This document shows positions 1 to 33,331 of a DNA stretch of 33,331 bases, piece after piece. How positions within the stretch are numbered: the first letter of the stretch is position 1; each line of letters begins with the position of its first letter. The stretch lies in IMG/VR virus record IMGVR_UViG_3300024517_000066, positions 1 to 33,331 of that record. The stretch is one strand, 5' to 3'. The translations under genes were made by a program, and so were the position numbers. Below the pieces are notes generated by a model. That model made no database searches, was not told where the DNA came from, and was given only the letters and a program-made list of their open reading frames with translations. The stretch comes from a virus.

Positions 1-344
1 AATAGTACACACAAAACCTCTCTTTGTCAATTGCACCAAGACAAACTAATAGCACTATATGCAGTATCTCTAACTCATTGATATACAATATATAATACAT
101 ACAATACATATGAGTGGTATATAGTGCATTTAACAGACTAGTAGCTAAGTAGTTGATAAGTTAGGATTAGTATAAGTATAAGGTACTCAGTTACCATGGG
201 AGTGCTGAGGGATTTGCATAGGGTTGCTATGAATCATACCGAATACGCACACTATTGCATCAATTGTGGTGTAATTATATACTTATTGTGAATTTATATT
301 ACTAAGGGCGACTACAAGGCTAGAAGTACCATTTAAGTTGGTAC
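1..344. other. Left non-coding leader
   Basis: I find no open reading frame on either strand here with both a plausible length and a ribosome binding site; the best leftward one is about 16 codons. The stretch is AT-rich, with a perfect TATAAT at 91-96 that lacks a good -35 partner on the + strand, and a repeated TATAAG at about 172-183. It lies downstream of the terminator closing the small leftward genes and carries a leftward promoter-like sequence at its left end, so it probably leads to another leftward unit outside the window. Confidence 0.5.
2..30 (-). promoter_or_regulatory. Leftward sigma70-like promoter
   Basis: Reading the minus strand, a perfect -35 TTGACA (30-25) is followed by a 17-base spacer and the -10 TACTAT (7-2), which matches four of six consensus bases. 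It would drive leftward transcription out of the window. No start site is visible because the window ends here. Confidence 0.45.
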
Positions 345-381
345 AAATAGAGAAGAGAGTGCATGTTTCCATACACTCCCT
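345..381 (-). terminator. Rho-independent terminator closing the leftward genes
   Basis: On the minus strand a 12-bp stem (381-370 with 365-354, two G-T pairs) closes a GAAA tetraloop and is followed by a pyrimidine-rich TCTCTATTTG tract. It lies 17 bases beyond the stop of the last leftward gene, where an operon terminator is expected. Confidence 0.7.
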
Positions 382-388
382 ATCTCAG

Positions 389-408
389 TTAAGATTGGTT
401 AAGATTGG
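389..408. repeat. Tandem 10-bp direct repeat
   Basis: TTAAGATTGG occurs twice in immediate succession (389-398 and 399-408), straddling the stop codon of the leftward gene at 399-590. It is probably incidental, but could be a protein-binding repeat beside the terminator. Confidence 0.4.
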
Positions 409-590
409 TCTGGATTATTGGCGAAGAATTCCTCATCTTCCAGGATTAACGCCATCTCCAACTCTATTTCACGATCCAGCATTTCAAGTTCTTCCAACAG
501 GTCATTATAGTTGTCGCTGGCGGGATCAGTTTCGTTGAGCCTTTTGTTAAGACGTTCAGCCTTGTCCTCTAAGGTCTCGATGGTGGTCAT
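399..590 (-). CDS. Small acidic coiled-coil protein, unknown function
   Basis: A 63-residue, highly charged, Leu/Glu-rich protein likely to form one long helix or coiled coil (heptad-like ETLEDKAERLNKRLNE, then a Leu/Glu tract) with an acidic tail. I do not recognise a family. I chose the ATG at 590 rather than the upstream in-frame ATG at 635 because AGGAG lies about 10 bases before it, and the longer start would overlap the upstream gene. It is the last gene of a three-gene leftward set, 22 bases after the gene starting at 885 and just before a hairpin terminator. Small charged proteins in such phage clusters are often early host-takeover factors, but nothing here shows that role. Confidence 0.7.
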   Translation of the reverse strand: MTTIETLEDKAERLNKRLNETDPASDNYNDLLEELEMLDREIELEMALILEDEEFFANNPDQS

Positions 591-612
591 GGTCTGTGTA
601 CTCCTGATTAGA

Positions 613-885
613 TTAGAATGGTGAATCGGGGACATGAACTCTGAACTTATGCAGTAGAGTGTAGAGGTTACTGTGTTTGGTGTAGTTTTGTAACCATGCG
701 ATGGCTTTGTCTCGTTCCTCTGGTGTATATATCATTGTACTCTCATGCATCTTACCATTCTCGAAGCCTACTACGATACGATGGTGATCCTTGCCTATTG
801 GTGTAGTAGTAATGCTGTATCCTGATCCCCAAACTGTGTCAGTTACATGAATGGTCTTAGTAGGTGTGTCTGTCTTAGTGAACAT
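613..885 (-). CDS. Small hypothetical protein (90 aa)
   Basis: A 90-residue protein with an N-terminal half that looks beta-rich (IHVTDTVWGSGYSITTTPIG, then HHRIVVGFENGK) and a helical C-terminal half (TPEERDKAIAWLQNYTKH). It has no recognisable catalytic motif, signal peptide or membrane segment. The start at 885 is supported by GGAG seven bases upstream. About 34 bases upstream of the start lies a 24-base block (919-942) that also occurs, nearly identical, before the next gene (1151-1175), suggesting shared regulation. Function unknown. Confidence 0.75.
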   Translation of the reverse strand: MFTKTDTPTKTIHVTDTVWGSGYSITTTPIGKDHHRIVVGFENGKMHESTMIYTPEERDKAIAWLQNYTKHSNLYTLLHKFRVHVPDSPF

Positions 886-918
886 CTTACATCTCCATTG
901 GTGAAAGGTTAGTGAGGA

Positions 919-942
919 CTATTTAAACCAACAATCCTCACA
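919..942 (-). promoter_or_regulatory. Conserved upstream block, copy B
   Basis: On the minus strand this reads TGTG, two variable bases, GATTGTTGGTTTAAATAG. It matches copy A (1151-1175) at nearly every position and lies about 34 bases before the start at 885. It could be an operator, a non-consensus promoter or a phage-specific transcription signal. Confidence 0.4.
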
Positions 943-946
943 GATA

Positions 947-1141
947 TTAAGAACAAGGATACAATAGTGTAATCAGCTCGTCATATCTTCTACAGTGATC
1001 ATAGAGTATAGGATCATCTATCCAACCTCGCAATCTCTGGCACTCTATATCTCTAATACCAGACTCTTGCAAAGCTCTAGTTCTTACTTCTAACTCAGCC
1101 CAAAGCTCTCTCTCTAATATACTAGTATCGATGTGTGTCAT
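947..1141 (-). CDS. Small hypothetical protein (64 aa)
   Basis: A 64-residue, mostly helical protein rich in Glu, Arg and Leu (IDTSILERELWAELEVRTRA, then a WIDDPILYDHCRRYDELITL segment). No known family was recognised. The ATG at 1141 is preceded by AGGA with seven-base spacing. It is the first gene of the short leftward set that ends at the terminator near 354-381. Conserved block copy A lies only nine bases upstream of its start, overlapping the ribosome-binding region. Confidence 0.7.
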   Translation of the reverse strand: MTHIDTSILERELWAELEVRTRALQESGIRDIECQRLRGWIDDPILYDHCRRYDELITLLYPCS

Positions 1142-1150
1142 GACTCATTC

Positions 1151-1175
1151 CTATTTTAAACCAATAATCAACACA
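1151..1175 (-). promoter_or_regulatory. Conserved upstream block, copy A
   Basis: On the minus strand this reads TGTG, two variable bases, GATTATTGGTTTAAAATAG, nearly identical to copy B (919-942). A shorter match (ATTATTGGTTT) lies on the + strand at 1493-1503, at the first rightward promoter. TAAAAT inside it resembles a -10, but its closeness to the start codon (nine bases) fits an operator or translational element as well. Confidence 0.4.
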
Positions 1176-1181
1176 AGTATA

Positions 1182-1300
1182 GGGGGGAGGGTGTCTCCGA
1201 ACTTACTTACTTTCGATGGGGATAGCACTCCCCCCGTCGAATCCAAACAGGGGTCTTTAGATGTCCAGCTTGAGGGTTAGTTCATGTCAACCATACCCCT
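1182..1300. other. Structured GC-run intergenic element
   Basis: A cluster of G and C runs in an otherwise AT-rich genome. GGGGGGAG (1182-1189) can pair with CTCCCCCC (1228-1235). Alternatively TTCGATGGGG (1212-1221) can pair with CCCCGTCGAA (1232-1241), ten pairs with one G-T and a 10-base loop. The two pairings share bases, so they exclude each other. AGGGGT (1249-1254) can also pair with ACCCCT (1295-1300). It lies between divergent transcription units and may be a regulatory RNA leader, a packaging or replication site, or a small RNA. I could not fit it to a tRNA. Confidence 0.5.
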
Positions 1301-1339
1301 ATGCTCCTATGCCACTACTTACTATAATAACAATAACAA

Positions 1340-1363
1340 CTAATACTAATACTAATACTAATA
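1340..1363. repeat. (CTAATA)4 hexamer repeat
   Basis: Four consecutive perfect copies of CTAATA, preceded by AATAACAATAACAA. It is AT-rich and located in the divergent intergenic region. It could be an easily melted element or simply a slippage-prone microsatellite. Confidence 0.75.
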
Positions 1364-1364
1364 G

Positions 1365-1505
1365 ATGCTAGATGTTGAATGGACTACAATGTTTGGTGAG
1401 GAGTTGAAGAGTAGTTCTGAGTGTTACGGGGTGAAGGTGTGCCCGCCCTCTAAACCGAGTGCGGGAAAGTACACACTACAGAAGAATAATGCATTATTGG
1501 TTTGA
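1365..1505 (+). CDS. Possible 46-aa small ORF
   Basis: An ATG at 1365 opens a 46-codon frame ending at TGA 1503-1505, with a second in-frame ATG at 1389. The predicted product begins MLDVEWTTMFGEEL and contains two cysteines in CYGVKVC. No Shine-Dalgarno sequence precedes either start, and codon use (CCG, CCC, TGC, GTG) differs from the neighbouring late genes. The frame also contains the hairpin at 1442-1465 and the palindrome at 1485-1498. It is more likely non-coding regulatory DNA than a gene, and is listed because it is the only frame of any length here. Confidence 0.2.
   Translation: MLDVEWTTMFGEELKSSSECYGVKVCPPSKPSAGKYTLQKNNALLV
1442..1465. promoter_or_regulatory. Intergenic hairpin
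   Basis: CCCGCCCTC (1442-1450) pairs with GAGTGCGGG (1457-1465) with one mismatch and a six-base loop. No T-tract follows on the + strand, so it is not a classical rightward terminator. It sits about 40 bases upstream of the first rightward promoter-like sequence. Confidence 0.45.
1485..1498. promoter_or_regulatory. Perfect 14-bp palindrome
   Basis: AATAATGCATTATT is a perfect inverted repeat lying immediately upstream of the -35 element at 1502-1507. The position fits a dimeric regulator binding site for the late operon, though an AT-rich palindrome can arise by chance. Confidence 0.4.
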
Positions 1506-1530
1506 CACGATATTTGGAATATGGTATTTC
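1502..1530 (+). promoter_or_regulatory. Late-operon promoter P1 (sigma70-like)
   Basis: Perfect -35 TTGACA at 1502-1507, 17-base spacer, weak -10 TATTTC at 1525-1530. It faces the late operon and has a palindrome directly upstream. The weak -10 leaves it uncertain and might imply activator dependence. Confidence 0.4.
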
Positions 1531-1605
1531 TTACTACAACAACAACACGGGGGGAAAAGCGAAGCGAAGCAAGAGCAGAATGCTATTGGTGTATGAAATG
1601 GTATA

Positions 1606-1634
1606 TTGACATTACTACATATACTACATACACT
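1606..1634 (+). promoter_or_regulatory. Late-operon promoter P2 (sigma70-like)
   Basis: Perfect -35 TTGACA at 1606-1611, 17-base spacer, and TACACT (four of six -10 bases) at 1629-1634. It lies 48 bases before the chosen start of the first late gene. With P1 it forms a tandem pair about 104 bases apart. Confidence 0.5.
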
Positions 1635-1682
1635 ATATATACTACTGATAACAGCACATCAAAACACACGGAGAAACAAGAG

Positions 1683-2156
1683 ATGGCTAACTACTCAGGA
1701 TTATTCAACCATATACATGGAGAGGACTACTCTCTTAATTCAGGACGTGCCCCTAATAGATATCACCTAATGCGTATACTTCGCAAACGTGGTATGGCTA
1801 ATGTACGGGAAGTTCTTACTACTGCATTAGAAGATAGCACTCCAGCCTCCACAGCTTCAGTTAGTTACTCAAGAGTTGCTGCTGCTGCTAATACAAGTTC
1901 CAATGTACAAGGTGGTGCACGTACTATTGAAACTAAGCAAGAGTTTGGACCTACTCTGAACAATACTGATATCGATGCTACAGGTGCGAATACTTCTCGT
2001 GCTATTACTGCTGCTGATATTACCGAACTACAGGAAGACCTAGCACTTACTGGTGATAGGAACAAACGCAACCCAACTAATGGGTCTGGTGTTGTTACTT
2101 ATCCTGTAGATCTATCAGGTAATGGTGGTGGTGGTAAGGGTGCGAGTAAAGCATAA
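1683..2156 (+). CDS. Conserved phage hypothetical protein, first late gene
   Basis: A 157-residue protein. The N-terminus is structured (YSGLFNHIHGEDYSLNSG, then a basic HLMRILRKRG helix). The rest is Ser/Thr/Ala-rich and ends in a Gly run (SGNGGGGKG). Phrases such as VQGGARTIET, ITAADITELQEDL and YPVDLSGNGG recall short hypothetical proteins I have seen in other phage genomes near the packaging genes, but I know no function for them. The frame stays open back to an ATG at 1521; I chose 1683 because GGAGAAACAAGAG lies just upstream and the extension would cross promoter P2. Its stop overlaps the next start as TAATG. Confidence 0.75.
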   Translation: MANYSGLFNHIHGEDYSLNSGRAPNRYHLMRILRKRGMANVREVLTTALEDSTPASTASVSYSRVAAAANTSSNVQGGARTIETKQEFGPTLNNTDIDATGANTSRAITAADITELQEDLALTGDRNKRNPTNGSGVVTYPVDLSGNGGGGKGASKA

Positions 2157-2497
2157 TGCCTAGTAGATTATCTGGTATTACAGGACAAGATCAACAGAGA
2201 TTGCAATCAGGAGGGGCACAAGTTCCATTAGGGACTGACGCTCCAATTGATTTGCTTGGAGAAGGAAGTAGTCAGCCTACTTCCCCAGTAGCCCCTTCAC
2301 CTAGTACACTCCCTGATCCCTCACTATCTCCCGGTACTGGTGAGGGGGTTACGACTACTCCTCCAGGTCTTGAACCTATGAATCAAGAGTTACATCCAAC
2401 TACTAGCCTACTTCTAGATGCTGCTACTCAAGGTGATCCAGAAGCTATTAGTATTATAGATGAACTCATTCGTACAATGGAACAGTTTACACAGTAA
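2156..2497 (+). CDS. Pro/Ser/Thr-rich hypothetical protein
   Basis: A 113-residue protein starting one base inside the previous stop (TAATG), so probably translated by coupling. The middle, about residues 35-75, is a Pro/Ser/Thr/Gly-rich disordered linker. The C-terminus forms a predicted acidic helix (GDPEAISIIDELIRTMEQF). No family was recognised. Its position just before the small terminase suggests a virion-assembly or packaging accessory role, which is inference from location only. Confidence 0.65.
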   Translation: MPSRLSGITGQDQQRLQSGGAQVPLGTDAPIDLLGEGSSQPTSPVAPSPSTLPDPSLSPGTGEGVTTTPPGLEPMNQELHPTTSLLLDAATQGDPEAISIIDELIRTMEQFTQ

Positions 2498-2505
2498 GGT
2501 GTAAG

Positions 2506-3108
2506 ATGCTTGCTATTGGTACTGAACCTCTAAAACTAGCTGATGGTACATTAATTAACCCTGATAATGGGGAAGTTATACCTGTACAAGAAGCTGGTAT
2601 GACTGAGGTTCCGAACTACCAAGATATACAAAGAGACTTCACTGATCGTAGAAAACGTATTAGTGATATCCCTGTACCTATTAAAGAGATGAATGCAATT
2701 AGTGTAGTGATTAGCTATACTATCTTCGGACTACCTAATGAAGACATTGCAGAAGTCCTAGGTATCTCTGTAGAGTATATCGAAAACATGAAACTGTCTG
2801 ATGGTTATAAGGAACTTATGGAAGGTTTCATTACTAACATCGCAGAGACAGATGGTGATCACGTAAGAAGTCTATTCTCCCAACAAAGTATTCTAGCTGC
2901 TAGGACTATTACAGGCATGTTGAATAGTGCTAGTCCTCATGTAGCTATGAGTGCTGCTAAAGATGTGTTAGATCGTGCAGGACATAGACCTGCTGATGTA
3001 GTAGAGCACAATCATAAAATGGAAGGTGGACTAGTCATTAGACATGTAAGAAGGTCTGAAGATGAAGAGATCACTATTGATTTAACACCTGATGGAGATT
3101 CAGTCTAA
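2506..3108 (+). CDS. terS: Terminase small subunit (probable)
   Basis: A 200-residue protein likely to recognise phage DNA and start packaging with the large terminase. Residues 66-95 look like a helix-turn-helix (FGLPNEDIAEVLGISVEYI), the usual N-terminal DNA-binding module of small terminases. Residues 143-164 (SPHVAMSAAKDVLDRAGHRP) resemble a segment common in small-terminase-like phage proteins, followed by a short beta/acidic tail. Length fits the family. GGTGTAAG precedes the ATG. Unusually, the large subunit begins about 5 kb downstream, after eight intervening genes. The alternative is a generic DNA-binding virion protein; the helix-turn-helix and the downstream motif favour terminase. 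Confidence 0.72.
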   Translation: MLAIGTEPLKLADGTLINPDNGEVIPVQEAGMTEVPNYQDIQRDFTDRRKRISDIPVPIKEMNAISVVISYTIFGLPNEDIAEVLGISVEYIENMKLSDGYKELMEGFITNIAETDGDHVRSLFSQQSILAARTITGMLNSASPHVAMSAAKDVLDRAGHRPADVVEHNHKMEGGLVIRHVRRSEDEEITIDLTPDGDSV

Positions 3109-3410
3109 TGGTTGCATATAGAGACTTGAGTGGGAACAATCCTACTCACCACTTCTTAGATAAGCCTACACTACGTAGCTCTCCTGCTGTAGAGTATGGG
3201 ACAGCAGTTGATCCTAGTTCAGTTGATAGAAGCTTTAGTAAGTTTGCTCGTGCTATTTACATTGGTACGAATGGAAACATTGAAGTAGTTGATCAACGAA
3301 ACAACTCAACTGTGTTTACTGGAGTAGTTGCTGGTACTATACTAGATGTACAAGGAAAAGGTACACTTGCTGCTGGTACTACTGTTACAAACATCGCACC
3401 TTTGTTCTAG
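3108..3410 (+). CDS. Spike-base-like small beta protein
   Basis: A 100-residue, beta-rich protein. The C-terminal half (ARAIYIGTNGNIEVVDQRNN, then TVFTGVVAGTIL, then GTTVTNIAPLF) resembles the small spike-base proteins of gene transfer agents and related phages (RCAP_rcc01079-like), which act in head or spike decoration. That link is from memory of the pattern, not a search. It starts by a TAATG overlap with the small terminase gene, with GGAG about ten bases upstream. It is the first of several virion-surface candidates between the two terminase genes. Confidence 0.65.
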   Translation: MVAYRDLSGNNPTHHFLDKPTLRSSPAVEYGTAVDPSSVDRSFSKFARAIYIGTNGNIEVVDQRNNSTVFTGVVAGTILDVQGKGTLAAGTTVTNIAPLF

Positions 3411-3419
3411 GAGATAGAC

Positions 3420-3923
3420 ATGGATGGATTCAATCACTTTCCTCCCGATCCTGGGATGAGCCAATTACATACAATACTAGATATCATTAATAACAAAGAT
3501 AAGCTTACTGCGGCTACTAAGAACTTTGAATCTAGCAGAAAGAAAGCTAATGCTACAATTGAAGAAGTAAATCAGAAGTTAGCAGAACTTGAAGCTAAGA
3601 GTGCAGATCTTACTGTACGTGAAAAAGCTTTAGCACGTATGATCATTACTGTTAATGAAGATAACGTAGAATTAAAGAAACGAGAAGATGCAGTAATAAT
3701 TGGTGAAGAAATCTTGAAGAGAGATCAAGATGGACTTAGTAGAGAGATGCAGAATGGACGTAGTGATGTACGTACTGGTCTAATTGAAGTAGAAGATGTT
3801 AAAAAAGTTGTAGCTATTAAAGCTGATGAACTTGATGAACGTGAGAAAGCCGTAGCCATTGGTGAAGCAGAGATGGTTGAATGGAAGAAGAAGATGCGTT
3901 CACTAGGAGTTAATAAGAAGTAA
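3420..3923 (+). CDS. Coiled-coil protein, unknown function
   Basis: A 167-residue protein that is almost entirely predicted coiled coil from about residue 25 to 155. It is rich in Lys, Glu, Ala and Leu with heptad-like stretches (IEEVNQKLAELEAKSADL and ADELDEREKAVAIGEAEM). A motif of the type (E/K)REKA(V/L)A occurs around residues 72 and 146, with a related KREDAV near 92, suggesting an internally repeated helix. AGGAG seven bases before the ATG supports the start. Such proteins can be scaffold-like or oligomerisation factors, but a scaffold candidate already lies beside the capsid gene, so the role is unassigned. Confidence 0.7.
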   Translation: MDGFNHFPPDPGMSQLHTILDIINNKDKLTAATKNFESSRKKANATIEEVNQKLAELEAKSADLTVREKALARMIITVNEDNVELKKREDAVIIGEEILKRDQDGLSREMQNGRSDVRTGLIEVEDVKKVVAIKADELDEREKAVAIGEAEMVEWKKKMRSLGVNKK

Positions 3924-4243
3924 TGGCTCTTACTGAACATAGCCACACTATTATCTTTCCATGGGGGGAAGATAAGAAAGTTATATCACAGAAACGTGAT
4001 ATGCGGTATGCTAAAGATGGTGAACTCTTTATGCGGTGTGGACACTGTGGTAAGACAGACTTTACTATTCTAATTAAACCTAACCTTGCGACTGGTGCAA
4101 AGATAACTACTGCTTGCTGTTCTCTATGTAATTGGACATTCCCATTTGATGATCAAGGAAATATAGCTGGATCGTTTACTATTACAGAAGAGAAGGCAGA
4201 TGCAAAGAAGAGAGAGATGATCAATGAACGACCAGACACTTAG
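3923..4243 (+). CDS. Zinc-ribbon-like protein
   Basis: A 106-residue protein with two cysteine pairs, C39-GH-C42 and C66-SL-C69 (C65 is adjacent). They are spaced as in a zinc ribbon, with beta strands between them (FTILIKP, ITTACCSLCNWTF). Zinc binding is inferred from the spacing. Phage proteins of this type may bind nucleic acid or stabilise a small structural fold. It starts at a TAATG overlap with the coiled-coil gene and overlaps the next gene by 20 bases. Function is otherwise unknown. Confidence 0.65.
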   Translation: MALTEHSHTIIFPWGEDKKVISQKRDMRYAKDGELFMRCGHCGKTDFTILIKPNLATGAKITTACCSLCNWTFPFDDQGNIAGSFTITEEKADAKKREMINERPDT

Positions 4244-4595
4244 ACAAGTTGCATACTATAAGAGACGTATTGCATTATACCCTGAACACCCTAGACGTGT
4301 TTGGATGGAAGAACAGATTCAAGAGTTAGGAGAAGGCATTGAGTATCCTCCTGTAACTGATAAGATCATGCTACGATCTGAAACTCTTATTGGTAGTATT
4401 GAGAAGTTACAGACAATCCTACAAGATAATCCAGAACATCCACATAGAGAAAAGTTTGTAAGACTAATCAATGAGTACCAAGGTTCATTATATAACATTA
4501 AAGAGTTTGGTACAGAGAATCCTAGAGCAGCTCAGATTAATGCAACTAAGATTGAAGTTCCTGCTCATGTAATGAAACTTACTACGGAGATATAA
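4224..4595 (+). CDS. Hypothetical helical protein
   Basis: A 123-residue, mainly helical protein. It contains a possible internal duplication: ALYPEHPRRVWMEEQIQELG (residues about 17-36) and LQDNPEHPHREKFVRLINEY (about 66-85) share a P-EHP-R pattern at the start of an amphipathic helix. No catalytic motif or known family was recognised. The start lies 20 bases inside the preceding gene and its ribosome site is only a purine-rich AGAGAGA, so an alternative start cannot be excluded. Confidence 0.65.
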   Translation: MNDQTLRQVAYYKRRIALYPEHPRRVWMEEQIQELGEGIEYPPVTDKIMLRSETLIGSIEKLQTILQDNPEHPHREKFVRLINEYQGSLYNIKEFGTENPRAAQINATKIEVPAHVMKLTTEI

Positions 4596-4598
4596 CTA

Positions 4599-5060
4599 AT
4601 GGTTACTATTGATCACTACGACCAATTCGTAGAGTTAATGGGTGATGTTGCTGCTGGTTATACAGGACTAGATAGTGATACACAAGTAATAATGCTCATG
4701 AACTCTTCTCATGTGCGTACTACTTCTAATACTCTCCGTACTAATGTTAATGCAAATGAACTAGCTACTGGTAGTGGATATACTATTAGTGATGGTGCTG
4801 GAGCTGGTGAAGTCTTAACTAGTACGACATCTAGTCAGGCTAGTGCTGGTGTTTGGATGTGGGATGCTGCTGATGCTAGTTGGACTGCTAGCGGAGGTAG
4901 TATTGGTCCGGCTACTGATGCAGTTATCTTTAATGATTCTATTACAACTCCATTGAATGCTTTGATGATTGATATTGACTTTGAAGCTTCTGAAACTGCT
5001 GGTGCTGGTACTGACTTCATTATAGCCTTTCATGCTAATGGTATTGCTAGGATAACGTAA
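4599..5060 (+). CDS. Beta-rich virion-type protein
   Basis: A 153-residue protein rich in Thr, Ser, Ala and Gly. Its pattern (NELATGSGYTISDGAGAG, then ASWTASGGSIGPATDAVIF, then NALMIDIDFEASETAG) matches small beta-sandwich proteins I have seen in many phage structural operons, usually annotated hypothetical or virion. GGAG lies nine bases upstream of the ATG, and the stop overlaps the next start as TAATG. Attachment to the capsid or tail is inferred from composition and from neighbouring beta-rich genes. Confidence 0.6.
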   Translation: MVTIDHYDQFVELMGDVAAGYTGLDSDTQVIMLMNSSHVRTTSNTLRTNVNANELATGSGYTISDGAGAGEVLTSTTSSQASAGVWMWDAADASWTASGGSIGPATDAVIFNDSITTPLNALMIDIDFEASETAGAGTDFIIAFHANGIARIT

Positions 5061-5515
5061 TGGCTACTCCGACACATAGAGTTCGTCCATCTCTTAATGA
5101 GCGGTTAGGATCTGTTCAACGAGATGTAGTTGAAATTAAAGGGATTATGTCTAATGCCTTGAGTGCTTTGGCTGCTGGACCTGTATCTACTAATCAAGTA
5201 ATTGGATTAGCAGTAAGTTGTAGTAGGGTTAATAATGCTCTAGGCAATGCATCTAATCATGCAGGACTAGTTCCTTACGCAAAAGACATCTACAATGATC
5301 AGACATTAAACTATAATGTAGAGATAGCTGCAACTGTGTCGGCATTAACTGATGTTATTACAAGTATTAATGCAGCATTACCAAAGGATGTAGAAGGTAA
5401 TATACTAGGAAGATTACTTGATGCTAGTGGTGCTCAAACCTTTTCAGTACTTACTACATTAGAGACTGCATCTATCCAGACTAATCTAACTACTGCTATA
5501 GCGACTATCGACTAA
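5060..5515 (+). CDS. Hypothetical virion-associated protein (151 aa)
   Basis: A 151-residue, Ala/Asn/Leu-rich protein with predicted helices (SLNERLGSVQRDVVEIKGIM near the N-terminus and TVSALTDVITSINAAL near residue 100). The C-terminus resembles the alanine/threonine-rich ends of phage structural proteins. It is coupled on both sides by TAATG overlaps; AGGA lies seven bases before its start. No specific function was recognised. Its place among surface-type proteins suggests a virion part. Confidence 0.6.
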   Translation: MATPTHRVRPSLNERLGSVQRDVVEIKGIMSNALSALAAGPVSTNQVIGLAVSCSRVNNALGNASNHAGLVPYAKDIYNDQTLNYNVEIAATVSALTDVITSINAALPKDVEGNILGRLLDASGAQTFSVLTTLETASIQTNLTTAIATID

Positions 5516-6186
5516 TGGCTACAACTGGTTTCACTACTGCTGGAACTGGAACAAGTGTAACTGGTCCTGCTACACAGGAGAGTAGTCCTAATTGGTCAAC
5601 TCCTGGTAATGTAACTGCTGATGATGTAGCAGTATCTTCTACTGATATGAGAGATGATCCAGGAACTAATAGTGAATATCTTAAAGGTACTAACTTTGGT
5701 TTCGCGTTACCAGCAGGTGCAACTATTGATGGAATTGAGGCAAGGTTCCAATGTAATAGTTCTGATGCTCCGGGTAGTGGCAATAGATATGTTGCTGAAC
5801 TAACTGCTAGAATATTTAATGAAGCTGGTGTAGTTGAAGGAGATAATAAAAGTGATACAGCAGATTGGCCTGCTGCTGTAACTACTAAAACATATGGAGG
5901 TGCTGCTGATTTATGGTCAGGTACATTTTCAGATACTGATGTAGAAGATATAGACTTTGGTTTTGGAGTGGTAGTAATATTTCCATCTGATGCTGATAGA
6001 GGACAAGGTTCTGTTGATGTTATAGAAATGAATATACATTATACAGAATCAAGTACTACTATTACACTTGCTGGTGCAGATAGTTTAGCTGTATCTCATG
6101 GAGTGCCTACTATTACTGCTAGAGCGGTAGAGGCTAAAGGTTTTAGATTTAGAAACCTTGATGGCGGCAAAGGACCAAGGTTCTAA
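5515..6186 (+). CDS. Virion surface/adhesin-like beta protein
   Basis: A 223-residue, beta-rich protein. Residues about 25-175 resemble a jelly-roll-like domain found in phage tail or fibre proteins (SPNWSTPGNVTADDV, YLKGTNFGFALPAGATIDGI, WPAAVTTKTYGGAADLW, DVIEMNIHYTE). After it comes a TTITLAG linker and, from D189, one 22-residue unit (DSLAVSHGVPT...) of the repeat that fills the C-terminus of the next gene's product. The shared linker and unit suggest the two proteins co-assemble or share ancestry. Its own end (RFRNLDGGKGPRF) is basic. It starts and ends with TAATG overlaps. Confidence 0.65.
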   Translation: MATTGFTTAGTGTSVTGPATQESSPNWSTPGNVTADDVAVSSTDMRDDPGTNSEYLKGTNFGFALPAGATIDGIEARFQCNSSDAPGSGNRYVAELTARIFNEAGVVEGDNKSDTADWPAAVTTKTYGGAADLWSGTFSDTDVEDIDFGFGVVVIFPSDADRGQGSVDVIEMNIHYTESSTTITLAGADSLAVSHGVPTITARAVEAKGFRFRNLDGGKGPRF

Positions 6187-8204
6187 TGGCTATTACTTAT
6201 GTAGGAGCAGGAACCGCAGATAGTAGAAACACTTCTGGTGATGTGTTTCCTACACCACATGCAAGTACTTTAATTGGTGACTTCATGCTGTTGTCGCAGC
6301 ATCGCAACGACGAACTTGGTACGTTCGAAGCAGTTACAGGTTTCACTGAAATTCATCAACAAAATCCAACTACTGGACAAGATAGAAGTACTGGTCTTTG
6401 GTATCGCATAGCAACTGCGGATGCACCGGGGGCAGTAACTTGTGGGCATACTGATGCTGGCACAGAACAGTATGCAGCACAAATTGAAACATGGCGTGGG
6501 GTAGATGGTACTACGCCATTTGATGTTACATTCGCTGCGGGTAGTCATTTAGTAAACCGAGTTAATAAAGCATCTCCAAATGTAGATGCATTTCAAAGTA
6601 TTACTACTGTTACAGATGGTGCATTTGTTGTTGCTGTTGAGATGGTTACACATGATGATATCACAAGTAATGCTGATCCATCAGGATATACAAATGGATT
6701 TCGATTAGTAGGTACTAGTCATCAGCACAGGCAAATACAATCTTGGCATAGAGAGATTGCAACTGCTGGTGCAGAAACTCCGGGTGCTCCGGCTTATACA
6801 TCTAGTCTTCTTACCGCAGAAAGTTCTCAATATACATTAGCATTAAAACCTGCTGGTGGAGCTGATGTTACTATTACTCTTGCAGGATCTACATCTCTTA
6901 CTCAAACTGACCAAGTACCGATACATGCAGGACAGAATGGAGCAAGTTTCTCTACTGCATTGAATACAGCATTAGAAGCAGATGTATCTAGTGGTAATGT
7001 AAACTTTCGTGTAATCCTACTATATCAAAATGATGGTAGTCCACTTACTCCGACTATGAAGGTACGGTACAGTAAGAACTCTGGAGCTTATGCAGACATT
7101 ACTGGGGTAAGTAATAATGTACAGTTATTTAATGATAGTAATTTAACTAATGGAGCAGATTCAGTACAGTTAATTGGATCAGGCACTTTTGAAGCAAATA
7201 ACAATGGTATCTTAGATACTTCAGCTACTTTCACTCCTGCTGCTCTAGCTACAGCAGAAGAAGGTGAATGTGAGATATCTGGGACATTAATTAGTGCTGA
7301 CTTAGCTGATACTGATACTATACATTTGTTACTTCATTATAGTGATAACACACCAGTAGGTCCCCAAACACAAGTCGCTCTTATTAATATAACTAAAACT
7401 GGAGGGACTACTACAGTTACTTTAGCCGGTGAAGATGGTCTTACTGTTTCCCATAATTCTCCTACAGTTGGGAGTGGAGCTTCTAGTTCTCCGACTGCTG
7501 ATGCTCTTACCGTATCGGATAATGTGCCTACTGCTAGTACTGGAGCAAGTAGTAATCCAACGAATGATTCCTTGGTTGTTGCAGATAACATTCCAACAGT
7601 TGCTAGCGGGAAGTCTGTTTCTAGTCCTAGTGATTCAGCTACAGAAGTAGATAATGCTCCTGAAGTTTTTACTGGTGCATCTATAGCAGGACTAGTTGAT
7701 GCATTAACTGAGACAGATAATACTCCTACAGCTTCTACAGGAGTACTAACTAATCAGAATAGCGATTCATTAACTTTAGTAGATAACGCCCCTGAAGTAA
7801 AGTTTAATGCTCGTGTATATCCTGATGAAGATACATTAATACAGACAGATAACATTCCAGAAGTTGTTACAGGAGCATCTGTTGATGTAGGAGTAGATAA
7901 CCTTGTATTATCTCATAATGCTCCAACAGTTGGTAGTGGTGCTCGTGTAGATGTACCTTTACTAGAACTAACTCAAACAGATAATGAGCCTCGTAGACTT
8001 GTAGATGTTGTAATTAATGTTCCATGCTTAGAGATGAGTATCTCACATCAAGATCCTATTATAAGTACAGGTGTTGTTGTTAGTATTCCCAGCCTATCTA
8101 TGGGATTAATTACTTATGCTCCAATATCAGTAGGAAATAATTTAGGTGCTAGAGAGCCTGATGTTCGTTTAGGAATGGGACTAAAAAGAGGGATGGGATT
8201 ATAA
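6186..8204 (+). CDS. Large repeat-containing virion/receptor-binding protein
   Basis: A 672-residue protein. Residues 1 to about 222 look like a beta-sandwich surface domain (WYRIATADAPGAVTCGH, AAQIETWRGVDGTTPFDV). A VTITLAG linker near 228 leads to a second beta domain (about 240-405), and a further linker (VTLAGED) leads to ten complete 22-residue repeats (417-636) plus a partial one. The repeat pattern is DxLxxxDNxPxVxTGA followed by six variable residues. The C-terminus is short and basic. Such repeats may form a beta-rich shaft or stalk, and the protein is probably an adhesin or decoration. AAGG precedes the start, and both ends are TAATG overlaps, the second with the large terminase. 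Confidence 0.7.
   Translation: MAITYVGAGTADSRNTSGDVFPTPHASTLIGDFMLLSQHRNDELGTFEAVTGFTEIHQQNPTTGQDRSTGLWYRIATADAPGAVTCGHTDAGTEQYAAQIETWRGVDGTTPFDVTFAAGSHLVNRVNKASPNVDAFQSITTVTDGAFVVAVEMVTHDDITSNADPSGYTNGFRLVGTSHQHRQIQSWHREIATAGAETPGAPAYTSSLLTAESSQYTLALKPAGGADVTITLAGSTSLTQTDQVPIHAGQNGASFSTALNTALEADVSSGNVNFRVILLYQNDGSPLTPTMKVRYSKNSGAYADITGVSNNVQLFNDSNLTNGADSVQLIGSGTFEANNNGILDTSATFTPAALATAEEGECEISGTLISADLADTDTIHLLLHYSDNTPVGPQTQVALINITKTGGTTTVTLAGEDGLTVSHNSPTVGSGASSSPTADALTVSDNVPTASTGASSNPTNDSLVVADNIPTVASGKSVSSPSDSATEVDNAPEVFTGASIAGLVDALTETDNTPTASTGVLTNQNSDSLTLVDNAPEVKFNARVYPDEDTLIQTDNIPEVVTGASVDVGVDNLVLSHNAPTVGSGARVDVPLLELTQTDNEPRRLVDVVINVPCLEMSISHQDPIISTGVVVSIPSLSMGLITYAPISVGNNLGAREPDVRLGMGLKRGMGL
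7434..8093 (+). repeat. Ten 66-bp (22-aa) protein repeats
   Basis: Ten in-frame units of exactly 22 codons with no length variation, each opening with D(S/A/T/N)L or, in the last two, LEL/LEM. An eleventh, partial unit (LSMGLITYAPISVGN) follows. Amino-acid similarity is clear (DN.P at positions 7-10, TGA near 14-16), but the DNA has diverged, so this is an old repeat under protein-level constraint rather than a recent duplication. Confidence 0.9.
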
Positions 8205-9772
8205 TGGCTGTATTTAATCTCATAGATGATAGTATTCAGGATAGATTCTTGCAATGTGTAGCTAAGATACAAATACTTGCAGGAGGATTTGCAAATGGTA
8301 AGACTTCTGTTGCATGTGTTAGAGCATGTGAGTTGGCCCGTGATTATCCTGGGAGTAATGGTCTTATTGCTCGTAGTACATATCCTAAACTAAATGATAC
8401 TATTCGAAAGGAGTTTCTTAAATGGTGTCCTCCAGATTGGATCAAATCATTTCCGAAGAGTCAGAACGCATCGAATACATGCACCATGACGAATGGTACA
8501 ACTATAAATTTTCGCTATATCGCACAACAGGGAAAAAACAATCAAGAGTCAACTACCTCCAATCTATTATCAGCAACATACGATTGGATCATAGTAGATC
8601 AGATGGAAGATCCAGAGATAGTTCACAAAGACTTCCTAGATCTGTTAGGTCGTCTTCGTGGTATGACGAGATATCAGGGTGATGACCCTAGAATGCCTAA
8701 GACTGGTCCTCGCTTCTTTATGATGACAGTCAATCCTACACGTAATTGGTTTTATAAGAAGTTAGTTAAACCAGTACATGACTTCATTAAGTATGGTCGT
8801 ATATCTAATGACTTACTATGTGTAACTGATGACGATGGTGCGATTGTAATAGATGAAGAAGGTAAGCCTGTTCCACTCATAGAGATCTTTGAAGGATCTA
8901 CTTATGAGAATAAAGATAACTTAGAAGCTGATTATATACGTACACTTGAATCTACATATAAAGGACAACAGAAAGATAGATACCTATATGGTAAGTGGGC
9001 TGCTTATGAAGGACTAGTACATCCATCATTCGATGATGGAATTCATATGATACCTCATGAACAGATATTAAGTTACTATAACAAGTGTAGACATGCGGGA
9101 ACACTAACTATCTTAGAGGGATATGATTATGGACTTGCTGTTCCTTATTGCTACTTATTTGGTTTCGTTGATCCTCATGGAAATGTGCTCATCCTCGACG
9201 GTGATTACAGATCTGAATCGTCTGTTGATCAAGACTTACCAGATAATCCAAGTCATGCTAGTTCGATTCTATCTATTCGAGAAGAGTATGATTCAGAAGG
9301 TAGTATCATCTTTTGTGACCCTGCCATCTTTCGAAGAGGAGCAGGAGGCAAAAAGGTTGTTGGACAAACTGTTGCAGGAATGCTCAACGAAAAAGGAATT
9401 AAAACGCAACGAGGTAATAACCACATTGCCAATGGGATCGTTAAAGTAAATCAGTATCTACATATACAAGGCTTCCATCGTAATCCCATAACTAGGAATG
9501 ATGGTGCTCCTTATATAATGTTCAGCGATAAACTAGAGTTCGTTGAAGATGAATTCAATGGATACTATTGGAGGAAAGATTCTTCAGGAGATACTGAAGA
9601 TATACCAGTAGATAAGAATGATCATGCAATGAACACAATCAAATATCTGTTGTCTCGCAGACCTGAATTGGCTAAGATACTAGAGTTTAAAAAGCCTAAG
9701 CAGGTTGGTTGGTATAAGTGGGGTGAAAGGGATATTCAAGCCACTACTAGAAAGTTAGCAAGACATGGCTGA
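8204..9772 (+). CDS. terL: Terminase large subunit
   Basis: The ATP-driven DNA-packaging motor and headful or end-cutting nuclease, docking on the portal. The protein has 522 residues, normal for the family. The ATPase Walker A is GGFANGKT (27-34) and Walker B is WIIVDQMED (128-136). The C-terminal RNase H-like nuclease shows its three expected acidic residues: D308 in GYDYG, D372 in FCDPAIF and D473 in KNDHAMNTIKY. It starts at a TAATG overlap with the repeat protein gene and overlaps the next gene by eight bases. Its separation from the small subunit by eight genes is unusual. Confidence 0.95.
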   Translation: MAVFNLIDDSIQDRFLQCVAKIQILAGGFANGKTSVACVRACELARDYPGSNGLIARSTYPKLNDTIRKEFLKWCPPDWIKSFPKSQNASNTCTMTNGTTINFRYIAQQGKNNQESTTSNLLSATYDWIIVDQMEDPEIVHKDFLDLLGRLRGMTRYQGDDPRMPKTGPRFFMMTVNPTRNWFYKKLVKPVHDFIKYGRISNDLLCVTDDDGAIVIDEEGKPVPLIEIFEGSTYENKDNLEADYIRTLESTYKGQQKDRYLYGKWAAYEGLVHPSFDDGIHMIPHEQILSYYNKCRHAGTLTILEGYDYGLAVPYCYLFGFVDPHGNVLILDGDYRSESSVDQDLPDNPSHASSILSIREEYDSEGSIIFCDPAIFRRGAGGKKVVGQTVAGMLNEKGIKTQRGNNHIANGIVKVNQYLHIQGFHRNPITRNDGAPYIMFSDKLEFVEDEFNGYYWRKDSSGDTEDIPVDKNDHAMNTIKYLLSRRPELAKILEFKKPKQVGWYKWGERDIQATTRKLARHG

Positions 9773-11930
9773 TCCTAGAGCATTTATAAGGATATTAGAG
9801 GCATTTACTAAGGATAATGTAAGTATTCGCCCTAATGTACATAAAGAGACAGGTAAGGCAGTCAATGTTCCAAGACCTAAAGGCAACTTACAAGAAGCTC
9901 CTGGACCTGTACCGGGTAGTAACATCATTACTCCTAAGAGTTCTAGTGTAGATATCGATGAAGCACTCTTTAGGTTATCACAAGATGAACAGAATGCTGT
10001 ACTTGCAAGAGGTGCCGCAGAGATACAGAACCAAACGATTGGAGCACAGAATCCACTGATTACTCCTAGATTTGATTTTCATGATTCAGGAGTTCCTATT
10101 AGTGATAAATTACTAGAACTAGAGAATATATTCCCTGGGGCTAATGAGTTTAAAAACTTTGAAGGTAGATTAATTAATCTTGGAGGACAAGGTTTAGATT
10201 CTACTGAGCGACAAGGTATTACTGGAGCAGGTCATCTACCTAGAGCAGACTTTAATCCCAATGGAGAGGAAGTTACTAATACCTTTGATGTACTTAGAGC
10301 AAGGATACTCGAATTCCAAAAGAAGAAAGGTGGGAATGCTCCTGAACTTGTTAGAGGAATAAACTCTTCTGCTAACTTTGAACAACTAAGTAATATAGGT
10401 AGAAGCTTTGCTGCTGGTAAGGGTGGATTTGATCCATTTGATCCTACTACTGAACATATAGATCAAGCTGTATTCTTTAAAGCTAATAAGATGTTACAGG
10501 CTTTCATGCAGAAGGTTCAGAAGAATGCAGGCTTAAATCCAGCAATACAACGATCTAGAGAGTTAGGACCTAGTTCTAGTAACTTTGCTGCACAGAAGGG
10601 ATTAGATCAAGATACTTTTAGTTTACTTAATCCTACAGGTCCAGGTAAGGATGGTGCGAAGTCTCTAGATGATATAATGAATGCACTTAAATTTAGTAGA
10701 GAAGGACCACCTACTTCATTTGAAGCATTTGGTACACGATCACAGCTTACTAAGCCAGGAGATGATATAAAGCTTCCTGACGATAGAATCAAGTTTGGTC
10801 TAGAAGATGCTTTCAAGGAATTAAGAGAACGTAACGCTCATACTAGACAGTCTAGAGGTGGGAATGTCGTTGATGATCTCTATGAGTGGAACAGCTCTGT
10901 ACCTGTACACCCAGGTTTTCATGGAATAGAAGATGTTCCTCCAGGCCCTAAGAAACTGGAGGATACATTTGATAGAGTAGAAGATAGACCTAGTAGTGGT
11001 GCAACAGATGATCAACGTACATTTGCAGCAGGTAATGATAGACTAAGTGCTCCTACATTAGAAGAAGCTGCGGAAGAGTTAGGACTTACTATTGAAGAAG
11101 CTATGGATGCCTTGAAAGGTAAGATGGAAGTAAAACTTCCTAAAGGATCAGACTTTGTTGATCCACCTAAAGCTCCTACTGTATCAAATGAACAGAGAAA
11201 AGCCCGTAACAAAGCGGGTAAGAAGGCTGGACTATTAAATGAAGGTAAGTCAGTTAATCCAAATGCAAAGAGAGTTAATGCTGATAAGGTTATGCCATTA
11301 GAACCTTCAACAGGCAAGTCAGTACAAGGCGAAAATCCTCTAAAGCCTTCAACAGGTAAGTCAGTTGAGCAACAAGTTGATGAAGCCTCTCCATCACATC
11401 GATCATTAGGAAATAAATCTGTTCCTAAACAACAAGTAAGGCCTGATGCAGTTACTAAGAAGGGTAAACCTCCTGAAGAAGTAACAATTAATAAGAAGTC
11501 TACCGGACAGAAGTCTACTAAGTCACCAACAGAGCCAGTAGAGAGTCAAGATGCTAAGAAACAACTACTAGAGGGAGATACCCTCTCTGCTATAATAGAG
11601 GCATTAGGAGGTTTACGTAAACCATTTCCTAAAGAGCTTCGAGCAGGAAGTTCTAATTTGACAGAAACTCCTAAGAAGTTTAAGACTACTAAAACAATTG
11701 AACGCGAAGCTGCTCTAGATGCATTTGGTACAAGAGATACAATTGATAATTCTAAGGCATTCCACTTGGAAAGGCTGGAAAGAGTCGCCAAAAAGCATAA
11801 AGTAACTCAGCGAATACAAGCTATTAAGGAACAACAAAAGCAAGTTTCTAGGTACTCACAGAGATTTGAAGTTCTACAAGATAGAATAATGAAGTTACTT
11901 ACTCCTGATCCAGATGAAATTCCATTTTAG
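9765..11930 (+). CDS. Large unknown protein between terminase and portal
   Basis: A 721-residue, hydrophilic protein without recognisable catalytic motifs, signal peptide or membrane segment. The N-terminal third is mixed. From about 380 to 640 it is low-complexity, Lys/Pro/Ser/Glu-rich and probably disordered, with a repeated PSTGKSV phrase (about residues 514-534). The C-terminal 75 residues form basic helices (HLERLERVAKKHKVTQRI, QRFEVLQDRIMKLL). It starts within the end of the large terminase gene, ten bases before the portal gene's upstream spacer. A structural, internal-virion or portal-associated role is guessed from location. The size and position are unusual for this slot. Confidence 0.6.
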   Translation: MADPRAFIRILEAFTKDNVSIRPNVHKETGKAVNVPRPKGNLQEAPGPVPGSNIITPKSSSVDIDEALFRLSQDEQNAVLARGAAEIQNQTIGAQNPLITPRFDFHDSGVPISDKLLELENIFPGANEFKNFEGRLINLGGQGLDSTERQGITGAGHLPRADFNPNGEEVTNTFDVLRARILEFQKKKGGNAPELVRGINSSANFEQLSNIGRSFAAGKGGFDPFDPTTEHIDQAVFFKANKMLQAFMQKVQKNAGLNPAIQRSRELGPSSSNFAAQKGLDQDTFSLLNPTGPGKDGAKSLDDIMNALKFSREGPPTSFEAFGTRSQLTKPGDDIKLPDDRIKFGLEDAFKELRERNAHTRQSRGGNVVDDLYEWNSSVPVHPGFHGIEDVPPGPKKLEDTFDRVEDRPSSGATDDQRTFAAGNDRLSAPTLEEAAEELGLTIEEAMDALKGKMEVKLPKGSDFVDPPKAPTVSNEQRKARNKAGKKAGLLNEGKSVNPNAKRVNADKVMPLEPSTGKSVQGENPLKPSTGKSVEQQVDEASPSHRSLGNKSVPKQQVRPDAVTKKGKPPEEVTINKKSTGQKSTKSPTEPVESQDAKKQLLEGDTLSAIIEALGGLRKPFPKELRAGSSNLTETPKKFKTTKTIEREAALDAFGTRDTIDNSKAFHLERLERVAKKHKVTQRIQAIKEQQKQVSRYSQRFEVLQDRIMKLLTPDPDEIPF
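11304..11365 (+). repeat. Short direct repeat encoding PSTGKSV
   Basis: CCTTCAACAGGYAAGTCAGT occurs at 11304-11323 and 11346-11365, offset by 42 bases (14 codons), with one base differing. It encodes PSTGKSV twice in a disordered region, and a related GKSV phrase lies upstream near 11247. It looks like a recent small in-frame duplication. Confidence 0.7.
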
Positions 11931-11939
11931 GACAAGATA

Positions 11940-14114
11940 ATGGCTGAAGAAGACAACATTCCTACAGAAGTATCAGACAATATTGATAGGTCTTTAGGCG
12001 AAGAACCAAGAAAGAAGAAGAAGGTTCAACCTACTTATCAAGTATTAGGTGATTCTAAGATACCTGTGTCTAGTGTTACAGGTGATACTTGGAAGTCTCG
12101 TTTTCGTATGGGTAAGAAAGCTACTGAGAATGTATCTAAAGCATGGGATGAAGCCATGCGGTATTATGATAATGATCAGACAAGGCATAGAGCAGATACA
12201 GATGAAGATGTATCAGGTAACTTAGTAGGTAATCAGAGACTTAATGATAATATCACTCAGACTGAGAATATCATTTACTCAAATACTACTACAATGGTTC
12301 CGGCACTGTATGCTCAAAATCCTAGAGTAGAGTTTACTACTAGAGATGAGAGTAAAAAGAAGCTTGCTACAGCAACTGAAAGACTTATTAATGACTTACT
12401 TAATCGTAAGAGTAAGCCAGGAGTAGCAATTAAGAATAAGATTAAGCGTAGTGTCGTTACTACTTTGCTTACTAATAGGTCTTGGCTAGTTGTTAATTGG
12501 ATTCAAAAAGAAGAGAGTAGTGAGCAAGCTCTATTAGAGTTACAAAATCTTGCTCAACAACTTGTTAAGGCTAAGAAACCTAAAGATATTCTTGAGATAG
12601 AAGGTAAGATTATGGCATTGGAGGATACAATCTCTGCATTGAATCCTGCTGGTCCAGATGTAAAGTTTAAACTGCCTAGTGAGGTTATTACTGATCCTGC
12701 ATCTATTGAACTACCCGGACATGATGCTCAATGGATGATGATTATAGATTACTTACCTACTTCATTCATTAAAGCTAAGTATGCTACTAAGAAGGGAGCA
12801 GACTTTAAGTCTCTATTCAAACCTAGTCATATAATGAAGTTAGGTGAGAAGGATGGAGAAGCTCATACAGGACAAGAAGTAGACTTCAGTCTCTTTGACG
12901 AGAATGATTTAGCGAAAGACTTTGGATTTGAAGATGACAACTCATTTGAAAAAGCTCAAATGACTAAGGTTGTCTTTGTCTGGGATAAAGTAACTCGTCG
13001 TGTACTTATGTTTAATCATAAAGATTGGACATGGCCTATTTGGGTATGGGACGATCCACTTAGATTAGATACTTTCTTTCCAGCCTTTCCACTTACATTC
13101 TTTGAAGGCCCATCAGGTCCGAATACTAAGGGTGAAGTGTCTTACTACTTAGATCAAGCAGATGCTATTAATGAAATAACAGATGAGAAGCGTAGAGCTA
13201 GACGTTGGGCTAGACGTAACATCTTCTTTGATAGTAATAGAATCAATGCAGATGATGCAGCAGCAGTACTTAATGGAGATGATGGTACAGCTAAAGGTGT
13301 TGATGTACCAGAAGGTATGAAGATTACTGATCTTATCTTTTCTATGCCTACTCCTTCTATGCAATTTGCTGAGCTATTTGATAAGGAAGAAGAGTATAAA
13401 GCTGTAGATCGTATCTCTAGTGTTAGTGAAGTACTAAGAGGTGCTCAATTTAAAACGAATACAACTAACCGTGCTGTCGATGCTAATGTATCTTCATCTA
13501 ATATGAGACTAGATGAGAAGTCAGATGCTATAGAAGATCATGTTGGTTGTGTTGGTTGGGCAATAGCACAGTTATGTCTTATGAATTGGGACAAGGAAAC
13601 TGTTGCTGGTATTATTGGACAAGAAGCTGCGGTAGATTGGGTTAACTTATCTCCAGAAGAGATTCGGTCTTCATTTACTCCTAGAGTTGTTTCTGGTACA
13701 TCTAAGAAGCCTACTTCTAAAGCTAAGAAAGAAGAAGCCTTAGAACTTGGACAGGTACTAGGACAGTTTGTACAAGCTTCTCCACAAGTAGTCATTGTTA
13801 TGCTTGAAGTACTGAAAGAAGCATTTGATGAAGTCACAATTACTGAAGAACAATGGCAGAGTATCATTGACAGTCTGTCACAACCAGCAGCTCCCGGAGG
13901 TTCTCCTCAAGATGCTGCATCAGAACCAGGACCAAATAGTCCAGGAGTTACAGAAGGTGGGGATGAGCAAGCAGCCGCACAAGCAGCAGAACTAAAGGCT
14001 ACATTAGACACACTAACACCTGAACAGAAGCAACAAGTAGCGGCTCTGATTCAAGAAGGTGTACAGCCAATTCAGGCTGTTCAGCAAGTAACAGCTACTC
14101 AAACACAACAGTAG
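11940..14114 (+). CDS. Portal protein
   Basis: A 724-residue portal (head-tail connector), expected to form a dodecameric ring at one capsid vertex through which DNA enters and leaves. Recognition rests on a pattern typical of podovirus-type portals: WDEAMRYYDNDQ (about 69-80), then ENIIYSNTTTMVPALYAQNP (about 109-128), a long middle region with RARRWARRNIFFD (about 419) and VSEVLRGAQFKTNTTNRAVD (about 497), and a Gln/Ala-rich C-terminus. Size fits the larger podoviral portals. AGGA lies eight bases upstream. The scaffold and capsid genes follow directly, as expected for a head module. Confidence 0.88.
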   Translation: MAEEDNIPTEVSDNIDRSLGEEPRKKKKVQPTYQVLGDSKIPVSSVTGDTWKSRFRMGKKATENVSKAWDEAMRYYDNDQTRHRADTDEDVSGNLVGNQRLNDNITQTENIIYSNTTTMVPALYAQNPRVEFTTRDESKKKLATATERLINDLLNRKSKPGVAIKNKIKRSVVTTLLTNRSWLVVNWIQKEESSEQALLELQNLAQQLVKAKKPKDILEIEGKIMALEDTISALNPAGPDVKFKLPSEVITDPASIELPGHDAQWMMIIDYLPTSFIKAKYATKKGADFKSLFKPSHIMKLGEKDGEAHTGQEVDFSLFDENDLAKDFGFEDDNSFEKAQMTKVVFVWDKVTRRVLMFNHKDWTWPIWVWDDPLRLDTFFPAFPLTFFEGPSGPNTKGEVSYYLDQADAINEITDEKRRARRWARRNIFFDSNRINADDAAAVLNGDDGTAKGVDVPEGMKITDLIFSMPTPSMQFAELFDKEEEYKAVDRISSVSEVLRGAQFKTNTTNRAVDANVSSSNMRLDEKSDAIEDHVGCVGWAIAQLCLMNWDKETVAGIIGQEAAVDWVNLSPEEIRSSFTPRVVSGTSKKPTSKAKKEEALELGQVLGQFVQASPQVVIVMLEVLKEAFDEVTITEEQWQSIIDSLSQPAAPGGSPQDAASEPGPNSPGVTEGGDEQAAAQAAELKATLDTLTPEQKQQVAALIQEGVQPIQAVQQVTATQTQQ

Positions 14115-14127
14115 TAAAGGGATTACT

Positions 14128-15117
14128 ATGCCAGATGAAGTACAAGAGTCAACTGAAGATGCTATTCTTAGTAGTATAGGAGAAGTTGATGATACGGCCA
14201 CAGATACGACTGCCTCAGAACAAACTCAAGAAGCTACAAATGATACGACGAATGCGGCGACAACGACAAATGAGGCAACCACAACAGACCAAGCAACTAG
14301 CTCTAGCGATGGAATTAAGCCAAACACACAACAAGGTAATAATCCCCAAGACTTAAAGCTAAATGATGGGACTATTATTAAAGGTGGTGCTGAACGTCGT
14401 CTATATGATAAGGGTGTTAAACTACAAGGACAGAATACAACTCTAACAAATCAGCTTGCAGAAGCTACAGTTAAGTTAACTGCTTTAGAAGGTACAAATA
14501 CATTAGGTACACAGTATAATCTGTCTGCTGAAGAACTCACATGGGGGGCACAGCTAGCCGCAGCGTATAAGAGTGACCCTGTTGCTACTATGAAACACCT
14601 CTTGACACAGACCCAATCAGCAGGGCATAATATCGAGGATGTCGGCGGGTCTGCTGTCGATATGAACTCTATCAAGAAGATGGTAGAAGATGCAGTAAAA
14701 CCGATGACAGATCGGTTTAATTCGGAACAAGAAGCTACAGATAGACAAATAGAAGCAACTAAACTCTGGACAGACTTTCAAACAGCTAATCCAGATGCGA
14801 CAGTACATACTGATTCTATTGCCCAGTTACTAAGAGAAGATCCTACGTTATCTCTTTCTGCTGCGTACTACAAGCTCCAGTCTATGTATCACCAACGTGG
14901 ACTTGATTGGAGCAAACCTTTAGAACAACTTCGAAATGAAGCTGCTGCTAGAGAGAATGCTACAAATACAAACCCGAATGAACAGATTAGTACTATTCCT
15001 TCCGGCGGTAATACAGGATCGAATAATCTATCTGATAATTCAGGAGCAGTAGCAGTAGATACTCCTTTAGATGATATAATTAAATCATCCATGAAGGAAG
15101 CAGGATACGCAACGTAA
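14128..15117 (+). CDS. Scaffold protein (probable)
   Basis: A 329-residue protein between portal and major capsid genes, where phage scaffolds normally lie. The first 70 residues are acidic and Thr/Ala/Glu-rich, likely disordered. Residues about 85-120 form a helix or coiled coil (KGVKLQGQNTTLTNQLAEAT), and the C-terminal half is largely helical. The acidic disordered N-terminus with a helical body is typical of scaffolds that shape the procapsid and are then removed. AAAGGG seven bases upstream supports the start. No protease domain was seen. Confidence 0.75.
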   Translation: MPDEVQESTEDAILSSIGEVDDTATDTTASEQTQEATNDTTNAATTTNEATTTDQATSSSDGIKPNTQQGNNPQDLKLNDGTIIKGGAERRLYDKGVKLQGQNTTLTNQLAEATVKLTALEGTNTLGTQYNLSAEELTWGAQLAAAYKSDPVATMKHLLTQTQSAGHNIEDVGGSAVDMNSIKKMVEDAVKPMTDRFNSEQEATDRQIEATKLWTDFQTANPDATVHTDSIAQLLREDPTLSLSAAYYKLQSMYHQRGLDWSKPLEQLRNEAAARENATNTNPNEQISTIPSGGNTGSNNLSDNSGAVAVDTPLDDIIKSSMKEAGYAT

Positions 15118-15145
15118 TGATTGATAGTAACTTTGGAGCATAGAA

Positions 15146-16105
15146 ATGGCAAGTTCACCTATTGCCACGGTTCTCAACTCTACACTTACTAAGTCGCGTA
15201 AGAAGCTGATAATGGCTTCTATTAAGTCTAATGCATTGCAAGCATGGGCTTTTGCAACTAACCGTGTAGAGTTTGAAGATGGTGGTCACGAAATTACAAA
15301 CCCACTTACTCTAGGACGTAATCCAAATATTTCGTCTTATGAGTACTTCGATGAACAACAGATTACTCAGACCAATGAATTCGATACAGTAAGTTACAAC
15401 TGGTCGCGTGTTGGTGGTACTGTTGTTATTTCCGATCAAGAAGAAGACGAAAACCAAGGTACAGCACAGATCTTTAAGTTGATGAAAGCTAAGATGGAAG
15501 TCTTGGAAGAATCAATTAAAGAGAAGTTCTCTAGCTACCTCTATGCAGTTTCGTCTGGTACTGATCCCCAAGGTCTTGGTGATCTAATTCCAGATGATCC
15601 TACTACTGGTACGCTTGGTGGTATTAACCGTGCTTCTGAGTCCCAATGGAGATCGTCTGCTTACGACTTCGATGGTAATATTGATTCAACTAACATTGAA
15701 GAAGTATTTGATGATGTCTTACTCGACCTTACTATGAAGTCGAATAAGCCTGATATCATTCTTACAGGTCGTAATCTTTATCGTACTTATCGCACAGCAG
15801 TACGTGATAAGGTTGTCATTAACTTGTCTGAATCTAATTCAGGTAAGAAGATGATGGATCTAGGGTTTGCTGGTGTTAAGCATCAGAATATTCCCATGTT
15901 GTATGATGAAGATTGTCCGGTTAATAAGGCATACTTCATTAACAGCCAATTCCTTCGCCTCCACATTCTTCGTCATGTTAATATGAAAGTCAAAGAGCTT
16001 GTTGCTCCTTGGACTATCGATGCTCATGGTCGTAGGATCGTTTGGCAGGGTCAGTGGTGCTTATGGAAGGCTTTCCGTACTCACGCTGTTGTGATTGATG
16101 AATAG
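15146..16105 (+). CDS. Major capsid protein (HK97 fold)
   Basis: A 319-residue protein forming the icosahedral shell. Features matching short podovirus-type HK97-fold capsid proteins are an N-terminal helical arm, a beta region (YNWSRVGGTVVISDQEE), a long spine-like helix (AQIFKLMKAKMEVLEESIKE), and C-terminal strands including PDIILTGRNLYRTYR and NMKVKELVAPWTIDAHGRRI. It follows the scaffold gene after a 28-base gap, and GGAG lies eight bases before its ATG, a stronger ribosome site than most genes here, consistent with high expression. Confidence 0.88.
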   Translation: MASSPIATVLNSTLTKSRKKLIMASIKSNALQAWAFATNRVEFEDGGHEITNPLTLGRNPNISSYEYFDEQQITQTNEFDTVSYNWSRVGGTVVISDQEEDENQGTAQIFKLMKAKMEVLEESIKEKFSSYLYAVSSGTDPQGLGDLIPDDPTTGTLGGINRASESQWRSSAYDFDGNIDSTNIEEVFDDVLLDLTMKSNKPDIILTGRNLYRTYRTAVRDKVVINLSESNSGKKMMDLGFAGVKHQNIPMLYDEDCPVNKAYFINSQFLRLHILRHVNMKVKELVAPWTIDAHGRRIVWQGQWCLWKAFRTHAVVIDE

Positions 16106-16123
16106 ACAGGAGATTAAGGGATA

Positions 16124-16474
16124 ATGTCTGGACAGAATATTAAGAAAAAGTTTGAAGTTCATCCTTATGATGGACCTGATGTCGATGAAGATCGAAAGGT
16201 ACAACGTACTGTTCATACCTTTGATGCAAAAGATAGGTGTTTTAAGACTAGTACAGTTAAAGAAGATGCTGGTTTTATGGTTTATACACCTGGAGGCAAC
16301 AGTGTTCGTATTAAGAATAAAAGTGAACTTCATCGATTAGGTTTTGGAGGTAATCCTGATCTTATTGATATGGAAACTGGTGATGTAGTGGGACCGGCTG
16401 ATACTAGTCTTAAGTCTCACTCTGAACGAGTTACTCATAAAAGTAAGCCCAAGACCCTTCAGGCTGCTCTATAG
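16124..16474 (+). CDS. Hypothetical head-module protein (116 aa)
   Basis: A 116-residue, charged protein immediately after the major capsid gene. The middle suggests beta structure (GFMVYTPGGNSVRIKNKSEL), and the Lys/Ser-rich tail (THKSKPKTLQAAL) is probably flexible. AGGAG and GGGATA precede the ATG. Small genes here are often head-completion or stabilising factors, but no family was recognised. Both neighbours are structural, so a virion role is likely. Confidence 0.68.
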   Translation: MSGQNIKKKFEVHPYDGPDVDEDRKVQRTVHTFDAKDRCFKTSTVKEDAGFMVYTPGGNSVRIKNKSELHRLGFGGNPDLIDMETGDVVGPADTSLKSHSERVTHKSKPKTLQAAL

Positions 16475-16486
16475 GAGAAATAGATT

Positions 16487-17182
16487 ATGAGTAGAGTCGG
16501 ACAAGACTACTTCCCTCGTAATATCAGTCAGTATGTTCCACTTATGGAATTCGCTGCTGATGTTATTCAGGGGCAATGGTTTGGAAGCTTGGGAGCACCT
16601 CAGGCTCTAGACCTTAATGGCATTCTAGTTGGTGCCTCTGCAACAACTTCTGTGCAAACATATACTAGTGCAGATTGGGCTACTACATTTGATGGTAGTG
16701 CAACTCATCTAGGTGAATCTGCTGCTGGTAGTATTAGTGGTAAGTATGGTCGATGCCTTACTATGACTGGTACGGCTGGTGCTGATCATGTTGTTACTGT
16801 AACAGGTAAAGACTATCTTGGTCAGCTTATGTCAGAAGCATTTACACTTTCTGGTACTGTTGCACAAGTTGGAGTAAAAGCATTTAAGTATGTTGATACT
16901 GTATCTGCTGCGGTAGGTGCCTCTGGTGATACTTTTGACCTTGGTTGGAATGACAAGTTGGGAGTACCTTATTCCCTTCAGGTCGTTACTCGTTTTCTAG
17001 AAGATGGAGTAACAGGTTCACCAACTACTGTTGTAGCAAATAGGTCTACTGGCACAGCAACTTCTACAGATGCTCGTGGAAGTATCGTTCCTGCAACTGC
17101 TACGAATGGTTCACGAGAATATGAAGTAGCGTATTCCTGTTATACTTCTGACTTGCATGGGTTAGCCGCGTATAGTAGCTAA
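16487..17182 (+). CDS. Probable capsid decoration/minor head protein
   Basis: A 231-residue, beta-rich protein, high in Gly, Thr, Ala and Val, with no membrane segment. Repeated strand-like stretches (GKYGRCLTMTGTAGADHVVT, LGQLMSEAFTLSGTVAQVGV) resemble decoration or minor capsid proteins that lie two genes after the capsid gene. The N-terminus (MSRVGQDYFPRNISQYVPLM) is distinctive, but I cannot assign a named family. AGGAG precedes the ATG. It is the last gene before a strong hairpin at 17210-17250, marking the end of the head module. Confidence 0.62.
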   Translation: MSRVGQDYFPRNISQYVPLMEFAADVIQGQWFGSLGAPQALDLNGILVGASATTSVQTYTSADWATTFDGSATHLGESAAGSISGKYGRCLTMTGTAGADHVVTVTGKDYLGQLMSEAFTLSGTVAQVGVKAFKYVDTVSAAVGASGDTFDLGWNDKLGVPYSLQVVTRFLEDGVTGSPTTVVANRSTGTATSTDARGSIVPATATNGSREYEVAYSCYTSDLHGLAAYSS

Positions 17183-17209
17183 TTTGGTAAAGAAGTGTCT
17201 CAGGCTTTG

Positions 17210-17250
17210 GAGGGTGGAGGAGGTTTTAATCCCTTTTACTCCTCCCCCTC
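17210..17250 (+). terminator. Strong hairpin after head module (attenuator or terminator-like)
   Basis: GAGGG-T-GGAGGAG (17210-17222) pairs with CTCCTCCCCCTC (17239-17250): 12 base pairs with a single T bulged out and a 16-base T-rich loop. There is no T-tract after the stem, so efficient intrinsic termination is doubtful. It sits between the decoration-type gene and the tail-tube-like gene, the same place T7 has its terminator after the capsid gene. It may reduce downstream tail expression or protect the 3' end of capsid mRNA. Confidence 0.55.
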
Positions 17251-17264
17251 TACTGAGGAAATAG

Positions 17265-17915
17265 ATGACAGTATTTCGTGAGTTAATAGACAGAACAATA
17301 CTGCGGATGTCTCAGGTTCCTGGGGCAGCTACACAAACTTATGCAGAAGATAGAGTAGCAGAGATGCTACAACATAAGTTTGATATACTCTTTGATGAGT
17401 ATTGGTGGCCGAAGTATAATCTATGGTCTACTTATACACTAGATGGCTCTACTGGAGTAGTTACTACTGATCTCACAGAGATCATTAAAAGGTTTGAAGA
17501 TATTCGATCAGTATTCATAGGTAATACTAGTCGTAGAGTACTTATCCTTGGTCCAGAACAAAATCCTAATATTATAGATGGAACAGATCCTAGAGTATAC
17601 GAAGCAAATGCAGATGCCGCTAGGGTTATAACTATATGGCCTAAGACTGCTACAGGTACTTTAGATATAAATTATCAAACTAAACCAGATACATTCTCTT
17701 CAGAAGATGAAGTAGATATGGATGATCAGTTAATGATCTGTGGTGCTGCATGGGACTACCTTGAAGATGATGGTACTAATCCCGGTGCAACTCAGAAGTT
17801 CCAAAACTTCTTTGAGGACAGATTAGCTCAATTGACAAGTAAGTTAAATAGTAGGCCAATACCACTAGATCACTTTGCTTCTCGATCAGATACCTTTACA
17901 CTCACAAGGATATAG
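17265..17915 (+). CDS. Head-tail adaptor/tail tubular protein A-like
   Basis: A 216-residue protein that probably forms the ring between portal and tail nozzle. The N-terminal helix (FRELIDRTILRMSQV), the WW-containing helix (KFDILFDEYWWPKYN), and the C-terminal helical segment (DDQLMICGAAWDYLEDDGTN, then FQNFFEDRLAQLTSKLN) follow the pattern of podoviral gp11-like adaptors, and the length matches the family. AGGA lies just upstream of the ATG. Position after the capsid genes and before a nozzle-like gene agrees with the T7 order. Confidence 0.78.
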   Translation: MTVFRELIDRTILRMSQVPGAATQTYAEDRVAEMLQHKFDILFDEYWWPKYNLWSTYTLDGSTGVVTTDLTEIIKRFEDIRSVFIGNTSRRVLILGPEQNPNIIDGTDPRVYEANADAARVITIWPKTATGTLDINYQTKPDTFSSEDEVDMDDQLMICGAAWDYLEDDGTNPGATQKFQNFFEDRLAQLTSKLNSRPIPLDHFASRSDTFTLTRI

Positions 17916-17918
17916 TTC

Positions 17919-18374
17919 GTGAATCCTCAATTATTATTAGAGCTTGCAAAAAAGTTAGGTGGTAATCCTGAAACTTCACTTCAGGGGCGTTCGAGAGTTC
18001 TTCCGCCTAATCCTTTAGCAGAAGTTAACCCTAATATACCTCCTGGTGTTAGAGGAGTTGATCCGAATGGAATTAGTACTCCTCTACACGAACCTCCTAT
18101 CGATGTTCCTCCAACTGGTACTGTTGAGGACTATATGCGGCAGATAGATGAATTTAATTCTGATGGTCCTCAGCCTAACTGGAGTGATCCAACAAGTATA
18201 CCAAGTCCGACCAGTCAAGCGATAAGAGATGCAGAAGATGATGCATTGATGCGTACTATTGAGCAACAAGCAGAGGCTATGGGAGAAGGTGGGATTAATT
18301 TCGGTGAGGAATTGGAGCGGCAGCTAGAGCATCTATTACAAACACGGGGTTTGTCGGGTAGAAAGCTAAAATGA
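17919..18374 (+). CDS. Hypothetical Pro-rich protein in tail module
   Basis: A 151-residue protein starting with GTG at 17919, with AAGGA about nine bases upstream. The centre (about 25-100) is Pro/Asn/Ser-rich and likely disordered. The C-terminal third is an acidic helix (AIRDAEDDALMRTIEQQAEA, then LERQLEHLLQTRG) with a basic end. It overlaps the next gene by four bases (ATGA), so translation is probably coupled to the nozzle-like protein. No family was recognised; a tail assembly or linker role is a guess from position. Confidence 0.65.
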   Translation: MNPQLLLELAKKLGGNPETSLQGRSRVLPPNPLAEVNPNIPPGVRGVDPNGISTPLHEPPIDVPPTGTVEDYMRQIDEFNSDGPQPNWSDPTSIPSPTSQAIRDAEDDALMRTIEQQAEAMGEGGINFGEELERQLEHLLQTRGLSGRKLK

Positions 18375-20203
18375 CAGCATTAACCCGACCACGTATTCAG
18401 AGAAAAATACGTAGGCAGTCAGTCCTTAGTGATATAACTATCAGAGATTTCTCTGGTGGGTTGAATGTTGCTGACAATGATTTAAACCTTACTACTAAGT
18501 TTGCTACAATATCACAGAATGTTATTCGTGCAGTTGATGGATCACTTACTATTCGTCCTGGCACAGAGTTATTCTCTGATGTAGTTGGATACATGGACTC
18601 CATTATTAATATGGAGTACTTTCGCAATCATATCATAGTAGTTGGTAACAATGGTAAGGTTGTTAGAGTAGATGGATTAGGAAATGTTGTAGAGATTTGG
18701 TCTGATGATTGGGCAGATAACTTAGCTGGTAATCCTACTGGATGGGATGCAACTACTTTCTGTTCATTTGCTAGGTACAATGGTAGTCTTACTATTCATA
18801 ATGGAATTAATAAGCCTATTAGTGTAGAGCCTGATCTATCAGTAACATACGTACAAGATAGAGCGATAGGAACCAATGCATTTACACCAGTGGGTAGGTA
18901 CTCTCATACACAAGGTAGGTACTTGGTTATCGCAGGTGATCCTGATGCATCTAGTACTATTCACATTTCTGGGACTGATACTACTACATTCGTCGGTGAC
19001 TCTCTTACTGATGCTGTGTCTATTGATCTCGGCAGTCGTGTCACAGTGGGTGAAGTTGAGATTAAAGGTATTGGAAGCTACCGCAATCAGCTTGTAGTTG
19101 TCTTTGAAGAGATGATACTTCCATTAACATTAGGTGTATTTAGTGGAGATGATCATTCTCCTACATTTGGTGATGAAATAGAAGAGTCAGGAACTATAAG
19201 TCATAGGACACTTCAATCAGTTGGTGATGATCTCCTATTTGCTGATTTGAATGGGGTATCTAGTGTTCGTAGAGCAGCACTAACTACATCTATTAAATCA
19301 GAGAAGTTCTCACATCTAATTGATCCATTACTACAAACTACTTTCGATAATGTAGTAGATAGTGATGATGGTATTCTAGTTGCAGAGGATGAAGTATTCT
19401 CTGTCTTTGATACACAAGCAGGTAACTATATGCTGTTTGTGCCTAATGAGATTGGGAATATTACAGAAACAGTATGCTATACATTCAAGAAGATTGATAA
19501 GTTAAAGATAGCTGCATGGACTGAATGGAGAGATTGGAACTTCAAGGCTGCATGTCGATCACAGTTGAAGAGAGTATTCTTTGCAGATCGTAAACGTCCT
19601 ACTCTTATATGGAGAATGGGAGAAGAGCATCATAAGAATGTAACTGATTCAAATAACATCTCTGTAGATTATAAGGGATATGAAGAAACATTCTCAGATG
19701 GTACAGCTTTCATCGATGGACATGGTTGGACACCAGTAGCTGATATAGAAAAGTCAGGAGTTCCTATTCGTTGGACTTGGGAACTTCCTTGGTCAGATAA
19801 TGATACAAGATTCAATGTTAAGTCTTCTAGATACATTAACTTTGATACACAAGGTGAAGGACGATTTACTTGTGATATGTTTGTAGATAACATCTATGAT
19901 GACAGACAGTTCTTAGGTGAGACATTCTCTGATGGAACATTGTTTACAGATAGTCTTGGTTGGATAAAAGAGTCATTAGTTCCAACTTTAACACAGAGCT
20001 TTGCACTTGGAGACTCTCCTGGGTTTGGTAGAGATCAATATGGTAGGTTATTCGGTGGTGGTAGACCTACAAGAACAGAGAAGTTATACGATTGGTCTAC
20101 GACATATAAGCTATTCAAACTTCGTCTAAGTGGTAAAGCAATTAAGCCAATGAGGATAGTATCTATATCATTGGCTTACTCTACAGGAAGTATTAGGAGG
20201 TAA
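18371..20203 (+). CDS. Tail nozzle/tail tubular protein B-like
   Basis: A 610-residue, beta-rich protein likely to form the short tail nozzle or stabilising ring below the adaptor. The N-terminus (ITIRDFSGGLNVADNDLNL, then IRAVDGSLTIRPGTELF) is typical of podoviral nozzle or stabilisation proteins that open with a GG-loop and an RPG motif, followed by propeller-like beta repeats (about 70-400). Two copies of an ETFSDGTxFxDxxGW motif lie near residues 437 and 516, suggesting a duplicated domain. It overlaps the preceding gene by ATGA and ends in a good ribosome site (AGGAGG) for the small gene that follows. Confidence 0.75.
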   Translation: MTALTRPRIQRKIRRQSVLSDITIRDFSGGLNVADNDLNLTTKFATISQNVIRAVDGSLTIRPGTELFSDVVGYMDSIINMEYFRNHIIVVGNNGKVVRVDGLGNVVEIWSDDWADNLAGNPTGWDATTFCSFARYNGSLTIHNGINKPISVEPDLSVTYVQDRAIGTNAFTPVGRYSHTQGRYLVIAGDPDASSTIHISGTDTTTFVGDSLTDAVSIDLGSRVTVGEVEIKGIGSYRNQLVVVFEEMILPLTLGVFSGDDHSPTFGDEIEESGTISHRTLQSVGDDLLFADLNGVSSVRRAALTTSIKSEKFSHLIDPLLQTTFDNVVDSDDGILVAEDEVFSVFDTQAGNYMLFVPNEIGNITETVCYTFKKIDKLKIAAWTEWRDWNFKAACRSQLKRVFFADRKRPTLIWRMGEEHHKNVTDSNNISVDYKGYEETFSDGTAFIDGHGWTPVADIEKSGVPIRWTWELPWSDNDTRFNVKSSRYINFDTQGEGRFTCDMFVDNIYDDRQFLGETFSDGTLFTDSLGWIKESLVPTLTQSFALGDSPGFGRDQYGRLFGGGRPTRTEKLYDWSTTYKLFKLRLSGKAIKPMRIVSISLAYSTGSIRR

Positions 20204-20204
20204 T

Positions 20205-20372
20205 ATGGCTTCAGCAGTTGATACAAGTTTTCCCCCTGAAGATGAGCAAGTAAGTAAGGGTGATTTTCGTGCTCAAATGCTAATCATATCTAATGAGATT
20301 ACAGCATTACAAAGAGATACAGATCTACCAAATAAGATAGCATTTGGTGATGTAGCTATCGCAACTTTATAG
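20205..20372 (+). CDS. Small phage protein upstream of tail fibre (55 aa)
   Basis: A 55-codon gene short enough to be missed by size-limited gene finding. ATG at 20205 follows AGGAGG closely (about four bases), the strongest ribosome site in the tail region, and the frame ends at TAG 20370-20372. The sequence (SFPPEDEQVSKGDFRAQMLI, then SNEITALQRDT) has the pattern of short proteins often found just before tail-fibre genes, and also of fibre N-termini. It may be an independent fibre adaptor. Spacing to the next gene is seven bases. Confidence 0.72.
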   Translation: MASAVDTSFPPEDEQVSKGDFRAQMLIISNEITALQRDTDLPNKIAFGDVAIATL

Positions 20373-20379
20373 GTTTAAT

Positions 20380-20781
20380 ATGTCAGATAAAATTGGAGTA
20401 TTAGGTGAATCAACTACTGCTACAGTAGCTACTACAACTGTCTACACATGTCCAGCTTCTAAGGCAGCTAAGATCAGTCTTATGTGGACTGGTCTGGCTC
20501 ATGCAGCTAATAGTACAGGTGATCTAACTATTACTGTTAATGGAGTGAATGTAGCTGTAATCCTTAATATGACAGCGGCCAACTACATTCTTAGTAGTAC
20601 TGCTAAATTGAATGAAGGTGCACAAGTTGCTGCTCCTGACGGTACTTCTGAAGCTAATACTGTAGGGATTGCCCCACAAGTCTATTACTTGTCTGCTGGT
20701 GATACTGTAACATATACTATTGGTACAGATGCTATGCAGTCAATGAATATGCAAGTAGTAGGTACAGAGATTGATGTCTAA
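20380..20781 (+). CDS. Beta-rich tail/virion protein (133 aa)
   Basis: A 133-residue, Thr/Ala/Val-rich protein. The pattern TVYTCPASKAAKISLMWTGL, GDLTITVNGVNVAVI and YYLSAGDTVTYTIGTDAM is typical of small jelly-roll-like proteins in phage tail-fibre clusters, in which a final AGDTVT phrase is common. Its ribosome site is weak (AGG). It ends in a TAATG overlap with the fibre gene. Probable tail decoration or fibre-associated protein, by context. Confidence 0.62.
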   Translation: MSDKIGVLGESTTATVATTTVYTCPASKAAKISLMWTGLAHAANSTGDLTITVNGVNVAVILNMTAANYILSSTAKLNEGAQVAAPDGTSEANTVGIAPQVYYLSAGDTVTYTIGTDAMQSMNMQVVGTEIDV

Positions 20782-22004
20782 TGGTTACAAAGACTTCTAA
20801 CTTCAAATTTAATCTAATTACGTTAGATGATACTCCCTGGCATGAATTCGATCATGACAACTGGAGGATCATTGATACTGTACTAGCAAAATTTGTTGCT
20901 ATTGTTAATCTAGTCGGGGTATGGGACAACTCTTTAGCTATTGCTGTTGGTGAGCGGCATATAGATAGAGAGGCTGGAACTATATGGACTGCTTTAGTAG
21001 CTCACACAAGTCCTAGTACTGGTACATTTGCAGAAAGTAGAGAAGCTATCCCAAGTAATTGGGAATTGTTCTCTTCCATTGATGCAACATTTGCAGGTAA
21101 TTGGGTAACTAATACTAGTTATGCTCAAAACTCCTTTCTTGTTGATGCAAATAGATATGGAGTTACAGTTGCTACCTATACATCCTCTGATAGTTATGAT
21201 ACTGATGTTGTTAACGGTAATATCATTACTCTTATCGATGTTGCTCAAGCTGTAATAGATGCAGAAGCTGCGGCAGTATCCGCTGCGGCTAGTGCAGCTA
21301 CAATTAGTTTGCCTTTAGCTGTTGCTTCTGGTGGTACAGGAGGAACAACTGCTGCATTAGGTAGAGCTGGTTTAGAAATAGATGGTGCGAGTAATAAGAT
21401 TGCATATGGAGATCTACCTACTGGTACAGAGGGTGGAGGATTAGTATTTAATAGTAGTGGAATTCTTTCTGAACAAATTCAATTTTCTACTGGAGATGTC
21501 AAACTTACTTTAAAGACTGCTGCTGATACTGGTTGGGTATTGTTTGACGATGGTAATATAGGTAATGCATCATCAAGTGCTACTACTAGAGCTAATGCAG
21601 ATACAGAAGATCTTTTTACACTCCTTTGGACTAATACAATTGATGCTAACTGTGCTGTTAGTACTGGTAGAGGAGCTTCTGCTGCTGCGGATTATGCAGC
21701 AAATAAGACTATAGATTTACCAAAAGCATTAGGTAGAGCATTAGCTACATATGGTACTGGTTCAGGATTAACTGCTAGAGCTTTAGCAGAAACATTGGGT
21801 GAAGAAGATCACGTACTGCTTGAAGCGGAGTTGGCCTCCCATGCCCATGGGCTACCTCACGGTAGTAGTCCGGGGGCAGGCCCTACCGTTCAGGAAAACA
21901 CCACGAACACCACTACCACTCCCGCCTCTAATTCAGCCGGTAGCGATACGGCCCATAATGTAATGCAACCTACACTATTTCTTAATACAATGGTGAAGCT
22001 ATGA
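20781..22004 (+). CDS. Tail fibre / collar-domain protein
   Basis: A 407-residue protein likely to contact the host surface. The N-terminus (NFKFNLITLDDTPWHEFDHD) is a recurrent tail-attachment-type start. An Ala-rich helical stretch lies near 150-170. The motif VASGGTGGTTAALGRAGL (about 181-198) is a hallmark of phage fibre and tail proteins. The C-terminal half has a tail-collar-like pattern (TGWVLFDDGNIGNASSSAT, DLFTLLWTN, NKTIDLPKALGRALA, then HAHGLPHG). The last part, encoded at about 21826-21960, is clearly richer in G+C than the rest, hinting at a recombined tip. Four-base ATGA overlap with the next gene. Confidence 0.78.
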   Translation: MVTKTSNFKFNLITLDDTPWHEFDHDNWRIIDTVLAKFVAIVNLVGVWDNSLAIAVGERHIDREAGTIWTALVAHTSPSTGTFAESREAIPSNWELFSSIDATFAGNWVTNTSYAQNSFLVDANRYGVTVATYTSSDSYDTDVVNGNIITLIDVAQAVIDAEAAAVSAAASAATISLPLAVASGGTGGTTAALGRAGLEIDGASNKIAYGDLPTGTEGGGLVFNSSGILSEQIQFSTGDVKLTLKTAADTGWVLFDDGNIGNASSSATTRANADTEDLFTLLWTNTIDANCAVSTGRGASAAADYAANKTIDLPKALGRALATYGTGSGLTARALAETLGEEDHVLLEAELASHAHGLPHGSSPGAGPTVQENTTNTTTTPASNSAGSDTAHNVMQPTLFLNTMVKL

Positions 22005-22393
22005 TTTTTAGAGACTTTGATGGGAAGATCATTGTAGGTAACTTCCGTTGTACTACAGCACAGTTTGCAGTAATTGAAACTGATTATACAGGTTTGCCTT
22101 TTGATATAGCTCAACGAGATTATAATACATCATCTGGTAGGCATATACTTAAAGATACGCAGAACAAACAACTTGCTGGTGAACTTCCATATCCTCTAGG
22201 GGATACTATTATTTCTAGACAAAGCACATACCAAGCACTACTTGATGCAGCATTTCCTGCTCCACCTATTCCTCCACCTGATCCAAAGAGAAAAGCTCCA
22301 TCAATTCCATCAGGTAATAGTGTTCCACAAATGCGAGCCGAACTAGCCTTACTTCGACAAGTTTTAATTGATGCAGGATATCTAGATGAGTGA
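22001..22393 (+). CDS. Tail-fibre-associated hypothetical protein
   Basis: A 130-residue protein starting in an ATGA overlap with the fibre gene. The N-terminal half looks like a mixed beta fold (MIFRDFDGKIIVGNFRC). A Pro-rich linker (PAPPIPPPDPKRKAP) spans about 85-100, and the C-terminus is a helix (MRAELALLRQVLIDAGYLDE). Small genes directly after fibres often encode fibre-assembly or fibre-end proteins, which fits position but is not proven by sequence. Its stop overlaps the following GTG start (GTGA). Confidence 0.62.
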   Translation: MIFRDFDGKIIVGNFRCTTAQFAVIETDYTGLPFDIAQRDYNTSSGRHILKDTQNKQLAGELPYPLGDTIISRQSTYQALLDAAFPAPPIPPPDPKRKAPSIPSGNSVPQMRAELALLRQVLIDAGYLDE

Positions 22394-22677
22394 GTACAAT
22401 GAGCGTTGAACATGACGATATAAAAATAGAAGTAGCAAAGTTATCTACTAAGTTAGATGAGAGATCAAAAAATACAGATGCTAGAAATAAAGCTTTAGAT
22501 AATATAGTGAAGGAAATTAAAACAGATTTCATCACACTTCGACAAGAGTTTGCATCTATCAAGGATGATGTAAGTGCTATATCAGGTAGCTTTAAATCTA
22601 TTAAATGGATTATAGGTATTGGTGCTACTGGTACTGTATCATTACTTGGTGGGATACTAGTGAAGCTATCAACGTAA
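22390..22677 (+). CDS. XhlA-like membrane protein (holin-associated)
   Basis: A 95-residue protein with a long hydrophilic coiled-coil-like region (about 8-62) and one C-terminal transmembrane segment (about 72-92, WIIGIGATGTVSLLGGIL) with a short basic end. This architecture is that of XhlA-type phage proteins that help holins lyse the cell by acting in the inner membrane; the assignment is by shape, not by search. The GTG at 22390 overlaps the previous stop as GTGA; an ATG at 22399 is an alternative start removing three residues. A second small membrane gene follows. Confidence 0.68.
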   Translation: MSTMSVEHDDIKIEVAKLSTKLDERSKNTDARNKALDNIVKEIKTDFITLRQEFASIKDDVSAISGSFKSIKWIIGIGATGTVSLLGGILVKLST

Positions 22678-22692
22678 ACAAAGGAATATACA

Positions 22693-22923
22693 ATGGGATT
22701 TTTTACTAAACGATCTAAAGAAGCTTCTACTTGGGGTGGGCTAGGTATGGCTGTATTCGGCTTCGGACAGATGTTCGATGCTAAAGAAGCTCCAGCCATT
22801 GCTACTGCGGTTGAGCAAGCAGGTACAGCCTTTGCAAGTGGAATGCCTTGGTGGCAGGCAGTACTGCTAGGAGCTACTGGTACTGCAATGGCCTTTAAGT
22901 CTGACGGCGACAAAGGATTTTAA
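22693..22923 (+). CDS. Small membrane protein, holin candidate
   Basis: A 76-residue protein with two hydrophobic stretches, about residues 12-28 (STWGGLGMAVFGFGQMF) and 52-68 (PWWQAVLLGATGTAMAF), and a charged C-terminus. Size and two segments fit a small holin. It follows the XhlA-like gene by 15 bases with AAGGA before its ATG, so the two likely form the membrane part of a lysis cassette. No endolysin gene was found next to it. The alternative is a minor virion membrane-active protein. Confidence 0.62.
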   Translation: MGFFTKRSKEASTWGGLGMAVFGFGQMFDAKEAPAIATAVEQAGTAFASGMPWWQAVLLGATGTAMAFKSDGDKGF

Positions 22924-22924
22924 G

Positions 22925-23191
22925 ATGGGAAAGCGTATCAAAGCTCTAAGAGGTATATCTAAGACCTTTGGTGAGGCTCCTAAAGATCCTACTGAGAGGT
23001 TTGTTGGATTGTTTACACATTTCTTAAACAATCATAAACCTACACAAGAGGATAGAACTTCAACGAACTTAACAGGTAAAGCTAAGTTTAGTCCAGAAGA
23101 ACAGACTATGCTTAGTAAGGCTTTTAAACGTATGCCTCCTGAGAGTCAGCAGAAGTTTGTTCAAAGTATGCAAGGTAAAAGGCAACAGTAA
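22925..23191 (+). CDS. Small basic hypothetical protein
   Basis: An 88-residue, Lys/Gln-rich, hydrophilic protein (pattern RFVGLFTHFLNNHKPTQED, then SPEEQTMLSKAFKRMPPESQ). It has two predicted helices and no membrane segment. It starts one base after the previous stop and ends in a TAATG overlap with the first internal-protein gene. It may be an assembly or ejection accessory, from its position only; it does not look like a lysozyme, since no catalytic motif is visible. Confidence 0.62.
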   Translation: MGKRIKALRGISKTFGEAPKDPTERFVGLFTHFLNNHKPTQEDRTSTNLTGKAKFSPEEQTMLSKAFKRMPPESQQKFVQSMQGKRQQ

Positions 23192-24879
23192 TGTTGTTAC
23201 TACACTATTACCAGTATGGATTAGATCCAGAGAAGTATATCCAACAGAAGTTTGGTGGAGTATGCTTCTATGGTGAAGATGATGAAGATGCTGATTTTGG
23301 TAGTCCTGATGATGCTGTAGATGATCAAGGTGAAGCTGATGCAGGAGACGGATCAGGTAGTAGTGGAAGTAGTGATGATGACTGGGACTTTAATGAAGAA
23401 GCAACTGAGGCACTCAATAAAGATGAAGAAGAGCTTTCTGAAGCTGATCCGGGAGAGTTTGGTTTTGGTGAAGGTGCTTCTACCGGAATCAATGCTGGCT
23501 TTGGCAGCTTTGGATTAGGCCCTGACTTTGATTTTTCATCTGACTCCTTTGACTTTAGCTTTGGTGAATTTAGTATTGCAGACTTCTTACAAGGAGCTGC
23601 TATTGCATTAGGTGCTATTGCTTTTGGTCCTGTAGGAGCGTTAGCTGTATCAGTATTAAGTGATTTTGCTAGAGGAAGAGACTTTAGTACAATTGCAGCT
23701 AGAGGATTAGGAGCCTTTACTGGTATCCATGGAGCAGCTTCTTTAGCTGAGAAGTCTGGACTAGGACGAGCTATTAGTGACTTTACTCCTGACTCTATTC
23801 AAGGAGCAATCAACTCTTTATCTAGTAGAGCAGGAGATTTCTTTAGTCCTGTTGGAGATGTATTTGATAATATAGATGATCAGGTTAATAGTCAATTAGG
23901 CAGTTTAGAAGATTCTATTAATGACGTATTTGGTGGAGGATTTGGCACTGTTGACGCAACTCCTGAAGCTTTAGGAGCAGAGTTTGATTCAGAAGGTGAT
24001 GCTCCAGATCCTTTAGGAGAAGCAAAGCAAACTAGATTAGAATTACTTAATAGCTTACTTGCACAAGTTCGTGGTGATGCTATTAACCCAGGAATTAGTG
24101 CTCAAGAGTTTCAAGATATTATTCGTGGTGGAGTGTTAGGAGTTAACTTTGCTTTGCCAGCAAACATTGAAACACAAGAAGGTGTTGATCCATTACAGAA
24201 TATATTCGATACCTTTGGTGACTCTTCAACACTTGCTCAGCAATTCTTAGATATAGAAAGTAGCCGTAGAGGTAATGAGTTTGCTGACTCGAATAATCAA
24301 TTCTTTCAAGACTTACTCAATGAAGACTTTGACAGAGAACAGTCTATTGATAATGTCATTGCAGGATTAAAGGCTCCCTTTGCTAATGATGTAGCAACTC
24401 AGCAAGCTAGAGGTAACTTAAATGCCTTTGGTGGAAAGACTGCTAATCAATTCATATTAGATCAAGAGCAGAGAGCTAGAACATTTGGATCAGAGTTCGA
24501 TGGATCAGATCTATTTAGCAACTCTTTGCAAGATATTGAAAGTAGGGCTGATGAAGCAGCTAGAGGATTCCAACTAGGACAACCAGACTTTGACTTTACT
24601 CCCTTTGAACAAGAGGCTACATCAGCTAGAGACTTTAGACCTTCACAATTTGAAGATAGTTTCCGTACTGCTGTAGAAGGGCAAGGCTTCTTTCAGCCCG
24701 GTGGAGTAAGTGCTGGAGCAAGTCAACAAGGATTAGTTCCAGGAGGTTCTGGTAATTCAAGAGGTGGAGTTTCTCCAGTAGTAGGAGCCTTAACTGGTGA
24801 TGAAAGAGGATTGAATGAACAGAATAGGTTCCGTAGTAATAATCGCGGACGTGGTAATACAGGAAGTGGAGCATTTTAA
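23191..24879 (+). CDS. Internal virion/ejection protein candidate (562 aa)
   Basis: A 562-residue protein opening the block of large genes at the end of the operon, where podoviruses encode internal proteins ejected with DNA. Residues about 28-90 are very acidic. Residues about 90-128 are rich in Phe, Asp, Gly and Ser (PDFDFSSDSF, DFSFGEF). Residues 129-157 form a long hydrophobic segment (IADFLQGAAIALGAIAFGPV) able to enter a membrane. The rest is mostly helical, ending in a Gly/Arg/Asn-rich tail. A membrane-active role after ejection fits the hydrophobic segment. TAATG overlaps at both ends. Confidence 0.62.
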   Translation: MLLLHYYQYGLDPEKYIQQKFGGVCFYGEDDEDADFGSPDDAVDDQGEADAGDGSGSSGSSDDDWDFNEEATEALNKDEEELSEADPGEFGFGEGASTGINAGFGSFGLGPDFDFSSDSFDFSFGEFSIADFLQGAAIALGAIAFGPVGALAVSVLSDFARGRDFSTIAARGLGAFTGIHGAASLAEKSGLGRAISDFTPDSIQGAINSLSSRAGDFFSPVGDVFDNIDDQVNSQLGSLEDSINDVFGGGFGTVDATPEALGAEFDSEGDAPDPLGEAKQTRLELLNSLLAQVRGDAINPGISAQEFQDIIRGGVLGVNFALPANIETQEGVDPLQNIFDTFGDSSTLAQQFLDIESSRRGNEFADSNNQFFQDLLNEDFDREQSIDNVIAGLKAPFANDVATQQARGNLNAFGGKTANQFILDQEQRARTFGSEFDGSDLFSNSLQDIESRADEAARGFQLGQPDFDFTPFEQEATSARDFRPSQFEDSFRTAVEGQGFFQPGGVSAGASQQGLVPGGSGNSRGGVSPVVGALTGDERGLNEQNRFRSNNRGRGNTGSGAF

Positions 24880-25763
24880 TGGGCGGACTATTTAGCACAT
24901 TTAAGGATGTATTTAAAGGTGTTACTAGTGGTGACTATGGTTCGGCTGGTGCTAAGGTAGTAGGTTCACTCTTTGGTGATAATGCTAAGCGTGATGCTAA
25001 CCAAGGAACGATTGAACAGATACTAGCTGACCGTGCTCAAGGTGCTGGACCTAGAACAGATGCATTTGGTAATGTAATCAGTGCTAACAACGTACAGGTT
25101 AGTGAGAATACACAGCCTATCATTGATGCTATTAGTGGAGCAAATAGGTCTGCTAATGCTGGAGTAGATGCATTTAATACATCAGGTTTCTTTGGTGGTG
25201 AAGAAGGTAGTAACAATCCATTTAATAGGACTAATGCTACAGCAGCTATCGAAGGAGATAACCAAAGATTACAGGATGCCTTTATTAATCCTGCACTAGA
25301 TAGGTTTGCTCTACAGAATGTACGCTCAGGTAAAGGGCCAGAGACTAGTAACTTCGGCTCAGGTGTTCAGGATGAAGTTAACAGGCTAATTAGTTCATTC
25401 AAGATTGGAGATGAACAAGCTATCAATGACTTCATTATAAAGAATACTCTTGGCACAGCAACAACTGCTGCAAACTTTGCTAATACAGCTAGTCAAGGTG
25501 TGCCGAAGCCTGGGGTTGATCCTAACTTTACTAACTTATTGAATGCTACTAAACTTCCTGCTCAAGATCCAAACAACTTAATATCTATTCTAGCTAATGG
25601 AGCAGGTAGGTTGATTGATCGAGGACAGAATAATGTGCAAAGAGATGCAAACAATGATCGAACAGATGCACATTTTAGGTTATTGTTAGAAAGACTAATA
25701 GGTAATAGTAGTCACAAAGCAACTGATCCATACTCAGGATCAGATGGGGAGATGTTCTTTTAA
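24879..25763 (+). CDS. Internal virion protein candidate (294 aa)
   Basis: A 294-residue protein with a short amphipathic, hydrophobic N-terminus (MGGLFSTFKDVFKGVTSG) that might touch membranes. The rest is Asn/Ala/Gln/Asp-rich and mainly helical, including FALQNVRSGKGPETSNFGSG, a pattern seen in tail or internal proteins. It is coupled by TAATG on both sides to the 562- and 308-residue proteins. No enzyme motif was found. Ejection or tail-internal role is inferred from neighbours and composition. Confidence 0.58.
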   Translation: MGGLFSTFKDVFKGVTSGDYGSAGAKVVGSLFGDNAKRDANQGTIEQILADRAQGAGPRTDAFGNVISANNVQVSENTQPIIDAISGANRSANAGVDAFNTSGFFGGEEGSNNPFNRTNATAAIEGDNQRLQDAFINPALDRFALQNVRSGKGPETSNFGSGVQDEVNRLISSFKIGDEQAINDFIIKNTLGTATTAANFANTASQGVPKPGVDPNFTNLLNATKLPAQDPNNLISILANGAGRLIDRGQNNVQRDANNDRTDAHFRLLLERLIGNSSHKATDPYSGSDGEMFF

Positions 25764-26689
25764 TGCCTGAATATAATCCCTTTGCTCCTCTAGAACAACT
25801 AGGTACACAGAATGCAGCGGATAGAGCTGCTAATCAAGCTCGTAGTAATCAGCTACAAGACTTTGGTTTGAAGGATCTTCTCTCACAGATTGCTACTAAG
25901 AATGCAACTGAAGCAGCAACAGTTAAGTTTGGTCGTGATCAGGCAACTGCTAGAGCATTGGCAGCATCTGATCACAAGAAGGCTACAGATGTACAAGCTT
26001 TAGATAATCGAGGTAAGCTTGCTGTATCAACACAACAAAGTAATAGCAAGTTGCAAGAGGTACTTGCTGGACTTGGTATCGCGGCTGATCCAACAGGACA
26101 AGGTGGACAAGCAACGAACCAGCCTCATGTACAAAATGCATTAGCACAGATACTTCAGAGTAATCTTGGAGAAACTAATGCTAATGCTGCTGCAAAACGT
26201 AAGGCTGCTGGACAAGGGCCAATTATTCCTCCAAGTGGTTTACCACAATCAGGTCCAGGATCATTACCACCTCTATTTTCTGTACCTTCTACTAGTGCAG
26301 ATGTTAAGCCTGCTATTACTAGTGTGAATACTGTTGTTAATGGTAATGAAAGTACTGATGGATCAACATTAACTACCTTCCCTCAAGTACCAAATAGAGA
26401 TGGTACAAATCTTGTTCCAGCGAAAAGCGAAGTTACTAAGTCACGAAAGAGAACAAAACAAGATAAAGTAAAGACAAATAATTTCGCTGCTCAACCAACT
26501 TCGAATGCACAAGATCAGTCAGTTGCTAACTCTGCATTAGCTGCTCACTCTGCTAGGCTTGGTAGACGGATACAGCCTACTGATACAGTTGGGACAATTA
26601 CAACTCTTCCTGATGGTTCTAGGTTTGTACCTGTATGGATAACACAACCTAATGGATCACTTAAACCTACAATATTACAAGTACCTTAA
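25763..26689 (+). CDS. Internal virion protein candidate (308 aa)
   Basis: A 308-residue protein. The first 100 residues are helical and Ala/Gln/Asn-rich (AADRAANQARSNQLQDFGL, then HKKATDVQALDNRGKLAV). The middle is Pro/Ser/Thr-rich and probably disordered, and a small beta-like end carries VGTITTLPDGSRFVPVWI. No family was recognised. Coupled TAATG junctions place it in the same translational chain as the 1,422-residue protein, suggesting co-assembly inside the virion. Confidence 0.56.
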   Translation: MPEYNPFAPLEQLGTQNAADRAANQARSNQLQDFGLKDLLSQIATKNATEAATVKFGRDQATARALAASDHKKATDVQALDNRGKLAVSTQQSNSKLQEVLAGLGIAADPTGQGGQATNQPHVQNALAQILQSNLGETNANAAAKRKAAGQGPIIPPSGLPQSGPGSLPPLFSVPSTSADVKPAITSVNTVVNGNESTDGSTLTTFPQVPNRDGTNLVPAKSEVTKSRKRTKQDKVKTNNFAAQPTSNAQDQSVANSALAAHSARLGRRIQPTDTVGTITTLPDGSRFVPVWITQPNGSLKPTILQVP

Positions 26690-29600
26690 TGCCTAATCCA
26701 TTTGAAAAGGGATCAATTAAAGAAGCACTAGCTAATGATAGTACAGGTAAGCTAGCATTAGGACTTGCTACAATAATATTTGGTCCAGATAAGACTACTA
26801 AAGAAAATGTAGAATCACTAAAGCAACTAGCTCTAGGGGCAAGTGATCAAGTAACAAGCTTGCCTGCTATGGGTGGTGCAGCATTTGAAGGGGTAAAGTC
26901 TGTACTACCTCCATTGCATAGTGCTGATCAAGCCTTTAGTGATCCAAACTCCTTTGTAGATAATCTACTTGCTAACCCTGCTGTACAACTGACAGGTAAA
27001 TTACGTAAAGGTGCTAATGAATTACTAGGTACTGGAGAGGCACGGACCCCAGGAGACTCCTTCCTTCGTAATGGTATTGGAGCAAATACATTACCTCTAC
27101 CTGTTAACAAATTTACTGGCCCATTACTTAATAGTCCTCATATAGCAGCAAAACTTGCTCGCATTGCTACACCAGTTACTAAAGCTAATGATCCTGCTCG
27201 CATGATGACACAGCAAATCTTTGGTGGGTCAATAGATGCAATTGCTAATGAAGTAACTAATAATCCTGCTGCTATTAGTAATACTCCTGCTGGTAAGATC
27301 ATTGGTGACATTGATCTAGATAAAGACTTTAGCTTAATTCCATCTGCTTCAGCACAGCAAGTACCACAAGCTATTGATGATGTAGAAGTAATTGGATTAG
27401 ATGGTGCTCCCGTCATTCCTCAGTCAGTGTTTCCACCTAATACCGGAATACCTGATCTACCTTTTGCTGATCCTGAAGTTGTACCACTAATTCCACAACA
27501 AGAGTTAAATGATGCTATCACTAACTTAGAGGATCAGACACGTAGAGCAGAGCAAAACCAGACAGTAAAGGATGTAGGTAAGACTCTTATTGGTATTGGT
27601 ATTGGTGCAGGAGTCCTTCGATATAGGAAGAGACAACTCATACAACATCAGAAGAATGCTGGTGTTACTGGAGCTGGACCTATACAAGATACTCCTGCTG
27701 ATGCACACATACAAGCTATACTTAAAGACAATGGTATCATTGATCATGTAGTTACCGGTGCTCCAACTGCCTCTAGAAATGCAGCTAACAAGGGATTAAA
27801 TAGAGTTGATGAGTTAATAGGTGATGGAGCTATTGTACTCAAAAGACACTTAAAAGAACTTGGTTATCCAGATGATGAGATTGATAGTCTCATGGGTAGT
27901 AGCAAGATGAATCATCTTGGGATAACAGGACACTTCTTTAGGACAGGAGAATTAGGACAAGATACTGGCATTAAGTTGCCTGCTCTATTAGATATGGATA
28001 ATGATTTACTTGTATTAAGTAGGACAGGTAAAGACAAGTTATACAATGAAACTATGGTTGCTATGGCTGAGCTATCTAATCGTAAGAGATCAGGTGGTGT
28101 GCGAGTAGGACTATGGGGAAGGGACCAGAAACCTGTAGGTACTGAGCAACTAATTAAAAAGATTGAGAAAGGTTTAGGTGATCCAGCAGTCAATGATCTC
28201 ATTCGTAAAACAAATGAGTGGACTGATGGAATGCTTGAGTACTTACATAAGAGAAAGTTACTTACTCCTGCACAAGCAGAAGAGTTTAAAGAGTCCCATA
28301 CTGTTGCAGGTATGAGGATGTACTTGCCGATGACTGAACAGAAGGGCATGGAAACTCTTACAAAGAAGATGGCTAATATAGTTGGGCCAGATTCTACTGA
28401 GGGACAAGAGCTTATAGGTCTATCTAATATGTATGCACGTTCCAGTGAGTTTGCTGGAGGTGTAAAACATCCTATGGCTCCTATGAAAGCTATGAAGCTA
28501 TATGCTATTAGAATGATTGAAGCTTCTAATAGAAACCTTCTTGCATATGAAACATTAACTAGACTATCAAATCTTAAGACTACTTCTGGACCAACAGGTG
28601 TAAGTCTCGAACGTGTACAGAGGCAAGGAACACTTAGAGTTCCTGCAAAGTCTGCGGAAGATGCTCTTAAAGAATCAGATCAAGATGTAAGATATATTGG
28701 TAAGTCTGTTGTTGATGAAGATGGCAGTTCATCTTTTCAGTTTGGTGTTAATGGAGTAGTAGATGATAAAGAGATAAGAGAAATGTTTACTCTTAACTCT
28801 GCGGGTAAGCCATTAAATATTGATCTTGCTGATAATGCTATGAAGAGTAGTAATGTTATCAGCGTAATGCATCAAGGAGAGATTCATAGATTCTTAGTTA
28901 ATGATCACAGCCTACGTGCACAATTGTTTGCTCCAACTCCTAGACTTCAAAAGTTTTATAACATATTGAGTATGCCTAAAGCTATTGGACAATCACTTAC
29001 TACTGGTAAGTTTAGTCCCTTTCAGCCTACTGCTGTAGTATATAATATTCTTAATGCTTCTAATGTATTAGGGCTTGGTAGTTTTACAGGACTTACTAAG
29101 AATAGTATGTTTGGTATTATGACACTACTTAAGCAGGGTGCAGCAGAAGAAGTAGGTACATATACTACACAGAAGATTGCAGCAGATTCAGGTATATGGA
29201 AATATCTATCTCCTGATATGAAACATGCAATACAGCAGAAGTTAACTGATGCTGCCGGAGACTCTATGATTAAGAGTATTCGCAGAGAGCAAGGTAAGTT
29301 AGCAACTGGTTTAGATATGTCAGGTAAAGTTAAGTTTCAAACAACTGGTCAGATCATGCGAGAGTTTGCTCCAGACTTTAATAAATTTTTTGGTGTAGAT
29401 CAAATGCATCTAGCATATAGAATGCTTGGAGTATTTAACAATGCTATGCATCAAGGTACTGCTTTTGGCTTAGCTCAGAAGATGATCAATGATCTTGGAC
29501 ATGCTCCGTCACCTAAAGAGATTAGAAAGATCTCACAACAAGCTGGTGATATAGTAGGGGATGTTAACTCACAAGGTACTGGTAGGTTAATGGATTTAGT

Positions 29601-30957
29601 CCATGCTACAGTACCATACTCTGAACCTACTATTGCTGCATTCCGTGTACTAGGTAGAGCCGCTGCACGTAATCCTAAGAAGTTTGCATTAGCCTATGCA
29701 ACATATATAGGTGTGCCTACTATGACCGAACAGGCATACTTAGAGACATTGGATGAAGCTGGCATAACTTATACAGATCCTGAGACTGGTGAAGTTCTTT
29801 CTTATAAGAAATGGTTTTGGGATAACCTATCTGATCACAGGAAGATAGCTTCTTTCTATGTACCTATTCCAGGTAAGCATCCTAGAGATGGGCTGTTATT
29901 TCCTACATCTCCTGAGTGGGGACCAGGTAGGGGATTCTTATTAGACTCTGCAAATGCTATGCTTAACTTGTCAGGTGATCAAGATGAAGTAGATATAGCT
30001 AATCCACATAGAGTACATATGAGAGCGGGACTTGCTCGGATGTTTGGTATTCCTATGCCCACTCCTCTAGCAATTGGACTAGGTACAGTAGGATTAGAAG
30101 GCAGTCTTGGACCTAACTTTCGTTTCTCTAATAATCCTAGTGATCCAGAAGGTGAAACAACTTTCTTTAATATTCGTGGTCCGGGTAAGGGACAGACTGT
30201 TACACGGTATGGTGATACAAGAAATGTAAATGATGCAGTAGATCAAGAGTTATCTATCTTACTACGTTCATTATTCATGGGTGGAGAACGTTTGATTGCA
30301 GGATTTGCTGATGGATTTAAAGCAGGAGCAGAACCAAGAATTGAAGGCACTAGTACAGTTGAAGGACTTAAGTTTGGTCTTCAAGGATTGGGCCATGAGT
30401 TTGTAAAGAAAGCTCCATTCCCATTGAATCCTCTTTGGCCTAATCAAACTGTTCCACGTAGTAAGACTAGTAGAGATGTACATGCAGCTACATCTAATAT
30501 GCAACTAGTTGATAAAGACTTCAAGGTAAGACAGACTGATGGACAAGCTTCAACAGATGGTAGACCCTTTTCTGCGGAAGTTCCTGTTACACAAGATCCA
30601 ATCTATAATCTTGCTCAACCACATATTAATTTTGCATTACAATCTATTCGACCAATGCAAGAAGAGATTGCAGTACTTGAGAAGAATATACGTATCATTG
30701 GTAACTCATTCAAGGATATCAATGGAGAGAGGCTTACACATACAGAGCGTACAGCAAAGATAGATAATTATACGATGGCAATCAATGCTAAGATGATTGA
30801 GATTAAGTTAGAAATTAGTAGACATCAAGAAGCTGCAAGAGAAGAGATGGCAGGTCATGGACTTGAATGGACAGGTAACTTCTCTACACTTAAGCCTAGA
30901 GCGTCGGCTCCGAGAGAATCGATAACACCTTCTGAGTTACTCCCGCCCCCTCAATAG
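26689..30957 (+). CDS. Giant internal/ejection protein, polyvalent-domain-like
   Basis: A 1,422-residue protein, the largest in the window and last in the late operon. Residues about 293-310 form a glycine-rich hydrophobic segment (GKTLIGIGIGAGVL) followed by basic residues. The central and C-terminal parts (about 380-1100) are helical; around 905-1010 the phrases MLGVFNNAMHQGTAFGLAQK and DIVGDVNSQGTGRLMDLVHA recall the large polyvalent-protein-associated domains (LPD38-like) of phage giant proteins. That match is from memory. I saw no transglycosylase or protease signature. Such proteins are carried in the capsid and ejected with DNA. Its last 62 bases overlap the end of the opposing ATPase gene. 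Confidence 0.68.
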   Translation: MPNPFEKGSIKEALANDSTGKLALGLATIIFGPDKTTKENVESLKQLALGASDQVTSLPAMGGAAFEGVKSVLPPLHSADQAFSDPNSFVDNLLANPAVQLTGKLRKGANELLGTGEARTPGDSFLRNGIGANTLPLPVNKFTGPLLNSPHIAAKLARIATPVTKANDPARMMTQQIFGGSIDAIANEVTNNPAAISNTPAGKIIGDIDLDKDFSLIPSASAQQVPQAIDDVEVIGLDGAPVIPQSVFPPNTGIPDLPFADPEVVPLIPQQELNDAITNLEDQTRRAEQNQTVKDVGKTLIGIGIGAGVLRYRKRQLIQHQKNAGVTGAGPIQDTPADAHIQAILKDNGIIDHVVTGAPTASRNAANKGLNRVDELIGDGAIVLKRHLKELGYPDDEIDSLMGSSKMNHLGITGHFFRTGELGQDTGIKLPALLDMDNDLLVLSRTGKDKLYNETMVAMAELSNRKRSGGVRVGLWGRDQKPVGTEQLIKKIEKGLGDPAVNDLIRKTNEWTDGMLEYLHKRKLLTPAQAEEFKESHTVAGMRMYLPMTEQKGMETLTKKMANIVGPDSTEGQELIGLSNMYARSSEFAGGVKHPMAPMKAMKLYAIRMIEASNRNLLAYETLTRLSNLKTTSGPTGVSLERVQRQGTLRVPAKSAEDALKESDQDVRYIGKSVVDEDGSSSFQFGVNGVVDDKEIREMFTLNSAGKPLNIDLADNAMKSSNVISVMHQGEIHRFLVNDHSLRAQLFAPTPRLQKFYNILSMPKAIGQSLTTGKFSPFQPTAVVYNILNASNVLGLGSFTGLTKNSMFGIMTLLKQGAAEEVGTYTTQKIAADSGIWKYLSPDMKHAIQQKLTDAAGDSMIKSIRREQGKLATGLDMSGKVKFQTTGQIMREFAPDFNKFFGVDQMHLAYRMLGVFNNAMHQGTAFGLAQKMINDLGHAPSPKEIRKISQQAGDIVGDVNSQGTGRLMDLVHATVPYSEPTIAAFRVLGRAAARNPKKFALAYATYIGVPTMTEQAYLETLDEAGITYTDPETGEVLSYKKWFWDNLSDHRKIASFYVPIPGKHPRDGLLFPTSPEWGPGRGFLLDSANAMLNLSGDQDEVDIANPHRVHMRAGLARMFGIPMPTPLAIGLGTVGLEGSLGPNFRFSNNPSDPEGETTFFNIRGPGKGQTVTRYGDTRNVNDAVDQELSILLRSLFMGGERLIAGFADGFKAGAEPRIEGTSTVEGLKFGLQGLGHEFVKKAPFPLNPLWPNQTVPRSKTSRDVHAATSNMQLVDKDFKVRQTDGQASTDGRPFSAEVPVTQDPIYNLAQPHINFALQSIRPMQEEIAVLEKNIRIIGNSFKDINGERLTHTERTAKIDNYTMAINAKMIEIKLEISRHQEAAREEMAGHGLEWTGNFSTLKPRASAPRESITPSELLPPPQ

Positions 30958-32128
30958 ATCTATTAGCTCGATAGTGTTTGCCTCCTCTAGGCTTCTCAAA
31001 CATTTGTATAATTCCAGCTTCATGAAATAGTTTCATCATAAGTTTATAGTCTTCTGCTGATACAGCTTGCCGTATCTTTTTGTATAACTCAGTATGTCCT
31101 AGTCCATCCATGCCTGCTTTAATTAGGTGCTTGCGTACTAGATCTATACCATTACCCATCTTAGATACATAGCTTACTCCATCACCAAAGATTAAGTTGG
31201 CTTTAGATTTAACGTCACTGATAATTCTAATTGCGTTTCGGATATGTTTACTTTGCACTTCGTAGGTTCGATCATTAATGCAGAGGCATGAGGCAAGACG
31301 CAAGATATGATCATCCTCTCTAGCTTCGAATGACGACTGGAACGCATCTGAGTTGTGATCCCTTTTATTGTACCAATTAGAAAGTACTCTAATGCCTGAG
31401 GGATTGACCTTGATGGGACCAATTCGTCTTGCAGCTTCACAGAGTTCAGTATATTGTAAGAGTAGATCACTTCGGGCATTGTTATCCTCATGTTTAGGCC
31501 ACGCTATTTTACGTTTAGGTAATTCATCGACAACAAATATGACTCTAGATGTGAATCCTCCTTCGATAACTGAAGGATTAATATCAGTAGCGAGCCAAGT
31601 AGGAGTGCTTGCAGATATGAAAGAAATGTAGACATCACGTAACTCTACTTTATGATCATAGTTACCGGGACTATCTATAGAGGCTGGACAGTCATATAAG
31701 TCAGTAAGGATTCCAGGCATAGGCCGCATGTATCCCTCTCTACCAAGAATAGAAACCATTTCAGTGTATGATAAGTGAGCACTACATTCTCCTACTGTGT
31801 TGTATCGGTCTTGCAAACCATCGATGAAACCAGTTGGAGTTGTCCTAGCTGTAATAAGATTAACTCGCTGGTAATCTTTGATGATTGAACTAATGCTTTT
31901 GACAGCCGTTGTCTTTCTAGTTGTGCCTGATTCTGCTGCCAGAACAATGTACCAATTAAGGTAAACAGGAGCACGAGGACGATCAATAAATACACTCCTC
32001 CCAACCCCTGCACCAATTGCCCATAGACTGCACCAGAAATCATACGAGTATGATGTTTCAACTTCATACATATACTGCATGTAGTCATGAATAAATGTAT
32101 TCTCTGGGGTTAGCTTTGCGTAGTTCAT
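30896..32128 (-). CDS. DUF3987-like replication ATPase/helicase
   Basis: A 410-residue ATPase. Walker A is AESGTTRKTTA (65-75, K72 and T73 key). A Walker B-like acidic residue sits in SYTEMVSIL (E123), followed by a sensor-like FISASTPTWLA (170-180) and an arginine-finger-like GGFTSRVIFV (190-199). The C-terminus resembles a winged helix (GLGHTELYKKIRQAVSAEDY). This order matches DUF3987 proteins, which in phages probably serve as replicative helicases, sometimes fused to a primase; no primase domain is present here. AAGG precedes the start. It lies downstream of the DNA polymerase in a leftward operon. Confidence 0.82.
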   Translation of the reverse strand: MNYAKLTPENTFIHDYMQYMYEVETSYSYDFWCSLWAIGAGVGRSVFIDRPRAPVYLNWYIVLAAESGTTRKTTAVKSISSIIKDYQRVNLITARTTPTGFIDGLQDRYNTVGECSAHLSYTEMVSILGREGYMRPMPGILTDLYDCPASIDSPGNYDHKVELRDVYISFISASTPTWLATDINPSVIEGGFTSRVIFVVDELPKRKIAWPKHEDNNARSDLLLQYTELCEAARRIGPIKVNPSGIRVLSNWYNKRDHNSDAFQSSFEAREDDHILRLASCLCINDRTYEVQSKHIRNAIRIISDVKSKANLIFGDGVSYVSKMGNGIDLVRKHLIKAGMDGLGHTELYKKIRQAVSAEDYKLMMKLFHEAGIIQMFEKPRGGKHYRANRSIEGAGVTQKVLSILSEPTL

Positions 32129-32510
32129 TCATTACCTTCTCAATACCAACAACTAGCTTTACACCTTTACTCATTTCATTAGTGTATAATGTAATTCTAG
32201 TTAATCTTTCATCTTTTTTGAATGGGATTATTGCATCAAAGGAACTAACTTTTATAAGTGTCTTTCCTCTTCGAACTTCTTTAATTGCTCTACAATCGTA
32301 ATGAATATTTCTATCATTTGCATCTACAAATTCATATGTAGCAGCTCCTTTTTTAAATCCTATCTTCTCCCATCCAGGGTATAAGTTATGGTCCATAGCA
32401 AAGATTAGTTGTTGATTAAATACGTATACATAACAATCTACTCGACCTAAGATACCAGTTCGCTTACTGAATCCATTGTGGGTAGTGTGTAGTCCGCTAA
32501 TGTGCTCCAT
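32085..32510 (-). CDS. Small unknown protein in replication operon
   Basis: A 141-residue protein of unknown family. The first 100 residues look beta-rich (DCYVYVFNQQLIFAMDHNLY, GAATYEFVDANDRNIHYDC, GKTLIKVSSFDAIIPF), and a C-terminal helix follows (VGIEKVMNELRKANP). The start at 32510 has AAGGA eight bases upstream, inside the end of the polymerase gene. The gene overlaps the polymerase by 64 bases and the ATPase by 44 bases, in different frames. It might be a nucleic-acid-binding replication accessory, from position alone. Confidence 0.65.
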   Translation of the reverse strand: MEHISGLHTTHNGFSKRTGILGRVDCYVYVFNQQLIFAMDHNLYPGWEKIGFKKGAATYEFVDANDRNIHYDCRAIKEVRRGKTLIKVSSFDAIIPFKKDERLTRITLYTNEMSKGVKLVVGIEKVMNELRKANPREYIYS

Positions 32511-33331
32511 CTATGTATTCCTTTCTCATCAGGCTCACTGATCTTAAAGTCTGTGAAGATAGTAACAGGCTCACCATTAATAATGATAGGTTTATGTGCA
32601 TACTTCTGCATGATACTTCTAACTACATCACCATGTTCAGGTTTGTGTAATGCAATCAATGCATCATGAATGTTCATCCAGATACGAGCTTCTTCTTTGG
32701 GCCAATCAGGATCTTCTTCACACTCATAGATGATAGATGATACCTTATCTCCGATAGTAGATTGTGGTCCGAATGCTATAACACTGTCCATTGAATCATC
32801 AGTTAGTGTTTCAAGGAAGATCATTCTTCTACCGAGTGGAGTGAATAGCATTCTGTTCTGTTTGACTTCAGAGATAATTCGCTTCCACGCTTCTTGAATT
32901 TCAGGGTAAGCTCTGTGATAAGCGGCGAAGGCTTCAAAGGCCATGTTAAGAGGAATGTCGCAGACTTCTGCCAACTTGGGTGCTTGCATTCTATAGTTAA
33001 GACCGTGAACGCACCGCTTACCAAGGTATCTTTTAGTAGGTTGTAGATCCTCGGTCCAATCGCTTGTTGGAATATCATCATAGCTGAGCTTGAAGATACG
33101 CGAAGCGTTTCCTCTATGGACATCAAAACCTTCCTCTGTTTCTGCTCGCTTGAAAGTCTCGATAAGTCCGTGTACTCTCCAAGAGTGTGCAACAACTTTA
33201 GCCTCCGCTTGTCTTAAGTCAAAGTAACTGAGTTCATACCCTGGGTCTGCTATGAATGTGGGGTACACTCGATGTGGTTGGTTCTGTAAGTTCTCTCCAC
33301 TCTTCCACATATTAGATGCAGATGATAATCT
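32447..33331 (-). CDS. polA: DNA polymerase, family A (partial, C-terminal part)
   Basis: The C-terminal 294 residues of a family-A replicative DNA polymerase; the frame stays open to the window edge, so the N-terminus, including any exonuclease domain, is missing. Visible landmarks are RLSSAS..., then LQNQPHR (template-binding motif like LSSSNPNLQNIP); motif A, YFDLRQAEAKVVAHSW; motif B (O-helix), RYLGKRCVHGLNY; and motif C, WMNIHDALIAL with the catalytic HD. At the position equivalent to E. coli Pol I Phe762 this protein has His (codon at 33005-33007). It is the first visible gene of the leftward replication operon. Confidence 0.95.
   Translation of the reverse strand, partial: RLSSASNMWKSGENLQNQPHRVYPTFIADPGYELSYFDLRQAEAKVVAHSWRVHGLIETFKRAETEEGFDVHRGNASRIFKLSYDDIPTSDWTEDLQPTKRYLGKRCVHGLNYRMQAPKLAEVCDIPLNMAFEAFAAYHRAYPEIQEAWKRIISEVKQNRMLFTPLGRRMIFLETLTDDSMDSVIAFGPQSTIGDKVSSIIYECEEDPDWPKEEARIWMNIHDALIALHKPEHGDVVRSIMQKYAHKPIIINGEPVTIFTDFKISEPDEKGIHRWSTLADYTLPTMDSVSELVS

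Follow-up and report, generated by a model that had tools for sequence, protein, structure and literature searches.

A phage protein with an exact 22-residue repeat array: modular architecture, array exchange and a candidate role at the virion surface

We analysed the 33,331-base virus record IMGVR_UViG_3300024517_000066, referred to as the window throughout, and compared it with other sequence loci, which are designated by L-numbers (L003-L170). The gene of interest encodes a 672-aa protein, beginning MAITYVGAG, that carries a tandem array of 22-residue units, and it shares the plus strand with genes for both terminase subunits and for portal, major capsid and adaptor proteins (Table 1). L003 carries the gene without a single difference over 2016 bases, and L004 carries it with 6 differences over 1980. 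The initial annotation had regarded its product as a virion protein; the late structural gene context agrees with this designation, and it is from this context, rather than from the protein sequence, that we infer a virion location; oligomeric state and fold are likewise inferred. Judging from the portal and adaptor families, the source phage is probably short-tailed. Elsewhere in the window, positions 1-1520 hold no plus-strand ORF of at least 80 aa, include an (ACTAAT)4 tandem repeat at 1339-1363 and are a possible terminal or control region, and a 1422-aa ORF at 26689-30957 has no PHROG match at E≤0.01.

Table 1. Features of the window and of the 672-aa repeat protein.
Feature	Coordinates	Strand	Description
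Terminase small subunit	2506-3108	+	phrog_2538, E 2.1e-10
phrog_644 family protein	4599-5060	+	E 7.2e-12; ~1.1 kb upstream of the repeat gene
223-aa neighbour ORF	5515-6186	+	one unit, TITLAGADSLAVSHGVPTI, at residues 182-200, then a basic tail
672-aa protein	6186-8204	+	N-terminal beta-sandwich, single unit, central domain, 22-residue array, basic tail
N-terminal beta-sandwich domain	6186-6851	+	residues 1-222; RGVDxTTP motif; block pLDDT mostly 70-93
Single unit-like motif	6870-6923	+	TITLAGSTSLTQTDQVPI; residues 229-246, ahead of the central domain
Central domain	6936-7400	+	residues 251-405; homologues in L005 and L105, weaker homology to L022
Repeat array	7434-8138	+	residues 417-651; ten complete 22-residue units and a degenerate eleventh
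Basic C-terminal tail	8139-8201	+	ends VRLGMGLKRGMGL
Terminase large subunit	8204-9772	+	Terminase_6N and Terminase_3 above cut-off, phrog_979; directly downstream of the repeat gene
Portal protein	11940-14114	+	phrog_156, E 1.1e-13
Major capsid protein	15146-16105	+	phrog_9953, E 2.9e-47
SU10-type adaptor protein	17265-17915	+	PF24175, E 2.6e-08, above its cut-off

The units of the array follow the consensus DxLxxx[DH]NxPxVxxG and contain no insertions or deletions, the ten [DH][NQ]xP anchors being spaced by exactly 22 residues. Upon comparison of the array with itself (242 residues tested), identity amounted to 0.359 at an offset of 22 and 0.364 at an offset of 44, while at the remaining offsets between 15 and 49 it stayed at or below 0.124. 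In 10,000 residue shuffles, the highest identity over offsets of 10 to 59 was 0.18, so that 0.359 was never attained. Across the ten units, the proline and the D/H preceding the asparagine are present in 10/10, the asparagine itself in 9/10, and the leucine, the glycine and the first aspartate in 8/10 each; the incomplete eleventh unit includes LITYAPISVG. Mean pairwise identity between units is 34% for protein and 48% for DNA (DNA range 26-64%), and Tandem Repeats Finder, run at score 30, reported no array in this region. The initial annotation had described ten complete units of 22 residues plus a partial one, and this repeat is real and lies at the coordinates that it gave. Its further remark, that an invariant period goes together with low DNA identity between units, is likewise correct, because Tandem Repeats Finder does not pick up the array at the DNA level.

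The array is one module of several in the 672-aa protein, a feature absent from the initial annotation, as are the lone unit-like motifs ahead of the central domain and at the end of the 223-aa ORF. Ahead of the central domain, L005 carries a counterpart of the single unit-like motif at the same place (SVTVDLGTYTQGGLDPTL). The central domain itself matches L005 (E 7e-10; 41% across 74 residues) and, by pairwise BLASTP, L022 (E 3e-5); an HMM of this domain built without L022 did not recover L022 at E≤0.01, and phrog_6149 matches the domain weakly (E 0.0048). Short basic C-terminal tails recur in L062, L007 and the 223-aa neighbour. The end of this neighbour resembles residues 345-432 of the repeat protein (36% identity, E 1.1e-6), and its residues 1-185, like the neighbouring 151-aa ORF, had no phmmer relative among the ORFs of 135 sources.

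Repeat-built fibres and surface proteins are a known kind of phage protein, and the initial annotation had recognized no described fibre or stalk motif in the units. Scans of Pfam, PHROGs and NCBIfam with the protein, the array alone and its relatives bear this out: matches to the array were weak or unrelated only, leaving it unassigned in these three libraries. A PDB lectin match (E 0.003), gapped and spread across 97 residues, was judged compositional. Among the titles and abstract openings covered by a literature search, mostly of openly accessible papers, none describes a 22-residue DNxP repeat. Phage fibres are usually trimers, and a trimeric shaft, built as a triple beta-spiral or in some related manner, is one candidate structure for the units. 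Each unit has two hydrophobic strand-like stretches with a conserved proline turn between them, as in the layout of adenovirus-type triple beta-spirals, and an obligate trimer would be expected to predict poorly as a monomer. However, such shafts have a repeat of about 15 residues as opposed to 22 in the window, and no chain of this kind appeared in profile or single-sequence PDB searches at E≤10; we consider a trimeric shaft rather unlikely.

Structure prediction gave distinct results for the domains and the array. In a full-length AlphaFold monomer model, based on nine aligned sequences of which only four covered the array, the N-terminal domain formed a good beta-rich model, while the rest of the protein was modelled poorly, the array at a pLDDT of 30-50. 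Modelled on its own from 19 rows, which were segments cut in register with AGxY arrays (see below) of putative homology, the array showed short strands about every 22 residues at a pLDDT of 53.7 and a pTM of 0.45. Foldseek searches with this array-only model returned no significant PDB match (best E 0.85) and a best BFVD match at E 0.016; bactofilins, pectate lyases and other solenoids were among the weak hits. The full model had 73 BFVD matches at E≤0.001, and the best 50 of the 73 include six Mycobacterium phage minor tail proteins. In VIA-align comparisons with the PDB, this model gave Z values no higher than 4.7, in the N-terminal domain, and we therefore claim no fold family. The beta-solenoid, trimeric shaft and surface binding units that the initial annotation had envisaged thus remain candidate structures: a ~22-residue strand period is drawn by the array-only model, but array confidence is low in both monomer models (pLDDT 30-54) and the PDB comparison gave no significant match.

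These models bear on two further explanations. The units could constitute a single-chain beta-solenoid with one 22-residue coil each, as drawn by the array-only model with its short strands and weak solenoid matches; considering the poor scores of this model, the lack of a significant PDB match and the fact that its input segments were cut in register with AGxY arrays, this arrangement seems improbable. Conversely, the array could serve as a decoy coat on the surface or as a low-complexity linker, flexible and for the most part disordered, its period originating from unit duplication rather than from a regular fold. The low pLDDT of the array in both models, the missing PDB match and the many unit positions occupied by T, S, G, D, N or P would suit such a linker. 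But the full-length model rested on only four array rows and, with 4 to 19 array sequences used, a low pLDDT is no proof of disorder. Moreover, at 34% identity the ten units have tolerated no insertion or deletion and have kept their P, N, L and G positions, which drift in a disordered linker would not be expected to preserve, and two other phages (L022 and L062) have conserved the repeat. A disordered linker is, accordingly, an explanation that we hold to be unlikely.

The two other phages emerged from viral contigs screened for a [DHN]NxP pattern with three units at 66-base spacing. Of the 56 matching stretches, read in frame, we attribute the DNxP repeat only to L022, L062 and two relatives, L004 and L019, of the same phage type as the window. 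L022 carries seven anchors, all 22 apart (four DNxP, two DFAP and one DTAR), before its contig ends, and L062 carries seven with spacings of 22 (four times), 25 and 22; homologues with other unit numbers, which the initial annotation had named as support, thus exist. In all three phages the RGVDxTTP N-terminal domain precedes the array, and a phrog_644 gene is also present in L022 and L062, as it is in L005. Their portal context consists of a phrog_113 portal in L022 and a phrog_332 head-tail adaptor in L062, and the portal families therefore differ from the phrog_156 of the window. Further downstream, L062 encodes another protein, whose N-terminus is that of tail-protein and tail-fibre families, so that the repeat protein is not the sole fibre candidate of this phage. 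A tighter two-unit DNxP pattern found only L019, L004 and L062 and had no match in genome contigs; as it missed L022, such patterns can miss relatives.

Many of the 56 stretches were discarded, either because they resembled tape-measure helices carrying DNLP at a 22-residue spacing or because stop codons interrupted the frame. The DNLP anchors recurring with this period in tape-measure-like helical regions (for example L018, L036 and L040) we take for an unrelated coincidence. A different 22-residue repeat of exact period, PFRxDxLSNNVPSESDLETDSI, occurs in four large viral contigs (L046, L047, L053 and L066), where identity between units is very high; it was caught by the same pattern and is not the DNxP repeat. 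The four contigs are also scored by a DNxP profile (E 1.2e-8 to 6e-4), which is therefore not specific.

Relatives of the N-terminal domain point to an exchange of arrays on a common chassis. The N-terminal domain of L005 and L006 is 83% identical to that of the window and is accompanied by a homologous central domain, and yet in L005 it is followed by an array of the GxYxxxGLDP type, with eleven G(L/F)D anchors spaced by 22 residues except for one spacing of 24. L006 has the same array as far as its contig reaches. Between L005 and L006, 11 of 1,908 bases differ, and 9 of the 11 lie inside the array, the distribution that exchange within the array would produce. For the L005 array, Pfam DUF3642 was considered and rejected: the array alone scored 24.1 bits against a cut-off of 22.7, but L005 was not placed in this family because the whole protein, at 19.3 bits, falls below the cut-off. 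Immediately before the L005 array gene lies a gene for a 344-aa glycine-rich protein (L005:3967-4998) with no Pfam or PHROG match.

The RGVDxTTP domain is shared by many phages and is elsewhere continued in different ways. Arrays with a period of 20 residues follow the domain in L075, L076 and Microcystis phage Mae-JY04 (WWT39678), the latter thus resembling the window in domain and short-period array though with no DNxP array seen, and a short 20-residue stretch occurs in L078. AGxY arrays of 22 residues follow it in L143 and L170, a glycine-rich domain in L081, and little else in L074 and L077. Gene 44 of Ruegeria phage vB_RpoS-V16 has a related domain as well but, at ~236 codons, is barely longer than the domain itself. 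Both the N-terminal domains and the C-terminal tails differ from array to array. The relative in L074 (L074:3399-4199) starts with an apparent signal peptide, MSSTSRLLLVAALLPLSASA, as read by eye, which is unusual for a phage structural protein and would be in line with a product that is secreted or placed on the cell surface during infection instead of a virion part. Against such a role, the window protein starts without a signal peptide and its gene directly precedes that of the large terminase subunit, and we regard a secreted product as highly improbable.

The array type found in L005 belongs to a much larger class. In profile comparison, its GLDP array groups with the AGxY class (E 2.4e-8 with L007; 0 of 60 controls). 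These AGxYxLTG proteins, represented by UOF81327 of podovirus ctVRi840 (MW202742) and gp72 of EBPR siphovirus 2 (JF412297), are annotated only as hypothetical protein, and neither their repeat nor the DNxP repeat has a name in Pfam, PHROGs or NCBIfam. They share with the window the 22-residue period and a nearby phrog_644 gene, and contain 3 to 24 anchors per ORF; L005 has such an array on the window's own N-terminal and central chassis. They differ in their consensus, AGxYxLTGxxAxL as compared to DxLxxxDNxPxV, and most of them lack the RGVDxTTP domain, which was present in only 2 of 99 array ORFs among the matches listed (L143 and L170). The G-x-Y-x-x-x-G core is absent from the window units, where D-x-L-x-x-x-D/H occupies those positions.

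A G-x-Y-x-x-x-G pattern with three units at 66-base spacing matched at least 120 stretches in viral contigs. Among the matches listed, 99 of 120 loci had at least three exactly spaced AGxY units, 632 in total, although one of the 99 (L119) looks like a repeat of a different type. Of the 444 spacings of up to 30 residues in 96 distinct ORFs among these matches, 334 were exactly 22 with the seed triples excluded, in ORFs that had been selected for three 22-residue spacings. The pattern also matched at least 118 stretches in genome contigs, of which 15 passed a regular expression and about nine were real arrays by eye. When 50,697 phage records were searched by tblastn with AGxY-type arrays, at limited sensitivity and with the low-complexity filter on, only five matched, namely EBPR siphovirus 2 and four Manatee Spring viruses. 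Among the tails listed, the AGxY array ORFs (L082-L152) often end in a recurring (I/V)ELRSFTERRR(M/I/F), in W-rich tails (for example L134 and L152) or in RxYTVPAE-like repeats (L092); one such recurring tail may be an anchor to the particle.

The phrog_644 family, a separate protein without the repeat, is a linked neighbour in the window and in most of these loci. With an HMM built from four phrog_644 proteins, we detected the gene in 72 of the 99 AGxY loci among the matches listed, on the same strand in 72/72 and upstream in 62/72, at a median distance of 764 bases; of the 27 loci lacking it, 11 have at most 133 bases upstream. As a background, unmatched for gene neighbourhood, 2 of 52 unrelated scan loci contained the gene, and those two share sequence. 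The 21 loci that failed the strict spacing test include seven carriers of phrog_644, all of which read as AGxY arrays, and therefore do not provide a clean negative. In 64 of 85 sources, phrog_644 has a long ORF (at least 250 aa) on its upstream side, and eight of eight longer ORFs scanned at this position matched portal or head-tail adaptor families, the choice of long ORFs favouring portals. Unlike in these eight loci, where the portal comes before phrog_644, the portal lies downstream of the array gene in the window and L062. In Pseudanabaena phage Pam1, the phrog_644 homologue is located between genes annotated as needle head and needle, and in EBPR siphovirus 2 it immediately follows a feature whose annotation notes similarity to tail protein, the array gene being the fourth after the homologue.

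The DNxP and AGxY repeats may be analogous and not homologous, given that profile searches brought out no homology between them and that hhalign of DNxP against L005 yields E 0.018 and a probability of 2.5%, a level also attained by 3 of 60 periodic controls. A DNxP profile reached a best E of 0.17 against AGxY arrays, DNxP arrays were missing from the 141 hits of a GxxP-array profile at E≤10, and hhalign against L007 produced no signal. Rotating the register gave a common best register of 22 in six of six comparisons with L005 and AGxY sets (z 2.4-3.6) and, for L007, whose anchor had been placed one residue off, the corresponding register was best in one of three; these registers are suggestive only, as the anchors were author-chosen. 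Suggestive of homology are thus the equal period, the exchange at one site of a shared chassis and the common best register.

What we observe is a modular architecture with a fixed period, variation in unit number, exchange of arrays and a structural-gene neighbourhood. The interpretation that we favour, at an even balance of probability, casts the product of the ORF as an accessory protein on the virion surface of an uncultured and probably short-tailed phage, with a folded domain sitting on an extendable and exchangeable beta-repeat rod. Its most likely site is a head, neck or tail fibre-like decoration. Each unit would contribute two or three short beta strands with turns at DNxP and at the G-A/S end, and successive units would stack to form a rod, with the number of units determining its length. 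Such a rod would space the folded N-terminal domain away from the particle, and arrays would be swapped and resized as modules. Counting against this interpretation are the low confidence of the array models, the rarity of the N-terminal domain among AGxY array ORFs, the period of 20 in several relatives, the single spacing of 25 in L062 and the portal position downstream of the array gene in the window and L062.

On a broader reading, which we put forward tentatively, the locus may be part of a modular surface-fibre system near portal and terminase genes, comprising the phrog_644 protein and exchangeable beta-repeat cassettes of 22 (sometimes 20) residues with varying N-terminal domains and one common rod, the DNxP array being one cassette type. 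One period would then be kept because all cassettes build the same undescribed rod. The AGxYxLTG type is far commoner than the DNxP repeat in environmental viral contigs. If one kind of rod underlies these arrays, solving its structure once would account for proteins in many uncultured phages, with unit number as a testable control of fibre length.
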